Part shown: in pieces, positions 1 to 64,000 of the stretch
Numbering within the stretch: the stretch's first letter is position 1
Layout: each line of letters begins with the position of its first letter
Origin: Hyphococcus sp.
Lineage (GTDB): Bacteria; Pseudomonadota; Alphaproteobacteria; Caulobacterales; Parvularculaceae
Length of the DNA stretch: 64,000 bases
Direction: 5' to 3'
NCBI GenBank assembly: GCA_021776245.1
Contig: JAJFGF010000046.1
Location: 1 to 64,000 of the forward strand
Made by a program: the position numbers and the translations under genes
Notes under the pieces: model-generated
Seen by the model: only the letters and a program-made list of their open reading frames with translations
Databases searched by the model: none
Told to the model about the DNA's origin: nothing

Positions 1-96
1 GCGGGACAGCCTTCGCCGAGCGGAAAAGTTGCGAGTCGAATTAAGCTTATTTTTTTGGCTGGCTTGCCAAGCCGAAGCCAACTTGTTGGCGAAGGC

Positions 97-171
97 TGGT
101 GGGCGCACCGGGTTTCGAACCTGGGACCTCTACCATGTCAAGGTAGCGCTCTACCCCTGAGCTATGCGCCC
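97..171 (-). tRNA. tRNA-Val (anticodon GAC)
   Basis: Read on the minus strand, the segment folds as a cloverleaf. The acceptor strand GGGCGCA pairs with TGCGCCC, the D-arm contains AGCTCAGGGGTAGAGC, and the anticodon stem CTACC/GGTAG encloses the loop TTGACAT, which gives anticodon GAC. The T-arm is AGGTCCCAGGTTCGAAACCC. CCA is encoded. No U-rich terminator is visible downstream. A 9-bp inverted repeat (9-17 and 88-96) lies just past the 3' end and may take part in 3' processing. Confidence 0.97.
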
Positions 172-257
172 GACCGGAGCCAAGCGCCCCGTTCGAAGGT
201 CGCGTCTCTAGCGGCAAATTTCTGAAGTGGCAAGGCGTGCGTCGAAGCGCGGCTGCC

Positions 258-617
258 TTAGGCGGCGATGACGCGTTCCACTTCCTGCACCAGGTCTTTC
301 AGATGGAAGGGTTTTGAAAGCACTTTGGCGTCTTCCGGCGCCTGATTGGCGGCGTTGAGGGCAACCGCGGCAAATCCGGTAATAAACAGGATGCGCATTT
401 CAGGGTCAATTTCAGCAGCACGGCGCGCCAGCTCAATCCCGTCCATCACCGGCATCACAATATCTGTGAGCAGGAGATCAAATTCCCGTAATTGCAGCTC
501 AGTCAGGGCTTCATCGCCCTGGCTCGCGTCAATAACCGTGTGACCAGCCCGCTCCAGCGCTTTTTTAAGAAAGCGCCGCATCGACTCGTCGTCTTCAGCC
601 AAAAGAATCGCCGCCAT
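258..617 (-). CDS. cpdR: CpdR-like single-domain response regulator
   Basis: Stand-alone receiver domain of 119 residues with no output domain. Visible features are the acidic pocket AEDD (residues 7-10), the phosphoacceptor Asp52 in LLLTDIVMP, the switch segment FITGFAA and the conserved Lys in LSKPFHLKDL. In Caulobacter, unphosphorylated CpdR primes ClpXP for degradation of cell-cycle substrates, and phosphorylation through the CckA-ChpT relay blocks this. The same role here is inferred from close resemblance over the whole length. I chose the ATG at 617 because family members begin MxxILLAEDD; a TTG three codons upstream is possible. Two GANTC sites (663-667, 673-677) lie upstream. The divergent neighbour is a HutG-like amidohydrolase. 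Confidence 0.88.
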   Translation of the reverse strand: MAAILLAEDDESMRRFLKKALERAGHTVIDASQGDEALTELQLREFDLLLTDIVMPVMDGIELARRAAEIDPEMRILFITGFAAVALNAANQAPEDAKVLSKPFHLKDLVQEVERVIAA

Positions 618-810
618 ACTCGCCAAACCCTTTTGTTGCCTATTCGACCTGTTCGAGAATGGGAATCAAGACGATTCCATTCCCTTTTCCGGCGTGCGCC
701 ATGCAATATGCACTCCATAGGCGCGAGTAATATGCCTTGTGGTCTTAACCTACCCCGCAAGATCACGCTAACATGCCTCAACCTAGGCGGATTTCAAGAC
801 TGGATCGTTA

Positions 811-1716
811 ATGCCTGATCACGACAGCGAGCGCACACCCTTCCAGGACCGCGCCTCTATTGAGGTGCTGGCGCCGGCTGCGCTTTCGTCGCCAATCATT
901 TTCGCCTCGCCGCATTCGGGCCGCGACTATCCCCAGGAACTGCTGCGCAATTCTCGTCTCGACCGCCACGGCCTTCGCCAGTCTGAGGACAGCTATGTGG
1001 ACCTCCTTTTTGATGACGCGCCGAGCGCTGGCGCTCCCCTGTTGCGCGCGCTGTTTCCGCGGGCATTTGTCGACGTCAACCGGGCGCGCAATGAGCTCGA
1101 CCCGCGGATGTTTGCCGATGCGCTGCCGAAAGACGCGGACACGCGCTCCAGCAGGGTCATCGCGGGGCTTGGCGTCATCCCGCGCATTGTTGCTGACGGG
1201 CATGATATTTACGCCAGAAAGCTCAATTTCATCGAAGCGCGGCGGCGCCTCGGGGCCTGCTATGATCCCTATCACCAAGCGCTGTCCAGCCTGATCAACG
1301 AGGCGCGCCGGCAATTTGGCTGCGCCATTATTATTGATTGTCATTCCATGCCGTCGGCAGGCGGCGCGCCATTTCGCGAGGGCGAACCGCGGATTGATTT
1401 TGTCCTCGGCGACCGTTTTGGATCGTCCTGTGCGCCGTCGGTGACGCATTTTGCTGAAGAAACCCTTTGCGGCCAGGATTACGAAGTCGCCCGCAATGCG
1501 CCTTATGCGGGCGGGTTTGTCGCCTCTTCCTATGGCAGGCCAAAAAATGGCGTTCATGTATTGCAGATCGAGATTAATCGGGCGCTCTATCTCGATGAGC
1601 GCCGGATCGCGCGGACTGCAGGATTTGAGACGCTGCGCCATAATATGAATGTGCTGATCGAAAAATTGGCGGCGATGCGGGCCGATGATTTATGGGCGGC
1701 CCAGGCTGCGGAATAG
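811..1716 (+). CDS. N-formylglutamate amidohydrolase family protein
   Basis: Protein of 301 residues belonging to the HutG-like N-formylglutamate amidohydrolase family, zinc-dependent enzymes that release formate from N-formyl-glutamate in one route of histidine catabolism. The signature ASPHSGRDYP (His35) and the second metal-site segment IIIDCHSMPS (His178) are both present, as is VDVNRARNELD. No other hut gene is in the window, so a role in histidine breakdown is not supported by context. Stand-alone copies are common in Alphaproteobacteria and their substrate is often unproven. The divergent neighbour is cpdR, with about 190 bp between the start codons. Confidence 0.85.
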   Translation: MPDHDSERTPFQDRASIEVLAPAALSSPIIFASPHSGRDYPQELLRNSRLDRHGLRQSEDSYVDLLFDDAPSAGAPLLRALFPRAFVDVNRARNELDPRMFADALPKDADTRSSRVIAGLGVIPRIVADGHDIYARKLNFIEARRRLGACYDPYHQALSSLINEARRQFGCAIIIDCHSMPSAGGAPFREGEPRIDFVLGDRFGSSCAPSVTHFAEETLCGQDYEVARNAPYAGGFVASSYGRPKNGVHVLQIEINRALYLDERRIARTAGFETLRHNMNVLIEKLAAMRADDLWAAQAAE

Positions 1717-1737
1717 AGGCGGCTGAGTAATCAGCCA

Positions 1738-1822
1738 CAAAAAAGGCCGCGGGATGAACCCGCGGCCAAGTCATAGGGAGGAAACGCCCAATAAATTGGG
1801 CAGCAGCGAATAAATCGCTGCA
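1738..1822 (-). ncRNA. candidate trans-acting small RNA with unpaired CCUCCC and intrinsic terminator
   Basis: The gap between two plus-strand genes contains, on the minus strand, an ordered set of small-RNA elements. A promoter has -35 TTGCAA (1851-1856), a 17-bp spacer and -10 TAATCT (1828-1833). Hairpin 1 has 7-bp arms (1815-1821 with 1803-1809) and hairpin 2 has 6-bp arms (1795-1800 with 1787-1792). Then come an unpaired CCTCCC (1776-1781) and a perfect 9-bp GC-rich hairpin (1745-1767) followed by six U (1739-1744). The predicted transcript is about 84 nt. Several alphaproteobacterial sRNAs use exposed CCUCC motifs to pair with ribosome binding sites; a similar action here is inference. 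No protein-coding frame on this strand explains the structure. Confidence 0.6.
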
Positions 1823-1965
1823 GGATCAGATTATGATCGCCGATGCTGCGTTGCAACAAATTATTGCAGCGCAGCAAATTATTCTTCTATACAATCGACC
1901 CCGTTTGTAAAAAAACACTATCGGCTTACGCAGGGCCGTTTTTTCCCAACCCACAAAGGGACCCC

Positions 1966-3174
1966 ATGAGCGATCACGACAATATCAGTGCGGCGAGCCC
2001 GGAAAAGAACTCGGAGAAAAAGCCGGAGAAAAAAAAGGGCGCCCTGAGCCGCCTCGGTTCCGGCGTTGGCCGACTGACCCGGCCGAAACAGCGTTTCGAC
2101 ATGCCAAGCGGCAAGAGCGGCTTGCGGGTCGTGATCGCAACCGATGCATGGAAACCGCAGCTCAATGGCGTTGTGCGCACGCTCGATACGCTGGGCCGGA
2201 TTTTGACCAATTTCGGAAATGAAGTTCTTTATATAACGCCCAATGAATTTAAATCGGTTCCCTTGCCGTCCTATCCGGAAATCCGGCTGTCGCTGATGCC
2301 GAACCGGAAAGTTGCGAAAATCATCAACGACTTCAAACCTGATGCGATCCATATCGCGACCGAGGGACCAATCGGCCGCGCCGCCCGCCGTTTTTGTAAG
2401 CGCCGACGTTATCCGTTTACGACGAGTTTTCACACGCGCTTTGCCGAATACGCTAATGAGCGTTGGAAACTGCCGACGAAATGGGGTTACGCGGTCTTGA
2501 AGGATTTTCATAAAGACGGCGAAACCATGATGGTCGCAACGCCTGGCCTCGTGGAAGAACTCAAAGAGCGTGGCTTTCTCGATATGAAACTATGGGCGCG
2601 CGGTGTCGATCTGGAGCAGTTTACGCCGGGTGATCGCTCTATGCTCGACAATCATGAGCGCCCGATCTTCCTGTATGTGGGCCGGCTCGCTGTAGAAAAA
2701 AGTATTGAAGATTTTTTGCAGGCCGATCTCCCCGGAACCAAAATCGTCGTCGGCGACGGACCGCAAAAAGAAGAGTTGGAAGAAAAATACAAAGATGCTG
2801 TTTTTACCGGGCCCAAATATGGCGACGAATTGACCCAATATTATCAGGCCTCGGACGTGTTTGTATTCCCGTCGCGCACAGACACGTTTGGTCTTGTTAA
2901 TGTCGAAGCGCTGGCTTGCGGCGTCCCTGTCGCCGCCTACCCGGTGCGCGGACCCCTGGAAATTCTTGATGGGGCGCCGGTTGGTTGTGGAGCGATGGAT
3001 GAAGATCTCACCGCAGCTTGCCTTAAGGCCTATGAAAACCGCGATCCGGTTGCCTGCCGGCAGTGGGCGGAGAATTTTTCCTGGGAAGCGGCGTCGCGCC
3101 AGTTCATCGCCAATCTGGAAACGCCCGGTTTTGATGACCAATTCTGGCTGCGTTCAGCGAAGATGATTGATTAA
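1966..3174 (+). CDS. GT4-family glycosyltransferase
   Basis: Protein of 402 residues with a two-domain GT-B fold typical of the glycosyltransferase 4 family. The N-terminal domain opens with RVVIATDAWKPQLNGVVRTL, the acceptor-side Rossmann fold with its glycine-rich turn. The C-terminal donor-binding part contains FLYVGRLAVEKSIEDFL and the segment SRTDTFGLVNVEALACGVPV, in which the first Glu of the EX7E motif is replaced by Asp, as in relatives annotated as GDP-mannose-dependent alpha-mannosyltransferases. The first 45 residues are Lys/Glu-rich and probably disordered. The start is the ATG at 1966 because AAAGGGA lies just before it; an upstream in-frame ATG would read through the sRNA promoter. 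Donor and acceptor are unknown. Confidence 0.82.
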   Translation: MSDHDNISAASPEKNSEKKPEKKKGALSRLGSGVGRLTRPKQRFDMPSGKSGLRVVIATDAWKPQLNGVVRTLDTLGRILTNFGNEVLYITPNEFKSVPLPSYPEIRLSLMPNRKVAKIINDFKPDAIHIATEGPIGRAARRFCKRRRYPFTTSFHTRFAEYANERWKLPTKWGYAVLKDFHKDGETMMVATPGLVEELKERGFLDMKLWARGVDLEQFTPGDRSMLDNHERPIFLYVGRLAVEKSIEDFLQADLPGTKIVVGDGPQKEELEEKYKDAVFTGPKYGDELTQYYQASDVFVFPSRTDTFGLVNVEALACGVPVAAYPVRGPLEILDGAPVGCGAMDEDLTAACLKAYENRDPVACRQWAENFSWEAASRQFIANLETPGFDDQFWLRSAKMID

Positions 3175-3184
3175 GAAATAACCT

Positions 3185-3262
3185 GTGCCGGAACGGCACA
3201 GCGGCCCGGACCGATACAAGCATAGGGCGTTTTCTTCGCGCCGCGCGGGAAAGCGGTCCGGG
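3185..3262 (+). other. hairpins in the gap after the glycosyltransferase gene
   Basis: Just after the stop codon at 3174 there is a short hairpin GTGCCG-GAA-CGGCAC (3185-3199). It is followed by a perfect 9-bp inverted repeat, CCCGGACCG (3205-3213) with CGGTCCGGG (3254-3262). Neither is followed by a strong U-run, so this may be a weak terminator or mRNA 3' end structure. The rest of the gap to 3429 holds no gene that I can see; the promoter of the next gene should be here. Confidence 0.35.
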
Positions 3263-3429
3263 CGCGCGCGTTTTCCGTTCAATTTTTCCCTTCTGTTTCC
3301 ATCACTTGTCCCGTGTAAGGGGAACCGATCACCGGGTTTTCTCTAATTCGGCATGGGCTTTGCGTTTCCACGGTTCGGTAGAGAGCGACCACGATTTCGT
3401 CGCGCTCACTGTTTTGTGGAGAATAAACG

Positions 3430-3825
3430 ATGATGCACCCGATCGATATTCATGTGGGCCGCCGGTTGCGCCAGCGTCGCCGCCTGCTGGCGCTTACACA
3501 GGAAAAACTGGCGAATGCGGTCGATATCCGTTTTCAGCAGATTCAAAAATATGAAAGCGGCGCTAACCGCATTTCTGCGTCGCGACTTTGGTCGCTTGCC
3601 AAAGCGCTTGATGTGTCAGTTTCATATTTCTTTGAAGGCATGAATGGGCATGAGCCGACCAGCGAATATGAGCTGCATGGCGATTATGGTCTTGCTGCTG
3701 CGCCGGCGCAGAATGTCCTCGAAGATAAGGAGACCATCGACCTTGTCCGCTATTATTATCAGCTCAACAAAGAACCGCGCCGGCGGCTGCTTGATCTCGC
3801 CAAGGCGATGTCCGGCGCCGAATAA
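3430..3825 (+). CDS. XRE-family helix-turn-helix transcriptional regulator
   Basis: Protein of 131 residues with a Cro/C1-type HTH at about residues 8-65 (VGRRLRQRRRLLALTQEKLA, then IRFQQIQKYESGANRISASR). A 60-residue tail follows with no recognisable ligand-binding domain. Short XRE proteins of this type, with the start IDxHVGxRLRxRR, are abundant in Alphaproteobacteria and often occur in several copies. No target can be deduced. Translation may start at either of the two tandem ATGs (3430 or 3433); GTGGAG lies just upstream. The gene is followed closely by a hairpin that overlaps the start of hisN. Confidence 0.85.
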   Translation: MMHPIDIHVGRRLRQRRRLLALTQEKLANAVDIRFQQIQKYESGANRISASRLWSLAKALDVSVSYFFEGMNGHEPTSEYELHGDYGLAAAPAQNVLEDKETIDLVRYYYQLNKEPRRRLLDLAKAMSGAE

Positions 3826-3849
3826 ATACCCTCCCTCCTGCTTGCACTC

Positions 3850-3886
3850 ATACGCGGTGATCTTCATGATCGCCGCGTATGTCTTT
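3850..3886 (+). terminator. hairpin with U-run overlapping the hisN start codon
   Basis: The 13-bp arms at 3850-3862 and 3868-3880 (one G-U pair) enclose the loop TTCAT and are followed by GTCTTTTT, the shape of an intrinsic terminator for the regulator gene. The 3' arm contains the first two bases of the hisN ATG (3879-3881), so the element may instead, or also, control hisN translation. Confidence 0.55.
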
Positions 3887-4688
3887 TTCTGACCAGGAAC
3901 TAAAGAACTATGCGGCCTTCGCTGAACGCCTGGCGGACGCCGCACGCGCACAAACGCTGCCGCGTTTTCGCAATGGCATAGATGTCGCCAACAAAGCGGG
4001 GGCTTCGTTTGATCCTGTGACGGAGGCTGATCGCGAAAGCGAGCGCGTGCAGCGGGAATTGATCACAAAAACCTATCCGGAGCACGGCGTGATCGGCGAG
4101 GAATTTGGCGCCAGCGGCGCGGACCGTCCGTGGCGCTGGGTGCTCGACCCCATCGACGGCACTCGCGCCTATGTTTGCGGCATCGCCACATGGACAACCT
4201 TAATCGGGCTTGAGCATGAACAAAAACCGGTACTTAGTGTCATAGATCAACCGTTTACGGATGAACGATGGATTGCTTTCAACGGTGCGACTTTATTTCG
4301 CCGCAGCGGCGAAACAATTGCCTGCAAAACAAGCGGCGTTACGGATATCAAAAAATCGCGCATATCGACAACTGACCCACGCCCGACAGCCTATTTTACC
4401 GAACGCGAAGCCGCCGCCTATGCCCGAATTGCTGAACTGTCGCGCATTGAGCGCTTCAGCCTCGATGCTTACGGCTATGGCCATGTCGCCCTTGGCGAGC
4501 TTGATCTCATCATCGAATCCGGTCTTCAGCACCATGATTATGCGGCGCTTGTTCCGGTGATTGAGGGCGCGGGCGGCGTCATCACCAACTGGCAAGGGGA
4601 ACGGGTGGGCAGTGATGACCGTAATGAAGTGCTTGCTGCTGCGACGCCGAAGCTTCATGCCGCAGCAATGGAAGTATTAAGGGGCTAG
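3879..4688 (+). CDS. hisN: histidinol-phosphatase of the inositol-monophosphatase family
   Basis: Protein of 269 residues. It shows the metal-binding signatures of the IMPase superfamily: DPVTEADRESE, GEEFG, LDPIDGTRAYVCG (about residues 87-99) and HHDYAALVPVIEGAGG near the C-terminus. The RAYVCG continuation and the overall pattern match HisN-type histidinol-phosphatases, which dephosphorylate L-histidinol phosphate in histidine synthesis. The ATG at 3879 is forced, because an in-frame TGA lies four codons upstream and no later start keeps the N-terminal helix. There is no Shine-Dalgarno sequence, and the ATG sits in the 3' arm of a strong hairpin. Other his genes are not in the window. A second family member, suhB, lies at 17.9 kb. 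Confidence 0.85.
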   Translation: MSFSDQELKNYAAFAERLADAARAQTLPRFRNGIDVANKAGASFDPVTEADRESERVQRELITKTYPEHGVIGEEFGASGADRPWRWVLDPIDGTRAYVCGIATWTTLIGLEHEQKPVLSVIDQPFTDERWIAFNGATLFRRSGETIACKTSGVTDIKKSRISTTDPRPTAYFTEREAAAYARIAELSRIERFSLDAYGYGHVALGELDLIIESGLQHHDYAALVPVIEGAGGVITNWQGERVGSDDRNEVLAAATPKLHAAAMEVLRG

Positions 4689-4719
4689 GCAGCGCCGAGT
4701 GAGTTTGCAGGCAAAGCCT

Positions 4720-6240
4720 TCAACGGGATCCCTCTGGCGGCTTCGCCGCCAAACTTCCGGCAACCGGTATGCGCGCCTGCGCCAGCAATTTGTCGATATC
4801 CAGCGCTTTTTCGAGACCGTCCGCAAGCGCATCAAGGGCAGCTTCCACGGTTGCGTCATAATTGAGCGTCGATGAGGTGTCGCCGCCCATCCGCCTGATC
4901 CAGCCGGCTCGAAACTTGTCGCTTGAAAAAATACCGTGTACGTATGTTCCTTCGACGCAACCGCTTTCGCTGCGTGCGCCGTCCGGCTCGCTTGCGGATG
5001 CGTTGTCTAGTAAAAGCATCGGGCGATCGAGGTCGGCGCCGGTTGTAGCGCCGGTATGGATTTCATATCCTGACATCGGCGCATCCGTGACTGCGCATCG
5101 CCCGGTTACCGGCCTTACGGTCTTATCGCCTGACATGACCGTATGAACGCGCAATAAGCCGAGACCTTCGGCCGCGCCGGCAGGTCCGTCAACGCCGTCG
5201 GGATCATCGATGCGGGCGCCCAGCATTTGAAATCCGCCGCAAATCCCGAATACGTTTCCGCCTGCTCGCGCGTGGGCGATGACGTCATGATCCCAGCCCT
5301 GCGCCCGCAGAAACGCCAGGTCGCCCAGGGTCGATTTCGTCCCGAACAATATCACCACGTCGACATCGCGCGGGATCGGACGGCCGGGAGCGATCCACTG
5401 AAAATCGACGCCCGGCTCAAACCGGAGCGGATCTGCGTCATCAAAATTGGCGATGCGCGATAGCATCGGCGCAGCGATTTGCAGCGTGCGGTCGCGGCGA
5501 CCATTCGGCTTTGTGAGAGAAACAGCGTCTTCCGCCGGCAAACACGCTGTTGCGTCAAGCCACGGGATGACCCCGAAACAGGGCCAGCCGGTTCGCGCCC
5601 TGATCTCGTCAACGCCAGCGTCGAACAATGCCGGATCGCCGCGAAACTTGTTGACCGCAAATCCAGTGATCATTGCCGCGTCTTCGGGATCAATCACTGC
5701 CTTTGTGCCGACAATGCTGGCGATCACGCCGCCCTTTTCGATGTCGCCTAAAAGACAGACAGGAACGCCGGCCGTCCGCGCAAACCCCATATTCGCGATA
5801 TCGCGCGCGCGAAGGTTAATTTCTGCAGGGCTGCCCGCGCCTTCAATTAAAACGAGATCATGCGCATGCGTGAGCCGTTCAAAGCTTTCCATGACTGCGC
5901 CCATCAATTGCCCCCGCTGGGACATATAATCGGCAGCCTGCAAGACGCTGACAGCTTTGCCATGCACGACAATTTGAGCGCTGCAATCAGATTGCGGTTT
6001 TAAAAGGACAGGATTTAGATCTGTATGCGGTTCAAGGCCAGCGGCTTTGGCTTGAAGCGCCTGCGCTCGGCCAATCTCTCCGCCCGTCGCACAAGCTGCA
6101 GCATTGTTCGACATATTCTGCGGTTTGAAAGGGGCGACCGAGAGACCGCGGCGGCGCGCAATCCGGCACAGACCCGCCACGATGACGGATTTACCGACAT
6201 CAGATCCGGTGCCCTGGATCATCAACGCCTTTGCCGTCAT
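4720..6240 (-). CDS. cobQ: cobyric acid synthase (glutamine-hydrolysing)
   Basis: CobQ amidates the b, d, e and g side chains of adenosylcobyrinate diamide using glutamine and ATP. The 506-residue protein begins with the dethiobiotin-synthetase-like P-loop domain (IQGTGSDVGKSVIVAGLCRI). It ends in a class-I glutamine amidotransferase domain with the nucleophile Cys in GICGGFQMLG and a late His in GTYVHGIF. The length is normal for the family. Its ATG overlaps the stop of the upstream ATPase gene by four bases (ATGA), which makes it the last gene of the riboswitch-led btu operon. With cobO nearby, this suggests completion of imported corrinoids, though de novo genes elsewhere cannot be excluded. 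Confidence 0.95.
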   Translation of the reverse strand: MTAKALMIQGTGSDVGKSVIVAGLCRIARRRGLSVAPFKPQNMSNNAAACATGGEIGRAQALQAKAAGLEPHTDLNPVLLKPQSDCSAQIVVHGKAVSVLQAADYMSQRGQLMGAVMESFERLTHAHDLVLIEGAGSPAEINLRARDIANMGFARTAGVPVCLLGDIEKGGVIASIVGTKAVIDPEDAAMITGFAVNKFRGDPALFDAGVDEIRARTGWPCFGVIPWLDATACLPAEDAVSLTKPNGRRDRTLQIAAPMLSRIANFDDADPLRFEPGVDFQWIAPGRPIPRDVDVVILFGTKSTLGDLAFLRAQGWDHDVIAHARAGGNVFGICGGFQMLGARIDDPDGVDGPAGAAEGLGLLRVHTVMSGDKTVRPVTGRCAVTDAPMSGYEIHTGATTGADLDRPMLLLDNASASEPDGARSESGCVEGTYVHGIFSSDKFRAGWIRRMGGDTSSTLNYDATVEAALDALADGLEKALDIDKLLAQARIPVAGSLAAKPPEGSR

Positions 6241-6998
6241 AGAGCGCCTTCGATTTCAACCTGAAGACCATTAATTCGCGCCTTGACGCCGTAAAGGCTG
6301 GCAAGACGCGTTTCGGTCAATGTCTCTGCCGGCGGCCCTTCGGCAATGATTCGGCCCCCGCCCATCCAGATCAGACGGTGCGCATAACGCGCCGCCAACC
6401 CGATATCATGCAAAACAACTAATGCGCCGCCGCCCTTTTTTACATAATCCGCGATAAGATCCATCACACGGTATTGATGACGCGGATCCAGCGCTGAAAC
6501 CGGTTCGTCGGCCACCAGCAGCGGCGTATTTGCGGCGAAGGCTCTGGCGCAATGGACGCGAGCAAGTTCCCCGCCCGACAGAGTGTCCGCCTTGCGCGAG
6601 GAAAGATTGGTGATGTCGCATGCGGCCATTGCGCTCGCGACGGCGTCAGCGTCTGCGCTCTGTAATCGTCCAAGGTTCGCGCCAAAGGAAAAGCGTCCGA
6701 GGGCGACAATATCGCGGACAGTGTTTGGCCAGGCCAGCGGCCTTGTCTGGGGAAGATATGATAGTTCCCGCGCGCGGGTCATTGGATCGATCACTGCCGT
6801 ATCTGCGCCGCCGAGAGTTGCGGCGCCGCCTGCTCGTTTTGCGAGCCCCAGCACAGCCCGCAACGCCACTGATTTACCGGCGCCGTTCGGGCCGAGAAGA
6901 GCGACAAGTTCGCCGCGTTTCAGCGTGAAAGACATATCATGAACGAGGGTCGCGCCATTGATCGTTACGCTAAGATGATCGGCGATGAGCTCAGTCAT
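6237..6998 (-). CDS. btuD: B12/iron-siderophore ABC transporter ATP-binding protein (BtuD-like)
   Basis: ATPase of a type II ABC importer, 253 residues. The Walker A motif GPNGAGKS lies at residues 36-43, the signature DTLSGGELARVHCARA near 145, the Walker B segment LLVADEP follows, and the switch His is in VVLHDIGLAARYAHR. Longer in-frame starts exist upstream, but the ATG at 6998 gives the family's normal N-terminus (MTELIADHLSV) and overlaps the permease stop by 8 bases. Its place between btuC, btuF, a TonB receptor and cobQ behind a cobalamin riboswitch indicates corrinoid uptake rather than iron. Confidence 0.9.
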   Translation of the reverse strand: MTELIADHLSVTINGATLVHDMSFTLKRGELVALLGPNGAGKSVALRAVLGLAKRAGGAATLGGADTAVIDPMTRARELSYLPQTRPLAWPNTVRDIVALGRFSFGANLGRLQSADADAVASAMAACDITNLSSRKADTLSGGELARVHCARAFAANTPLLVADEPVSALDPRHQYRVMDLIADYVKKGGGALVVLHDIGLAARYAHRLIWMGGGRIIAEGPPAETLTETRLASLYGVKARINGLQVEIEGAL

Positions 6999-7983
6999 CG
7001 GCGGCCCTCCGCCGCGCTGCGATCCAGACAAAGGCTGGCGCGCCGATGAGGGCAGCAACAACGCCCAGTTTGAGTTCCGAATTTGTCGGCAGCAGCCTGA
7101 CGCCAATATCGGCGAAAACAAGAATGATTCCGGCGAGCAGCGCCGAGGGTAAAAGCGATCGCGCCGGGTCATGAGAAACAAATGGTCTGACAATATGCGG
7201 CGCAATAATTCCGACAAATCCAATCGCCCCGGCGATGGCGACTGCGCCGCCGGTTGCGAGCCCGGCGCCGAGCACAACAGCGATCCACTGACGACGCAGA
7301 TTGAGCCCGATCCCGCTCGCCGCCTCCTCGCCGAGGGTCAGCGCTGACAGGCCTCTGCGGGTTGCAAATAAAATGATTAAGCCAAGAAAAAGAAAAGGCG
7401 CGGCAAGCCGCAAATCATCGAAACTGCGGTTGGCGACCGAGCCGAGCATCCAATTGATCATGTCCGACAAAGTAAACGGATTTGGCGCGAGATTCATCAA
7501 AAGGGTCATTGTCGCGCCGGCGAAACTCGAAATTCCGACGCCGATCAAAATCAGCGTGACGACGGATCGCGTGCGGACTGCGGCAAAAGCAATAAGCGCT
7601 GTCGCGATGAGTGCGCCGAATATGGCGGCGGCCGGCAAGGCCCAGGGGCTTATTCCGACCAAGCCGTAATAAAGTGCGAAAGTGGCGCCGAGCGATGCGC
7701 AGGCGGATACGCCAAGAACGCCCGGTTCCGCCAGCGGATTGCGCAACAGCCCCTGCAACGCAGCGCCGCTGGCGCCGAGCGCGGCGCCAACCACAAAAGC
7801 TGCGATCGCGCGCGGCAGGCGTATCTGCCAGACCACCAGCATATCGCCAGCGTCAGCCTGTCCCAACAACGCTGCGGCGACGCGTCCCGGATCAAGCGGC
7901 GTGGAGCCAAGGAGACAGGCGGCGGCGACGCTGATGACACCGACCAATAAGAGGCCGGGGACGAGGAGCCGTTCAACTGTCAT
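6991..7983 (-). CDS. btuC: B12 ABC transporter permease (BtuC/FecCD family)
   Basis: Integral membrane permease of 330 residues with about ten hydrophobic helices, typical of the FecCD/BtuC family. Recognisable segments are IRLPRAIAAFVVGAALGASG after the second helix, LRNPLAEPGVLGVSA, and near the end GFVGIIAPHIVRPFVSHDPAR, the coupling region that contacts the ATPase. The ATG at 7983 lies inside the end of the upstream binding-protein gene (11-base overlap), and the 3' end overlaps the ATPase start. Substrate is assigned from context (riboswitch, cobQ). The family also carries ferric siderophores and haem. Confidence 0.9.
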   Translation of the reverse strand: MTVERLLVPGLLLVGVISVAAACLLGSTPLDPGRVAAALLGQADAGDMLVVWQIRLPRAIAAFVVGAALGASGAALQGLLRNPLAEPGVLGVSACASLGATFALYYGLVGISPWALPAAAIFGALIATALIAFAAVRTRSVVTLILIGVGISSFAGATMTLLMNLAPNPFTLSDMINWMLGSVANRSFDDLRLAAPFLFLGLIILFATRRGLSALTLGEEAASGIGLNLRRQWIAVVLGAGLATGGAVAIAGAIGFVGIIAPHIVRPFVSHDPARSLLPSALLAGIILVFADIGVRLLPTNSELKLGVVAALIGAPAFVWIAARRRAADD

Positions 7984-8824
7984 TGGACGCTCCCGCCGCA
8001 AGGGCCTCGACCGCATCCATCAGGTACCATCCGCTGCACGCCGTCCACGCGCCGTGCAATGACACAGTTGGCCGGGCGGTTAATTGCGCGCGGGCGATGG
8101 GATGGCGCATGGCGCTCCATGCGTGGCGGTTATTCGTACGCGCGTCAAAAAAGGCGGCGGCGATAATATCGGGCTGCTCATAGGCAAGACGTTCAAGCGG
8201 AATGGAACGCCAACCCGGCGCTGCCTGAAAGTTTTCCAGTCCGGCGGCGCGCAGCATTTCATGGACAAGTGAGCCCGGCCCGGTCGTCGCGCCAGCTGGC
8301 GTCATGTAGAGCGCCGATTGGTTCGATGGTTTTGTTTTAACGGCTGCAAGACGTTCATTCATCTCCGCGACAACAGCGTGGCCGCGCGCCGGTTCGCCAA
8401 GCCCCTCGGCCATTTCAAGGATAACGTCTTTTACGGCTTCGATATCGGCTGCCCAACCGAGATTCAAAACTGGGACGCCGGCTTGTTCAAAAAACGCCGC
8501 TGCTTTCGGCCCGCCGCCATAAGAGCGCACAACAAGATCCGGCGCCAGAATGAGCGCATCTTCTGCAACCGGCCGGACCTTGCGCAAACCCGCAGCGCTG
8601 TCGCGCATATATGAAAAATCTGCATCGGCGTCGGGCGAAACGGCAAGAATCCGGTCACGATCCACAAGTTTTAGGACATATTGATCTGCACAAAAATCAA
8701 GGCTGATGATGCGCATGGGACGGCTGGCGGGACGAGCGGCCCGGGCGTCGACTGCAGCAGGCGCGCTGCATCCGGCGAGATGCGCAACTGCGGCCGCGAG
8801 CAGAGTGAAGCGTCCCGCCAGCAT
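7973..8824 (-). CDS. btuF: corrinoid-binding lipoprotein of the ABC importer (BtuF-like)
   Basis: Periplasmic binding protein of 283 residues from the TroA/BtuF class. It starts with a lipoprotein signal (lipobox LAGC at about residues 16-19). The mature part begins RIISLDFCADQYVLKLVDRD, the usual first lobe, followed by DLVVRSYGGG and a long helix between the lobes (DIEAVKDVILEMAEGLG). It should capture B12 delivered by the outer-membrane receptor and dock on the BtuC-like permease. Only three bases separate it from the receptor gene upstream, and it overlaps the permease downstream, so one transcript under the cobalamin riboswitch is likely. Confidence 0.88.
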   Translation of the reverse strand: MLAGRFTLLAAAVAHLAGCSAPAAVDARAARPASRPMRIISLDFCADQYVLKLVDRDRILAVSPDADADFSYMRDSAAGLRKVRPVAEDALILAPDLVVRSYGGGPKAAAFFEQAGVPVLNLGWAADIEAVKDVILEMAEGLGEPARGHAVVAEMNERLAAVKTKPSNQSALYMTPAGATTGPGSLVHEMLRAAGLENFQAAPGWRSIPLERLAYEQPDIIAAAFFDARTNNRHAWSAMRHPIARAQLTARPTVSLHGAWTACSGWYLMDAVEALAAGASNDS

Positions 8825-8827
8825 GGT

Positions 8828-10648
8828 TTAAAACCTCGCCTTGACGCCGCCAAAGGCGGACGCCGGCGCTGTACCGTAGCCGAAATTGTCTTGATAGTCC
8901 GCATCCGTTGCGTTCTCCACGCGGGCAAACAGCTCAATCCCGTCGGTCAGGGCGTAAGCCGCGCGAACATTCACGAGAACAAAGCTGTCGAGTGTTTGTG
9001 CGCCGTCAGCCTCTTCTCCATTATACGAAGCGCCCAATGACAGCGTCAGACGATCAGCCGGCCGTAGGGCCAGTTCGAAATTAATCCGGTCATCGGGTTG
9101 GTTGCCCGCGGCAGTTCGCGTGGAGAGATTGATAGCATCAGTAAATGTATAGCTGGCGGAAACGGTCAGCCAGTCTGTCATCGCCGCATCAAGCGCAATC
9201 TCGACGCCTCTGGTCGAAAATTCCTGAATGTTTACGAAAGTGAACGCGGCCAGATCAAAGGCGATCAAATCGTCAATTCGGTGATCGAAATAGGTTGCGC
9301 TCAGCCGCGCCCGTCCGTCCAACAATGACTGTTCGATTCCAATGTCCCAGCCATCGCTGAATTCAGCGAACAAATTTCGGTTAAAACCAAGCTCGCCGGC
9401 TGTCGGCGCCCTGAACCCTTCGGCAAAGCTGCCGCGCAGGATTGCATCCGTGATTGGAATATCAACAGCGGCTGAAACGCTGAACGTCGTTTCATTGCTG
9501 AAATCGGAGCTGGCGTCATGGCGTATGCCGGCGTTAACGGTGGCGAACGAGACCGGTCGAAATTGTATGAGGCCAAAGCCGCTGACGGTTTCAATTTCCT
9601 GATTGCCGCCGAACCCGACTGTCACCGTTGATTCTTGTTTGTCATATTCAGCGCCGGCGATCACGGATATCCATTCGGCGGGTTTGAGCGTGCTTTGATA
9701 TTCATAAGAGATACGCGTGCCCAGGGCGTCAAATGACGCCGCGCCATTCGATAGATTCAGGCGGTCATTTCGCAGATAAGTGATTGAAAGCCGGTTCTCC
9801 AAGGCGCCGCCGAAAGCTTTGTGTGTGGCGAAAGCCGCCACCGAAAATTCGTTCGTCTCGCCGATCTCGTCGCCATCAACCGGGACGCCGGCAAAACCGT
9901 CGAATTCGTTTTTGCTGTCCTGGTAGCGAACAACTGCATCAAAAACGAGATTTTCCATTGGCTCGAAACGGGCTTTTGTGGAAATCGAAAAATTGTCGGA
10001 ACCGTCATCCTCTGAATTGCCGTTCGCCTCGTCTGCGGCAGAAAACCCGCGCGTCGTAATCCCGCTCAGTGTCAACCGGCCTGAGGCGCGATCATTACCG
10101 CCATAGAGGCTCGCAGCGCCGCGGAAAGCTGCAAATGATCCGCCTTCGGCAAACACATCGCCGCCAAATCCGTCGCGTCCGTCTTTTGTGACGATATTAA
10201 TCACGCCGCCGATGGCGTCAGATCCGTAAAGCGTCGACTGCGCGCCGCGTAAGACTTCGATTCGCTCGATACCGGCGGTATCAAGATCGGCAAAATTGAA
10301 ACTATTAGCAAAGGAGGACGGGTTGTTAAGGACGACGCCGTCCTGCACGACTAAAGTTTGGCCGCTTGGCAATCCGCGCAGGGAGACAGTTGCAAGCGCG
10401 CCTGCTCCTCCGGAACGGATGATTTGGACGCCAGGAACGGTGCTTAGCGCGTCGAACACGGTGCGGTGTTGGCGCAGCTCGATCTCTTCAGCCGTCAGGA
10501 CGGTGATCGATCGACCGGCTTGATCGAGCGGCGTCTGGAAGCGCGTTCCCGTGACAATAATCTGGTGCGGGGTTTCCGGGTCCTGCGCCGCGGCAGGACG
10601 TACGACAATCGCTGCGGCAGCGCAGATAAATACTGGTAGATAGTCCAT
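8828..10648 (-). CDS. btuB: TonB-dependent vitamin B12 receptor (BtuB-like)
   Basis: Outer-membrane receptor of 606 residues. A cleavable signal peptide ends at PAAAQ (about residue 22). A TonB box follows (HQIIVTGTRF), then the plug domain (ITVLTAEEIELRQHRTVFDA, SLRGLPSGQTLVVQDGV, IERIEVLRGAQSTLYGSDAI) and a 22-strand beta-barrel ending in Phe (GGVKARF), as outer-membrane porins do. The length matches BtuB. It is the first gene behind the cobalamin riboswitch. AAGGAAAG precedes the ATG and sits next to a hairpin (6-bp arms CGCCGC/GCGGCG) that could mask the ribosome site. Confidence 0.93.
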   Translation of the reverse strand: MDYLPVFICAAAAIVVRPAAAQDPETPHQIIVTGTRFQTPLDQAGRSITVLTAEEIELRQHRTVFDALSTVPGVQIIRSGGAGALATVSLRGLPSGQTLVVQDGVVLNNPSSFANSFNFADLDTAGIERIEVLRGAQSTLYGSDAIGGVINIVTKDGRDGFGGDVFAEGGSFAAFRGAASLYGGNDRASGRLTLSGITTRGFSAADEANGNSEDDGSDNFSISTKARFEPMENLVFDAVVRYQDSKNEFDGFAGVPVDGDEIGETNEFSVAAFATHKAFGGALENRLSITYLRNDRLNLSNGAASFDALGTRISYEYQSTLKPAEWISVIAGAEYDKQESTVTVGFGGNQEIETVSGFGLIQFRPVSFATVNAGIRHDASSDFSNETTFSVSAAVDIPITDAILRGSFAEGFRAPTAGELGFNRNLFAEFSDGWDIGIEQSLLDGRARLSATYFDHRIDDLIAFDLAAFTFVNIQEFSTRGVEIALDAAMTDWLTVSASYTFTDAINLSTRTAAGNQPDDRINFELALRPADRLTLSLGASYNGEEADGAQTLDSFVLVNVRAAYALTDGIELFARVENATDADYQDNFGYGTAPASAFGGVKARF

Positions 10649-10824
10649 AAAATACTTTCCTTACCGCGCAAGCCCGCCGCTATGGCGGCGCCCGCGTGAA
10701 ACGACATCATGACCTGACCAAAAAAACGGCGTGGGCGGCCAGACCTTTTTCATTTGTCGTTACAAAGGAAAGTCATCGGCTTTCCCGCCCGCAGAGAACT
10801 TTTCCCGGCCTCCGGACGAACGAC
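10649..10824 (-). promoter_or_regulatory. expression-platform region between the cobalamin aptamer and btuB
   Basis: This stretch holds no gene. On the minus strand it shows a small hairpin GGAAAG/CTTTCC near 10768-10786, a run of seven T (10721-10727) after a weak GC-rich segment that could act as a terminator, and a hairpin with arms CGCCGC/GCGGCG about 20-35 bases before the btuB ATG. I cannot tell from the sequence alone whether control is by termination or by masking of the ribosome site. Confidence 0.45.
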
Positions 10825-10962
10825 GCGATGGCAGGTCTCCTGGCTCGCCGATCAGCGCTTGCGGCCGCCTTCCCGGGAATAAATCCCAGTGGCATAGTTG
10901 GCCGTTAGCTCCCGGCTAACAGTTGCGGGTACAGCCACGGATTTTCACCGTGTTCCCATCGC
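10825..10962 (-). promoter_or_regulatory. cobalamin (B12) riboswitch aptamer
   Basis: The minus strand has the hallmarks of the AdoCbl aptamer. These are a closing helix of seven pairs (10956-10962 with 10825-10831), the 5' core GAAAATCCGTGGC and GTACCCGCAACTG, the B12 box GCCACTGGG (10885-10893) and the 3' core AGCCAGGAGACCTGC (10831-10845). Corrinoid binding normally represses the downstream genes, here btuB-btuF-btuC-btuD-cobQ. Confidence 0.95.
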
Positions 10963-10991
10963 CGTCATATCGACGGCGCCATCTGCGTTTG

Positions 10992-11020
10992 CATATCAAG
11001 CAGCGACTGGAGTTTGTCAA
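10992..11020 (-). promoter_or_regulatory. candidate promoter of the riboswitch/btu operon
   Basis: On the minus strand a perfect -35 TTGACA (11015-11020) is followed by a 17-bp spacer and -10 GATATG (10992-10997). Transcription would start about 20 bases before the aptamer. Confidence 0.55.
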
Positions 11021-11055
11021 TCAAAAGCCGGACCGCTGGCGCGCAGCATACAGGG

Positions 11056-11161
11056 CTAGAGCATTTCCGAGCGAAGTGGGAACCGGTTCGCGTGAAGGAA
11101 ATGCGACCAAACAATAACTTAGAGCCGGTCCGCGATTCAGTTAAGATCGGAACGGCTCTAG
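11056..11161. repeat. 106-bp palindromic intergenic element
   Basis: The element is bounded by CTAGAGC (11056-11062) and its inverse GCTCTAG (11155-11161). Inside are two hairpins. One has GCATTTCC/GGAAATGC arms around a nested GAACCGGTTC palindrome; the other has AGAGCCG/CGGCTCT arms. The architecture resembles dispersed intergenic palindromic repeats found in many Alphaproteobacteria. It overlaps the last three bases of cobO and could serve as its transcript end. No second copy is in this window. Confidence 0.6.
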
Positions 11162-11760
11162 AAGTCGATGCCGCGCTGCGCCTTGATGCCTGATTTAAAT
11201 GGATGTTTTACCTCGCGCATCTCGCTGACCAGATCGCTGTAATCGCAAATTTCTTTTTTTGCGTCGCGTCCCGTCAGGATGACGCTGGTGCGGTCGGAGC
11301 GGGATTTGAGCCCCTCCAGAACCGTTGCAACTGAGAGGTAATCAAAATGCAGTGCGATATTGATTTCATCAAGGACGATCAAATCGTAATCGCCGCTTTC
11401 CATCATCGTGCGTGCGCGAGCAAATGCCGCCTCCGCGGCGGCAATGTCGCGTTCGCGATCCTGCGTGTTCCAGGTAAAACCTTCTCCCATCGTGTGCCAA
11501 TCGAGTTGGTCCGGGAATTTCGCAAAGAACTGGCGTTCCCCGGTTACCCAATTGCCTTTGATAAACTGGACAACGCCAATTTTTTGGCCCCAGCCAAGCG
11601 CACGGGCAATGACGCCGAATGCCGAGCTTGATTTGCCTTTCCCGTCGCCGGTATGGACTAATATCAGACCGCGGCCCGGGTCTTTCGCTTCCGCTGTTTT
11701 CTTTTGCTGTTCCGCTTTCAGCGCCTTCATTCTAGCCTTATGCTGATTATTCTCGCTCAT
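11158..11760 (-). CDS. cobO: cob(I)yrinic acid a,c-diamide adenosyltransferase (CobO/BtuR type)
   Basis: CobO transfers the 5'-deoxyadenosyl group of ATP to reduced cobalt in corrinoids. The 200-residue protein has a Lys/Gln-rich N-terminal extension (about residues 1-28) that covers the active site in the family. The P-loop HTGDGKGKSSSAFG follows, then IGVVQFIKGNWVTGER and YDLIVLDEINIAL. The ATG at 11760 is preferred over an upstream TTG because GGAACGAG precedes it. The stop codon lies inside the edge of a 106-bp palindromic repeat. It is transcribed in the same direction as the btu operon but separated from it by the repeat, a promoter and the riboswitch. Confidence 0.93.
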   Translation of the reverse strand: MSENNQHKARMKALKAEQQKKTAEAKDPGRGLILVHTGDGKGKSSSAFGVIARALGWGQKIGVVQFIKGNWVTGERQFFAKFPDQLDWHTMGEGFTWNTQDRERDIAAAEAAFARARTMMESGDYDLIVLDEINIALHFDYLSVATVLEGLKSRSDRTSVILTGRDAKKEICDYSDLVSEMREVKHPFKSGIKAQRGIDF

Positions 11761-12073
11761 CACTCGTTCCAAACTCTTTTTTCTACGCGCTTGGCGCAGC
11801 AGCTATCCCTGGCGGCAGGCATATCTAAGTGATATAATTTTTTGCGGCGATCAGCAAAAGAAAACGCCGCCGGGTTCTGTTTCAATCCGAACGCGAACAG
11901 CTGCGCGCATCGGACCGGCGAAAGGAATGCAATGAGCGGCCCTGATATTGACACAAATGAGAAAAACGCCATCGGCGGCATCGACCGGTTCGTTCTAAAT
12001 ATCGCACTCACCGCACTTAGTGTGTTTCCAACGCTCTACTCGCTGGTCGTGACGCCATGGCGGCTGGCGCCTC

Positions 12074-12104
12074 TTTTATTAGGGAATTATATAGTTCACT
12101 CCCT
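12074..12104 (+). repeat. left end of the element: target duplication plus inverted repeat
   Basis: The target copy TTTTATTA (12074-12081) is followed by the left terminal inverted repeat (12082-12104), which starts GGGAATTATATAG and ends CACTCCCT. It matches the right end over 23 bp without mismatch. Eight-base duplications are characteristic of the IS1595 family. Confidence 0.95.
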
Positions 12105-12108
12105 CGCC

Positions 12109-12243
12109 TCATTTCTTCACCGCCGCTTTCGTCTTTTTCGCTTTCCGCTTCCGCTTTTTCGCCGCCTCAGATTTCGGCTTGGGCCGGTAGGCCAGCACCA
12201 AATCCGCAATCGCGTCGAGCGCTTTCATAACCGCTTTCGTCAT
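12109..12243 (-). CDS. 44-residue Lys/Arg-rich protein coupled to the transposase
   Basis: A short frame that starts with ATGA overlapping the transposase stop and ends five bases inside the left inverted repeat. The N-terminal half is a possible amphipathic helix (AVMKALDAIADLVLAYRP). The C-terminal half is strongly basic (AAKKRKRKAKKTKAAVKK), like a histone-H1 or AlgP tail. No domain is recognisable. The coupling to the transposase and the position at the very end of the element suggest that it is translated and may bind DNA near the left end. This is inference from composition and context. An alternative is a non-functional remnant of a longer C-terminal domain. Confidence 0.55.
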   Translation of the reverse strand: MTKAVMKALDAIADLVLAYRPKPKSEAAKKRKRKAKKTKAAVKK

Positions 12244-13157
12244 CGGATCAGCCCCTCATAGGTTAGCCGCTTACCCTTCGCGCCTTGGATGACGCTGTCG
12301 AGGCGCTGCATCGTGTGGCGCTTGACGTTGCCGTCATTGAGGCGAAACGCGAACTCATCGACATAGCGGCCTAAATGCTTCTTGCTCGCGTGATGATAGA
12401 CGCCGTGAAGGCCGCGCTTCATCACCGCAAAAACGCTCTCAACGCCGTTCGTCGTTACGCCATCGCGGGAATATTCGCCCGCGCTGTGATTGATGGTCTC
12501 GTGGCGGAAAAACAGGCCGTCCATATCGGAATAGCAGCCCGCTTCATCGGTGTGCAGGGTTGACCCGATCTCAACACTCTGGACGATGATGTCCTGCACG
12601 GTCTGCGCGTCGGCGCTGTCAATCGTCATCGCCTTCATGCGCCCGCCGCGCTCGCGCAGCGCCAGCACGGGCTTTTTGCCGACCGCTCCGCGACCGGCTT
12701 TCAGCTTTTTTGACTCGTGCTTGTTGGCCTCCCGCCCGCCGATATAGGTCTCGTCGATCTCGACGATGCCTTGCAGTTTTTCGAGTTCACCGCCGCAGGC
12801 CTCCCGCAGCCGGTGAAGGATGAACCAAGCTGTCTTTTGCGTGACGCCGATCTGCTTGGAAAGCTGAAGCGAGGATATGCCCTTCCGGCTCGTGACGAGG
12901 AGATACATTGCGTAAATCCACTTGTGCAGCGGGACATGGCTGCGCTCAAAAATCGTGCCCGTCCGGATTGTAAAATCTTCCTTGCACTGGTTGCAGCGAT
13001 AGTAGCCGTTTTTCCGGGTCGTGATGCGCTCGCCGAGACCGCAGACCGGACAGCGGGGGCCGTCCGGCCAAAGGCGCGCCTCAAGGTAGAGGCGCGCGCT
13101 TTCTTGGTCGGGGAAGCGCTCGAAAAGCTCGAAGGTCGAGATTGTGGATTTTGACAT
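12240..13157 (-). CDS. IS1595-family transposase (ISXO2-like)
   Basis: Protein of 305 residues. A zinc-ribbon of the IS1595 type at about residues 30-65 (CPVCGLGERI and YRCNQCKEDF) is followed by a helix-turn-helix (SSLQLSKQIGVTQKTAWFIL). The ISXO2-like catalytic domain has Asp in VEIDETYIGG, a second Asp in LHTDEAGCYSD and the NGVESVFAVMKRGL segment supplying the third acidic/Asn residue. It is complete and without frameshift, so the element may still be active. The ATG overlaps the passenger stop by one base (TAATG), and the stop overlaps the next small gene. Confidence 0.95.
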   Translation of the reverse strand: MSKSTISTFELFERFPDQESARLYLEARLWPDGPRCPVCGLGERITTRKNGYYRCNQCKEDFTIRTGTIFERSHVPLHKWIYAMYLLVTSRKGISSLQLSKQIGVTQKTAWFILHRLREACGGELEKLQGIVEIDETYIGGREANKHESKKLKAGRGAVGKKPVLALRERGGRMKAMTIDSADAQTVQDIIVQSVEIGSTLHTDEAGCYSDMDGLFFRHETINHSAGEYSRDGVTTNGVESVFAVMKRGLHGVYHHASKKHLGRYVDEFAFRLNDGNVKRHTMQRLDSVIQGAKGKRLTYEGLIR

Positions 13158-13918
13158 TATGCAACCCTCCGCTCAACACGATCGCGCAACGATTGGCCGT
13201 TAAACATAGTCCAGCCCGTCTCGCATTCCAGCGCCAAATATTGCTGGTAAAGCACTGGACGGTGGCGCGCGCCGTTCTGCAAGTCATTATCGCATCCCAT
13301 TATGCAAAAGACGCAGGACAGCCGCTTATTTCCAGCCGCGTACGCCCAAAACGGTTTCTGACCGGCGGCGGCTATGGTGGCGAAAACTTCGGCGTCGCTG
13401 TAATGGTGAATAGGCAGATATTCGTGAACTGTGCGGCCAGCCTTGCTCAGTGTGGCGTTGATCTTGAATGTGCCTTTCTTCGCGCGCGCGGCGCTCTCAG
13501 AGGCGCGCAGGCCCATGCAATTGACGGCCAACAGCGCGCCGCGCTGCTTCATGTCATTGCGGATGAACTTGTAAATCGGATTGCGCTTCAAATCGCTGGT
13601 GCACTGGCGCTGGGCCGATGACGGGAAGGACGGAACATCGGGGCGCGTATTTGCACGGTGGCGCACCATTTCAAACAGCGTTTTCGGCGCACGCACCACG
13701 TTCAGCGGATGACGGATATTGGCGATGATGTGATCCTGTACATCCTCCCATTCGACTTCACCGAGGTCGGCATGGACAACTATTAATTGATCTCGCGGAA
13801 CGATGGAGAAAAGCTCGGCGTACATCGCCTGACTGTCTTTCCCGCCAGAATGAGAGACATAAAATGTCGCGCCTTTGCCTATTAACTCTTTGATTTCATT
13901 TAAGTGCGATATGGTCAT
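13157..13918 (-). CDS. PP-loop ATPase, PAPS-reductase/DndC-like passenger protein
   Basis: Protein of 253 residues. The PP-loop SGGKDS lies at residues 24-29, followed by VVHADLGEVEWEDV and GLRASES (136-142), the arrangement seen in PAPS-reductase-like enzymes including the DNA-phosphorothioation protein DndC. Four cysteines (Cys106 and C-x2-C-x3-C at 202, 205 and 209) could hold an iron-sulfur cluster. The protein would activate a substrate by adenylation, possibly for sulfur transfer; the substrate is unknown. It is the first gene of the element, with AGGAGA before its ATG. It is not an assimilatory CysH, because no cys genes are near and the C-terminus differs. Confidence 0.8.
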   Translation of the reverse strand: MTISHLNEIKELIGKGATFYVSHSGGKDSQAMYAELFSIVPRDQLIVVHADLGEVEWEDVQDHIIANIRHPLNVVRAPKTLFEMVRHRANTRPDVPSFPSSAQRQCTSDLKRNPIYKFIRNDMKQRGALLAVNCMGLRASESAARAKKGTFKINATLSKAGRTVHEYLPIHHYSDAEVFATIAAAGQKPFWAYAAGNKRLSCVFCIMGCDNDLQNGARHRPVLYQQYLALECETGWTMFNGQSLRDRVERRVA

Positions 13919-13941
13919 ATCCGTCTCCTGTTTACACAGGT

Positions 13942-13970
13942 AATGTAGATAACTCCCCGGCGATTGTCAA
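13942..13970 (-). promoter_or_regulatory. promoter of the transposon operon
   Basis: A perfect -35 TTGACA (13965-13970) begins at the innermost base of the right inverted repeat. A 17-bp spacer and -10 TACATT (13942-13947) follow. Transcription would begin about 20 bases before the passenger ATG. The overlap with the inverted repeat would let bound transposase affect expression. Confidence 0.7.
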
Positions 13971-14000
13971 GGGAGTGAACTATATAATTCCCTTTTATTA
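13970..14000 (-). repeat. right end of the element: inverted repeat plus target duplication
   Basis: The right terminal inverted repeat (13970-13992) is the exact inverse of the left one over 23 bp. It is followed by the second target copy TTTTATTA (13993-14000), after which the interrupted gene continues in frame. Confidence 0.95.
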
Positions 14001-14588
14001 ACCCAAGAGCCGGACGGGCGGCGCGGCATGTTGCTCGGCCCTGGCGTATTCTTTGTCGCCTCTATTACGGTGATTATGCTGGCGGCCGGGTTATTTGCGA
14101 CGCCTGAGACAATAGCAAACAATGTTGGCCTGGTTGGTCCAGCCTATTCGAAAAGCGTCAGCACAGCCGTTGCGCAGGGCGATGCTTGGCGTGTCGCCTC
14201 CCTGATCGGTCCGATTTATGTCCTCGCTATTGTTTTGGGGGCGATTGCCAGCGCACTTGGCCGGTTCGTAGGGCCAGCATGGACGCTTCAAGCTGGCCTG
14301 CGCGCCAGCTTGTATCAAATGGCGGCTTCAATCTGCTGGATAATTGCTTCAAGCACGATCATTGACGCAATCGGGTTGGCGGGAGGGCGGCAATTATCAC
14401 AACAGCTTTACATTGTGAACGCAGCGCCAATTCTGGTTTTGCCGGTTTGGCAATATTTCTGGTTCTTTCGACGAACAGGCGACCTATCCAGGATGCGCGC
14501 AACGGGTCTTGCTGTATTAATGCTATTCATGATTGCCGGCGTAATTTTTGTAATTGGTCAGCTCAGATCGGCATTGTCAGCGTAAACT

Positions 14589-14617
14589 AGTGACGCTTTT
14601 TTTTGGAAAAACGCTAC
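14589..14617. terminator. candidate bidirectional terminator between convergent genes
   Basis: An imperfect hairpin (AGTGACGC with GCTACT, and a T-run facing an A-run across GG) fills the 28-base gap between the interrupted membrane-protein gene and the hydrolase gene. It places a run of T on each strand after a short GC segment. Confidence 0.35.
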
Positions 14618-15558
14618 TCGCTTGTCTCAAAAACCGGCGCGACAAATTCATCAAACGCCGTCCAATATTGATCGCGGATCTCATCGCGCTCCATCAGGAT
14701 TTCATGCAGAGCGCCCTTGACGGTGATGCAATCAATCGCTGCATTGGCGTTTGCGAGTTCCACATGATCTTTGGAATCGACCAAAAAATCGTTTTCCGCT
14801 GAAATGATCAATACTGGCGTATCGATCCTAGCCAGGCGTTCCGCATCGTGAATATCATCGATGGCTTTAGTGGCGGCGTTAAGCCAGCCATAGGTCGGCG
14901 CCAAAATACAGGCATTGGGGGCGGCGGCCTGCAATTCCCGGAACCGTTCATGACGAACGGGGTCCGATGTCAAAATATTGCCCTCGAATTTCAGGGAATA
15001 TTCCTTGACGCCGGCGACGGAAAGGCGCGACGCGCCGATATTGCACATGACGCCGGCCATCGTGCGCGCATAGATACGCATCCGGGCGCTTGCAAAAAAC
15101 CGCGTCATCGGCGCACATAATATGGCGCGCTGAAATTCGCTATAGCCGTCCGCAAGCAGGTTCAACGCCGGCAATCCACCCATGGAATGAGTCATCAAAA
15201 TATGCGGCCCCTGAAAACGCGGCTTTACAATATCTTCAAAAAATATCCGCAAGTCTGACTTAAAAGTGTCAAAGTCATTGATGTGACCTTTTTCCGAGAC
15301 CGGCAAAAGGCGCGACGAAAGTCCCTGACCGCGCCAGTCCATGGTCGCTACTGAAAATCCCCGTTTGCGCAGGTCTTCAATCACTTCGAAATATTTCTCG
15401 ATGAATTCGCATCGGCCGTTTAGCAGCGTGACGGTTCCGCGCGCATTCTCCGCGGGAAACAAAGCTGCGCGTATTTTGGCGTCGTCCGCCGTGTCGACAT
15501 TGAAAACCTCGCTGCCTTTTGGGACCGGATTTGAGGGGATGCGGATAAAGTCCGTCAT
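14614..15558 (-). CDS. alpha/beta hydrolase (lysophospholipase/monoacylglycerol-lipase type)
   Basis: Protein of 314 residues from the PldB/serine aminopeptidase S33 group. The oxyanion segment LLNGRCEFIEKY is followed by DWRGQGLSSR and the nucleophile Ser in LMTHSMGGLPAL. The acid is likely in ISAENDFLVDS and the His in KGALHEILMERD. Such enzymes cleave lysophospholipids or monoacylglycerols. No signal peptide is visible, so the protein is probably cytoplasmic. Its ATG overlaps the stop of the SCP2-like gene by four bases, which suggests coupled production of a lipid carrier and a lipid hydrolase. Confidence 0.85.
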   Translation of the reverse strand: MTDFIRIPSNPVPKGSEVFNVDTADDAKIRAALFPAENARGTVTLLNGRCEFIEKYFEVIEDLRKRGFSVATMDWRGQGLSSRLLPVSEKGHINDFDTFKSDLRIFFEDIVKPRFQGPHILMTHSMGGLPALNLLADGYSEFQRAILCAPMTRFFASARMRIYARTMAGVMCNIGASRLSVAGVKEYSLKFEGNILTSDPVRHERFRELQAAAPNACILAPTYGWLNAATKAIDDIHDAERLARIDTPVLIISAENDFLVDSKDHVELANANAAIDCITVKGALHEILMERDEIRDQYWTAFDEFVAPVFETSE

Positions 15559-15872
15559 CGCGCACCTTCAATTTGTAACCGCGCCATTACGCTCATGTCG
15601 CCGGATAGCGTAATGCGGCCGGAAACAAAAGCGCTAGCCATGGCGCGTTCGCCTTCAAGCGCACGTAAAAGCGACTCGCGTGCGCCACGCCATGTGCAAT
15701 CGGCCGGCGTTTCTTTGGGCGCCTTGTTCAATATTGTCGGCGGGCTCGTGCGGCCGTCAATCCAGGTTGCGTCGCCATTTTCCGGCGCAAGCTCAATTAT
15801 TGCGCCAAACGACTTGGTGAACGTTTTTATTGCCAGAGATTTAAGCTCTTCATCGCCATTTTTTTCGGACAT
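15555..15872 (-). CDS. SCP2-like (sterol-carrier) domain protein
   Basis: Small protein of 105 residues. The pattern GAIIELAPENGDATWIDGR, then DCTWRGARESLLRALEGERA and FVSGRITLSGDMSVMARL, matches the SCP2 lipid-transfer fold, in which a beta-sheet and helices form a hydrophobic tunnel. No catalytic residues are expected. It overlaps the downstream lipase-like hydrolase by four bases (ATGA) and follows the methyltransferase gene with six bases between, so the three probably form one operon. Lipid binding is inferred from the fold; the ligand is unknown. Confidence 0.7.
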   Translation of the reverse strand: MSEKNGDEELKSLAIKTFTKSFGAIIELAPENGDATWIDGRTSPPTILNKAPKETPADCTWRGARESLLRALEGERAMASAFVSGRITLSGDMSVMARLQIEGAR

Positions 15873-15878
15873 GCGCTG

Positions 15879-16778
15879 TTATTCCAGCAGTGGGCCGTCG
15901 GCTGCGACGGGTTTGCGAAACTTCAGCGTCATCCGGTCGCTTTCACCGATTGCGTCATAGGCGGAATGATCGAACGTCGGATCCTCAACCCCGCGCACTT
16001 CCGATTCGCGGCGAACCGGCGGCAATGTCCAGACCCCAAAGGGATGGTCCTTGGTGTCGAGGGCATTGGCGTTAACTTCTGAGGATGCGTCATAATCAAA
16101 GCCGGCGGCCGTCGCCAGCGCAACAATATCAGCTTCGTAGACATAACCCGACGATCCATCATTAGGCAGACCGGCGCCGTCTGCACGGTGGTCAACGACA
16201 CCCAAGATGCCGCCGGGCTTTAATGCGCGATAGAATTTCGCGAAGTTTTCTTCGGCCTTGTCGTGTATCGTCCAATTGTGAACATTGCGGAAGGTTAAAA
16301 CCGCATCGGCCGATCCATCAGGTGCAATGTCGCCTTCATTGCCAAGAACGGTCATTTCAACATCGCCGTAAATGTCAGGCTTGCCCGTATAGGCGTCCGC
16401 AAATGTCGCAATTGACCGGAGCGTTCGCTCACTGGCGCCTTCGCGCGAAAAACCGGCCGCGTAGTATTTGCCGCCCCCTTTTTTCAGGTAGGGCGCGATC
16501 ACTTGCGTGTACCAGCCGCCGCCCGGCCAGATTTCGACGACACTCATGCCCGGCTCGATATCGAAGAACATCAGGGTTTCGGCAGGATGGCGATACTGGT
16601 CCCGCATCCGCTCTTCTTCGGTGCGGTGATCGCCTGCAATCACAGCCGCAAGTAAGAAGGCATTATCGGGTGGAGCAGCTTCGTCTGTCGCGCCTCGTCC
16701 GTCTGATGAGGCTTTCCGGCCACAGGCCGCCAAAGCCAATGCGGCAAATATCCCCAAAATCAAAATCCTGATTTTCAT
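15879..16778 (-). CDS. lipoprotein with class-I SAM methyltransferase-like domain
   Basis: Product of 299 residues. A lipoprotein signal with lipobox LAAC (about residues 15-18) precedes a methyltransferase domain with the glycine-rich segment VVEIWPGGGWYTQVIAPYLK. The domain continues with DAVLTFRNVHNWTIHDKAEE and GGILGVVDHRAD. It belongs to the predicted-methyltransferase group that is unusual in being exported; SAM is not normally available in the periplasm, so real activity is uncertain. I chose the ATG at 16778 because it gives a proper signal peptide and GGGAG precedes it. It is probably the first gene of an operon with the SCP2-like protein and hydrolase. Confidence 0.78.
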   Translation of the reverse strand: MKIRILILGIFAALALAACGRKASSDGRGATDEAAPPDNAFLLAAVIAGDHRTEEERMRDQYRHPAETLMFFDIEPGMSVVEIWPGGGWYTQVIAPYLKKGGGKYYAAGFSREGASERTLRSIATFADAYTGKPDIYGDVEMTVLGNEGDIAPDGSADAVLTFRNVHNWTIHDKAEENFAKFYRALKPGGILGVVDHRADGAGLPNDGSSGYVYEADIVALATAAGFDYDASSEVNANALDTKDHPFGVWTLPPVRRESEVRGVEDPTFDHSAYDAIGESDRMTLKFRKPVAADGPLLE

Positions 16779-16869
16779 TGCGCCGCTCCCGTTCTGCAGC
16801 CGGCGTTGTATCACGCTTCTTGTTGCGGTCCATCGGCGGATTTTTCACGATCTCCTTAACAAAAGGGGG

Positions 16870-16897
16870 CTTGAAACCGAAAAATCCACGCCTAACT
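16870..16897 (+). promoter_or_regulatory. candidate RpoH-type promoter of hsp20
   Basis: CTTGAA (16870-16875) and CCTAACT (16891-16897) separated by 15 bases roughly fit the alphaproteobacterial sigma-32 pattern, about 100 bases before a heat-shock gene. The match at -10 is weak. Confidence 0.35.
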
Positions 16898-16997
16898 GAA
16901 ATGGCAGCGGAGGCCAGTTGGCTCCGTTCGCGTCTTTCCGGCCACGCTGGCGGAGCCGGGCGCGCAATTAACCTCGCTTACTGAAGGAGGACTTCAA

Positions 16998-17459
16998 ATG
17001 CGTACATTCGACTTAACCCCCTTATATCGTTCAACGGTTGGATTTGACCGGGTTTTCGATCTGCTCGACACTGCGGGCAAGGCCGAGACCGGCGGTTATC
17101 CGCCCTATAATATTGAGCGCCTGGACGAAGATGATTACCGCATCACGCTTGCGGTGGCGGGTTTCAGCGATGCCGATATTGACGTTGAGCTTCATGAAAA
17201 TACACTGACCATCACCGGGTCCAGGCAGGACGCTGATGAAGGACGCCAATATCTCCATCAGGGCATCGCCGGCCGCTCCTTTGAGCGCCGGTTCCAGCTG
17301 GCCGAGCATGTGAAGGTCGCAGGCGCTTCCTTGGTCAATGGATTGCTCGACATTGAGCTGAAACGCGAAATCCCTGAGGCCAAAAAGCCGCGCAAGATAG
17401 CCATTAACGGCGGCGATGCGACGAACATCAAGGTGCTGAAAGGCGCCGACGCCGCATAA
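16998..17459 (+). CDS. small heat-shock protein, Hsp20 family (IbpA-like)
   Basis: Protein of 153 residues with a central alpha-crystallin domain (about residues 33-125: ERLDEDDYRITLAVAGFSDA, LHENTLTITGSRQ, and GIAGRSFERRFQLAEHVKV). The start MRTFDLTPLYRSTVGFDRVF is typical of the IbpA/HspA class in Proteobacteria. These ATP-independent chaperones hold unfolding proteins for later refolding. A strong AAGGAGG lies before the ATG, and a textbook terminator follows the gene, so it is probably transcribed alone. Heat control is expected for the family; a ROSE thermometer could not be recognised with certainty. Confidence 0.95.
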   Translation: MRTFDLTPLYRSTVGFDRVFDLLDTAGKAETGGYPPYNIERLDEDDYRITLAVAGFSDADIDVELHENTLTITGSRQDADEGRQYLHQGIAGRSFERRFQLAEHVKVAGASLVNGLLDIELKREIPEAKKPRKIAINGGDATNIKVLKGADAA

Positions 17460-17499
17460 GGCGAATACTTCCGAGAAAATTCCCTCTAGACTTGTATCT

Positions 17500-17527
17500 G
17501 GGCGCGGCTGTGGCCGCGCCCTTTTTT
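17500..17527 (+). terminator. intrinsic terminator of hsp20
   Basis: Perfect 9-bp GC-rich arms (GGGCGCGGC at 17500-17508, inverse at 17513-17521) around the loop TGTG, followed by six T. It lies 40 bases after the hsp20 stop. Confidence 0.93.
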
Positions 17528-17604
17528 ATTGGAGAAGGGCTTGCTACGATTGGCCAGGCGCTGCCGGTCATTGCTGAATGGGCGCGTCATATGGGTGTCA
17601 GATT

Positions 17605-17877
17605 ATGCAGGGTCCAGCAAAGGTAGTTTCGGTAAAGCTCGTTATCGTATTTATATTAGCGTTTTTGATTCTCGGCTGTGTCAGTGATTACGGCGATCGC
17701 AGCGGCGGTGAACCATCGATATCAATTCCCTATGACCCTTATGATTTTGATCCGGATGACCTTCTCGCCGAAGCGCAATCCCACTGCAGCGCCTATGGAT
17801 TAACAGCGCGATATGATGGTGAAACGGTTGACCAACAATCGGTGCGCTGGCGCTATCGTCACTATCAGTGTGTATGA
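17605..17877 (+). CDS. small lipoprotein of unknown function
   Basis: Product of 90 residues. A hydrophobic N-terminus (VVSVKLVIVFILAFLILGC) ends in a lipobox with Cys near residue 25. An acidic, Tyr/Asp-rich mature segment (YDPYDFDPDDLLAEAQSHC) and the end SVRWRYRHYQCV follow, leaving two further cysteines that could form a disulfide. I recognise no family. The ATG at 17605 gives a short n-region; an in-frame ATG at 17578 would add nine residues and is less likely. No clear Shine-Dalgarno sequence is visible. It lies alone between the hsp20 terminator and convergent suhB. Confidence 0.5.
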   Translation: MQGPAKVVSVKLVIVFILAFLILGCVSDYGDRSGGEPSISIPYDPYDFDPDDLLAEAQSHCSAYGLTARYDGETVDQQSVRWRYRHYQCV

Positions 17878-17890
17878 CATAGAGTTTTGA

Positions 17891-18679
17891 TCAACCTGCG
17901 ATCAACGCTTTTGCCTTGTCGTAGATTTCAGTATTGGCGGCGAGGATCGATCCCTCGGTGAGAAATTTACCGCCGCCGCCGACTTCGCTGACCATGGCGC
18001 CGGCTTCGCGCGCGATTACGGTGCCAGCTGCGATATCCCAGATTTGAAGATCGCGTTCCCAATAGGCGTCATACCGGCCAGCGGCGACAAAAGCGAGATC
18101 AAGTGCAGCTGATCCGAACCGGCGAACACCCGCTGTTTTTTCCAGGACACGATTGGTTTCTTCAAGCGCGAGCGCCCGCCCGGGCCGGCCGGCAAAGGGC
18201 AGCCCACAGGCAAAAAGACATTCGCTTAGATCCTGGCGCCCGGAAACGCGAATGCGCCGGTCGTTCAAATAGGCGCCTTCGCCTTTTTCCGCCCAGAACA
18301 TCTCATTCGTCGCGGGGTTATAGACGACGCCGGCATAGGGCTGGCGATCCCGTTCAAGGGCGATCGAAATTGAAAAATGCGAAAGGCCGTGGAGAAAATT
18401 AGTGGTGCCGTCGAGCGGATCGACGATCCAGCGGTTGGAATTGTCGGGGCCTTCGACTTCGCCTCGCTCTTCCATGACGAAGCCGTATTTTGGCCTCGCC
18501 GCCAAAAGCTCCTCAAAAATCGTCTGCTCGGCTTTCATATCCGCCTGGCTGACGAAATCGGCCGCGCCTTTTCTGGTCACCTGCAGCGCCTGAACCTCGC
18601 CAAAGTCCCGCGATAACCCGCGCGCCGCCTTACGGGCGACGTTCATCATCACGTTCATAAGCGCGGAGGCGTGGGCCAT
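17891..18679 (-). CDS. suhB: inositol monophosphatase family protein (SuhB)
   Basis: Protein of 262 residues. It has the lithium-sensitive phosphatase motifs MEERGEVEG, IVDPLDGTTNFLHG and, near the C-terminus, WERDLQIWDIAAG, which supply the metal-binding Glu and Asp residues. The length and LHGLSHFSISIALE following the second motif fit SuhB rather than HisN or CysQ. SuhB dephosphorylates myo-inositol phosphates and in enteric bacteria also acts in transcription antitermination; only the first role is supported by motifs here. I chose the ATG at 18679 (MAHASALMNVMMNVARKAAR), which matches family N-termini; upstream in-frame starts add a basic extension. Confidence 0.88.
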   Translation of the reverse strand: MAHASALMNVMMNVARKAARGLSRDFGEVQALQVTRKGAADFVSQADMKAEQTIFEELLAARPKYGFVMEERGEVEGPDNSNRWIVDPLDGTTNFLHGLSHFSISIALERDRQPYAGVVYNPATNEMFWAEKGEGAYLNDRRIRVSGRQDLSECLFACGLPFAGRPGRALALEETNRVLEKTAGVRRFGSAALDLAFVAAGRYDAYWERDLQIWDIAAGTVIAREAGAMVSEVGGGGKFLTEGSILAANTEIYDKAKALIAG

Positions 18680-18836
18680 ATTGTAGAGTTTTCTCGTGGA
18701 TTGGCGGCGCACCATACGCAAGGGCCGCTGATGCGCAAGTGCGCCAGCAAGGAAATTCGGCTTCGGGCTGTCAGCAGGGAATATCGCTTCGTTGGATGAA
18801 CTGAGTTAAGGCGGGTTGCCGCAAATTGTCTGCCAC

Positions 18837-20369
18837 ATGCCCGAAACGCCGCCGCCATCAACGTCCCCGCCAATAGCGCAACAGGAAGGCGAGACCCTGA
18901 CCGGTCGCGTGGCGCGTGGCGCGGCATGGATATTGGGCGCGGGGCTTTCCGCCCGGCTCCTGGGCGCCGTCAATATGATCATCGTTGCCAGGCTGCTGGC
19001 GCCAGGCGATATCGGGCTTGTGGCCGTTGCGACGATCACTATGCAATTGTTGCAAGGCTTTTCCGATATCGGCGTTTCCCAAGCGGTGGTGAAATTTCAG
19101 GACGCTGATCGCGACGATCTTGATACGCTGTTCACACTGGCTGTATTGCGCGGCTTGATTGTTGGTTTGCTGCTCGCGGGCGCGGCGCCGTTTGCCGCGG
19201 CTTTTTATGATGATCCGCGCATGCTGGGAGCGTTTTTCGGCGTGGCGGTCTTTCCGGTGGTCATGGGTTTTCTTAATCCGCGTTTTTTTGAATTCGAACG
19301 CGATCTCAAATTTTCCCGGGAATTCGTTACCACCGTTTTGAACAGGGTAGCTGGCGTCACGGTGTCGATCGCTATCGCCGTCATGTTTCGCACCTATTGG
19401 GCGATTATCCTGGGCATGCTGGCGGGCGGGGTTGTCCAGCTGTTCCTTTCTTACCTGCTGCGACCGTTTGCGCCGCGACTTTCGTTTCGATCATTTGGAA
19501 AAGTGTTCGGATTTTCGAGCTGGCTTGCAGGTGTTAGTTTTATGGCGGCGCTCAATAACAAACTTGATGTGCCAATCCTCGCGCGCATCGCCGGCGCCGG
19601 CGGCGCGGGCTTTTATTTTATGGGACTTCAACTTTCGGAAATGATCACCGGGCAACTCGCAGCGCCGCTCACCCGCGCGCTTTACCCAGGTCTTTCAGCA
19701 TTACAGGGTGATGTTGAGCGCATGCGCCAGGCGTTTTTGCGGGGCGTTGCCGCGCTTGGCGCTTTTGCAATGCCTGTCGCGTTTGGCTTTGCATTTGTTG
19801 CGGAAGATCTGACGGCGTTATTGCTTGGCGAAAAATGGACCCCCGTAGCAGCGGTCATACAAATTCTGGCGCCGGTGGTCGGGCTGCAATCGCTATTTTA
19901 TGCAACGCAATCCTATGCTGTCGCGCTTGGCATGACGCGGCTGGTTTTTTTTCGAGAGCTGATCTTTTTTCTCGTCCGGTTTCCGATATTCGTCTGGGCG
20001 GCGATCAGTCATGGTCTTCGCGGCGCTGTAATTGCGGCCGCTGTACTCGGTGTTTTTCATGTCATCCTAAGCTTGGCGCTCTATGCGCGCGCCAGCGGAC
20101 GCTCTTTTTGGGACCCGCTTATCGGCGCCCGGCGTTCCTTTGCCGCCGTCGCCTGTATGGCGATCTACTTTCTCATTATCAGGACCGGGTTGCCGATGAT
20201 ATCGGCGGCGCCGCTGATCATGCGCCTGATCGGCGACGCTTTGATTGGCGGCAGTGTTTATCTCATCGCTCACATCATTTTTTGGATATTCGAGGGGCGC
20301 CCCGACGGCGTCGAAAAAGGGGCTCTGGACGCGATCACGGCTTTCTCAAGACGCCTTTCCCGAAACTGA
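18837..20369 (+). CDS. polysaccharide flippase (Wzx/MviN-type membrane protein)
   Basis: Integral membrane protein of 510 residues with about twelve to fourteen hydrophobic helices. After a Pro/Ser-rich start, the segment GRVARGAAWILGAGLSARLLG and IIVARLLAPGDIGLVAVATI mark the first two helices of the polysaccharide-exporter (Wzx, MOP superfamily) fold. Such proteins flip lipid-linked O-antigen or exopolysaccharide units across the inner membrane. No glycosyltransferase or polymerase gene is adjacent, so the substrate is open. The ATG at 18837 is chosen over an upstream TTG. The N-terminal 30 residues (TPPPSTSPPIAQQ) look unstructured. Confidence 0.82.
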   Translation: MPETPPPSTSPPIAQQEGETLTGRVARGAAWILGAGLSARLLGAVNMIIVARLLAPGDIGLVAVATITMQLLQGFSDIGVSQAVVKFQDADRDDLDTLFTLAVLRGLIVGLLLAGAAPFAAAFYDDPRMLGAFFGVAVFPVVMGFLNPRFFEFERDLKFSREFVTTVLNRVAGVTVSIAIAVMFRTYWAIILGMLAGGVVQLFLSYLLRPFAPRLSFRSFGKVFGFSSWLAGVSFMAALNNKLDVPILARIAGAGGAGFYFMGLQLSEMITGQLAAPLTRALYPGLSALQGDVERMRQAFLRGVAALGAFAMPVAFGFAFVAEDLTALLLGEKWTPVAAVIQILAPVVGLQSLFYATQSYAVALGMTRLVFFRELIFFLVRFPIFVWAAISHGLRGAVIAAAVLGVFHVILSLALYARASGRSFWDPLIGARRSFAAVACMAIYFLIIRTGLPMISAAPLIMRLIGDALIGGSVYLIAHIIFWIFEGRPDGVEKGALDAITAFSRRLSRN

Positions 20370-20457
20370 TGCCGACTGCATTCCGCTGTTTCTCCGCCCG
20401 CCCGGCTCGGCTATGAAAGCGGTAAAACACGCCAATTTACAGGGATGAGACAAGGAT

Positions 20458-22164
20458 ATGGGAGCACCTGCGCCGCTGGATCCAAACTTGCTTGCCGCCG
20501 CCGCTATGAGGATCTTGATGGAAGAGCCTCTATTTAAAGTCGGGGAGGCGGAGATCCGCGGCAATACATATCGCGTTTTTGAAAATGCGCCGCAAAATTT
20601 ACGGGAGTTTTTCGCGCAAGGATCGCGCCACGGCGAGAAGGAATTTCTCTATTATGAGGGTGAACGGCTGACTTTTGCGGAAACCTGGCGCCGCGCCTGC
20701 GGCTTCGCCAATGCGCTGCAAGACGAAGTTGGCGTCAAGCAGGGCGACCGCGTCGCCATCGCCATGCGCAATTTCCCCGAATGGTGCATCGCTTACATGG
20801 CTGTAATTTCGCTCGGCGCTGTGGTCGTGCCGCTCAATGCCTGGTGGAAAGCCGACGAGCTGAAATTCGGTCTCACCGACAGCGGCGCAAAAACTGTTAT
20901 CGTCGATCGCAGACGCCTGGAATACCTTCTTCCCTTGAAAAATGAGCTTGGGCTGACTTTGATCCTGGCGCGCGAAGAGGGCGAAGGCGCGGATTTCCGT
21001 TACGAAAACCTTCTTTCCGGGTCGAAAAACCAAACGCCTCCTGATACAGATATTCAGCCTGATGATGATTTTTGCATTGTCTATACATCAGGCTCCACCG
21101 GCCATCCAAAAGGCGTCGTTCTAACGCACCGCGGCTGTATTTCGGCGGTTATGTCCTGGGGGTTCATCGCCAATGTGCTTAAAGACGTGCGCGGCGGCGT
21201 CGGTTTGTTCGGAGACAATCCAGGCATATTGCTGGCCGTTCCATTGTTTCATGTCACCGGTTCGCATTCGATTTTCATGCTTTCTTATATGGTTGGCCGT
21301 CGGGTTTCGATCATTCATCACTGGGATCCAAAACAAGCGGTCAAAATTATCATTCCGGTAAAACTGACGTTTTTTGTCGGCGTGCCGAGCCAGTCTTTTG
21401 AACTGATCGAGGCGGCGGGCGAAGAAGGCATGCCCAGCCTCATTGATATTGGGTCGGGCGGCGCCAAACGTCCTGCCGAACATGTCAGAAAACTTGCTTC
21501 GACTTTCAAAAAGGCGAACCCGTCCTCCGGCTACGGATTGTCTGAGACAAACGCCATGGGCTGCGTGATTTCGCTTCATGATTATCAAAAGCGCCCTGAT
21601 TCTACCGGAAGACCGGTGCCGCCGCTGACTGACATTAAAATAGTTGCAGACGGCGAAGAGGCGCCGCGAGGCAGTGTCGGAGAAATCTGGATTAGATCCC
21701 CGGCGAACTTTCGAGGCTATCTCGACCGCCCGGAGGACACAGCAAAAGCGCTGACGTCCGATGGCTGGTTTCGGACCGGCGATCTCGGCAAGATGGATGA
21801 AGAAGATTATATTTACATTGTCGATCGGCTCAAGGAGCTGATTATTCGCGGCGGCGAAAACATCTCGTGCCTTGAAGTCGAGAACCATGTTTACCAGCAT
21901 GAGGACGTCGCTGAAGCGGCTGTTTTTTCGGTTCCTGAAGAGGTGCTCGGCGAGCGCGTCGGCCTTGTCGTGTTTCTGAAGAAAGGCGCTGCGCTAGATC
22001 CAGCCGAACTGCGTGAATTTATTGCAAAAGATCTTGCGGCGTTCAAAGTGCCGGAGCGAATCTGGATTTCGCCGGCGCCGCTGCCGCGTCTCGGTACGGC
22101 GAAATTCGACAAGATTATGATTAAGAAAATTGCGCTCGGCCAACCGCCGGCATTTTCTGTTTAA
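20458..22164 (+). CDS. acyl-CoA synthetase (AMP-forming)
   Basis: Protein of 568 residues from the ANL adenylating superfamily. It activates a carboxylic acid as acyl-AMP and then acyl-CoA. The P-loop-like motif is YTSGSTGHPKGVVLTH, the adenine-site motif SSGYGLSETNAMG, the hinge region DGWFRTGDLGKMDEEDYIYI, and the catalytic Lys is near the C-terminus in LPRLGTAKFDKIMI. The chain length of the substrate cannot be read from sequence. AAGGATATG gives a very close Shine-Dalgarno. It is the first gene of a cluster (20.4-29.1 kb) that contains every step of one beta-oxidation turn, so it most likely feeds that pathway. Confidence 0.9.
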   Translation: MGAPAPLDPNLLAAAAMRILMEEPLFKVGEAEIRGNTYRVFENAPQNLREFFAQGSRHGEKEFLYYEGERLTFAETWRRACGFANALQDEVGVKQGDRVAIAMRNFPEWCIAYMAVISLGAVVVPLNAWWKADELKFGLTDSGAKTVIVDRRRLEYLLPLKNELGLTLILAREEGEGADFRYENLLSGSKNQTPPDTDIQPDDDFCIVYTSGSTGHPKGVVLTHRGCISAVMSWGFIANVLKDVRGGVGLFGDNPGILLAVPLFHVTGSHSIFMLSYMVGRRVSIIHHWDPKQAVKIIIPVKLTFFVGVPSQSFELIEAAGEEGMPSLIDIGSGGAKRPAEHVRKLASTFKKANPSSGYGLSETNAMGCVISLHDYQKRPDSTGRPVPPLTDIKIVADGEEAPRGSVGEIWIRSPANFRGYLDRPEDTAKALTSDGWFRTGDLGKMDEEDYIYIVDRLKELIIRGGENISCLEVENHVYQHEDVAEAAVFSVPEEVLGERVGLVVFLKKGAALDPAELREFIAKDLAAFKVPERIWISPAPLPRLGTAKFDKIMIKKIALGQPPAFSV

Positions 22165-22179
22165 GCCAAGGAGTGAGCC

Positions 22180-23382
22180 ATGAGTAATTTAGAAGCCTTC
22201 CGCGCGGAAGTTAAATCCTGGTTGGAGGAAAACTGCCCGGAGGAAATGCGTGACGGCGCCGGCGGTGAGGAAAATATCTGCTGGGGCGGGCGCAACTGGA
22301 CGTTTCAGTCGGAAGCGCAAAAAATCTGGTTGGACCGCATGGCGGCAAAGGGCTGGTCAGTGCCTGCCTGGCCGAAAGAATATGGCGGCGGCGGCCTTTC
22401 CAAGGAAGAAGTGAAAGTGCTCAAGGCGGAAATGCGCGCAATCGGCGCGCGCTCGCCGCTTGAAAGCTTCGGCATCTGGATGCTTGGCCCGGCGCTTTTG
22501 AAATACGGAACCCATGAACAAAAACTGCATTTCCTGCCGCCGATTACGCGCGGGGAAATTCGCTGGTGCCAAGGTTACTCCGAACCGAACGCCGGTTCCG
22601 ATCTCGCTTCGCTGCAATGCAAATGCGAGGATAAGGGCGATCATTGGCTCGTGAACGGGCAAAAAATCTGGACTTCTTATGCGGATGAGTCTGATTGGAT
22701 ATTCGTTCTGGTGCGCACCGATCCAAAGGCGACGAAGCATAACGGCATCAGTTTTATTCTCATCGATATGGCGGCGGCAGGCGTCTCGACAAAGCCGATC
22801 AAACTGATCTCCGGCAAATCGCCTTTCTGTGAAACATTCTTTGACGATGTGAAAGTTCCAAAAGAACATGGGGCGGACGTCAATGCTGTCGTCGGCGATC
22901 TCAATCGCGGCTGGGATGTGGCGAAATATTTGTTGACCCATGAGCGCGAAATGATTTCCGCAGGCGGCGGCGGCCTGTTGGGCGGTCGCGGGCTCGGCGA
23001 AGTCGCCGTCAGCGAAATCGGCCTTGAGCACGGCAAGCTTGCCGATCCGATGCTGCGCTCGAAAATTGCTCAGGCTGAAATCGACGGCTGGGCTTTTTTA
23101 TTGACCTTGGAGCGCATGAAAGACGAAGCAAAGGCCGGCCACGGCGTCGGCGCCAATTCCTCAATGCTCAAATATTACGGCACAGAGTTTAACAAGCGCC
23201 GGTATGAGCTGATGATGGATACAGGCGGTTCCGATGAGCTTGAATGGGAAGGCGAACGCACCAGGGATGGCAAGCTCGCCAAGGGTTGGCTCAGAACCAA
23301 AGCCAACTCCATTGAAGGCGGTACGTCGGAAGTCCAGCTCAATATTATTGCAAAACGCATTCTCGCATTGCCCGGCGCGTAA
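22180..23382 (+). CDS. acyl-CoA dehydrogenase (first of two)
   Basis: Flavoprotein of 400 residues that introduces a trans-2,3 double bond into acyl-CoA and passes electrons to ETF. The substrate-entry motif WCQGYSEPNAGSDLASLQCK and the FAD-binding region near the C-terminus (SIEGGTSEVQLNIIAKRIL) are clear. An unusual feature for short-chain enzymes is the long segment GVSTKPIKLISGKSPFCETF followed by a loop. It is 15 bases after the synthetase and 11 before a second dehydrogenase, with GGAG at 22171. The pairing of two different dehydrogenases recalls alpha2beta2 ACADs of steroid or branched-acid side-chain degradation; this comparison is inference. Confidence 0.9.
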   Translation: MSNLEAFRAEVKSWLEENCPEEMRDGAGGEENICWGGRNWTFQSEAQKIWLDRMAAKGWSVPAWPKEYGGGGLSKEEVKVLKAEMRAIGARSPLESFGIWMLGPALLKYGTHEQKLHFLPPITRGEIRWCQGYSEPNAGSDLASLQCKCEDKGDHWLVNGQKIWTSYADESDWIFVLVRTDPKATKHNGISFILIDMAAAGVSTKPIKLISGKSPFCETFFDDVKVPKEHGADVNAVVGDLNRGWDVAKYLLTHEREMISAGGGGLLGGRGLGEVAVSEIGLEHGKLADPMLRSKIAQAEIDGWAFLLTLERMKDEAKAGHGVGANSSMLKYYGTEFNKRRYELMMDTGGSDELEWEGERTRDGKLAKGWLRTKANSIEGGTSEVQLNIIAKRILALPGA

Positions 23383-23393
23383 GGAGTTATTCA

Positions 23394-24533
23394 ATGGCAC
23401 TCGTTCTAACCGAAGAACAGGAAATGCTGCGCGATTCTGCGCGCGGGTTCCTCGATGAAAAAGCGCCTGTCGCGGCGCTCAGGAAATTGCGCGATACAAA
23501 TGACGAAACCGGATTTTCCCGCGATCTCTGGAAAGAGATGGCGGAGATGGGCTGGGCCGGGATTCTCGTCGAAGAAGAGTTCGGCGGCGCTGATTTCGGC
23601 TTTGTCGGCGCGGGCGTCATTGCCGAGGAAATGGGCCGCAGCCTGACCGCCTCGCCGTTTCTTTCAACGTCGGTGCTGGCAGCGACAGCGCTTCGGAAAA
23701 TTGCCGGTGACGCGCATAGGCAGGAATATCTGCCGAAGATCGCCGGCGGCGAGTTGATTTTCGCACTTGCAGTCGATGAAACCCGCAAACACGGTCCCGC
23801 GAAAACCGCGATGAAGGCGGAAAAATCCGGCAACGGATTTAAGCTCTCGGGCGATAAAACCTTTGTCGCCGATGGACATGTCGCGGACAAGATTATCGTT
23901 GCAGCGCGGTCTGCCGGGGCGCCCGGAGAACAGGATGGGCTGACGCTTTTCCTGGTCGATGCGCAGGCCAAAGGCATTTCATGCGAACGCACGCAAATGG
24001 TCGACAGCCGCAACGCGGCGCGTTTGAATTTCGACGGCGTTGAAGCCACCGGCGATGATGTTATTGGCGAAGTTGACGGCGGTTATATGGCGCTGGAAGG
24101 CGTTTTAAACGCCGGGCGCGCGGGGCTTGCCGCGGAAATGTCCGGCTCTGCGCAACAGGCGTTCAAAATCACTGCGGATTATCTGAAAGAGCGCAAGCAA
24201 TTCGGGGCGGAGATCGGTTCATTCCAGGCGCTGCAACACCGCGCGGCGCATCTTTATTCAGAAATTGAACTGGCAAAATCTGCAGTCTTAAAAGCGCTGC
24301 AGGATCTTGACGCCTTTTATGGGATGGCAGGGCCGATCTGTTCTCTTGCCAAAGCAAAAGCAGGAGAGGTCGCCAAGCTTGCCAGTCAGGAAGCCATTCA
24401 AATGCACGGTGGCATCGGCATGACTGATGAATATGATATCGGTTTTTATATGAAGCGCATTCGCGTTGCCCAGGAGATGTTCGGCGATCCGGCATTTCAC
24501 GCCGATCGCCTCGCGCAGATGCGCGGTTATTAA
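23394..24533 (+). CDS. acyl-CoA dehydrogenase (second of two)
   Basis: Protein of 379 residues with the three-domain ACAD pattern. The N-terminal helical domain starts LTEEQEMLRDSARGFL, the middle beta domain is less conserved than in the partner, and the C-terminal domain has RKQFGAEIGSFQALQHRAAH and QMHGGIGMTDEYDIGFYMKR. The usual middle-domain motif for substrate entry is weak here (LAVDETRKHGPAKT), and the usual catalytic Glu position is not obvious, so it may depend on the upstream enzyme as a heteromeric partner. It lies between the first dehydrogenase and MaoC, each separated by about a dozen bases. Confidence 0.88.
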   Translation: MALVLTEEQEMLRDSARGFLDEKAPVAALRKLRDTNDETGFSRDLWKEMAEMGWAGILVEEEFGGADFGFVGAGVIAEEMGRSLTASPFLSTSVLAATALRKIAGDAHRQEYLPKIAGGELIFALAVDETRKHGPAKTAMKAEKSGNGFKLSGDKTFVADGHVADKIIVAARSAGAPGEQDGLTLFLVDAQAKGISCERTQMVDSRNAARLNFDGVEATGDDVIGEVDGGYMALEGVLNAGRAGLAAEMSGSAQQAFKITADYLKERKQFGAEIGSFQALQHRAAHLYSEIELAKSAVLKALQDLDAFYGMAGPICSLAKAKAGEVAKLASQEAIQMHGGIGMTDEYDIGFYMKRIRVAQEMFGDPAFHADRLAQMRGY

Positions 24534-24544
24534 GGAGATAAATT

Positions 24545-25000
24545 ATGCCTACAGCAAATGCCGACACAATTGCAGATTTTGTCGGAAAACTCACAGGCGT
24601 TTCCGATTGGTCCGTTATCGATCAGGACCGCATCAACAAGTTTGCAGATGTGACAGAAGATCATCAGTTCATTCATGTGAATGAAGAAGCGGCGAAAATG
24701 ACGCCCTTCGGCGGGACTGTCGCGCATGGTTTCTTGAGCCTGTCGATGTTGTCACATCTTGCGGCTGGTTGTGTCGTTATCCTCGACGGCGTTAAAATGG
24801 GCGTCAATTACGGCTTTGAGAAGGTTCGTTTTGTTGCGCCGGTAAAGTCCGGCAAGCGCATTCGCGGCCATTTCACGCTGATGTCAGCGGATCAAAAAAT
24901 TCCCGGCCAGTGGACGTTTAAATACGGCGTTAAGGTCGAAATCGAGGGTGAGGACAAGCCAGCCCTCGTCGCTGAATGGCTGTCCATGCAGTTCGTGTAG
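24545..25000 (+). CDS. MaoC-family (R)-specific enoyl-CoA hydratase
   Basis: Hot-dog-fold protein of 151 residues. The hydratase-2 motif is complete: Asp and His in FADVTEDHQFIHVNEEAAK, then FGGTVAHGFLSLSML. The family adds water to trans-2-enoyl-CoA to give (R)-3-hydroxyacyl-CoA, the stereoisomer opposite to that of FadB. This fits the MFE-2-like dehydrogenase two genes downstream. The N-terminal 20 residues (TIADFVGKLTGVSDW) match the single-domain NodN-like subgroup. AAGGAG precedes the ATG. Confidence 0.88.
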   Translation: MPTANADTIADFVGKLTGVSDWSVIDQDRINKFADVTEDHQFIHVNEEAAKMTPFGGTVAHGFLSLSMLSHLAAGCVVILDGVKMGVNYGFEKVRFVAPVKSGKRIRGHFTLMSADQKIPGQWTFKYGVKVEIEGEDKPALVAEWLSMQFV

Positions 25001-25015
25001 AAGGGAGAGATCAGG

Positions 25016-25459
25016 ATGTCAGAGCATATCGCCGAAATTATCTGGGAGCGGACCAGTGAGACATTCGACTATGATGAATATAATCGCGCACACATAATTC
25101 GGCTCGATGCCGGGTTTGACGTTAACGCATCCGCTGCACCCGCCTACAAGGGCGACGAAGATCGCATGGACCCGGAAGAAGCTTTTGTCGCATCGCTTTC
25201 AAGCTGTCACATGCTGACCTTTCTCGCGATAGCTGCACGAAAGAAACTGACTGTCGAGCGCTATGTGGATCGGGCCGTCGGCGTGATGGAAAAGAATGAA
25301 GATGACCGCCTCGCGATCACGCGTGTGGCGCTTTCGCCGCGGATTGAATTTGCTGAGGGTGTGTCCGTTGATGCGGCGACGTTGGAGAAAATGCATCACA
25401 GCGCCCACGAACATTGTTTCATCGCGAATTCGGTGAAGACGCAAATAACGGTTGAGTAA
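25016..25459 (+). CDS. OsmC/Ohr-family protein
   Basis: Protein of 147 residues with both redox cysteines of the OsmC family, in SLSSCHMLTFLAIAARK and HEHCFIANSVKTQITVE. OsmC/Ohr proteins reduce organic and fatty-acid hydroperoxides. The start (HIAEIIWERTSETFDYDEYN) differs from the Ohr core and fits the YhfA/OsmC branch. Its position inside a fatty-acid oxidation operon, 15 bases from both neighbours and with its own GGGAGAG, suggests removal of lipid peroxides formed with the substrate or of H2O2-derived species. This link is inference from position. Confidence 0.85.
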   Translation: MSEHIAEIIWERTSETFDYDEYNRAHIIRLDAGFDVNASAAPAYKGDEDRMDPEEAFVASLSSCHMLTFLAIAARKKLTVERYVDRAVGVMEKNEDDRLAITRVALSPRIEFAEGVSVDAATLEKMHHSAHEHCFIANSVKTQITVE

Positions 25460-25473
25460 CAGGAAGGAAAAGC

Positions 25474-26391
25474 ATGACGATTAATTATGACGGCAAAGTC
25501 GCTATCGTCACCGGCGCAGGCAATGGCCTCGGAAAATCCCACGCGTTGGCGCTGGCTGCGAGAGGCGCAAAAGTCTTGGTCAATGATCTTGGCGGCGCTC
25601 GCGACGGTTCCGGAGGCTCGCTTTCAGCTGCGGAAGAAGTTGCAGCCCATATCAACGCATCGGGCGGTGAAGCGATTGCCAATGGCGCCAATGTCACCAA
25701 GGACGATGAAGTTGCGGCGATGGTGAAAGCGGCCATGGATCAATGGGGCCGCGTTGATATTCTCGTCAACAATGCCGGCATTTTGCGCGACAAAAGCTTT
25801 GCGAAGATGGAGATGGCGGACTTTCGTCTGGTGATCGACGTGCATCTTGTTGGTTCTGCGCTGTGCACCAAGGCCGTGTGGGAGACCATGCGCGACCAGC
25901 AATATGGACGCATTATCTGCACCTCCAGCCCGTCTGGTCTCCATGGCATTTTTGGGCAGGCAAATTACGGCGCTGCGAAAGCCGGCATGATTGGCTTTAT
26001 GAATGCGCTGCATCTGGAAGGCGCCAAATACAATATCAAGATCAATTTGTTATCGCCTTCGGCAAAAACCCGCATGACCGAAGATCTCGGCATACCCGAG
26101 CAAATCCTTGATCAGATGACGCCGGAAGCCATTACTGCGGCGATGTTGTTTCTTGTCAGCGAAGATGCGCCCAGTCGTGCGATTGTGAGTTGCGCCGCCG
26201 GGGGCTACGCACGAGGTTATGTGGTGGAAACCGACGGCGTTTATTTGCCGCCGGATCAGCAAACGCCTGAGAACATTGCCGCGCGCTGGGCCGAAATTTC
26301 ATCGACGGAAAATGTTCACTATTATGACACCAGCGCCGGCCCGAATATGAATTTTGTCGCCAAGGCGGCAGCCTTTGCCGGATCAAAGTAA
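25474..26391 (+). CDS. SDR 3-hydroxyacyl-CoA dehydrogenase (MFE-2-like)
   Basis: Short-chain dehydrogenase of 305 residues, longer than typical SDRs. The cofactor motif TGAGNGLGKSHALALAARGA and an Asp in VLVNDLGGARDGSGG indicate NAD preference. The NNAGILRD motif and the catalytic Ser and Tyr/Lys in TSSPSGLHG and QANYGAAKAG follow. The loop after the cofactor site and the C-terminal extension match the dehydrogenase unit of peroxisomal multifunctional enzyme type 2 (HSD17B4), which oxidises (R)-3-hydroxyacyl-CoA. Together with the MaoC hydratase this gives a bacterial MFE-2 route as two separate polypeptides. Confidence 0.88.
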   Translation: MTINYDGKVAIVTGAGNGLGKSHALALAARGAKVLVNDLGGARDGSGGSLSAAEEVAAHINASGGEAIANGANVTKDDEVAAMVKAAMDQWGRVDILVNNAGILRDKSFAKMEMADFRLVIDVHLVGSALCTKAVWETMRDQQYGRIICTSSPSGLHGIFGQANYGAAKAGMIGFMNALHLEGAKYNIKINLLSPSAKTRMTEDLGIPEQILDQMTPEAITAAMLFLVSEDAPSRAIVSCAAGGYARGYVVETDGVYLPPDQQTPENIAARWAEISSTENVHYYDTSAGPNMNFVAKAAAFAGSK

Positions 26392-26412
26392 ACAAAACCA
26401 AGGAAACTCCAC

Positions 26413-27609
26413 ATGAGAGAAGCCGTTATTGTCTCGACCGCCCGTACGCCGATCGGCAAAGCCTATCGCGGCGCATTTAATGCGACCGGCGCACAGGCGC
26501 TTGGCGCTCACGCTATCAAAAATGCCGCAGAACGTGCGAAGATCGATTTCGAGGAAGTCGAAGATGTCGTCATGGGTTGCGCCCTGCAGCAAGGCACCGC
26601 TTTTCAAAATGTAGCGCGGCAATCGGCCCTGCGCGCAGGCTTTCCCATTGGCGTATCGGGCATGTCTCTCGACCGCCAATGCGCAAGCGGGATGATGGCG
26701 ATCGCGACAGCCGCCAAACAGGTGATGGTCGATAATATGGACGTTGCTATCGGCGCTGGCGTCGAGTCGATTTCGACAAATCAAACCGCCGACCTGTTTG
26801 CGCGCCCCGATCCGTGGCTGCTCGCCAATTTGCCGGCGACCTATATGCAGATGATCGAAACTGCCGAGATTGTCGCCGACCGTTACAAGATCAGCCGTGA
26901 AGCGCAAGACGAATATTCCCTGCAATCGCAGCAGCGCACGCACGCGGCGCAACAAGCGGGCAAGTTCGATGATGAGATCGTCGCGATGCGGTCGGTGATG
27001 AAATTCAAGAACAAGGAAACCGGTGACGTTTCGGACGTTGAGACAACCCTCGAAAAAGACGAGGGCAACCGCCCGGAAACGACGCTTGAAGGCTTAAGCG
27101 GATTAAAGCTGGTTTTTCCAGGCGGGATGGTTGTCAAGGAAGGCAAAAACATCACCGCTGGCAATGCGTCTCAACTTTCCGACGGCGCCAGCGCCGCTGT
27201 CGTAATGGAAGCAAAGATTGCCGAAAAGCGCGGCCTTTCGCCGCTCGGGATTTACCGGGGCATGGCGGTCGCTGGTACAAATCCGGATGAAATGGGCATA
27301 GGGCCAGTTTACGCAGTGCCGAAACTGCTTGAAAAGAATGGCCTCAAAATGGACGATATCGGCCTTTGGGAACTGAATGAAGCGTTTGCGGTGCAGGTGA
27401 TTTATTGCCGCGACAAGCTTGGCATTCCAGACGAGCTTTTAAACGTCAATGGCGGCGCCATTTCGATCGGCCACCCTTACGGCATGTCCGGCGCGCGTAT
27501 GGTCGGTCACGCGCTGATCGAAGGCAAACGCCGCGGCGCCAAATATGTTGTCTGCACCATGTGCGTCGGGGGCGGTATGGGCGCGGCAGGATTGTTCGAG
27601 GTTGCGTAG
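26413..27609 (+). CDS. acetyl-CoA C-acyltransferase (thiolase)
   Basis: Thiolase of 398 residues. The nucleophilic Cys lies in [16 protein letters not shown], the His in [17 protein letters not shown] and the second Cys in [18 protein letters not shown], so it has a full set of catalytic residues for cleaving 3-ketoacyl-CoA to acetyl-CoA and shortened acyl-CoA. The central loop [21 protein letters not shown] differs from biosynthetic acetoacetyl-CoA thiolases. The stop TAG overlaps the GTG start of the next gene by one base. It closes the set of beta-oxidation enzymes in this cluster. Confidence 0.93.
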
Positions 27610-28040
27610 TGACCGGAACATTCGTCAACGCTGTCTATCCTGACGAAGGACAGGTGAAAGAGATGCAAGACGAAGGGCCGGACGGCCCTATCGTCATGGT
27701 CAATCTTTTAAAGTTTCGCGATCAAGCTGAATATCGCGACCGTCGCGAAACCAACCTGACCGGGCGTCAAGCCTACGATCTTTACGCCCGCGAAGTAACG
27801 AAGCTGGTTACTGAATATGGCGGAGAAGTACTTTTCGCCGGCGATACGACTTTTCTCGCGCTCGGTGAGGCGACGCCTCTCTGGGATGAGATTGCGCTGG
27901 CGAAATACCCAAATCGTTGTGCGCTATTTGAAATGTCGACGTCAAAAGAATGGATGGAGATTGCGGTTCATCGGGAGGCGGGCCTCGAAGGCCAACTCAA
28001 TATTGAGACCACGCCGGGATTTTTGGCTGCGCGGGCGTGA
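27609..28040 (+). CDS. DUF1330-family protein
   Basis: Protein of 143 residues with a ferredoxin-like alpha/beta DUF1330 fold (GPIVMVNLLKFRDQAEY, AYDLYAREVTKLVTEYGGEV, WDEIALAKYPNRCALFEM). The function of the family is unknown. I propose a GTG start at 27609 that overlaps the thiolase TAG (TAGTG), giving [19 protein letters not shown]. Translation would be coupled to the thiolase. The stop is close to the start of the alkyltransferase-like gene in another frame. Its conserved place after beta-oxidation genes suggests a role tied to that pathway, but nothing in the sequence defines it. Confidence 0.7.
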   Translation: MTGTFVNAVYPDEGQVKEMQDEGPDGPIVMVNLLKFRDQAEYRDRRETNLTGRQAYDLYAREVTKLVTEYGGEVLFAGDTTFLALGEATPLWDEIALAKYPNRCALFEMSTSKEWMEIAVHREAGLEGQLNIETTPGFLAARA

Positions 28041-28056
28041 ATGGAAGCCGCAATCC

Positions 28057-28443
28057 TTGAGCTTCGACTTTCAACAAGTCTACGACCTCGTTGATGACGT
28101 GCCCAACGGTTCCGTCGCGAGTTACGGCATGCTCGCGAGCCTGTTGCCTGGCGTGACGGCGCGGATGGTGGGCCGGGCGCTGTCGCGTCTCGAAGACGGC
28201 GCGAAGACGCCGTGGCACCGGATTGTCAATTCAACTGGCGCAATTGCGCCGCGCCCCGGCGCTGCGGAACAACGCCAGCGTCTTGAAGGTGAAGGGATCG
28301 CCTTCCGTAAAAACGGACATGTGGATATGGGCGCTCATCAATGGCCCGGACCGTCGCCAATCTGGATCGAAAAAAGCTGCATGGACCCGATTGACGTGAT
28401 GGAGATAGTCTCAACTTGGCGCCGAAGAAGGAGTGACAAGTGA
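28057..28443 (+). CDS. alkyltransferase-like (ATL) DNA-binding protein
   Basis: Protein of about 128 residues corresponding to the DNA-binding domain of O6-alkylguanine-DNA alkyltransferase (VYDLVDDVPNGSVASYGMLA, GRALSRLEDGAKTPWHRIVN, then RPGAAEQRQRLEGEGIAF). The active-site PCHR is replaced by PWHR, which defines ATL proteins: they bind alkylated bases without repairing them and signal to nucleotide excision repair. No ATG is available; a TTG at 28057 gives a normal N-terminus and an upstream CTG is the alternative. The stop overlaps the GTG of the PfpI gene (GTGA). A 35-residue tail after the ATL core (PIWIEKSCMDPIDVMEIVST) is unusual. Confidence 0.8.
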   Translation: MSFDFQQVYDLVDDVPNGSVASYGMLASLLPGVTARMVGRALSRLEDGAKTPWHRIVNSTGAIAPRPGAAEQRQRLEGEGIAFRKNGHVDMGAHQWPGPSPIWIEKSCMDPIDVMEIVSTWRRRRSDK

Positions 28444-29126
28444 CAGAAGAAAAACTCACGATCGCTTTTGTCCTTTTTCCAAACCTGACGCAGCTCGATT
28501 TCACGGGGCCGCTGCAGGTTTTGTCGCGTTTGCCCGGTGCTGAAGTCCATCTTGTTGCCTCGTCGCTGGCGCCGATTACAACGGATGCAGTGTTGACGCT
28601 CAATCCGACAACGACTTTCGCCGATTGCCCGCCTCCGGATGTGTTGTGCGTTCCCGGCGGCTTTGGCGTCGACGGGGCGATCAATGATCCAGCGCTTATG
28701 GAATTCGTTCGCTATGAAGGCGCGCGGGTAAAATATGTAACGTCAGTTTGCACTGGCGCTTTTATTTTAGGCGCTGCGGGATTGCTGAAGGGCAAACGCG
28801 CGACAACCCATTGGGCCTATCACGATGAACTGACCAAAATTAACGCCATTCCGGTGAACAGGCGCGTCGTACGCGACGGCAATGTGTTCACAGGCGGCGG
28901 CGTCACGGCGGGGATCGATTTTGCCTTGACCCTGGCTGCCGAAATTGCAGGCGCCGCAGTTGCCCAGGCGATCCAGCTCGGACTTGAATATGATCCCGCG
29001 CCGCCCTTTAGCGCCGGATCGCCTGCGAATGCGCCGTCCCATATTCACAAAACCGCGACAGAGCGGTTTGCGCCGCGCCTTGAGGCGTTTCGGGCGGCGC
29101 TTGCCCGCTCAGTGGGCAAACCTTAA
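28440..29126 (+). CDS. DJ-1/PfpI-family protein (isonitrile-hydratase-like)
   Basis: Protein of 228 residues. It shows the glutamine-amidotransferase-like fold of the DJ-1/PfpI family (IAFVLFPNLTQLDFTGPLQV, DVLCVPGGFGVDG) with the nucleophile-elbow Cys in YVTSVCTGAFILGAAGLL and the His-containing KRATTHWAYHDEL. The FTGPLQVLSRLPGAEVHLV start is typical of the isonitrile-hydratase (InhA) subgroup, but the substrate is not certain. There is no C-terminal AraC DNA-binding domain. The GTG start at 28440 is preceded by AAGGAG and overlaps the ATL stop. It is the last gene of the long plus-strand cluster. Confidence 0.82.
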   Translation: MTEEKLTIAFVLFPNLTQLDFTGPLQVLSRLPGAEVHLVASSLAPITTDAVLTLNPTTTFADCPPPDVLCVPGGFGVDGAINDPALMEFVRYEGARVKYVTSVCTGAFILGAAGLLKGKRATTHWAYHDELTKINAIPVNRRVVRDGNVFTGGGVTAGIDFALTLAAEIAGAAVAQAIQLGLEYDPAPPFSAGSPANAPSHIHKTATERFAPRLEAFRAALARSVGKP

Positions 29127-29226
29127 GCTTTTGTTATAACGGTTTCCCCAGTTTCGACATAATCTGTGTTATGATATGCGCTGATACATTGGCGCGCGCG
29201 CCTTTTCGATTTTCAGGAGCAGGACG

Positions 29227-29781
29227 ATGAAGTTTCAATCATTTGCTAAAACTACTTTTATACTGATCGCTGCATTGACAGCGTTCGCTGGTGTTGCTGA
29301 GGCTGCGTCAAAGGCGAAAATCGATGTCCGCACTGACGAAGCGCTCGCGGAATTTAAATCTGAAATCAGCGGCGCAAACGCCGTGTTGGCGAAAGCAGTC
29401 GGCGTTTTGGTGTTTCCGCGAATTACAAAAGGCGGCTTTGGCATCGGCGGCGAATATGGCGAAGGCGCGCTGCGCGTTGGCGACAGGAGCGTCGCCTATT
29501 ATTCGAATGCGGCGGCCTCTGCCGGCCTGCAAATTGGTTTGCAACGGCGCCGCCAGATGTTGGTTTTTCTCGACCAGACGGCGCTTGACAAATTCCGTGC
29601 GAGCGACGGTTGGGAGATCGGGGTCGACGCCTCTGTGACCGTGATCACTGTTGGCGCTGGCGGCTCAATTGACACCAAGCAACTAAATCAGCCGATCGTC
29701 GCCTTTGTGTTCGATTCCAAGGGCCTCATGTATAATCTGTCGCTGGAAGGCACCAAGATTTCGCGCATTCACGAGGACTGA
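29227..29781 (+). CDS. SYLF (YSC84-like) lipid-binding domain protein, exported
   Basis: Protein of 184 residues. A Sec signal peptide (FAKTTFILIAALTAFAGVAEA, cut at about residue 26) precedes a SYLF domain covering nearly all the rest. The domain shows KAVGVLVFPRITKGGFGIGG, VAYYSNAAASAGLQIGLQ and IVAFVFDSKGLMYNLSLEG. In eukaryotes SYLF binds phosphoinositides; bacterial exported forms are of unknown role and are assumed to act at the membrane. GGAG precedes the ATG. It is a single gene facing the convergent adenine deaminase. Confidence 0.85.
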   Translation: MKFQSFAKTTFILIAALTAFAGVAEAASKAKIDVRTDEALAEFKSEISGANAVLAKAVGVLVFPRITKGGFGIGGEYGEGALRVGDRSVAYYSNAAASAGLQIGLQRRRQMLVFLDQTALDKFRASDGWEIGVDASVTVITVGAGGSIDTKQLNQPIVAFVFDSKGLMYNLSLEGTKISRIHED

Positions 29782-29816
29782 GAACGTGAATCTGGCTCGA
29801 ATTTTTCGCTGAACGG

Positions 29817-30821
29817 TCAGGCGTCGTCAATCGCCGCCAGATGCTCCGCCTGTTCCGCTTCGCTTAATAGGGATCCGAGGAAGCTGTTCTTTGCAAGCAT
29901 ACGGATATCGTCTTGGTCGAGATCAAGCGCTTCAATCACCGCCCTGAAATTATCCATCATATAACCGCCGAAATAGGACGGATCGTCGGAGTTTACCGTT
30001 GCGCGCAAGCCGAGATCGAGCATTTTTTTCAACGGGTGGGCGCGCATATCGCCGACAACACAAAGCTTGAGGTTGGACAAGGGGCAAACTGTCAGCGTCA
30101 TTTGCTCTTTAACGAGCCGTGCGACCAGCGCCGCATCTTCAAGAGATCGGTTGCCATGGTCGAGCCTGTCGATTTTCAATAGATCCAGCGCTTCATAAAC
30201 ATAATCCGGAGGGCCTTCTTCACCCGCATGAGCGACGAGGGCGAGACCATGTTCGCGTGCGGCTTTGAATACATTTTCAAATTTTGAAGGGGGATGGCCG
30301 ACTTCCGATGAGTCGAGCCCGACGCCGGCGATTTTTTCGAAATGCGGCTCAGCCTGTTGCAGCGTTGTAAACGCCTCTTCTTCGCTGAGATGGCGCAAAA
30401 AACACATTATTAGTTTTGACGTGACGCCCAGTTCGCGCTCACCCTCGGCAAGGGCGCGCGTGACGCCATTAATTGCAACGGAAAAAGGCAGGCCGCGTTC
30501 TGTGTGGCCTTGGGGGTCAAAGAAAACCTCAACATGGCGCACATTGTCCGCCCGGGATCGTTTCAGGTAAGCCATCGTCAAATCGAAGAAATCTTCTTCA
30601 GTCTGCAAAACACCCATGCCCTGATAATAAATATCCAGAAAATCCTGCAGATTAGAAAAATCATACGCAGTGCGAATTTCGTCGACTGATTTAAACGGAA
30701 TTTCGACTTTATTTCGCCTGGCGAACGCGAACAGTTGTTCCGGTTCGAGGGAGCCTTCGAGATGAAGGTGCAATTCAGCCTTAGGCAGCGATGCTGCAAA
30801 TTGAACAAGCTTTGATGTCAT
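29817..30821 (-). CDS. adenine deaminase (adenosine-deaminase family, Aah1 type)
   Basis: Zinc-dependent hydrolase of 334 residues. It has the metal-site HLHLEGSLE at residues 17-25, [18 protein letters not shown], the His-Ala-Gly-Glu motif in [10 protein letters not shown] and the late [14 protein letters not shown]. The segments FFDPQ-HTERG and [19 protein letters not shown] are those of the adenine deaminase branch (conversion of adenine to hypoxanthine in purine salvage), not of mammalian-type adenosine deaminases. The ATG at 30821 overlaps the stop of the upstream membrane-protein gene by four bases. Confidence 0.87.
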
Positions 30822-31381
30822 GCAGATCTTCCTCGAACGAATTTTACGAGGAACATTACCCCAAGCGCAAGCAGTGACAGCAGAGAGAGCGTCATAGACG
30901 GGGCCGCAGCGATCCATTTAAGACTGGTCATCGTTTGTTGAATGGGAATCAGGCCTGCTGGTGCGCCGCCGCCTTTGGCAAGGACAACGAGCATTGTATT
31001 TTCAAGAAACTCGGCGACCAGATAAATCCCCGGCAAAATAAGCGCAAAGCGAAAAGGCGTTGCTCCAAGACGAAAATGTTTCAATGCCAGAGCGATGATT
31101 GCTGTGATGACAAAAAAATTGAGGATAGCGTAAGGGATGTCGATCGCCTGAAAGAGCATGTAATCGCTCTGCAGGCCAAAGAGCTGGGAAAAAGCGCGTT
31201 CGGGCTCGCCTTCCGGATATCCGAAGATTGTTTCGGGAAGCGGTCCGGCTGTTTCGTGCGCCTGTTGAAACTGCCCGGTCGGGCGAAAAGCCCAAAATGA
31301 ATAGGCGAACAAAGACGCGAAGAAAATCAGAAGCCGCGTCCAGCTCGCCTTTTCAATGCGTTTGTCGATCCAGCTCTGCAT
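30818..31381 (-). CDS. conserved membrane protein of unknown function
   Basis: Protein of 187 residues with about four transmembrane helices: [55 protein letters not shown] and [18 protein letters not shown]. The loops carry no cysteine pair or known motif. I do not recognise a family. It is translated with adenine deaminase (ATGA overlap), which may indicate a role linked to purine uptake or simply operon sharing. The topology with a 50-residue loop after the first helix ([20 protein letters not shown]) would place that loop in the periplasm if the N-terminus is inside. Confidence 0.7.
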
Positions 31382-31473
31382 GTGCGCGCCCTGCTTTTGG
31401 AAAGGGCGGGCAGTTTAGCTTGACCTGCGGGCAACGCAAATCCCGTCCAAAAGCCAGTGTCTAGTCGCTGTGA

Positions 31474-32403
31474 TTACCGCCCGCCGCCGAAGAAGCGTTT
31501 GACGGCGCCTGCAGCCGCGGCAAGACCGGCGATGATAATTACAATGAATTTCTTGCCGAAAATGAGTAGCGCGGCAAGCAAGCCGGTTTTCTTCGCAATC
31601 GCGGCGCCGCCGATCAGGCCGGCAATCCCATAGGCTGCTTTTTTGTCAATTCCCGGCTGATACTCGGCATAGGTAGAACCCAAATTGAATTGCGCCATCT
31701 CCAAAACGGTCGGCGTGGCTTGTCTGATTTCTGCAAGCTGGTCCATCGAAGCGACAAAGCCAATCACCAGCGCGCCGCTGCGCCCAAGGATGCGAATATC
31801 ATAGTTCAGTGTGTTTTGTTCCGCGGCGCCAAATTTTAGTTCCTTCGCCCAAAAAAGTTTGTGAGTATCAGGATTATATGCCGGGCTCTCCGCCCAGCCA
31901 ATAATTTCCACCGGCTCATACTCATTTTCGGTGCGCCATGCGTTCACTTCGATTTGTGACTTTTGGAGATCTCTCATCATTTCTGAATAGTCGATGTCAT
32001 TGGCGTCTTCATCGGTGACATAGCCGTCGTCGCTGTAATTGATCGTGGCGCCCCAAGCGGCGCTGTCCAGCGGTGAAGCGCCAGCCGGGAAAATCATGCC
32101 AAGAACGGTCTCGTCCGGAGGATTGCCCCAGCCTTCTTCAAGAACGCTACGGGCGTCTTGGGAATCGAGAAAATAATGCGATGAAGGAATATTCAGTGTC
32201 GCTTTTGGCCCAACTAATGCGATCTCACCCTGGAGCGGTGAGAGGCTGGCAAGATAGGCGTCAATATCGGCGCTCTGTTCGGCATCAAGCTCTTCGCCCG
32301 GATAGGGATGATAGATAAGCGCTGGCGCCGGTTCAGACGCTTGCGCAATAGAAAATCCGGTAAACGCGACGGCGATTACCGCAGCTTTTACAATAGTATT
32401 CAT
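31474..32403 (-). CDS. DUF2167-family membrane-associated protein
   Basis: Protein of 309 residues. A signal peptide (AVIAVAFTGFSIAQA) is followed by the DUF2167 region (GPKATLNIPSSHYFLDSQDA, VLGMIFPAG, WGATINYSDDGYVTDEDAN, VNAWRTENEYEPVEIIGWAE). A C-terminal hydrophobic stretch (LIFGKKFIVIIIAGLAAAAG) ends in a basic tail. The function is unknown; members are exported and membrane-anchored. A stem-loop (7-bp arms ATGCCCC/GGGGCAT) lies just before the ribosome site AAGAAGGGG, where it could influence translation. Confidence 0.85.
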   Translation of the reverse strand: MNTIVKAAVIAVAFTGFSIAQASEPAPALIYHPYPGEELDAEQSADIDAYLASLSPLQGEIALVGPKATLNIPSSHYFLDSQDARSVLEEGWGNPPDETVLGMIFPAGASPLDSAAWGATINYSDDGYVTDEDANDIDYSEMMRDLQKSQIEVNAWRTENEYEPVEIIGWAESPAYNPDTHKLFWAKELKFGAAEQNTLNYDIRILGRSGALVIGFVASMDQLAEIRQATPTVLEMAQFNLGSTYAEYQPGIDKKAAYGIAGLIGGAAIAKKTGLLAALLIFGKKFIVIIIAGLAAAAGAVKRFFGGGR

Positions 32404-32486
32404 GATCTTGGCCCCTTCTTATGCCCCCTTAACAGTTAGGGGCATGTATAGATAATTTCGCAAAAGTGGTCGATCTAATTTTAGCT

Positions 32487-32513
32487 ATTTTTCATATAAT
32501 GATTATGAAAAAT
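32487..32513. repeat. 10-bp perfect inverted repeat upstream of the DUF2167 gene
   Basis: ATTTTTCATA (32487-32496) and TATGAAAAAT (32504-32513) flank a 7-bp spacer. A second inverted repeat of 7 bp, GGGCGCA/GCGCCCG-like, lies next to it (32510-32555). Together they could be the transcript end of phoD, an operator for the DUF2167 gene, or both. Confidence 0.4.
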
Positions 32514-32604
32514 GCGCCCGAGCGGTTATTTGCGATCAATTGAACGGGCGCCGCCGCCTTCGCGGTTTGTGATCTCTGTGATATTGGTCGGTTTCAAGAC
32601 CGGT

Positions 32605-34323
32605 TTAAAACAAAATCCCCTCTTTAAACCCAAGGCCGTCTGCATCAGAAAATTCCGCGCTTCCTTTTTTCTTTTCAATATCGAATGCGGCTTTTATAAA
32701 CGCGCTGTAATTGCCGCTTTCGATCGTATCGACCGCGACAAATTCGGCTCGCGCGGCGCTGCGGGTGAATTCAAGATCGATATAACCGTGATGCTCACCG
32801 GAAAGATAACGCACATCCTTGTTGTCGCGATTGGTGAGGAGGGCGTAGTCGGCGCCTTTACCGCCGAGAAATTCCTTGCGATAGGGCGAAGGAGAAGAGA
32901 CCGAATGGACGCCGAGTTCAACGCCCATGTGAGTTCCGTCTTTTGCGGCTAAATCATTCGCCCACCATGTATGCGTGTCGCCGGTGATGACGATCATACC
33001 ATCATCGCCGCTCTGCCGCACCATATCGTAAAATCGTTCGCGCGCCGCCGGATAGCCGTCCCAGGCGTCGAAATTGGTCGGTAAGCCGAGGGCCGAAGCT
33101 TTAACGAAAGCGCGCGCCTGATCCCATTGCTGTTCAATCGCGGCGATATCTTCTTCTGTCACATGGGGCGTCAGATCCGGGGCGATAACATTGGCCATTA
33201 TGATCTGGTTAGCGACCAGCCGCCAGGGCTGGCCGCCGCCCACGGATGAGCGGAATGTGCGGTCGAGAAAATCAATCTGCGCGGCCCCAAGCATTTCGCG
33301 TGTTTCGTCCCACAAGATCTCGTTTTTGAAACGCGCGACGTCCTCCGGTGTTTGCAGCGTTGGGATGACATCGCCATATTCAAATTGTTGCGCGCGCGCC
33401 ATCAGTCGCGTTTCAATGGCGGCAATTGTTAACAGATCGCCATAGGTGAAGGACCTGAAAAACGCTTCGGGGGTTCGCTCGGGTTCGCGCACCGGCATCC
33501 ATTCATAATAGGCCTGGAGGGCGGCGCGCCGCCGCGCGTTCCACTCGCCTTCACTCGCGGGTTGATGGTTTTCAGCGCCGCCGCTCCATGAATCATTGGA
33601 AGTTTCATGGTCGTCCCAGACCGCGATCATTGGGTGAGCGGCGTGCATCGCTTGTGATGCCGGGTCAGCTTTATACTGGGCATGGCGCATGCGGTAATCA
33701 GTGAGTGAGACGACCTCATGGGCGGGCTGATGATCGCGTCCGAGCGCGGCGCCGGTCTCACCGCCATAGCCTTCGGTTGAATACTCATAAATGTAATCAC
33801 CGAGGTGAATGACAGCGTCTATATCATCGCGACGTGCGATCAGGTCGTAAACATTGAAATATCCGAACGGAAAATTCGAGCAGGAAACGACGGCAAAGCG
33901 CGCACGGTCGAGAACGCCGGCAGGCAGCGTGCGTGTGCGGCCGGCCGGTGAATAAGCATCACCAATGCGGAAACGGTAAAAATACTCAGCTCCCGGTTCA
34001 AGGTCTTTGACCAGGACTTTCACGGTCCAATCGAGCGACGAATTTGTAATCGCTTCGCCTTTGCCGCGCATATCAGTAAATGCTTCGTCGGCGGCGGTTT
34101 CCCAGTTAATCGTGTGCATCGGCCGCGAATCGGTTGTGGAAATACGCGTCCAGATCACGACGCTGTCGGGGCCGGGATCGCCGCTGGCGACGCCATGAGC
34201 GAATATCCCCCCAACGCTTTTGCCCACGGCAATATAGGGCGTCATGACCGGGGCGGTGGCGCAGGAAGCGGCGCCCGCCAGTCCGGTGGTCAACGCGGCG
34301 CGCCGTGTGATTTTGTTCGTCAT
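32605..34323 (-). CDS. PhoD-like alkaline phosphatase (Tat-exported)
   Basis: Protein of 572 residues. The N-terminus carries a twin-arginine signal (TRRAALTTGLAGAASC). The PhoD N-terminal domain (FAHGVASGDPGPDSVVIWTR) comes next, then the calcineurin-like catalytic domain with VVSCSNFPFGYFNVYDLIAR, AVIHLGDYIYEYS, MIAVWDDHETSNDSW and the late VITGDTHTWWANDL. The enzyme hydrolyses phosphodiesters or monoesters in the periplasm using Fe and Ca. The ATG at 34323 is chosen because it places the RR motif at residues 7-8. It is divergent from the amidohydrolase pair, sharing about 140 bp. No Pho box was recognised. Confidence 0.92.
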   Translation of the reverse strand: MTNKITRRAALTTGLAGAASCATAPVMTPYIAVGKSVGGIFAHGVASGDPGPDSVVIWTRISTTDSRPMHTINWETAADEAFTDMRGKGEAITNSSLDWTVKVLVKDLEPGAEYFYRFRIGDAYSPAGRTRTLPAGVLDRARFAVVSCSNFPFGYFNVYDLIARRDDIDAVIHLGDYIYEYSTEGYGGETGAALGRDHQPAHEVVSLTDYRMRHAQYKADPASQAMHAAHPMIAVWDDHETSNDSWSGGAENHQPASEGEWNARRRAALQAYYEWMPVREPERTPEAFFRSFTYGDLLTIAAIETRLMARAQQFEYGDVIPTLQTPEDVARFKNEILWDETREMLGAAQIDFLDRTFRSSVGGGQPWRLVANQIIMANVIAPDLTPHVTEEDIAAIEQQWDQARAFVKASALGLPTNFDAWDGYPAARERFYDMVRQSGDDGMIVITGDTHTWWANDLAAKDGTHMGVELGVHSVSSPSPYRKEFLGGKGADYALLTNRDNKDVRYLSGEHHGYIDLEFTRSAARAEFVAVDTIESGNYSAFIKAAFDIEKKKGSAEFSDADGLGFKEGILF

Positions 34324-34461
34324 GACCGCCGCATCCTTTTCCCCGTGATCACTTTCACGATTGCTGCAGCGCAGGGTGTTCGCCAGCGCATTATTCGCTA
34401 ATGTTATGACACAACCATAATCGCGCACCATTAGATTGCGCAGCAAAATGCTGAGGGTACG

Positions 34462-35982
34462 ATGAAAAAACTTGGAATAACGGCGCTTGCCACCCTGATA
34501 ATGGGCGCCTGCAGCCAACAAAGCGGCGGTGAGACCGCCGCAGATGGTTCTGCGGATACGCCGGCTGCGGATACGCAAGGCGCTGCAGATGACAGTAAGA
34601 ATGCCGACGCTGGGATTGTTCGCCCGCCGCTTGATCCTTTTCCATCAACCTATGAGCGTTATGCTTCGGACGCGGTGCTGATCACCGGCGCGACGGTGCT
34701 GACGGGAACCGGCGAGCGCATAGATGGCGGCGCGGTCCTGTTGCAGGACGGCAAGATTGCTATGGTCGGCGCAGCGGCTGCGATGACTGTTCCCGAGGGG
34801 ACGGCCACAATTGATGCGCAGGGCAAATGGGTAACGCCGGGCGTTATCGATATTCATTCGCATCTCGGCGACTATCCATCGCCGTCAACGGATTCAACTT
34901 CCGACGGCAATGAAGTGACCTCGCCTAATACGGCGCATGTCTGGGCGGAACATTCGGTCTGGCCGCAGGATGCCGGTTTTACACGGGCGCTTGCCGCCGG
35001 GGTCACGTCGTTGCAGGTTTTACCGGGCTCAGCCAATCTCTTTGGCGGCCGTTCTGTTATTTTGAAAAATGTTCCTTCGCGGACAGTGCAGGGCATGAAA
35101 TTTCCCGGCGCCGCCTATGGTCTGAAAATGGCCTGCGGCGAGAATCCAAAACGGGTTTACGCTGAACGCGGCGGTCCAGGAACGCGCATGGGCAATTTTG
35201 CCGGCTATCGTGCGGCGTGGATTGAAGCTGCGGCCTATAAGAAGTCATGGGAGGACTATGCAGCCAAATATGAAAAATGGGCTGCAAGCGAGGATGAAGA
35301 GGAAAAGGAAAAAGACGCGCCGGACGCGCCGGCACGCGATTTGAAACTTGAAACCCTGGCAGGCGCCCTTTCGGGGGATATTAAAGTCAATATGCATTGT
35401 TACCGTGCTGATGAAATGGTTCAGGTCATCGATATGTCGAAGGAATTCGGCTATAAGGTCTCGACTTTTCACCATGCCATTGAAGCTTATAAAGTTGCGG
35501 ACTTTCTTGCTGAAAATGGCATATGCGCTGCAATGTGGGCGGACTGGTGGGGCTTTAAACTCGAAGCCTATGACACGGTGCGCGAGAACGCCGCCCTGGT
35601 TTATGCGCAACCGGACAGCTGCGCCATCATTCACTCCGACAGCGATATTGGCATACAGCGTTTGAACCAGGAGGCCGCAAAAGCCATGGGCGCCGGCCGG
35701 CGCATTGGCGTTGACGTGACGCCGAAAGACGCAATCGCCTGGATCACCGCAAATCCTGCAAAGGCCATGGGTATTGATGACCAGACCGGTACGCTTGAAT
35801 CCGGGAAAATGGCGGATGTGGTTATTTGGAATCGCAATCCGTTTTCGGTCTATGCGCGCGCTGAACAAGTCTATGTGGACGGCGCCCTGTTATATGACCG
35901 CGCTGATCCCACGCGCTCACCGCGAATGGACTTTGAGATTGGTCAATTGGACAATGGTTACACGGGAGGGGCGGGTCAATGA
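34462..35982 (+). CDS. exported amidohydrolase, catalytically complete
   Basis: Lipoprotein of 506 residues (lipobox MGAC at about residues 14-17) with a low-complexity Ala/Asp/Gly linker. The amidohydrolase-superfamily domain follows. Metal ligands are visible: HxH in VIDIHSHLGD, a His in VNMHCYRADEM, a His in VSTFHHAIEAYK and the Asp in CAIIHSDSDIG. The end GTLESGKMADVVIWNRNPFS is typical of imidazolonepropionase-like hydrolases. The substrate is unknown; the periplasmic location suggests a peptide or imidazolone-type compound. It overlaps the second amidohydrolase by four bases (ATGA). Confidence 0.88.
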   Translation: MKKLGITALATLIMGACSQQSGGETAADGSADTPAADTQGAADDSKNADAGIVRPPLDPFPSTYERYASDAVLITGATVLTGTGERIDGGAVLLQDGKIAMVGAAAAMTVPEGTATIDAQGKWVTPGVIDIHSHLGDYPSPSTDSTSDGNEVTSPNTAHVWAEHSVWPQDAGFTRALAAGVTSLQVLPGSANLFGGRSVILKNVPSRTVQGMKFPGAAYGLKMACGENPKRVYAERGGPGTRMGNFAGYRAAWIEAAAYKKSWEDYAAKYEKWAASEDEEEKEKDAPDAPARDLKLETLAGALSGDIKVNMHCYRADEMVQVIDMSKEFGYKVSTFHHAIEAYKVADFLAENGICAAMWADWWGFKLEAYDTVRENAALVYAQPDSCAIIHSDSDIGIQRLNQEAAKAMGAGRRIGVDVTPKDAIAWITANPAKAMGIDDQTGTLESGKMADVVIWNRNPFSVYARAEQVYVDGALLYDRADPTRSPRMDFEIGQLDNGYTGGAGQ

Positions 35983-37286
35983 GCGCTTCAATGACAAAAA
36001 AACTCACCTGCGCCGCAATTATCACTTTATTCGCGCTGTCGACCGCAGCAGCGCAAACGACCGCGATTATGAACGGGCAGGTGCAAACGATCACTGGCGG
36101 CGTTATTGAAAATGGCGATGTGATCATTCGCGACGGGCGCATTGCTCAGGTCGGCGCGGATCTAACTGCGCCCTCCGGCGCCACAATAATCGATGCTTCC
36201 GGCAAAGTCGTGACGCCGGGCATATTTGCGCCGATTTCAAACATCGGATTGGTGGAAATCGGTCTTGACGCCGAAGCTAATGATGCCGGCCCCAACGAGG
36301 GAGAAGGATTTGCATTAAGTGCGGCGTTAAACGCAGTTGATGCTTATAACCCATCCTCAACCTTGATCCCGATCAACCGCGCCGGCGGCGTTACGCGGGC
36401 GGTTTCCGCACCCAACGCAGGCGACAAGTTGTTCGCCGGACGCGCCGCCATCATCGATATGACCGGCGGCGTAAATTCGGTCATGAAGCCTGACGCGGCG
36501 CAAGTCGTGATGATGGGTTTTTCGGGCGCGCGACGTTCCGGCGGCACGCGTATGGGGGCTTGGGCGACCATACGCGAATATCTCGATGAGGCGCGGTCAT
36601 ATGCGGCAAACCCGAACGATTATGTGCGCAGGACCCGCGAAGATCGCTTTGCGCTTTCGGATCTAAAGGCGCTTAAACCCGTTATCGATGGCGTTCAGCC
36701 GTTAATGGTTTCGGTCAACAGCGCTAATGACATCCGAAACTTGATCCGCCTAAAAAATGCCTATCGATTACGCGTGATCATTGTGGGCGGGTCCGAGGCA
36801 TGGCGTGTTGGTCCAGAGCTTCAGGCGGCGAACATTCCGGTCATACTTGATCCCATGTTCAATCTGCCCGCTCAATTTGAAGATCTTGGCGCGACCCTGG
36901 AAAATGCGGCAAGGCTTCATCGGGCGGGCGTCAAGATTGCATTTTATAACCCGCAAGGGTTCGGCGCGCATAATTTGCGTCTTTTGACGCAGCATGCCGG
37001 GAACGCCGTTGCCGCCGGGTTGCCTTATGAGGCGGCGATGGCGGCGCTTACGATCAATTCAGCGGAAATGTATGATTTGCAGTCGCAACTTGGCTCACTT
37101 GAGCCTGGCAAAATCGCAGATGTCGTAATCTGGGACGGCGACCCGCTGGAACTGACGACCGAACCGGAAACGGTGTTTATCAACGGTATTCGACAGGACC
37201 TGAACAACCGCCAAATCATGTTGCGTGAACGCTATCGCGACCTGTCTCGCGGCGACCTGCCGCACGCTTATCGCGGCGGCGAATAG
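35979..37286 (+). CDS. exported amidohydrolase paralogue lacking metal ligands
   Basis: Protein of 435 residues with a Sec signal (LTCAAIITLFALSTAAAQ) and the amidohydrolase fold (IENGDVIIRDGRIAQVG, VVTPGIFAPISNIGLVEI, SLEPGKIADVVIWDGDP). The HxH motif is replaced by FAPIS, the later His ligands are absent (MVSVNSANDIRNL, IIVGGSEAWRV), and the Asp is missing (KIAFYNPQGF). It therefore appears catalytically inactive. Translation is coupled to the complete enzyme upstream, which suggests a heteromeric partner with a structural or substrate-binding role. Confidence 0.85.
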   Translation: MSASMTKKLTCAAIITLFALSTAAAQTTAIMNGQVQTITGGVIENGDVIIRDGRIAQVGADLTAPSGATIIDASGKVVTPGIFAPISNIGLVEIGLDAEANDAGPNEGEGFALSAALNAVDAYNPSSTLIPINRAGGVTRAVSAPNAGDKLFAGRAAIIDMTGGVNSVMKPDAAQVVMMGFSGARRSGGTRMGAWATIREYLDEARSYAANPNDYVRRTREDRFALSDLKALKPVIDGVQPLMVSVNSANDIRNLIRLKNAYRLRVIIVGGSEAWRVGPELQAANIPVILDPMFNLPAQFEDLGATLENAARLHRAGVKIAFYNPQGFGAHNLRLLTQHAGNAVAAGLPYEAAMAALTINSAEMYDLQSQLGSLEPGKIADVVIWDGDPLELTTEPETVFINGIRQDLNNRQIMLRERYRDLSRGDLPHAYRGGE

Positions 37287-37290
37287 GCGG

Positions 37291-38931
37291 CTATTTTTCT
37301 TCAATAGAATTGCCCGCAGAAGCGTCCTTGCTGTTGCGGGCTTTTTTGTCTGCGCCAAACAGGCTGAGGGCGACCGCCGGGATCAGGCCAAGCGCGATCA
37401 GGATAAGCGCTGCGGGCGCTGCATCAGCGAGGCGTTCATCAGAAGCAAGGCGGTAAATATGCGTGCTGAGCGTTTCGAAATTGAACGAGCGCAATAAAAG
37501 CGTTGCCGGCAGTTCTTTGGCGATGTCGATGGCGACGATGGCCGCCCCGGCCAGCGCCGCGCCGCGCATTTGCGGCCAATGAATATCTTTGATGATGCGC
37601 GAGGGACCTGCGCCAAGGGATCGTGCGGCGGCGTCCATTTGCGGGCTGATTTGCTGCAAGCCGCCCGAAGTTGCATTGAAGCTCGCTGTCAAAAAACGCG
37701 CCACATAGGCATAGAGCATCACACCCACGCCGCCGGCGCCGACAGCGCTGGAAAAGCGCCCGATCATCGCGGTCAGCGCAAGAATGCCAATAGCGATAAC
37801 CGCGCCCGGGATTGCGTAACCCAAGGTGGCGATCCGCAATAATATTTTCGCTGATTTTGCCTGGGTCCGCCGCGCCGCATAAGCGAGGAGCACTGCCAGC
37901 GCTGTGGCCATCGCTGCGCCGGCAATCGCAAGAAACGCGGTATTTAAAACTGACTGCGTCAGGCCGTGCGCCGCGCCGACGGATAGTTGCGGATCCAGTT
38001 TCACAAATAACACGCCTGCAGGAATGATAAAGCCGAACAATACGGGCAGGCTGCAGCCAAATATGGCTGCACCTGCATGCAGGCGCGACAGTCGCAGCCT
38101 TGCGCGTCCACGATGCGCTTTGACATTTTCGTCAACTCTGCCGCGTCGGCTGGCCTCCTCAATGAGGATTAGCAAAACTGCGAGCAGGAACAACCCGACA
38201 GCGAGCTGCATTGCGCCCGCGACGTATCCGAGACCATACCAGGTTCTAAATATTCCGACACTCAGTGTCGGCACGCCAAAGAAATCTGCAACGCCGTAAT
38301 CGGCCGCTGTTTCCATCAGAGCCAGCGCGATGCCGCCAATGAGCGCTGGCCTTCCGGCAGCGAGCAGTACTTTTGTTGCGGCGCGCATCGGTGAGGCGCC
38401 CAGCATCCGCGCCGCCTCCATAAAAGCTGACGAGCGTGCAGCCAGCGAGGCCCGCATGGCGAGATAGACATAAGGATAAGTCGCCAAGACAAGAACGAAC
38501 GCAGCGCCGAAAAGCGTGCGGATTTCGGGCACGGCGCCAGCGCCGACGATGCCTGCAACAAATCCGAAGGGCCCCAGAAAATCTGCATAGGCATAGGCGG
38601 CGACATAGGCTGGTATAGCAAACGGCAGTGCGAGACCAATCTCAAAATACCGTCTTCCGGGAAAGTCCGTTAAGGCAGTGATCAGTGCAGCGCCGCCGCC
38701 AAGCGCCGCCACGCCCAGGCCAACGAGCGCGCAAAGCATGACTGTCGTTGATGAATATCGAGCGGCGTTTATGGACAATGATTGGCCCTGTTCGACGCCG
38801 CCTGAAACGGCGCCGGCAAAGGTCGCGAGGATTGGCGCTGCAACAATGATCGCTATGACGGCGATTACAATGATGCGGATCATTGCCCTGTAGTTCGGTT
38901 TGCTTTTGTTCTCGGATGCGTCCGCAATCAT
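37291..38931 (-). CDS. fbpB: ferric iron ABC transporter permease, two fused domains (FbpB/SfuB-like)
   Basis: Inner-membrane protein of 546 residues with about twelve helices in two homologous halves, as in FbpB-type importers that take Fe3+ from the periplasmic carrier. Coupling-loop segments with the EAA pattern appear in each half (FMEAARMLGASPMRAATKVL and MDAAARSLGAGPSRIIKDIH). An open frame continues far upstream, but the ATG at 38931 gives a sensible short cytoplasmic N-terminus and the first helix at residues 17-40. It is transcribed away from the ATPase and binding-protein genes, with 217 bp between the two start codons that must hold divergent promoters. Confidence 0.88.
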   Translation of the reverse strand: MIADASENKSKPNYRAMIRIIVIAVIAIIVAAPILATFAGAVSGGVEQGQSLSINAARYSSTTVMLCALVGLGVAALGGGAALITALTDFPGRRYFEIGLALPFAIPAYVAAYAYADFLGPFGFVAGIVGAGAVPEIRTLFGAAFVLVLATYPYVYLAMRASLAARSSAFMEAARMLGASPMRAATKVLLAAGRPALIGGIALALMETAADYGVADFFGVPTLSVGIFRTWYGLGYVAGAMQLAVGLFLLAVLLILIEEASRRGRVDENVKAHRGRARLRLSRLHAGAAIFGCSLPVLFGFIIPAGVLFVKLDPQLSVGAAHGLTQSVLNTAFLAIAGAAMATALAVLLAYAARRTQAKSAKILLRIATLGYAIPGAVIAIGILALTAMIGRFSSAVGAGGVGVMLYAYVARFLTASFNATSGGLQQISPQMDAAARSLGAGPSRIIKDIHWPQMRGAALAGAAIVAIDIAKELPATLLLRSFNFETLSTHIYRLASDERLADAAPAALILIALGLIPAVALSLFGADKKARNSKDASAGNSIEEK

Positions 38932-39148
38932 GTCGTCTCGTCTCACCGCGATCAGAGAGATTGGCCAAATCGTAAATTCGGCAAACCACTCCAGGTTTCG
39001 TTTTTGCTTTCGTCGCTTTCCCGGTTTACTCAAATCGTGAAACCGGATCCAGTTTCGCCGAAAATGCTTTAAGGGAACGTGACATCTATGCGAAAGTGCG
39101 GCATTTCCAAAGCCGAATGATGCAGAACATGACCCATCTGGTTTCTGA

Positions 39149-40165
39149 ATGAGCCTTTCTCTTCGCAATATCACGCACCGGTTTGGCGACCTGACTGCTG
39201 TCAACGAGGCCAGTGTTGAGGCGGCGGCTGGCGAAATTGTCTGTCTATTCGGGCACTCGGGCTGCGGTAAGACAACGCTTTTACGGCTTGCGGCCGGTCT
39301 TGAGACGCTGCAATCGGGGGTGATTGAACTTGACGGTGATATTATCGCCGCGCCCGGCCGTGATACGCCTGCGGAGCGCCGGTCGATTGGCATGGTGTTC
39401 CAGGATTTCGTCCTCTTTCCGCACATGACTGTTGAGAAAAATGTCGGCTTCGGGCTTGCCGGCGCCGCTGATGCTGAGCGCCGGATCGCCGATCAGCTGT
39501 GCATTCAGGGGCTTGCAAAATATGCACAGCGTTATCCCCATGAACTCTCCGGCGGCCAACAACAACGTGTTGCGCTGGCGCGGGCCCTTGCGCGTTCTCC
39601 CCGGGCGCTCCTGCTTGATGAACCATTTGCCAGTATTGACGCCGCCTTGCGCCGCCAATTGCGCGAGCAGATGCGCCGCACACTGAAAGAACACAATGTT
39701 GCTGTCGTTCTCGTTACGCATGATCCGGAAGAGGCGCTGGCGTTGGGCGATCGCCTCGCTCTGATGCGCGCGGGGCGAATTATCGAAACAGCGCCGCCGC
39801 AGGAATTGTGTGAAAAACCGCAGACGCCGGAAGGCGCCGGCATTTTCCCCGGCAGTCAGCGATTGAGCGGAACTATCGTCAGCGGCCGGCTGAAAACGCC
39901 CGCTGGCGAGTTTCCCGCAGATAACCTTCCAGACGGGCCAGGTATTGCCGTGCTTCATGAAGGCGCGTTGTCCGCTTTCGCCGATGAGGGCGGCGCATTT
40001 ACCGTCGCTGACGCCCGGTTCGCGGGACCGGATTGGATGGTCTGGCTGGAGGGTCGCGCCGATCCGGTGCGTCTTCGCTTGCGCATGCCGGTGTCCCCGG
40101 AAGAGGGCGCGACGATGACGATTGCCGCCGATCTTTCAATGACATTCGTGTTTGCGGATCAATGA
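39149..40165 (+). CDS. fbpC: ferric iron ABC transporter ATP-binding protein (FbpC-like)
   Basis: ATPase of 338 residues. Walker A is FGHSGCGKTT (about residues 34-43), the signature is HELSGGQQQRVALARAL, the Walker B is RALLLDEPFASID, and the switch His lies in VLVTHDPEEALALGD. The C-terminal third (GTIVSGRLKTPAGEF and beyond) is the regulatory TOBE-like domain of the spermidine/iron subfamily. No clear Shine-Dalgarno sequence precedes the ATG at 39149. It is followed after 69 bases by the binding-protein gene. Confidence 0.9.
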   Translation: MSLSLRNITHRFGDLTAVNEASVEAAAGEIVCLFGHSGCGKTTLLRLAAGLETLQSGVIELDGDIIAAPGRDTPAERRSIGMVFQDFVLFPHMTVEKNVGFGLAGAADAERRIADQLCIQGLAKYAQRYPHELSGGQQQRVALARALARSPRALLLDEPFASIDAALRRQLREQMRRTLKEHNVAVVLVTHDPEEALALGDRLALMRAGRIIETAPPQELCEKPQTPEGAGIFPGSQRLSGTIVSGRLKTPAGEFPADNLPDGPGIAVLHEGALSAFADEGGAFTVADARFAGPDWMVWLEGRADPVRLRLRMPVSPEEGATMTIAADLSMTFVFADQ

Positions 40166-40234
40166 ATTTATGCCGCATTGACGCGTTGCGCGTCTGTGTT
40201 ACCTAAGAAATACTGTAATCACACGGGTGTCCAG

Positions 40235-41329
40235 ATGCGTTTTTCTCCTAATGTTTTGACCAGCGGATTAATTGGCGGCGCGGCGTTGTTGTTGGCGGCG
40301 TGCGGCGGCGAGCAACCAAGCGCAAGCGCTTCGTCGGATGAAGAAATTTTAAAGGCGGCGACCGCGCCTGAAATGGCCGGTGAGGTCAATATTTATTCCG
40401 GGCGTCATTATGATTCCGACCTCGCGATCTATGATGCGTTTACACGGGAAACAGGAATACGCGTTAATCTGATTGAAGCGGGAGGCGATGCGCTGATTGA
40501 ACGACTTGCCCGCGAAGGCGAAGCGAGCCCGGCAGATTTGTTCATCACGGCGGATGCAGGCATCCTCTGGCGCGCTGAAGAGCGCGACCTCTTTCGTCCC
40601 GTCACCAACGACATATTGGAAAAGCGCGTGCCGGCGGCATTTCGTCATCCGGAAGGAAAATGGTTCGGGCTGTCAAAACGCGCGCGCATAATCATTTACA
40701 ATAAAGAACAGGGATTGCCGGATGGCTTGTCCAGCTATGCAGATCTGGCGGATCCGGCCTATCGCGGCATGATCTGTGTGCGATCATCTTCAAATGTTTA
40801 CAACCAGTCGCTTCTTGCGTCGCGTATTGCTCATGATGGCGTTGAAGCGGCCGAAAATTGGGCGCGCGCTGTGGTCGCTAATTTTGCCCGCAAACCGCAG
40901 GGAAATGACACGTCGCAAATCGAAGCGGTTGCGGCGGGTCTTTGCCGGATCGGCATCGTCAACAGCTATTATGTTGCTCGCTTTATTGGCGCCGAAGACA
41001 AGGAAAATGCCATGATTGGCGGTAAGATTGGTGTCCTTTTCCCCGATCAAAATGGCGACGGCGCCCATGTCAATATCTCCGGCGCGGGCATTACTGTCCA
41101 TGCGCCCAATGCGGAAAATGCGGAACGGCTTTTGGAATATTTGCTCGATGATGAAACGCAAACCGCTTTCGCGCAGGGCAACAATGAATATCCGGTTGCC
41201 GCGAGCGTTCCCGCATCCGGGCCGGTGGCGGCGCTCGGAGGCTTTATTGAAGACGATCTGCCGGTCGCGGCGCTTGGAGAAAATCAGACTGCGGCGGTCG
41301 AGATCTTTGATCGCGTCGGCTGGCCATAA
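40235..41329 (+). CDS. fbpA: ferric iron-binding lipoprotein (FbpA-like)
   Basis: Extracytoplasmic binding protein of 364 residues. The lipobox LLAAC is at about residues 19-23. It has GEVNIYSGRHYDSD at the start of the mature domain, DLFITADAGILWRAEERD, and NSYYVARFIG, the adjacent tyrosines that bind Fe3+ in FbpA/FutA proteins. Its lipid anchor would keep it at the inner membrane near the permease. I chose the ATG at 40235 because upstream in-frame ATGs add a segment that spoils the signal peptide. It is co-directional with the ATPase gene. Confidence 0.9.
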   Translation: MRFSPNVLTSGLIGGAALLLAACGGEQPSASASSDEEILKAATAPEMAGEVNIYSGRHYDSDLAIYDAFTRETGIRVNLIEAGGDALIERLAREGEASPADLFITADAGILWRAEERDLFRPVTNDILEKRVPAAFRHPEGKWFGLSKRARIIIYNKEQGLPDGLSSYADLADPAYRGMICVRSSSNVYNQSLLASRIAHDGVEAAENWARAVVANFARKPQGNDTSQIEAVAAGLCRIGIVNSYYVARFIGAEDKENAMIGGKIGVLFPDQNGDGAHVNISGAGITVHAPNAENAERLLEYLLDDETQTAFAQGNNEYPVAASVPASGPVAALGGFIEDDLPVAALGENQTAAVEIFDRVGWP

Positions 41330-41356
41330 AGCGCCCTGCAGTGGTAGCGTTGGCCC

Positions 41357-42637
41357 ATGACGCAGCCCACCAATATCAGCGAATTAAGGAGCCGTGCGGA
41401 AGCTGGCGATCCGCGCGCCCAATATATGTTGGCGGCAACGCTTGCGTCATCGGGCGTCCGGGATGAAGCGGACCGCTGGTTGCACGAGGCGGCAAAAAAC
41501 GGCGAGGCCGATGCAAGCTATACGCTGGCGACCCGTCATCTCCAGACCCATAAAGGCGCGGTGCAGGCATTGTCGCTGCTGCAAGGCGCTGCGCAACGTG
41601 AATCGAATGTGGCAAAGCGCTTACTTGCCGTCCTCTATGCGGAAGGCCTTGGCGTGGAGGCGGACTGGCGCGGCGCTGTGATGCTGGTCGTCGATGCGGC
41701 GCGGAAAGGCGAAATAGAGGCGCAACGCGAAATCGCGATGCTGCTTTTATTGGCAAATCCTGATGATGCTGACGCAATGCATTTGTTGGAAAATGCCGCT
41801 AATCGAGACGCCATCGCTGCGGCGGTTTATGCTCGCCGATCAATCAATTCGGGATTACAAGATGAACGAACCCGCAGCGTCATCGAACAGCTTGGCGCTA
41901 TGCGCTATCCAAACGCAGCGGCGCTCTATGCTGCATTTAATGCGGCAAGCCACTTATCTGCGCCGCGCGTGGAAAACCGCAAACACGCGCCGATTGTTTG
42001 GGATGGTGTTTTGCAAAAGCTGACCGATAATTCACCGTCGGCTATGCCGGCAGCGGAATCGCTTTGCGTGGAACCAGAGGCCATTGTCTTTCGCCAGGCG
42101 TTTTCCCCGGAGGCCTGCGAATATATCATCGCCGCCGCCGGCCGCCGGTTGGCGCCGTCGCAAACCGTCGATCCGGGCACCGGCGCGTCGCGCCGCGACG
42201 CCTACCGCACGTCGCTGACCGCGACGCTCGGACCGGTTGATCTTGATCTCGCACTTGTCGCCTTCAATCGGCGGATCGCGCGCATTGCCGGCAATCCGCA
42301 TTGCAATGGAGAGTTTTTGAGTGTGCTGCATTATTCGCCTGGACAGGAATATAAACCCCATTTTGACTGGTTGCCGCCAGGCGAAGATTTTGATCGCGGC
42401 GGCCAGCGGGTGACCACCGCTCTGCTTTATCTGAACGAAGATTATGAGGGCGGCGAAACGCATTTCCTCAACCCAGATATTGAATTCAAAGGCGCGCCGG
42501 GCGATCTTCTGGTTTTTCAAAACGCCCTGGCCGACGGGTCGGCGGACAAGGTCTCCCGCCACGCCAGCCGGCCGGTGACGAGCGGCGTCAAATGGATCGC
42601 CTCTAAATGGTTCCGGGGAAAAAAATACAACTTCTAG
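41357..42637 (+). CDS. Sel1/TPR-like repeats fused to a prolyl 4-hydroxylase-type 2OG-Fe(II) oxygenase
   Basis: Protein of 426 residues with two parts. Residues 1-190 are helical Sel1-like repeats (AEAGDPRAQYMLAATLASSG, DEADRWLHEAAKNGEADASY, ALSLLQGAAQRESNVAKRLL). The C-terminal 190 residues are a P4Hc-type oxygenase with iron ligands HxD in YKPHFDWLPPGEDF, the distal His in KVSRHASRPV, and the 2-oxoglutarate Lys in GVKWIASKWFRG. It would hydroxylate a residue of a protein partner bound by the repeats; the substrate is unknown. It needs Fe2+, and the iron importer lies directly upstream with 27 bases between. Confidence 0.85.
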   Translation: MTQPTNISELRSRAEAGDPRAQYMLAATLASSGVRDEADRWLHEAAKNGEADASYTLATRHLQTHKGAVQALSLLQGAAQRESNVAKRLLAVLYAEGLGVEADWRGAVMLVVDAARKGEIEAQREIAMLLLLANPDDADAMHLLENAANRDAIAAAVYARRSINSGLQDERTRSVIEQLGAMRYPNAAALYAAFNAASHLSAPRVENRKHAPIVWDGVLQKLTDNSPSAMPAAESLCVEPEAIVFRQAFSPEACEYIIAAAGRRLAPSQTVDPGTGASRRDAYRTSLTATLGPVDLDLALVAFNRRIARIAGNPHCNGEFLSVLHYSPGQEYKPHFDWLPPGEDFDRGGQRVTTALLYLNEDYEGGETHFLNPDIEFKGAPGDLLVFQNALADGSADKVSRHASRPVTSGVKWIASKWFRGKKYNF

Positions 42638-42644
42638 GCTTTTC

Positions 42645-42674
42645 AGAATGATATAACATCGATATAACATTTTC
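42645..42674 (+). promoter_or_regulatory. candidate Zur/Fur-type operator
   Basis: The AT-rich block contains the 10-mer GATATAACAT twice with one base between (42650-42659, 42661-42670) and continues ATTTTC. Its right half resembles the Zur consensus TATAACATTTC, and the left half is an imperfect inverse. It lies 35 bases before the zur-like gene, which would allow autoregulation. Confidence 0.4.
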
Positions 42675-42708
42675 ATCGGGTTTGAATCGGGTTTGAGGAG
42701 TGCGCGAA

Positions 42709-43146
42709 ATGACGGGAACCAGAAACGGGTCTGCCACCCGCGACGGTGGGCGGCAGCGGCCGCCAGGATTATCAAAGAACGAAAAGCTGGTGTGGAATGT
42801 CCTTTCCGCCAGCGCTGATCCGCTGAAAGCCTATGAGATTCTGGATAAGCTCAAGGATAAAGGCGTCCGGGCGCCGATGACAGTCTATCGGGCTCTCGAC
42901 GGGCTTGAGGAAAAAGGTCATATCCACAAGCTGGACGGACTCAACGCTTTCGTGCTTTGCAATCATGAAGGACCGCACAGAGTTCAGACCTTCCTTGTTT
43001 GCGAGACTTGTTCCACCGTGCGCGAATTAGAGGTAGTGGCGGTCGAGGCGGACATCGTTCCGGCGGTGAGGGCTGCTCATTTTGACATGCACACAGCTCG
43101 GCTCGAGATCAAAGGCCATTGTACGAATTGCGCCGAAGCGGCTTGA
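42709..43146 (+). CDS. zur: Fur-family transcriptional regulator, Zur-like
   Basis: Protein of 145 residues. A winged-helix domain (SKNEKLVWNVLSASADPLKA, YEILDKLKDKGVRAPMTVYR, ALDGLEEKGHIHKLDGLNAF) is followed by a dimerisation domain with the structural zinc site CETC and CTNC, each a CxxC pair. The Leu-Asn-Ala-Phe and HEGPHRVQTFLVCETC pattern is that of Zur rather than Fur. Zur represses zinc importers when zinc is abundant. GAGGAG lies eight bases before the ATG at 42709; a GTG at 42700 would overlap the Shine-Dalgarno and is rejected. The N-terminus (GSATRDGGRQRPPGL) looks flexible. Confidence 0.85.
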   Translation: MTGTRNGSATRDGGRQRPPGLSKNEKLVWNVLSASADPLKAYEILDKLKDKGVRAPMTVYRALDGLEEKGHIHKLDGLNAFVLCNHEGPHRVQTFLVCETCSTVRELEVVAVEADIVPAVRAAHFDMHTARLEIKGHCTNCAEAA

Positions 43147-43168
43147 TTGCGGCGCGTATCCAGAATCA

Positions 43169-43196
43169 TTGACTCCCATTAGGTCGGCACTATTGT
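43169..43196 (+). promoter_or_regulatory. promoter of the glycine riboswitch/gcv operon
   Basis: -35 TTGACT (43169-43174), 16-bp spacer, -10 TATTGT (43191-43196). Transcription would start roughly 35 bases before the first aptamer. Confidence 0.55.
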
Positions 43197-43236
43197 TCTG
43201 ATCGCTGTCGCGCTTTGCTGTGCGGCGGCAAGCCTC

Positions 43237-43445
43237 ATGCGGGAGAGACCGCGCTGACGCCAAGCGGCGAAGGCAGGCGCCGAAGGAGCAACCGCCCCGG
43301 AAACTCTCAGGCAAAAGGACCGCAGGAGGCGGATGCAGGCTGGAAAGCAGGCCGCGCGATTTGCGCCGCCTCACCGAAGGTGTAAGCGGGCGGCTGACCA
43401 TTAGGTCATCCAGTGTCCCGTGAAATCTCTCAGGTTCCCATGACA
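43237..43445 (+). promoter_or_regulatory. tandem glycine riboswitch
   Basis: Two consecutive glycine aptamers. The first (about 43237-43327) has GCGGGAGAGACC, GCGCCGAAGGAGCAA and CTCTCAGGCAAAAGGACCG. The second (about 43333-43445) has the variant GGCTGGAAAGCAGG, CACCGAAGGTGTAAGCGG and AATCTCTCAGGTTCCCATGACAG. Glycine binding normally turns on the glycine cleavage genes downstream. The last helix of aptamer 2 contains TCCCATGA (43436-43443), which is the exact inverse of TCATGGGA (43477-43484) next to the gcvT ribosome site. Pairing of the two would hide that site when glycine is absent. No gene lies in 43147-43491. Confidence 0.93.
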
Positions 43446-43491
43446 GCCGGGGCTGCCGCTATCAGCGGCGCTTTGATCATGGGACGGATGA

Positions 43492-44625
43492 ATGACGCAA
43501 AATCTGAAAATAACGCCGTTAAATGCGCTCCATAAATCTTTGGGCGGAAAAATGGTTGAGTTTGCCGGTTATGAAATGCCGGTGCAATTTCCGCTCGGCG
43601 TTTTGAAAGAACATCTTCACACGCGGGAAAAAGCCGGCCTGTTTGATGTTTCGCATATGGGACAGGCAGTGATCGTCGGCGCGGATCATGAAAGCGCTGC
43701 GCGGGCGCTGGAAACGGTGGCGCCTGGGGAAATTCAAAAACTCGGCGTCGGGCGCCAGCGCTTGACCGTTTTGTTAAATGACGACGGCGGTATTCTCGAT
43801 GACTTAATGGTCAGCCGTCCGGTTGCCGATGGGCGGCTAAATATCGTCGTCAATGGCGCCTGTAAGGAAGCCGACTACGCTTATTTGGATGAGCGGCTGC
43901 CTGAAAATGCGAAACTGGAACGGTTTGATAGTCGCGGTCTGCTGGCGCTGCAGGGGCCAAAAGCGTCAGAAGTGTTGGCGAAACATGCGCCAGCGGCAGC
44001 TGACCTAAAATTCATGTCGTTCGCGGAGCTACAAATTGGCGATATTACCGCGGTCGTAACGCGTGGCGGATACACGGGCGAAGACGGTTTCGAGATTTCA
44101 ACATGGCAAGAAGACACGGAAAAACTCGCCAGGCTGTTGCTCGACGATCCAGATGTTGAACCGATTGGCCTGGGCGCGCGCGATTCTCTCCGGCTTGAGG
44201 CGGGCATGTGTCTTTATGGCCATGATCTGACCCCGGAAATCTCACCCGTCGAAGGCAATATCGCTTTCACGATTGGCAAGCGACGCCGTTCGGAAGGCGA
44301 TTTTGCCGGCGCGAAACGTATTTTGCGCGAGCTGGCTGACGGGCCTTCGCGATTGCGTGTTGGAATTTTGCCCCAAGGAAGGGCGCCTGCGCGTGAAGGC
44401 GCCGAAATTCAGTCTACGGATGGGAAAATTATTGGCGCTGTTACGTCGGGCGGATTTGGGCCGAGTGTTGGGGCGCCGGTGGCGATGGGCTATGTAGACA
44501 TAGACTATGCACAGACCGGAACGGATGTGCAATTGATGGTCAGGGGAAAAGCACTGCCAGCGCAGATCGCAGACATGCCATTTGCGCCGCATCATTATTA
44601 TCGAGGACAGGGAGCAGGGAAATGA
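43492..44625 (+). CDS. gcvT: glycine cleavage system T protein (aminomethyltransferase)
   Basis: T protein of 377 residues. It transfers the methylene carbon from the H-protein arm to tetrahydrofolate and releases ammonia. The N-terminal part has [13 protein letters not shown] and [13 protein letters not shown]. The folate-site Asp lies in [16 protein letters not shown] with the later [20 protein letters not shown]. The C-terminal barrel contains the conserved [17 protein letters not shown] different-frame ATG four bases earlier is not used. GGGACGG (43481-43487) is the likely ribosome site and can be masked by the riboswitch. It overlaps gcvH by four bases. Confidence 0.95.
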
Positions 44626-44993
44626 GCGTAAAATACACCAAGGATCATGAATGGGTGCGCGAAGAGGGCGGCGTCTATATCGTCGGCATCAGCACCCATG
44701 CCGCAGAACAGCTTGGAGACGTTGTTTTTGTCGAATTGCCGGAAATTGGCAAGTCTCTCTCAAAAGGCGACGATATGGCTGTCGTAGAAAGCGTTAAAGC
44801 GGCGTCGGATGTTTATGCGCCGATCTCCGGCGAAGTTGTTGAAATTAATCAGGCGATTGCTGACGAGCCTGCCAAAGTCAACGAAGACGCACAGGGCGCC
44901 GCCTGGTTTGTGAAACTCAAAGCCAAAGACGCCAGCGAGCTTGATACGTTGATGGATGAAGCTGCGTATAACGAGTTTGTGGAAAACGAGTAG
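44622..44993 (+). CDS. gcvH: glycine cleavage system H protein
   Basis: Lipoyl carrier of 123 residues. The lipoylated Lys59 sits in the hairpin [13 protein letters not shown], and the flanking parts [20 protein letters not shown] and [15 protein letters not shown] are canonical. The swinging arm shuttles the aminomethyl group between P, T and L proteins. The ATG overlaps the gcvT stop (ATGA), and gcvPA begins three bases after the stop, so the four genes are translated as a set from the riboswitch-controlled transcript. The L protein (Lpd) is not encoded here. Confidence 0.96.
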
Positions 44994-44996
44994 GCG

Positions 44997-46337
44997 ATGA
45001 GATATCTACCGCTTAATGATTCGGACCGCGCGACGATGCTGAAAGCCGTTGGCGCCGCAACGATTGATGACCTTTTTGAAGACGTTCCTGCCGATGCGCT
45101 CAATGCGTGTTTTGATCTGCCCAATCATCAGGGCGAAATGGAGATCGAACGGGCGCTTGGCGCTATGGCGGCAAAAAATCGCGCTGCCGGCGATGGACCG
45201 TTTTTTATCGGCTGCGGCGCATACGCCCATCATGTGCCGGCGACAGTCGATCATATCATTCAGCGTTCGGAATTCTTGACGTCCTATACGCCCTACCAGC
45301 CAGAGATCGCGCAAGGCACGCTGCAATATCTGTTTGAATTTCAAACCCAGATAGCCTCGCTCACTGGCATGGATGTCGCGAATGCGTCGATGTATGACGG
45401 CTCGACCGCTTGCGCTGAAGCGGCGTTGATGGCGCGCCGGCTGACCAAGCGGCGCAAGCTCATTCTTTCAGGTGGGCTGCATCCGCATTATGCGGCGGTG
45501 ACGCGCACAAATATGGAACTCCATGACGACAATGTAGTTCAGGCGCCAATTGATGCGGAGGGCGCTGAAGATTTGATCTCGATGATTGACGACGAGACCT
45601 CGTGCATCATCGTCCAGAACCCTGATGTTTTTGGAAATCTGCGCGACCTCGCGCCCATCGCCGCGGCGGCGCACGAAAAGGGCGCGCTTCTGGTCGCTGT
45701 CGTGACGGAAGTGGTGTCTCTCGGCGCTGTCAAAAGTCCCGGCGAGATGGGCGCCGACATTGTCGTCGGCGAAGGCCAGTCAGTTGGCAACGGGCTCATT
45801 TACGGCGGGCCTTATGTGGGACTTTTTGCGACGCGCCAGAAATATATACGCCAGATGCCGGGCCGGCTTTGCGGCGAAACAACTGATGCCGAAGGAAAGC
45901 GCGGCTTTGTGCTGACGCTTTCAACGCGCGAACAACATATTCGGCGCGATAAGGCGACTTCGAATATCTGCACCAATTCCGGTTTGTGCACGCTTGCCTT
46001 TACAGTGCATATGACATTGCTCGGTGAAACAGGCCTCAGGCGGCTCGCTATGCTCAACCACGTAACCGCCTGCAAGGCCGCAGATGCGCTCGGCGACATC
46101 GACGGCGTCGAGATTGTTAACAAATCCTGGTTCAATGAATTCACACTGCGGCTGCCAAAGAACGCAAGCGCTGTTGTAGATGCGCTTGTTGATGACGGTG
46201 TGCTCGCAGGGGTTCCCGGCGGACGCCTGTGGCCAGATGATCAGCTTGCGGAGAACCTTTTGATTGTCGCGGCGACGGAGCGCGCAACCGACGAAGACAT
46301 AAAAACAATCGCCTTGAAACTCCGGGAGGCGCTGTAA
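44997..46337 (+). CDS. gcvPA: glycine dehydrogenase (decarboxylating) subunit 1
   Basis: The N-terminal half of the P protein as a separate polypeptide of 446 residues, as in the split type of Gram-positive and many alphaproteobacterial systems. Recognisable parts are [60 protein letters not shown] and [20 protein letters not shown]. It forms an alpha2beta2 enzyme with GcvPB that decarboxylates glycine with PLP and loads the H protein. The PLP lysine is on the other subunit. The gene spacing (3 bp on each side) indicates cotranslation. Confidence 0.95.
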
Positions 46338-46340
46338 ACC

Positions 46341-47909
46341 ATGACAATGAACAATCAAGGAAGACCAAGCCGCGCCGACAATGCCGCCTTGATCTCAACG
46401 CCAACCTTTACCGGCAACAAGGCGCTGCAGATCGAAGAATTGTTGAGTTTTGAGATCGGAAGTATTTCTCAGACCGGCGTCGACATTGCGGCGTCAACCG
46501 GCAATGTTGATCGTCTCGGCGGGCTGCATCGCGACGATGATATCGGTCTGCCCGGTTTGTCCGAACCGGAAACGATGCGTCATTTCGTGCGCCTAAGCCA
46601 AAAGAACTTCGCCATCGATATGGGGCCTTTTCCGCTTGGCTCGTGCACGATGAAGCACAATCCTCGCCTCAATGAAAAAGTAGCGCGGCTTTCCGGTTTT
46701 TCCGATCTCCATCCCCTGGCGCCGCAAGCAGCAGTGCAGGGCGCTCTGGAATTAATCGACCGGCTTGCATTCTGGCTAAAAGAACTGACCGGCATGCCTG
46801 CAGTCGCTATGTCGCCGAAAGCCGGCGCCCATGGTGAATTATGCGGCATGATGGCGATCAAATCGGCGCTTGATGCGCGCGGCGAGGGCGATAAACGCAA
46901 ACGCGTGCTCGCGCCTGAATCCGCTCATGGCACCAATCCCGCAACTGCTGTTCAATGCGGATTTAAAGTTGAAGCAATACCAGCGGATGCGACCGGCCGT
47001 GTGGATCTGTCGGCGCTGAAAGAAAAACTAGGCGATGATGTTGCGGGTATCATGGTCACGAACCCTAACACATGCGGTTTGTTTGAGCGTGACATTCGCG
47101 CAATCGCTGACGCGGTGCATGATGCGGGCGGTTATTTTTATTGTGACGGCGCGAATTTCAACGCCATCGCCGGGAAAGTCCGTCCTGGCGATCTTGGCAT
47201 CGATGCGATGCACATCAATCTCCACAAGACGTTTTCAACGCCCCATGGCGGCGGCGGACCTGGCTCTGGTCCGACCGTGTTATCGGACGCGCTCGCGCCA
47301 TTTGCGCCTGTTCCTTATGTGGTTTGCGAAAACGGCATCTACGGTCTTGTTGAAACCCGGCGCGCGGCGAACGCCGAAACAGCGGGCGTCGACAGTATGG
47401 GCCGGATGACCGCGTTTCATGGGCAAATGGGCATGTTTGTGCGTGCGCTCGCTTATATGATGAGCCATGGCGTCGATGGCGTTCGCCAGGCTGCAGAAGA
47501 TGCAGTCTTGAACGCCAATTATGTTCTCGCGCGTCTAAAATCAGAAATGACCCCTGCTTTTGACGGCTATTGCATGCATGAAGCTTTGTTCGACGACCGG
47601 TTCCTTGAGGGCACCGGCGTTGAGACGATCGATTTTGCCAAAGCTATGATTGATGAGGGCTATCATCCCATGACTATGTATTTCCCGCTGGTGGTTCATG
47701 GCGCCATGCTGATCGAGCCGACGGAATCCGAATCGAAACGCGAGCTCGATCTATTTTGCGATGCGCTGTTGTCACTGGCAAAACGCGCCAAAGCGGGCGA
47801 AGTGGAGCCATTTAAGGCGGCGCCGATCTATGCGCCCCGGCGCAGGCTCGATGAAACCGCAGCGGCGCGAAAGCCGGTCCTGCGTTGGCGGCCCGAAGGC
47901 GACATCTGA
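46341..47909 (+). CDS. gcvPB: glycine dehydrogenase (decarboxylating) subunit 2
   Basis: The PLP-bearing C-terminal half of the P protein, 522 residues. The Schiff-base Lys296 is in HINLHKTFSTPHGGGGPGSG. Other marks are LGSCTMKHNPRLNEK, APESAHGTNPATAV and NTCGLFERDIRAIADAVHDA. It is the last gene of the gcv operon. After the stop there is a CCGCCG-CTTCA-CGGCGG hairpin (47934-47956) without a U-run, so the transcript end is unclear. Confidence 0.95.
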   Translation: MTMNNQGRPSRADNAALISTPTFTGNKALQIEELLSFEIGSISQTGVDIAASTGNVDRLGGLHRDDDIGLPGLSEPETMRHFVRLSQKNFAIDMGPFPLGSCTMKHNPRLNEKVARLSGFSDLHPLAPQAAVQGALELIDRLAFWLKELTGMPAVAMSPKAGAHGELCGMMAIKSALDARGEGDKRKRVLAPESAHGTNPATAVQCGFKVEAIPADATGRVDLSALKEKLGDDVAGIMVTNPNTCGLFERDIRAIADAVHDAGGYFYCDGANFNAIAGKVRPGDLGIDAMHINLHKTFSTPHGGGGPGSGPTVLSDALAPFAPVPYVVCENGIYGLVETRRAANAETAGVDSMGRMTAFHGQMGMFVRALAYMMSHGVDGVRQAAEDAVLNANYVLARLKSEMTPAFDGYCMHEALFDDRFLEGTGVETIDFAKAMIDEGYHPMTMYFPLVVHGAMLIEPTESESKRELDLFCDALLSLAKRAKAGEVEPFKAAPIYAPRRRLDETAAARKPVLRWRPEGDI

Positions 47910-48004
47910 CGCTCAACTCAAATTTGGCGCGCCGCCGCCGCTTCACGGCGGATTGAAAACACGCGTAAACTCCGGGACTTCGTTATGATCAGGACAAAGC
48001 GCCA

Positions 48005-49534
48005 ATGGATTTCTTAAGCCGGTTTACGATCGACGCGGTCAATTTTCTGTCGGGTCTGTTGGTGTTTGGCATTGTTCTGGGCGTGATCACCGTCATTTTG
48101 CTGTTCATTGTCGACGCGACCCAGTCAAAAGACGCCATTCGTCACAATTATCCTGTGATCGGAAGATTTCGCGACCTCTTTACGCGGCTCGGCGAGTTCT
48201 TCCGGCAATATTTCTTTGCGCTCGACCGTGAGGAAATGCCCTTTAATCGCGCCGAGCGCGACTGGATCTACAAATCCGCAAAAGGTAAGGACAATACGCT
48301 GCCATTCGGCTCGACGCGCAATTTGAATCTCGTCGGCACGCCGATTTTTATCAATTGCGCTTTTCCCCGCCTTGACGAGGAAGCGCGAAATCCTCCTCCG
48401 GTGGAATTTGGTCCCTATACGCCAAATCCATATTTGGTCTCGTCGATCATCAATGTCTCGGCAATGAGTTTTGGCGCTTTGTCGAAACCGGCGGTGCAGG
48501 CGCTGTCTCGGGGAGCGAAGCTCGCCGGATGCTATCTTAACACCGGCGAGGGAGGGCTTGCGCCTTACCATCTTGAAGGCGATTGCGACGTCGTGTTTCA
48601 GATGGGTACGGCGAAATATGGCGTGTGCGATGAAAAGGGCGGACTTGATGACCGCAAACTGGCGGAACTAAGCGCCAACCCTCAAGTCAAAATGATCGAG
48701 ATAAAGCTCGCGCAAGGCGCAAAGCCTGGCAAAGGCGGCATATTGCCGGCGGTAAAGGTGACGCGTGAAATCGCTGAAATCCGCGGCATCAACGTGGGCG
48801 AAGCGTCAATTTCACCGAATCGTTATCCCGAGATCAATAATGTCGAGGAGCTTCTGGATTTCATCACTCATGTGCGCACCGTTTCAAAGCTCCCGGCAGG
48901 TTTTAAAACAGTGCTTGGCGCCTATGGCTGGATTGATGCGTTGTGTGATGCGATCGAACAGCGCGGCGTTGAAGCGGCTCCCGACTTTATTACCCTTGAC
49001 GGCGGCGACGGCGGCACAGGGGCTGCGCCCATGTCGCTGATGGATAATGTTGGTTTGCCGCTTAAACAATCGCTGCCCATGCTCACGGATATTCTTGAAC
49101 GCCGCGGCTTGCGCAACCGCATTCGTGTGATTGCGTCAGGCAAGTTGGTGACGCCCGCCGATGTCGCCTGGGCGTACTGCGCTGGCGCCGACGTTGTTAA
49201 TACAGCGCGCGGTTTCATGTTTTCGATCGGCTGTATCCAGGCTCTGCGGTGCAACACCAATAATTGTCCAACGGGCGTTACCACGCATAAAAAGAGTCTG
49301 CAGGCGGGTCTCGACCCAACGGTAAAATCGGTGCGCGCGGCAAATTATGTGGAAAAAATGCGCAAAGATGTGGCGATGATCGCGCATTCCTGCGGCGCCG
49401 AACATGCGCGCGCCTTAAAGCGTTACCATGTGCGGATCGTCCAGGAGGACGGATCGTCAATTCCTCTCGATGAACTGTCGCGGCGCTTGCGGCCTTTGGC
49501 GCCTGAGGAATATAGGGACGCAAAAACCGGTTAG
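48005..49534 (+). CDS. FMN-binding glutamate-synthase-family protein with membrane anchor
   Basis: Protein of 509 residues. An N-terminal hydrophobic helix (NFLSGLLVFGIVLGVITVIL) precedes the synthase domain of glutamate synthase (GltB-like). It has MSFGALSKPAVQALSRGAKL, NTGEGGLAPYHLEGDCDVVF, PGKGGILPAVKVTREIAEI, DFITLDGGDGGTGAAPMSLM and the cysteine-rich iron-sulfur part CIQALRCNTNNCPTGVTTHK. The amidotransferase and GXGXG domains of real GltB are absent, so glutamate synthesis is not implied. Such stand-alone proteins have no assigned reaction. The gene ends by overlapping the convergent DUF924 gene by four bases. Confidence 0.87.
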   Translation: MDFLSRFTIDAVNFLSGLLVFGIVLGVITVILLFIVDATQSKDAIRHNYPVIGRFRDLFTRLGEFFRQYFFALDREEMPFNRAERDWIYKSAKGKDNTLPFGSTRNLNLVGTPIFINCAFPRLDEEARNPPPVEFGPYTPNPYLVSSIINVSAMSFGALSKPAVQALSRGAKLAGCYLNTGEGGLAPYHLEGDCDVVFQMGTAKYGVCDEKGGLDDRKLAELSANPQVKMIEIKLAQGAKPGKGGILPAVKVTREIAEIRGINVGEASISPNRYPEINNVEELLDFITHVRTVSKLPAGFKTVLGAYGWIDALCDAIEQRGVEAAPDFITLDGGDGGTGAAPMSLMDNVGLPLKQSLPMLTDILERRGLRNRIRVIASGKLVTPADVAWAYCAGADVVNTARGFMFSIGCIQALRCNTNNCPTGVTTHKKSLQAGLDPTVKSVRAANYVEKMRKDVAMIAHSCGAEHARALKRYHVRIVQEDGSSIPLDELSRRLRPLAPEEYRDAKTG

Positions 49535-50106
49535 GGGTTAAACCCGCCGGTTTTCAAAAATTCAATTTCCGCCGGGGTCGATTTGCGGCCCAGCACTTTA
49601 TTGCGATGAGGAAACCGCCCGAATTTTTTGATGATGTCATAGTGCTCAATGGCGTGGGGCTCGTTCATTGAGCCAGGCAGGCGCGTTTTGATGAGTGCGA
49701 CGCAGCGTTCCTGCGCCGCCAGATTTTCTGAATGCATCAGCGGCATATAGAAAAAGGCGCGCTCTTTCGCGTCGAATGATCTGTCATGACCCAATGCGAT
49801 GGCTTTTTGCGCCGCCTCAAGGGCAAGGTGGTCGTGTGCAAAGGCGCGGGGATCATCGCGAAATATATTGCGCGAGAATTGGTCAAGCAAAATGATCCGC
49901 GCCAGTGCCGGCCGCGGATCATCGCTCCAGGCGTCAAGCTCGCCATTGATTGCGCTTTGATGAAGTGCGGTAAATCGCGTTCGAACGCTCGCATCAAAAT
50001 CCAGGTTGCGTCGAAACCATTGATAGGGTTTGGTTTCTTCGAACCAGAATTTCAGAATCGCTTCGGTTGCGTCGGCGCCCGGTCGGCTCTGAAGCGGCGA
50101 GGACAT
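49531..50106 (-). CDS. DUF924-family protein
   Basis: Protein of 191 residues with the TPR-like DUF924 fold (AILKFWFEETKPYQWFRRNL, DDPRPALARIILLDQFSRNI, FFYMPLMHSENLAAQERCVA, HYDIIKKFGRFPHRNKVLGR). The function of the family is unknown. The ATG overlaps the stop of atpF by one base (TAATG), so it may be read through from the F0 operon. Such placement at the end of an ATP-synthase operon could be incidental. Confidence 0.85.
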   Translation of the reverse strand: MSSPLQSRPGADATEAILKFWFEETKPYQWFRRNLDFDASVRTRFTALHQSAINGELDAWSDDPRPALARIILLDQFSRNIFRDDPRAFAHDHLALEAAQKAIALGHDRSFDAKERAFFYMPLMHSENLAAQERCVALIKTRLPGSMNEPHAIEHYDIIKKFGRFPHRNKVLGRKSTPAEIEFLKTGGFNP

Positions 50107-50663
50107 TAATTCAGTTTGTCGCGCAGCCCGGCAATAGCTCTATCGGCAAAGGCCGTTTGTGCGCCGCCGTCCATGCGCTCGCGAATGATCTCGCGCGCCG
50201 CTTCAATTGCGAGATCGGCGGTCTGGCCACGCACTTCCGATAACGCCTGGGCTTCAGCGCGTGCAATTTTATCTTCAGCGGCTTTGGCGCGGCGATCCAT
50301 TTGCTCGTTAATCTTATCTCTCGCTTCAGCCGCCAGGCGCTTGGCGTCTTTTTTCGCTTGCTCGATAATTGCAGCGGCTTCGCCTTCCGCTTCGCGCTGG
50401 CGGCGCTGGTACTGAGCAAGCAGTTCTTGCGCCTCTTCGCGAATTTTACGCGCTTCGTTGATTTCGTCGGCAATTTCGCGGCCACGCTTGTCGAGGCCGG
50501 AAAGCATCATTTTGTGGACACCCGCGCGCGCAAAGACGCCAATGATGATGACGAATGCGACGAGCACCCAGAATGACGCATCCTGAAGAAGGCCGCCGGA
50601 ATGATCAGCGGCGCCGTGACTTTCTTCGGCGGCGGCAAGGGCGAGGCTGGCGATAGATATCAT
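50106..50663 (-). CDS. atpF: ATP synthase F0 subunit b
   Basis: Peripheral-stalk subunit of 185 residues. One membrane helix (SFWVLVAFVIIIGVFARAG) is followed by a long charged helix (DKRGREIADEINEARKIREEAQ..., AKKDAKRLAAEARDKINEQM) that dimerises and holds F1. Alphaproteobacteria encode two b-type subunits; this one is the last in the operon and follows b' after 12 bases. GGAAATG-type context before the ATG is acceptable. The F1 genes are not in this window, which is normal for the class where F0 and F1 operons are separate. Confidence 0.92.
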   Translation of the reverse strand: MISIASLALAAAEESHGAADHSGGLLQDASFWVLVAFVIIIGVFARAGVHKMMLSGLDKRGREIADEINEARKIREEAQELLAQYQRRQREAEGEAAAIIEQAKKDAKRLAAEARDKINEQMDRRAKAAEDKIARAEAQALSEVRGQTADLAIEAAREIIRERMDGGAQTAFADRAIAGLRDKLN

Positions 50664-50675
50664 CAGTACATTTCC

Positions 50676-51239
50676 CTAAGAGGCGTTAGAAACGGTTGAG
50701 ACTGCTTTTGCGGCGGCATCGCTGGTTGGCGCTTCATCAATCAGCGTTTCGACAATCGCCCGCGCCGTCTCCGCGGCGGCTTCCCGCACTTTTGCGGCTG
50801 CATCTGCTTTCATCCCCGTAATGCGGGCTTCCGCCGCTGCGACTTGTTGCTCGAGCGCCGCGTCAGTTCCCGCCTGCATTTCAGCGATATCCTTGTCGAC
50901 CTCGGCGCGGGTTTCCGCAGCAATCCCCTGAGCCTTGGCTTTTGCATCGGCCAGCGCCTGATTATAGGCATTTTCCGCGTCGTCTGCCTCGCGTTTGAAC
51001 TCGCTCGCCTTGTCGAGGTCATCGGCGATGCGATCGCGGCGTTCCTCAATGGCGCCGCCGATGGCAGGCAGGAACTTCGTGTGCATCAGTGCGTATAAAA
51101 TGCCGAATGTAAAAGTCAGCCAGAAAAGCTGGCTTGGCCATGATGATGGGTCAAGTTGAGGCAGGCCTGCCGACGCCGCTTCATCTCCATGGGCGGCGGC
51201 GGTTTCAGCAGCAGACGTAATGAGAGTGAAGATGGACAA
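50676..51239 (-). CDS. atpF': ATP synthase F0 subunit b'
   Basis: Second b-type stalk subunit, 187 residues. The leader-like start (SIFTLITSAAETAAAHGDEA) precedes a membrane helix (QLFWLTFTFGILYALMHTKF) and a long coiled-coil helix (ADDLDKASEFKREADDAENA, EVDKDIAEMQAGTDAALEQQ). It forms a heterodimer with b. The position between atpE and atpF is the normal alphaproteobacterial order. A GGGAGAGGACC ribosome site precedes the ATG. Confidence 0.92.
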   Translation of the reverse strand: MSIFTLITSAAETAAAHGDEAASAGLPQLDPSSWPSQLFWLTFTFGILYALMHTKFLPAIGGAIEERRDRIADDLDKASEFKREADDAENAYNQALADAKAKAQGIAAETRAEVDKDIAEMQAGTDAALEQQVAAAEARITGMKADAAAKVREAAAETARAIVETLIDEAPTSDAAAKAVSTVSNAS

Positions 51240-51274
51240 AGGTCCTCTCCCTTAATTTATTCGCGATGAGCGCC

Positions 51275-51502
51275 TTAGAATGTGTAAAGAATGATCATCG
51301 CGATTGCGAAGCCAAGAAGGCCCGTAAATTCTGTCAGCGCGAAGGCGAGAAGCATGGTGGGCTGGTTTGCTGCGGCAGCAGACGGATTACGAAATGCGCC
51401 GGATAAAAAGTTACCAAAGATAAGGCCGAGACCAACGCCTGCGCCTGCAAGAGGAATTGACGCGAGACCGGCGCCGATAAGTTTTGCTGCTTCTGCTTCC
51501 AT
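51275..51502 (-). CDS. atpE: ATP synthase F0 subunit c
   Basis: Proteolipid of 75 residues with two helices. The glycine-rich first helix (GAGVGLGLIFGNFLSG) packs the c-ring, the loop has RNP, and the proton-carrying Glu58 is in ALTEFTGLLGFAIAM. AGGAG lies eight bases before the ATG at 51502, which is preferred over a GTG three codons earlier. The ion-site residues fit a proton rather than a sodium ring, as expected for the group. Confidence 0.95.
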   Translation of the reverse strand: MEAEAAKLIGAGLASIPLAGAGVGLGLIFGNFLSGAFRNPSAAAANQPTMLLAFALTEFTGLLGFAIAMIILYTF

Positions 51503-51586
51503 TTTATGCACTCCTAAAGTGTTTTCGTGAGCCGTTGATCCCGGTGTCGCGGTTGGCCCTCAAAAGCCCGCGCGGGAAATTCGAAA

Positions 51587-52378
51587 CTAGTGATCTGCCG
51601 CGTGGGCGGCGTCGCTGAGATAAATACAAGTGAGAACCGCAAACACATAAGCTTGCAATGCGGCAACCAGAAACTCGAGCGCGGTCACAGCGACGGCGCC
51701 GAGGAAGGGCGCAATGCCGAAAAGCATCACTGCGCCCCCCGCGCTGAGAAGGGATACGACGAAACCGGCGAACAGTTTGAGAATGATATGTCCGGCAAAC
51801 ATGTTTGCGAATAATCGAACGGCGAGACTGATCGGACGCGACAGAAATGAGATGATCTCAATCGGCACGATCAGCGCATACATGTAGATCGGCAGTCCTG
51901 AGGGTGCGAACAGCTTAAAAAACTTTAGCCCGTTTTTCCAAAATCCATAAATGAGCACAATCGATATGGTGACCATGGCGAGCGCCAGCGTCACGATGAG
52001 ATGGCTGGTTGGCGTGAAAGTGTGGATTTCTGCGGGGGTGCCTGGAATGGACGGAACAAGGCCAAACAGGTTTGCGGCAAGAATGAAAATAAACAATGTG
52101 AATACATAGGGAAAGAATTTCCGCCCGTCCGCCCCGATTGTATCGCGCACGAGGTCGGAAACAAATTCGTAAAGGACTTCTACGGCGGACTGAACCCGGC
52201 CCGGGATCAGCGCTGCGCGCCGCGTCGCCAGAAAAAAGAAAAGCACAATTGCGCTGGTTGCAATCACCATCCACAGCGACGAGTTTGTGAATGAAATATC
52301 AACGCCGGCGAAATCGAGCGCTATGATGGGCAAAATCTCAAACTGTTCCATCGGACCGGCAGCGCGGATATCAATCAT
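51587..52378 (-). CDS. atpB: ATP synthase F0 subunit a
   Basis: Membrane subunit of 263 residues with five to six helices. The conserved Arg of the proton channel is in SLAVRLFANMFAGHIIL, and other family marks are GLVPSIPGTPAEIHTFTPTS and ALEFLVAALQAYVFAVLTCI. It channels protons to the c-ring. It follows atpI and precedes atpE, with about 75 bases to atpE. Confidence 0.95.
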   Translation of the reverse strand: MIDIRAAGPMEQFEILPIIALDFAGVDISFTNSSLWMVIATSAIVLFFFLATRRAALIPGRVQSAVEVLYEFVSDLVRDTIGADGRKFFPYVFTLFIFILAANLFGLVPSIPGTPAEIHTFTPTSHLIVTLALAMVTISIVLIYGFWKNGLKFFKLFAPSGLPIYMYALIVPIEIISFLSRPISLAVRLFANMFAGHIILKLFAGFVVSLLSAGGAVMLFGIAPFLGAVAVTALEFLVAALQAYVFAVLTCIYLSDAAHAADH

Positions 52379-52408
52379 TGTATCTCTCGTTCTCGCCGGA
52401 TTTTTTCA

Positions 52409-52720
52409 TCAGATTTCTGACGAAGACCCGCTGTCATCTTTCATGGAGCGCGCAATATTGCGAAGCCCCGCCGCAAATCCAAGCCCGATGCCGGCAAGCA
52501 GAAACCAAGGCTCAGTTTCCAGCCAGCGATCAAGCAGATATCCAAGCAAGGTGCCTACAAACAATCCGGCCAGCAAATCCGAAGAGACCCGCATCGCGCG
52601 TCCCCAGCCCGCCCCGCTCGGCTTTGGAACCTCCGGCTCATGCTCGACGCGCATCGCGTCCAACCGCTCCGAAAACTCGTCCAACGAGGGCGGATTTTGC
52701 TTACCGGCGTCATTCGCCAT
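52409..52720 (-). CDS. atpI: AtpI/AtpZ-like F0 assembly protein
   Basis: Protein of 103 residues with a polar N-terminal half and two helices separated by a short loop (RVSSDLLAGLFVGTLLGYLL and PWFLLAGIGLGFAAGLRNIA), the AtpI/AtpZ (F0F1-ATPase subunit-like) pattern. Members assist c-ring assembly or Mg2+ supply. It is the first gene of the F0 operon, 30 bases before atpB, so the operon promoter should lie in 52721-52889. Confidence 0.88.
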   Translation of the reverse strand: MANDAGKQNPPSLDEFSERLDAMRVEHEPEVPKPSGAGWGRAMRVSSDLLAGLFVGTLLGYLLDRWLETEPWFLLAGIGLGFAAGLRNIARSMKDDSGSSSEI

Positions 52721-52889
52721 GCGCTTGCCCGAAAATAGGCGCCCGCGAGAACCGCGCGCGCCCCTTGAAATCGCGGCGGACCATATAGGCGCCGCAGCGC
52801 AGCGTCAAGCAATGGATTTTTCGCCTAAGCTGTTGAAATTTAACCGTGAAACCGGGCGCGGCGAGACGACGCAATAACGCTGAATGGGG

Positions 52890-55800
52890 CTATTCCGCCG
52901 CCGCCAATTGCTCGGCTTTGGTAAGGTCGACAGAGACCAGCTGCGACACGCCACGTTCGATCATTGTCACGCCGAAAAGACGGTTCATGCGGGACATTGT
53001 AAGCGCGTGGTGCGTGATGATAATAAAGCGCGTATCGGTTTCACTGGCCATTTCGTGCAGGAGCCGGCAAAAGCGCTCAACATTGGCGTCATCAAGCGGC
53101 GCATCAACCTCATCGAGTACGCAAACCGGCGCAGGGTTCGCCATGAACACAGCGAAAATGAGCGCAGTCGCGGTAAGCGCCTGCTCGCCGCCGGACATCA
53201 GCGACATTGAGGCGAGTTTCTTGCCCGGCGGCGATGCGAAAATCTCAAGGCCGGCATCCAGGGGATCTTCGGAATCTATCAGCCGCAATTCCGCCTGACC
53301 GCCATTAAAGAGGCGTTTGAAGAGGCTGGCAAAATTCGTATTTACCGTCTCAAACGCCTCAAGGAGGCGCTGGCGCGCTTCACGGTTGAGGCCGCCAATT
53401 GCAGCGCGCAACTTGCGGATCGCCGAGTCGCAGTCTTCGCGTTCATTGCCAAGTTCAATCAGGCGCTCAGCGACCTCTTTCATTTCCTCGTCAGCGCGCA
53501 AATTGACACCGCCGAGATTTTCCCGCTCGCGCTTATAGCGTTCAAGTTTGCGCTCAATGTCTTCGCGCGCGGGAAGGTCTTTGCCTTCCTTGTGCTCTGC
53601 GATGCCGAGCAGTTCTTCTGGAGCGGCGTCGCAGGTTTCATGGGCGAGGGACGCAGCTTCACTAACGCGTTCGGCGGCGGCTTCGGCCTGCGCCTCAAGT
53701 CTTGCTCGGGCCTCGCGGGCTTCTGCGGCTTCATGATCGGCAGCCTTTGCCGTCTTATCGGTTTCTTGCGCTGCGTGTTGGCCTTTGGCGAGGGCGTCCG
53801 CATGATCGTTTCGGCGTGTCTCGGCAATCGCCAGTTGATCAAGCAGGGCTTTGCGTTTTTCCTCGATTTGCGCCGGCGCGTCGTTCGCAGCCGCATGGGC
53901 GGATTTCGTTTCTTCCAGCCGGGTCTCCAGCTCGCCGATGCGCGCAGTCGCGGTTTCGCCGCGCGTCGCCCAGACGCCGCGTTCGCGTGAAAGTTCTTCA
54001 AGCCGCTCCGCGCGCATTGTCGCCTCGCGCGCCAGATCATTATGGGCGGCGCGGGATTCGCCGGCGCGTGCGCGCGCTTTTGAAACTTCGTCCCGCAAAG
54101 CAGCGACACCTTCGGAAATCAGCGCCGGATTGGGCAGCCCCTCGCGCTCTTCTGTCAGGCTTACAAAACTGCGCTTTGTTTCGACTTCATCTTCGTCAAG
54201 GCGGGCAAGATTTTCATCAATTGATGCGATGCGCGTTGATGCGCGTTCATGCTCGCGCTCCAGATCGGAAAGCGCTGAGCGCGCCGAATCGACCGTGCGG
54301 CGCGCCTCGGAAAAAAGCGACCGCACTTCACGCTCAGAACTTTGCCGTTCCTTTAGTGCTGTCGTTGCTTCCTGATGGGCGGCCCGCGCAGAATTTGCAC
54401 GCGCTTGAACGGCTTCGAAGTCACGTTCGAGCACGAGCAGGCGATTGCGTTGCTCAAGACGAATAGCCGACGCGGTTTTCGCATCGGCGTGGGTCGTGAA
54501 CCCGTCCCAGCGCCACAAATCGCCCTGCTTTGAAACAAGCCGTTGGCCAGGTCGCAAAAAAGGGCGCAAACGTTGACCGTCGTCCGCATCAACAACGCCG
54601 ATCGCCGAAAGGCGCCGCGTGATTTGCGAGGGGCCTCTGACGAAATTGCGCAGGGGCTCAGCGCCATGGGGCAGTCTGTCATCGGTTGGCGCGTCGCCGA
54701 AATGCGACCAGTGCGCGGGCGCGGCTTCGTCAGTCGCGGCGCCGAGATCGTCGCCAAGCGCTGCGGCCAGGGCGTTTTCAAAACCCGGATCGACTTCAAT
54801 CAGCTCGATCAGCGGCTGGCAGTCCTGCGATTCATTGGCGGCAAGTACGCGCCGCAAGGCTTCGCGCTCTGCGTCGATTTCGGTGAGGCTTTGTTCGGCT
54901 TTGCGTAACGGTCCGCGCAGCGCAGTTTCTGTTTCTTCGGCGCTGGCGCGTTCCTCTTCAGCACGATGAAAGGCGGCTTCCGCGGCGCGCGCGGCTTCTT
55001 CAGCGGCGGTAAACTTCGCGGAAGCTTCCTCCAGCGTCCGGGATTGTTCGGGCGTTGGTTCGATAAAGTCGCGCTCTTCGCGATAGACGCGGGTTTGTTC
55101 GGCGATTTTTTCCAAACGCCGTTCAGCGCTGGCGATATTGCCGGCGACGGTTTTGCGTTTTGCCTCAATCTCGGCGGCCTCGGCGCTTTTTTGATCAAAG
55201 CTTGCCTCAACTTGATCAAGCTTTTCAGCGGTTTCCGCCATCGCTGCGGCGGCGCTTTGCAGGCGGTCGGCTTCCGACGCTTCGCGGACGTTGAGGCCTT
55301 CTTCTTCGCGACTAAGTGTTTGCACCGCTTCATCGGCGTCGGCGAGAAGGCCTTTTTCCCGGCTGGTATCTTCCTTAAGCCGATCAATTTCTTCGGCCAG
55401 TCGATTTAACTCCGCCTCTGCGCGCTCTGCTTCGTCATCAAGGCCTTCGCGGGCGACGGTTAAGCGATGGAGCGCGGCCGCAGCTTCCGCTTCAGCCATG
55501 CGTAAGGGCTCCAGCGCGCCATGAGCTTCGGTTTGGGCGCTTGATGCTACGGCTGCGGCGCGCGCTGTTTCTTCGATGAGCTCGGCGATATCAGCCAGCC
55601 CAGCCGCCGCTGTTTCTTCTGCCGCAACGGCGTCGCGCCAGCGCAGATAGGCAGACATGGCTTCGGCGCGGCGAATGTCGCCGGATATGTTCCGGTAGCG
55701 CGTCGCCTGGCGGGCCTGCCGGGAGAGCGCGGTTTTTTGTGTTTCCAGCTCACCGATCACATCGTCGAGGCGATCAAGATTTTGCTCGGTTGCGCGCAGG

Positions 55801-56357
55801 CGCAGTTCAGCCTCATGGCGGCGGGCGTGAAGGCCGGTGACGCCGGCTGCTTCCTCAAGCAGGCGGCGGCGATTATGCGGTTTGGCGTTGATCAGTTCAG
55901 AGATTTGCCCCTGGCGCACCAGCGCTGGCGAATTGGCCCCGGTGGCGGCATCCGCAAACAGAAGCTGAACGTCCTTGGCCCGCACTTCCTTGTTGTTAAT
56001 GCGGTAGATCGACTGGGTGCCTTCCTCCTTGCGCATAATGCGGCGCGATACTTCAAGCGTTGCGCTTTCATTATATTCCGCAGGCGCTGATCGGTCGGCA
56101 TTGTCGAGCGACAGAATGACTTCGGCCCAGTTGCGTGACGGGCGCATCGAGGTGCCCGAGAAAATGACTGCATCCATGCCTTCGCCGCGCAGCGCTTTGG
56201 CCGAGGTTGCACCCATTACCCAGCGCATGGCTTCCAAAAGGTTTGACTTGCCGCATCCATTCGGCCCGACAATACCAGTCAACCCCTCACGGATTTCGAA
56301 ATCCGTAGGTTCAACAAAGGACTTAAATCCGATCAGGCGGACATTCGTAAATTTCAC
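52890..56357 (-). CDS. smc: chromosome segregation protein SMC
   Basis: Condensin ATPase of 1,155 residues. The N-terminal head has GIVGPNGCGKSNLLEAMRWV (Walker A). It is followed by a first coiled coil, a hinge around residues 510-640 (QDCQPLIELIEVDPGFENAL, LVSKQGDLWRWDGFTTH), a second coiled coil, and the C-terminal head with LMSGGEQALTATALIFAVF (signature) and VCVLDEVDAPLDDANVERF (Walker B). The GTG at 56357 (VKFTNVRLIGFKSF) is the usual start of this protein; upstream in-frame codons are not part of the family. It lies next to a DsbA-like gene and dciA, a frequent alphaproteobacterial order. Confidence 0.95.
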   Translation of the reverse strand: MKFTNVRLIGFKSFVEPTDFEIREGLTGIVGPNGCGKSNLLEAMRWVMGATSAKALRGEGMDAVIFSGTSMRPSRNWAEVILSLDNADRSAPAEYNESATLEVSRRIMRKEEGTQSIYRINNKEVRAKDVQLLFADAATGANSPALVRQGQISELINAKPHNRRRLLEEAAGVTGLHARRHEAELRLRATEQNLDRLDDVIGELETQKTALSRQARQATRYRNISGDIRRAEAMSAYLRWRDAVAAEETAAAGLADIAELIEETARAAAVASSAQTEAHGALEPLRMAEAEAAAALHRLTVAREGLDDEAERAEAELNRLAEEIDRLKEDTSREKGLLADADEAVQTLSREEEGLNVREASEADRLQSAAAAMAETAEKLDQVEASFDQKSAEAAEIEAKRKTVAGNIASAERRLEKIAEQTRVYREERDFIEPTPEQSRTLEEASAKFTAAEEAARAAEAAFHRAEEERASAEETETALRGPLRKAEQSLTEIDAEREALRRVLAANESQDCQPLIELIEVDPGFENALAAALGDDLGAATDEAAPAHWSHFGDAPTDDRLPHGAEPLRNFVRGPSQITRRLSAIGVVDADDGQRLRPFLRPGQRLVSKQGDLWRWDGFTTHADAKTASAIRLEQRNRLLVLERDFEAVQARANSARAAHQEATTALKERQSSEREVRSLFSEARRTVDSARSALSDLEREHERASTRIASIDENLARLDEDEVETKRSFVSLTEEREGLPNPALISEGVAALRDEVSKARARAGESRAAHNDLAREATMRAERLEELSRERGVWATRGETATARIGELETRLEETKSAHAAANDAPAQIEEKRKALLDQLAIAETRRNDHADALAKGQHAAQETDKTAKAADHEAAEAREARARLEAQAEAAAERVSEAASLAHETCDAAPEELLGIAEHKEGKDLPAREDIERKLERYKRERENLGGVNLRADEEMKEVAERLIELGNEREDCDSAIRKLRAAIGGLNREARQRLLEAFETVNTNFASLFKRLFNGGQAELRLIDSEDPLDAGLEIFASPPGKKLASMSLMSGGEQALTATALIFAVFMANPAPVCVLDEVDAPLDDANVERFCRLLHEMASETDTRFIIITHHALTMSRMNRLFGVTMIERGVSQLVSVDLTKAEQLAAAE

Positions 56358-56462
56358 GCATCTTTTCCCGGCAAACCTGCGCGCGGAGCCCACTTCTCCG
56401 GGACAGGATGATTAAACGCCAATGATCGCCGATTCTTCTCGAAGGCCAAGCGTTGTGACTTG

Positions 56463-57149
56463 TTATTGCGCGGCTTTTTCAAGCGCTTCATCGAGTGCGG
56501 CGGAGAAATCTTCCGCATTCGAAAAATGCCTGAGATCGCCATTTATGATGAAGCTCGGGGTCGAATTGACATTATAACGATCGCTTCCTTCGGTGACATT
56601 TTTGTTAATTAAATCAACCAGCTCCTGTCGTCTTACACAGGCGTCAAAAGCCGCTTCGTCCATCCCCGCCTGGGCGGCGACCTTGATCAACTCTGCGCGC
56701 GGGCTGTCGCCGTAAATCCAGGTGCGCTGTGTCTTGAAGAGGGAATCGATCACCAGAAAATATGCGTTATTGCCGCCCTTGTCGGCGGCGCAGCGCGCCA
56801 GCATCGAGCCGACCACGGAAAGCTCCGCAGGCGCTGTCGGAAATTCACGGAAAATGAACCGGATCTTGCCTGTGTCTACATAATTTTCCTTGATCGTCGG
56901 AAAGATCGTTTCGTGGAAAGTTGCGCAATGGGGGCAGGTAACCGATGCATATTCAATGACGGTGACTGTTGCATCAATGTCGCCGACCGCCATGTCGGCG
57001 AGCGCGCCGACGCCCGCGTTTTCCACAGGGTCGGCGCCGGTATTCGCAACCGTTGATTCGTCGGACGAGGCGCCGCCGCAGGCAACGAGCAAAAGCGTCA
57101 TTGCAGCCGTGACGATAGCCGGGCGATTGAGCAAGTGAGACAAAGACAT
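56463..57149 (-). CDS. DsbA-family thioredoxin-like lipoprotein
   Basis: Protein of 228 residues. A lipobox (LLVAC, Cys24) follows the signal. After a polar linker comes a thioredoxin fold with the redox pair Cys72-Pro-His-Cys75 in YASVTCPHCATFHETI and the cis-Pro region VNSTPSFIINGDLRHF. The FIFREFPTAPAELSVVGSML segment places it with DsbA/TrbB-like proteins of Alphaproteobacteria encoded beside smc. It probably oxidises or isomerises disulfides of exported proteins while tethered to the membrane. The redox partner is unknown. Confidence 0.87.
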   Translation of the reverse strand: MSLSHLLNRPAIVTAAMTLLLVACGGASSDESTVANTGADPVENAGVGALADMAVGDIDATVTVIEYASVTCPHCATFHETIFPTIKENYVDTGKIRFIFREFPTAPAELSVVGSMLARCAADKGGNNAYFLVIDSLFKTQRTWIYGDSPRAELIKVAAQAGMDEAAFDACVRRQELVDLINKNVTEGSDRYNVNSTPSFIINGDLRHFSNAEDFSAALDEALEKAAQ

Positions 57150-57259
57150 CGAAGCTGGACCTTTCAAAAGGGAGAAGGCCGGACGTTCAATTGCGCCGGC
57201 CCTTAATTTGGTCCCAAAATCGCTGATGGGAGGCGTTGGCGCAAGCCCTCAAATAAGCG

Positions 57260-57715
57260 TTATTTCCCGCCATTCTTTCGCTTCACCGCGGCGCGAAAGG
57301 ACGTCAGGGCGGCAGAAAGCGGGGTTTCGCGATCCTCTCCGCCAGGCGGCGGGAATGGTGCACCGCAATTACTCTGCCGGATTGCAATATGAGAGACCGA
57401 ATTCGGCCCAAGATAGCGGTTAACACGGGATTTTAGGTCATCGGCCAGCATCTGCAGCTGAGCCGCCGCTGCGCCGTTGGGGGCAATAACCTCCAATGTC
57501 CGCCCCCCTTTACCGGCGCCGCCAGGTGCGCCTCGTATGCGTCCCGGGCGGCAAAGCGCCGCGATCTGCCGCCCGGCGATGGTCGGCCAGTGATCGCTCA
57601 GCGAAGGGTCAACATATTTGGTTTTTCTGGCGAGATCGGCGAGCACGGTTGCTCCGGCGCGTGCAATTTGCGGCGGTCCGCGGCGAGCGGGTTTGGTTTG
57701 CGGCGGCTGGGTCAT
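57260..57715 (-). CDS. dciA: DciA-like DUF721 protein (replicative helicase loader/operator)
   Basis: Protein of 151 residues with the DUF721 core (DHWPTIAGRQIAALCRPGRI, TLEVIAPNGAAAAQLQMLAD, INRYLG-like SRVNRYLGPNSVSHIAIRQS). DUF721 proteins (DciA) help the DnaB helicase in bacteria lacking DnaC. Basic N- and C-terminal tails (KPARRGPPQIARAG, FRAAVKRKNGGK) are likely DNA-contacting and flexible. It is divergent from mutY, with about 40 bases between the starts. Confidence 0.85.
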   Translation of the reverse strand: MTQPPQTKPARRGPPQIARAGATVLADLARKTKYVDPSLSDHWPTIAGRQIAALCRPGRIRGAPGGAGKGGRTLEVIAPNGAAAAQLQMLADDLKSRVNRYLGPNSVSHIAIRQSNCGAPFPPPGGEDRETPLSAALTSFRAAVKRKNGGK

Positions 57716-57757
57716 CAGGCTTTGCTCTTTGATCAGGCTTGATCATAGTGCGCTTCC

Positions 57758-58867
57758 ATGGCTTTCGAAACGCGCGAGACAAAAAACCTTTCCCCCGTTG
57801 CGGCGGATATCGCGCCAGCGTTGCTGCGCTGGTACGAAGACAACGCTCGGGACCTGCCATGGCGTGACGGCCCCAAATCGCGAAAGAGGATAGGCAGGCC
57901 GGCCGCAAAACCTGATCCCTATCGTGTCTGGCTGTCGGAAATCATGTTGCAACAGACAACAGTGGCGACGGTCACGCCGCGATATGCTCAATTTCTGGAA
58001 CGCTGGCCGACTATAGAAGCGATGGCGGCTGCGCCCATGGACGAAATCCTCGGTCAATGGGCGGGTCTCGGCTATTATGCGCGCGCGCGCAATCTTCACA
58101 AATGCGCCGCCTCCGTGACGCGCGACCATGGCGGTAATTTTCCGGATACGGAAGAAGCGTTGCGCAAGCTCCCCGGGATTGGCGATTATACAGCTGCCGC
58201 AATCGCCGCCATCGCGTTCGACAGGCCCGCAATTGTCGTCGACGGCAATATCGAGCGCGTAGTCTCGCGCCTGTTTTCTATCGAAACGCCGCTACCCGCA
58301 GCGAAATCGAAAATCAAAGACCACGCGCGAGACTTCTGGCCGAAAAAACGGGCCGGTGATTTTGCGCAAAGCCTGATGGATCTGGGCGCGGTCGTCTGCC
58401 GGCCGAAGACGCCGCTTTGTCATGCTTGTCCGGTGTCGAAGCATTGCGCCGCCTTTTCGGCGGGCCGGGCGGAAGAGTTTCCGAAAAGAGCGCAGAAAAA
58501 ACCAAGGCCGAAACGCGTCGGCGCTGTTTTTGCGCTGAAAAACAGTATGGGCGATATTTTGTTCGAGCGCCGTCCGGAAAAAGGTCTCCTCGGCGGCATG
58601 CAGGGACTGCCCGGCACGGCCTGGACGGAAACGCTCAATGGCGATGTAACTGTCGACGCGCCGGTGAGGGCGCGTTGGCGGCATAAAGGTGAAGTAACGC
58701 ATATTTTCACGCATTTTCATCTGACGCTGGATGTGTATGTGGCGCGCGCACCGAAAGGTTTTCGCCGCGCCACCGACCAACTTTGGATCGCTCCGAAACA
58801 CGCGCGGCTTCCCAGCGTGATGAAAAAAGCTGTAGAACTGGCGACCGACAAAGAAGGGAAACAATGA
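57758..58867 (+). CDS. mutY: A/G-specific adenine DNA glycosylase
   Basis: Base-excision repair enzyme of 369 residues that removes A paired with 8-oxoG. The catalytic Glu lies in LSEIMLQQTTVATV, the helix-hairpin-helix in LRKLPGIGDYTAAAIAAIAF, and the catalytic Asp in IVVDGNIERVVSRLF. The 4Fe-4S cysteines are in CRPKTPLCHACPVSKHC. The C-terminal NUDIX-like domain (VGAVFALKNSMGDILFERRP, MQGLPGTAWTE) recognises 8-oxoG. The stop overlaps the ATG of the following secreted-protein gene. Confidence 0.95.
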   Translation: MAFETRETKNLSPVAADIAPALLRWYEDNARDLPWRDGPKSRKRIGRPAAKPDPYRVWLSEIMLQQTTVATVTPRYAQFLERWPTIEAMAAAPMDEILGQWAGLGYYARARNLHKCAASVTRDHGGNFPDTEEALRKLPGIGDYTAAAIAAIAFDRPAIVVDGNIERVVSRLFSIETPLPAAKSKIKDHARDFWPKKRAGDFAQSLMDLGAVVCRPKTPLCHACPVSKHCAAFSAGRAEEFPKRAQKKPRPKRVGAVFALKNSMGDILFERRPEKGLLGGMQGLPGTAWTETLNGDVTVDAPVRARWRHKGEVTHIFTHFHLTLDVYVARAPKGFRRATDQLWIAPKHARLPSVMKKAVELATDKEGKQ

Positions 58868-59616
58868 TGTTTTTTCGAGTTTTTGCGCTGATTGCCCTGA
58901 TTTTGAGTATTGCTTCGCCCGCAGCAGCGCAGCAACGCGAAGGCGATTATCTCTATAAAGTATCGACCGTGCGCGCAGCACTGGGCGAGTTTGAAAATCT
59001 GCTCGACTGGATCGCTGCATTAAAGGCTTCGGATTATTTCGATGACGCGGGCGAACATGCGCCGTTTCTCATGCGCCATTCGCAAGGTGATCAGTGGGAC
59101 CTCATGATCATTACGCCCATGGAAGGCTGGGCGAAATATTATTCAAACTCTGCAATCCGAAAACGCGAGAAAGCGGCGGAGAAACATAGCGCATCGCTGG
59201 CGCCGGGCGCCGCACTGATCGCCTTTGATGAAGACCATTTTGCTTTTGGGCCGCCGTTGAATGAGATGACAAGCGAATATGCGGAAAATGCATTTTATCA
59301 TATTGAAATGTTTCACGCTGCGCCGGGCAAGGCTGAAGCGCTTTTGGAACAAAGACGGATGGAGAATGCCTATCTTGCAACGACCGGTCAGACGACCAAC
59401 ATGATCTTCCGCCGCGCCGGCGGCAGCGACGTTGATGCATTCACAATCGGCTTTCATGAAAACTTGCAGGCCTTCGCCGCGCCATCCGGCGCGACGCCGG
59501 AGGAGGCAGAAGCTGCGGCAATAGCAGCGGGCTTTAAGGAACGCGCGGATATTTCCTTTTACCTGCGCAGCCTGATCAGCGCCCATCATGATACGCTCGC
59601 AGTGAAGGTGGAGTAA
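58864..59616 (+). CDS. secreted protein of unknown function
   Basis: Protein of 250 residues. A Sec signal (FFRVFALIALILSIASPAAA) is cut at about residue 21. The mature part contains two similar regions (YLYKVSTVRAALGEFENLLD and AFYHIEMFHAAPGKAEALLE), which suggests two alpha/beta-barrel-like repeats of a dimeric ferredoxin type. I recognise no named family. Translation starts at the ATG at 58864, inside the mutY stop overlap (CAATGATG), so the gene is coupled to mutY. Its C-terminus (FYLRSLISAHHDTLAVKVE) is well conserved in style but carries no known motif. Confidence 0.7.
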   Translation: MMFFRVFALIALILSIASPAAAQQREGDYLYKVSTVRAALGEFENLLDWIAALKASDYFDDAGEHAPFLMRHSQGDQWDLMIITPMEGWAKYYSNSAIRKREKAAEKHSASLAPGAALIAFDEDHFAFGPPLNEMTSEYAENAFYHIEMFHAAPGKAEALLEQRRMENAYLATTGQTTNMIFRRAGGSDVDAFTIGFHENLQAFAAPSGATPEEAEAAAIAAGFKERADISFYLRSLISAHHDTLAVKVE

Positions 59617-59665
59617 GGCGCCGTCATTGGGCGGGCAGCGCATAAGACGATTGTGTATGCCTCAA

Positions 59666-59785
59666 TCAGCTGCCCGATACGGCAAGTTCGGCCATTGCAT
59701 TTTGTTGCGCGCCCTGTTTTGCGTTGGCGCCCGTAAAAACGGCTAAAATTGTAACGAAATAATTCATCCTTATACGCATAATCAT
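59666..59785 (-). CDS. possible 39-residue membrane or secreted peptide
   Basis: In the 200-bp gap, the minus strand has an open frame starting ATGATTATGCG. It encodes a peptide with a hydrophobic part (NYFVTILAVFTGANA) and the end AMAELAVSGS. The third in-frame ATG (59767) gives a 33-residue version that directly follows AAGG. The stop lies in a 7-bp inverted repeat (GGGCAGC/GCTGCCC). Coding is suggested by codon use only. It diverges from the SprA-family gene. Confidence 0.3.
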   Translation of the reverse strand: MIMRIRMNYFVTILAVFTGANAKQGAQQNAMAELAVSGS

Positions 59786-59815
59786 TTATTTATTATCGCC
59801 GGATACAACTTTGCC

Positions 59816-60667
59816 GTGATGATTGGCATTAGTTCACCCCAGGTCTACTCAGCCCGGGTCCAGCCCGTGATGGAACGCATAGTTGCGCGCCGGCTAGACC
59901 ATGCGGCCAGCGAGACCCGCGAAGCGCCGCGTCGTGAGGGCGCTGAACGGTCCTCTCAGGCCCGGGAAACAACCCGCACAAAAGATGATGGCGTGCGCGC
60001 GGCAGCGCTTTCATTTTCATCGGAGCGGGCGCTTGCCGCGCGTATTACGGCGCAAAAACTCAGCGGCGCCGGCGAATCTGACCCGGCCCCAAAGGAAAGC
60101 AGGCAGGCCGAACAGACTGTAAAGGATGTAAGTGAGGCAGAGGGATCAAAACCTGCCTCGCCTACGGAGCTTTCGAGTGAGGAAAAGGCTGTCGTTACTG
60201 AGTTGAAAGCCCGTGATCGCGAGGTGAGAAATCACGAGCGTGCGCACAAGGCTGCGGGAGGGCGATATGCGGGCGGAATTTCCTTTACCTATCAGTCCGG
60301 CCCTGACGGAAGGCAATATGCGGTTGGGGGCGAAGTACCCATAGATATGTCGCCGGAACAAAGCCCCGAAGCGACAATCCAGAAAATGAATATCGTTATC
60401 AGCGCGGCGCTGGCGCCTGCTGAGCCATCAGGGCAGGACCAGGCTGTGGCGCGCGCGGCGCAGGCGCAACGCAACCAGGCGCTCGCTGAGCTAAGCGCGC
60501 AAAAAGCCGCCAAACAGGATGCGCTGCGTTCGGGCGGTAATGCCGGATCAGAGAGCGGCGCAACGCCAAACGCCTCTGCTGCTGTTTCCGCGCAGGAAAA
60601 TATTTATGATCTGTTGGGTGCGATGATTAGCGGCGCGCCAGAAAACCGTTTTTCTGCTGTGGCCTAA
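59816..60667 (+). CDS. SprA-family putative metalloprotease (HERAH motif)
   Basis: Protein of 283 residues. A long charged, disordered N-terminal half (ARRLDHAASETREAPRREGA and similar) precedes a conserved domain at about residues 120-215. It has ELKARDREVRNHERAHKAAG, with the HExxH-like HERAH, then GGISFTYQSGPDGRQYAVGG and VPIDMSPEQSPEATIQKMNI. Family members are annotated as SprA-related or putative metalloproteases; no activity is proven. The start (MMIGISSPQVYSARVQPVME) is common to the family. It ends four bases into the convergent carboxylase gene. Confidence 0.8.
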   Translation: MMIGISSPQVYSARVQPVMERIVARRLDHAASETREAPRREGAERSSQARETTRTKDDGVRAAALSFSSERALAARITAQKLSGAGESDPAPKESRQAEQTVKDVSEAEGSKPASPTELSSEEKAVVTELKARDREVRNHERAHKAAGGRYAGGISFTYQSGPDGRQYAVGGEVPIDMSPEQSPEATIQKMNIVISAALAPAEPSGQDQAVARAAQAQRNQALAELSAQKAAKQDALRSGGNAGSESGATPNASAAVSAQENIYDLLGAMISGAPENRFSAVA

Positions 60668-62187
60668 CTGCGCCGCTGTGCTAGTTCCGCAAACTCGCAA
60701 AGTAACGGTCTTGTCTCGCGCGGATCGATAATGTCTTCGATAAGGAATTGTTCTGCGGTGCGAAACGGCGAAGTGACTTTTGAAAGCCGCGCCTTGATCT
60801 CGGCAAGCGCTGCTGCAGGATCTTCGGCTTTTTCAAGTTCCGATTTGTAAGCAACTTCAACGCCGCCTTCCATGGGGAGCGAGCCCCAGTCGCCGGATGG
60901 CCAGGCGAAACGATATTGAAATCGCGTATGATCGGACATCGCGGCGCCGGCAACGCCATAGGCCTTGCGGATGATGACGCTGGCCCAGGGAACCGACGCG
61001 TTATAGACCGCATTCATGGCTTCGACCCCGCGCCGGATGGTGGCGGTTTTTTCAGCGTCAAGACCGATCATGAAGCCGGGATTATCAACGAGATGAATGA
61101 CCGGCAGGTGGAATTGCTCCGCAAGCGAAACAAAACGCTTTGCTTTTTCTGCGGTGTCAGCGGTCCACGAGCCGCCGAGAAAAGTCGGGTCGGAAGCGAG
61201 CACCGCCACAGACCAGCCGTCAAACCGGGCGAATGCGGTAATTACTGCGCGGCCCCAGCGTTTGCCCATTTCAAAAACTGAATATTTGTCCGCAATCATC
61301 TCGAGAACGCGCCGCATATTATAAGCTTCGCGCGGATTTTCCGGCACGGCGGAAAGAAGTTTTTCGTCTTTGCGGTTCGGTTTGTCATGGGGCGGGATGC
61401 GCCCCGCGCGTGCGCCAACATGACCGGGCAAATAAGAAAGAAAATTGCGCGCCATCGCGAAGGCCTCATCCTCGCTTGCCGCTTCATCGTCGATGACGCC
61501 GTTGCGCGTATGAATATCGGCGCCGCCCAATTGTTCCTTGTCCAGCGTTTCGCTTCCGGCGCCCATGCCTGCGACAACTGCAGGACCGGCGGTGAAGATT
61601 TGTGCAACGCCTTTGACCATCACTGAATAATGGCTTGCGACCATGCGCGCTGCGCCGAGCCCGGCAGTCGGCCCAAGCGCGAGCGCTGCGACAGGCACGG
61701 TTTTGAGGTTTTTGACCACATGTTCCCAGCCGGGCACGAAAGGCACATAAGTAAAGCCCATTTCTTCGAGCATTTTGACCGAACCGCCGCCGCCGGTGCC
61801 GTCAATCATGCGGATCAAAGGCAGCCGCAATTCATGGGCCATCTGTTCGGCTTGCGAGAATTTTCTGTGGATTGCAGCGTCGGCTGCGCCGCCACGCACG
61901 GTAAAATCGTCGGCGCTGGCAACCACGGGTTCATTGTTGATACGCCCGCGTCCAAAGATGAAATTTGACGGCGAGAAAGTTTCTAGATCTCCGGTCTCAT
62001 CATAGGTTCCTTTTCCGGCGATTTTGCCGATTTCGCGGAACGAATTTTTGTCGAGAAGGCGTTTCAGACGCTCGCGCGCATCAAGCTTGCCGCGGGCCTG
62101 CTGGCGCGCGAGCTTTTTCTCCCCGCCCATCTTTTCAGCAAGCGCCGCGCGGCGTTTTAGTTCGTCGAGTTTTTTGTTCCAGGGCAT
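60664..62187 (-). CDS. acyl-CoA carboxylase carboxyltransferase (beta) subunit
   Basis: Carboxyltransferase of 507 residues. Two crotonase-like halves are visible: the N-terminal one with LARQQARGKLDARERLKRLL, DDFTVRGGAADAAIHRKFSQ and GTGGGGSVKMLEEMG, and the C-terminal one with VIHLVDNPGFMIGLDAEKTA, VIIRKAYGVAGAAMSDHTRF and LIEDIIDPRETRPLLCEFAE. The protein belongs to the PccB/MccB/GCDC group; propionyl- or methylcrotonyl-CoA is likely, but motifs do not settle the substrate. No biotin carboxylase gene is in the window. The gene could link odd-chain or branched-chain acid breakdown with the 20-29 kb beta-oxidation cluster. Confidence 0.88.
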   Translation of the reverse strand: MPWNKKLDELKRRAALAEKMGGEKKLARQQARGKLDARERLKRLLDKNSFREIGKIAGKGTYDETGDLETFSPSNFIFGRGRINNEPVVASADDFTVRGGAADAAIHRKFSQAEQMAHELRLPLIRMIDGTGGGGSVKMLEEMGFTYVPFVPGWEHVVKNLKTVPVAALALGPTAGLGAARMVASHYSVMVKGVAQIFTAGPAVVAGMGAGSETLDKEQLGGADIHTRNGVIDDEAASEDEAFAMARNFLSYLPGHVGARAGRIPPHDKPNRKDEKLLSAVPENPREAYNMRRVLEMIADKYSVFEMGKRWGRAVITAFARFDGWSVAVLASDPTFLGGSWTADTAEKAKRFVSLAEQFHLPVIHLVDNPGFMIGLDAEKTATIRRGVEAMNAVYNASVPWASVIIRKAYGVAGAAMSDHTRFQYRFAWPSGDWGSLPMEGGVEVAYKSELEKAEDPAAALAEIKARLSKVTSPFRTAEQFLIEDIIDPRETRPLLCEFAELAQRRS

Positions 62188-62316
62188 TGAGAGAGTTTAG
62201 GGCCGTTGCTTGGCAGGTAAAGCAGCATCAGCACATCACGCTGTCCCGTTGATCGCATGCGATCAACAGCGCAGCAAATCTCTGCGTTGCAGTTCGTATC
62301 AGGGATAATCAGAAAC

Positions 62317-63544
<1,228 letters not shown>

Positions 63545-63548
<4 letters not shown>

Positions 63549-64000
63549 CGATTAGTTTCAATCAGCTCCGGAGAAGAGTCCGCATACAACATATTGTGGA
63601 TCGGTGCGAAGCTTTTACGGTGATGTGGTGTGACGCCATGAGCATCCAATCCGGTGCGATGCGCCGGGGCGCCATAACCTTTGTTCTTTTCCCAGGCATA
63701 AAAAGGAAATTCCCGCGCAAGTTCGCGCATCATCCGGTCGCGTGTCGTCTTTGCGATAATCGACGCGGCGGCGATCGAAAATGATTTGGCGTCGCCTTTG
63801 ACCACCGTATAGGCCGGCGCTCGCAATTTCGGTTTGATCGTCCCGTCGACGATGCAGGCATCTGGACGCAGGGGTAAATTTGCCGCTGCGCGCGACATGG
63901 CAAGAAGCGTCGCCTGCAAAATATTGATCTTGTCAATCTCATCGACACTGGCGACGCCTACGCCAATGGAAGCAACCTCCCATAAGGCCGCCGCGATTTC
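63545..64000 (-). CDS. rnhB: ribonuclease HII, 3' part (cut by the window edge)
   Basis: The visible 151 residues cover the middle and C-terminus of RNase HII, which cleaves the RNA strand of RNA-DNA hybrids and starts ribonucleotide excision. Recognisable segments are ASVDEIDKINILQATLLAMS, ACIVDGTIKPKL, VVKGDAKSFSIAAASIIAKT and KGYGAPAHRTGLDAHGVTPH. The start lies beyond position 64000. The gene is upstream of ccrM, and its last codons contain part of the ccrM promoter box. Confidence 0.93.

Follow-up and report, generated by a model that had tools for sequence, protein, structure and literature searches.

The IS1595 family of insertion sequences (ISs) reportedly goes back to Siguier, Gagnevin and Chandler (2009). 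As currently described, it comprises the groups ISPna2, ISH4, IS1016, IS1595, ISSod11, ISNwi and ISNha5 (PMC8101967). IS derivatives carrying passenger genes are termed transporter ISs (tIS) (PMC9330008), and phages are considered to contain few insertion sequences (PMC8136500).

The DNA analyzed here (referred to as the window) is a stretch of 64,000 nucleotides from Hyphococcus sp. (contig JAJFGF010000046.1). It contains an intact IS1595-family element of 1,911 bp (positions 12082-13992), present in one copy in the genome, with three overlapping genes on the minus strand (Table 1). The original prediction of a recent IS1595-like element with perfect 23-bp repeats, 8-bp duplications and an intact transposase was borne out by the coordinates and by the IS1595 domains of the transposase. 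The terminal inverted repeats are 100% complementary over 23 nt (24 nt if one base of the target site duplication, TSD, is included), and the element is bounded by two copies of the 8-bp TSD TTTTATTA. The predicted gene order was likewise found, with a TAATG overlap between the PP-loop and transposase genes and an ATGA overlap between the transposase and micro-protein (MP) genes, as was the promoter placed next to the right repeat: a promoter-like TTGACA-17-TACATT sequence, whose first base is the last base of that repeat.

Table 1. Features of the IS1595-family element and its insertion site (window coordinates).
Feature	Position	Strand	Remarks
Interrupted membrane-protein gene, 5' part (50 codons)	11932..12081	+	
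TSD copy 1, TTTTATTA	12074..12081	.	one copy missing where the empty site aligns without a gap
Terminal inverted repeat, micro-protein end, GGGAATTATATAGTTCACTCCCT	12082..12104	+	clade consensus GGGAATTATATACTTGACTCCC
Micro-protein (MP), 44 aa	12109..12243	-	conservation, coding selection, two predicted helices; no family
IS1595-family transposase, 305 aa	12240..13157	-	zinc ribbon and DDE domain
Cargo: PP-loop (PAPS-reductase-fold) enzyme, 253 aa	13157..13918	-	slot between end and transposase, set by comparison with L285
Promoter-like sequence: TTGACA 13970-13965, 17-nt spacer, TACATT 13947-13942	13942..13970	-	
Terminal inverted repeat, promoter end	13970..13992	-	
TSD copy 2, TTTTATTA	13993..14000	.	
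Interrupted membrane-protein gene, 3' part	13993..14585	+	

Insertion of the element has split a membrane-protein gene. The empty site that was to be sought in relatives is present in a congeneric genome (G021), which holds an uninterrupted gene of 244 aa (71% identical); when the flanks from the window were joined, minus one TSD copy, the alignment with G021 showed no gap across the junction. Beside the insertion, at window positions 8828-11772, lies a TonB-receptor-like gene, with a gene for a corrinoid adenosyltransferase (CobO-type) close by.

The transposase matches the Pfam models DDE_Tnp_IS1595 (E 3.8e-46) and Zn_ribbon_IS1595 (an N-terminal zinc ribbon; E 1.7e-10), and scores 212.6 bits (E 5.7e-63) against the NCBIfam model transpos_IS1595, for which the cut-off is 75. 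Residues D135, D204 and E240 are proposed to form the catalytic triad. The element, which shares with the family as described (PMC8101967) these two domains, the 8-bp duplications and the short inverted repeats, is an IS1595-family member. It is also a transporter-type IS: a passenger gene, encoding the PP-loop enzyme and missing from the closest element (L285, on a viral contig), lies within the repeats of a single IS. What sets its clade apart within IS1595 is (i) the micro-protein, (ii) slot-wise exchange of cargo and (iii) the cargo theme. Compared with the family as described there, the clade adds a dedicated, conserved micro-protein, cargo slots, a skew towards DNA-modification cargo and viral enrichment. 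With respect to tIS it differs in that its cargo is swapped repeatedly, while the ends, the transposase and a second, near-constant gene form a fixed framework. Literature on IS1595 elements with methyltransferase passengers was searched and yielded nothing specific.

A scan of 84,980 genomes identified 19 close relatives of the transposase (54-79% identical). Nearly all complete relatives from genomes are flanked by ends of the consensus GGGAATTATATACTTGACTCCC and by 8-bp duplications. Matching end pairs are lacking in two bacterial relatives, G286 and G396. IMG/VR contains the exact 22-bp end in 92 stretches, and transposase scans of this collection produced 89 distinct complete elements, 71 of them with duplications at ≤1 mismatch. 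Dozens of other elements are bounded by these ends and by exact 8-bp duplications, which makes the arrangement in the window more than a chance pattern. Clustering of all collected elements at 90% left 136 non-redundant ones. Elements of the clade insert at AT-rich sites with an 8-bp duplication: the exact TSDs (n = 105) are 83% AT, compared with 42% in the flanks, and positions 2 and 7 are almost always A or T. The -35 box of an inward-facing promoter-like sequence lies within or directly next to the ends (the layout seen in the window recurs in L285 and L013), and the genes form a compact array, overlapping as a rule. It is likely that these elements form one clade, marked by the ends GGGAATTATATA(C/G)TT(G/C)ACTCCC, by a transposase of 305 aa and by a micro-protein of its own.

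As judged from one pattern-based scan of each collection, this clade is enriched in viral contigs. With one and the same query, the best 80 viral transposase hits comprised 71 close and 9 distant relatives, compared with 19 and 61, respectively, for the best 80 hits in genomes (Fisher p 2e-17, an optimistic value because IMG/VR is redundant and may include non-viral contigs). Terminase, head, tail and replication (primase/helicase) genes were found on seven of the ten element-bearing viral contigs tested. Clade ends at ≤1 mismatch were absent from all 398 proteobacterial genomes searched for them, an amount of DNA too small to prove depletion by itself. One contig of a Myxococcales metagenome-assembled genome (MAG) (L011; 50,118 bp) has the same size as the IMG/VR viral contig L218 and carries an identical element; it is probably a phage contig binned into the MAG. 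Some of the "genome" hits, such as L011, are probably phage contigs within MAGs, which favours the link with phages.

The closest element, L285, has a transposase 95% identical to that of the window, the same variant ends, the same promoter layout and an MP, and different tiny ORFs in the slot of the PP-loop gene. Homology between the two covers element positions 1-52 and 834-1911, with 96% identity at the left end and 88% nucleotide identity from the transposase gene to the right end. The ends, transposase and MP thus share a single history with L285, which ruled out a chimera of unrelated pieces. A fixed three-gene unit including this PP-loop gene was ruled out by L285 and by the PP-loop relatives lacking ends: none of the relatives at 72 loci has clade ends, and those on plasmids, in phages and in a same-genus genome are accompanied by neither a transposase nor matching ends.

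Other pairs of elements likewise differ in cargo. L227 and L228 have in common the ends and transposase (85% nucleotide identity) and the MP with the adjoining end (93%), and carry an N4/N6 and a C5 methyltransferase, respectively; L011/L012 and L207/L255 are further examples. In all three pairs homology breaks at or near gene boundaries. Three cargo slots were distinguished: (i) before the transposase gene, (ii) between the transposase and MP genes and (iii) after the MP gene. These alignments indicate that the cargo is replaced at gene boundaries while the ends, transposase and MP stay. On the transposase tree, methyltransferase cargo changed at least four times. On the question whether all three genes recur together, the MP and transposase do so; the PP-loop gene is exchanged, and at the class level other PP-loop genes recur.

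PP-loop enzymes, distant relatives only of that in the window, are the cargo of at least eight other elements (L014, L385, L311, L324, L325, L326, L386 and L291), seven of which contain the MP. A Pfam PAPS_reduct match was obtained for L014, L385, L324, L311, L325 and, weakly, L386; the proteins of L326 and L291 gave none. All six proteins scanned with PADLOC (those of L326, L291, L385, L386, L324 and L325) match SspD. Other recognizable cargo comprises N4/N6 and C5 methyltransferases, SfiI-type and Eco29kI-type restriction enzymes, Mom, a DruA-like protein and a NADAR protein; recognizable cargo is mostly DNA-modifying. In most elements the cargo consists of small ORFs without known function, and the DNA-modification theme covers part of the clade. 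Mini-elements of about 0.6-1.2 kb, devoid of a transposase gene, with matching ends and mostly with exact duplications, contain a single methyltransferase or Mom gene. Two different mini-elements with clade ends and duplications (positions 1658-2462 and 11961-12588), both lacking a transposase gene, were observed on a single phage contig, L210; one contains a methyltransferase gene and the other a Mom gene. The DruA-like protein (Druantia defence) is the cargo at L335:4490-5368.

The PP-loop protein of the window matches Pfam PAPS_reduct (E 4.5e-7), and its best PADLOC matches are BrxP (8e-17), DndC (3e-9) and SspD (6e-8), proteins of phosphorothioation and BREX with which it shares PP-loop ATP-pyrophosphatase motifs. 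It differs from them in standing alone, in being shorter than the DndC and BrxP models and in belonging to a genome in which searches for dndB and dndD gave no match; the full Dnd phosphorothioation system is absent from this genome. Direct homologs are found among the PAPS-reductase-like proteins of phages (PHROG 424, classed with the auxiliary metabolic genes), up to the 70% identity of a Labrenzia phage gene, from which the protein of the window differs by its location inside a transposon. The best fold matches of its structural model (pLDDT 95) are APS/PAPS reductases (Z ~15; for 7lhr_B, Z 15.4 and rmsd 3.5 over 186 residues), which assigns it to the PAPS/APS reductase fold, and the next best are tRNA thiolases and lysidine and GMP synthetases. 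The fold matches listed included no DndC or SspD structure, which does not count against kinship. A PDB search with the single sequence gave no match, and a profile search gave weak matches to PAPS reductases only.

Three motifs are invariant in 50 sequences (the protein of the window and 49 viral relatives): an SGGKDS-type loop (S-G-K-D-S), C106-T-x-x-L-K and C202-x-F-C205. C106, C202 and C205 are set like the three cysteines used by [4Fe-4S] PP-loop sulphur transferases (PMC9283937), and by this analogy the enzyme may bind a [4Fe-4S] cluster. As cargo, it probably serves DNA modification of the sulphur type or anti-restriction; chemistry directed at DNA is suggested by the genes occupying the same position in other elements and by the nearest defence families, while phage neighbourhoods add no support. 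Phage PP-loop relatives are not enriched near methyltransferases (6/61 vs 19/80), which ruled out guilt by association with phage methyltransferases for this gene.

A serious alternative, although not a probable one, is that the PP-loop gene is a phage-derived metabolic or tRNA-thiolation gene (CysH- or TtuA-like) serving sulphur metabolism or RNA modification. The order of the fold matches, the auxiliary metabolic assignment of PHROG 424 with its close Labrenzia phage homolog, and the lack of adjoining methyltransferases in phages are all in its favour, and the fold would also suit tRNA thiolation, queuosine chemistry or sulphate reduction. It has to be set against the nearest PADLOC families and the DNA methyltransferases and Mom occupying the same cargo position. 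Furthermore, the host genome already contains two other, stronger PAPS-family genes; together with the lack of dndB and dndD, this makes it unlikely that the enzyme is required for assimilation or works in a classical Dnd system. PAPS/APS reductase (CysH) has a C-terminal catalytic cysteine in an ECGLH motif. Judged from the alignment of the protein of the window with its 49 viral relatives, a reductase-type catalytic cysteine may not be conserved here: the position of C232 is K in 22 and R in 14 of these 50 sequences and rarely Cys.

It is unlikely that the element is an ordinary IS1595 transposon with neutral passengers trapped between its ends, the PP-loop gene being unrelated to its success. 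The great diversity of the cargo, often tiny ORFs, and the occurrence of PP-loop relatives elsewhere without the element would fit such an origin. However, the recognizable cargo shows a strong skew: among 53 proteins selected by length alone, Pfam matched four PP-loop proteins, six methyltransferases and one Mom, compared with about five proteins of other kinds. Moreover, the mini-elements hold one intact methyltransferase or Mom gene, and unrelated methyltransferases were gained more than once.

The MP has the core LDxIxDxVLxYRPKxK, with a proline invariant in 46 sequences, followed by a basic tail. A profile built from 17 copies matched in 45 of the 47 elements whose transposase is nearly complete, including 29 of the 31 IMG/VR elements left out of the profile, and in 85 of the 89 distinct elements of the transposase-retrieved viral set, which partly overlaps the former. 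No MP was found in some 60 IS1595 loci that lie outside this clade. In 28/45 elements only a few nucleotides separate the start of the MP gene from the stop codon of the transposase gene, or the two overlap, mostly by 4 nt; in the other 17/45 the MP gene comes after further genes. Differences per codon position (0.38/0.32/0.63) are about twice as frequent at the third as at the first and second positions, which points to coding selection. The predicted structure consists of two helices (pLDDT 91, pTM 0.40, i.e. good local and low global confidence). At L023:3909-5526 the MP is fused to an N4/N6 DNA methyltransferase as its N-terminus, and an SfiI-type restriction enzyme follows within the same element; at L229:1554-2851 an element contains the MP and a small HTH-like ORF, without a transposase.

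Sequence comparison thus indicates that the MP is a core, near-constant component of the clade. The view that both the passenger and the small protein are integral to the element therefore holds for the MP, which belongs to the element's own biology, and is not supported in this form for the PP-loop gene, missing from L285. It is unlikely that the MP, rather than being a transposition factor, helps to maintain the element as a toxin, an antitoxin or a peptide directed against defence: its small size, basic character, usual overlap with the transposase gene and retention in the transposase-less L229 would suit such a role, but it is bound to a single transposase/end clade, is fused to a methyltransferase in L023, and is missing from methyltransferase-only mini-elements which have nevertheless moved.

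Taken together, the element of the window probably represents an IS1595 clade that is associated with phages, is modular, carries cargo and has a micro-protein of its own. In the proposed mechanism, the transposase would cut and join the element ends, the MP, a predicted two-helix basic peptide, would serve as an accessory DNA-binding factor in transposition or its control, and transposase-less elements would be moved in trans. With less certainty, the cargo may be kept since altered DNA would help its carriers, mainly phages, to escape restriction. By analogy with its cargo-mates and with SspD, DndC and BrxP, the PP-loop enzyme of the window would use ATP to activate a substrate and transfer sulphur, or would otherwise modify DNA or nucleotides. 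The copy in the window would then be such an element that landed in a bacterial chromosome, breaking a membrane-protein gene.

A broader version is put forward only tentatively: a phage-riding clade with interchangeable anti-restriction cassettes in fixed slots, where whole genes for methyltransferases, Mom or PP-loop enzymes and complete restriction systems come and go, which requires the MP for transposition, whose mini-elements shuttle single DNA-modification genes among phages, and whose PP-loop protein is a compact, stand-alone enzyme of sulphur-based DNA modification or anti-restriction. If this is true, the clade would give phages one way of acquiring and trading orphan methyltransferases, Mom and restriction systems, and looking between its ends would offer a ready screen for unknown counter-defence genes. 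The MP would then stand for a new class of small proteins associated with transposition.
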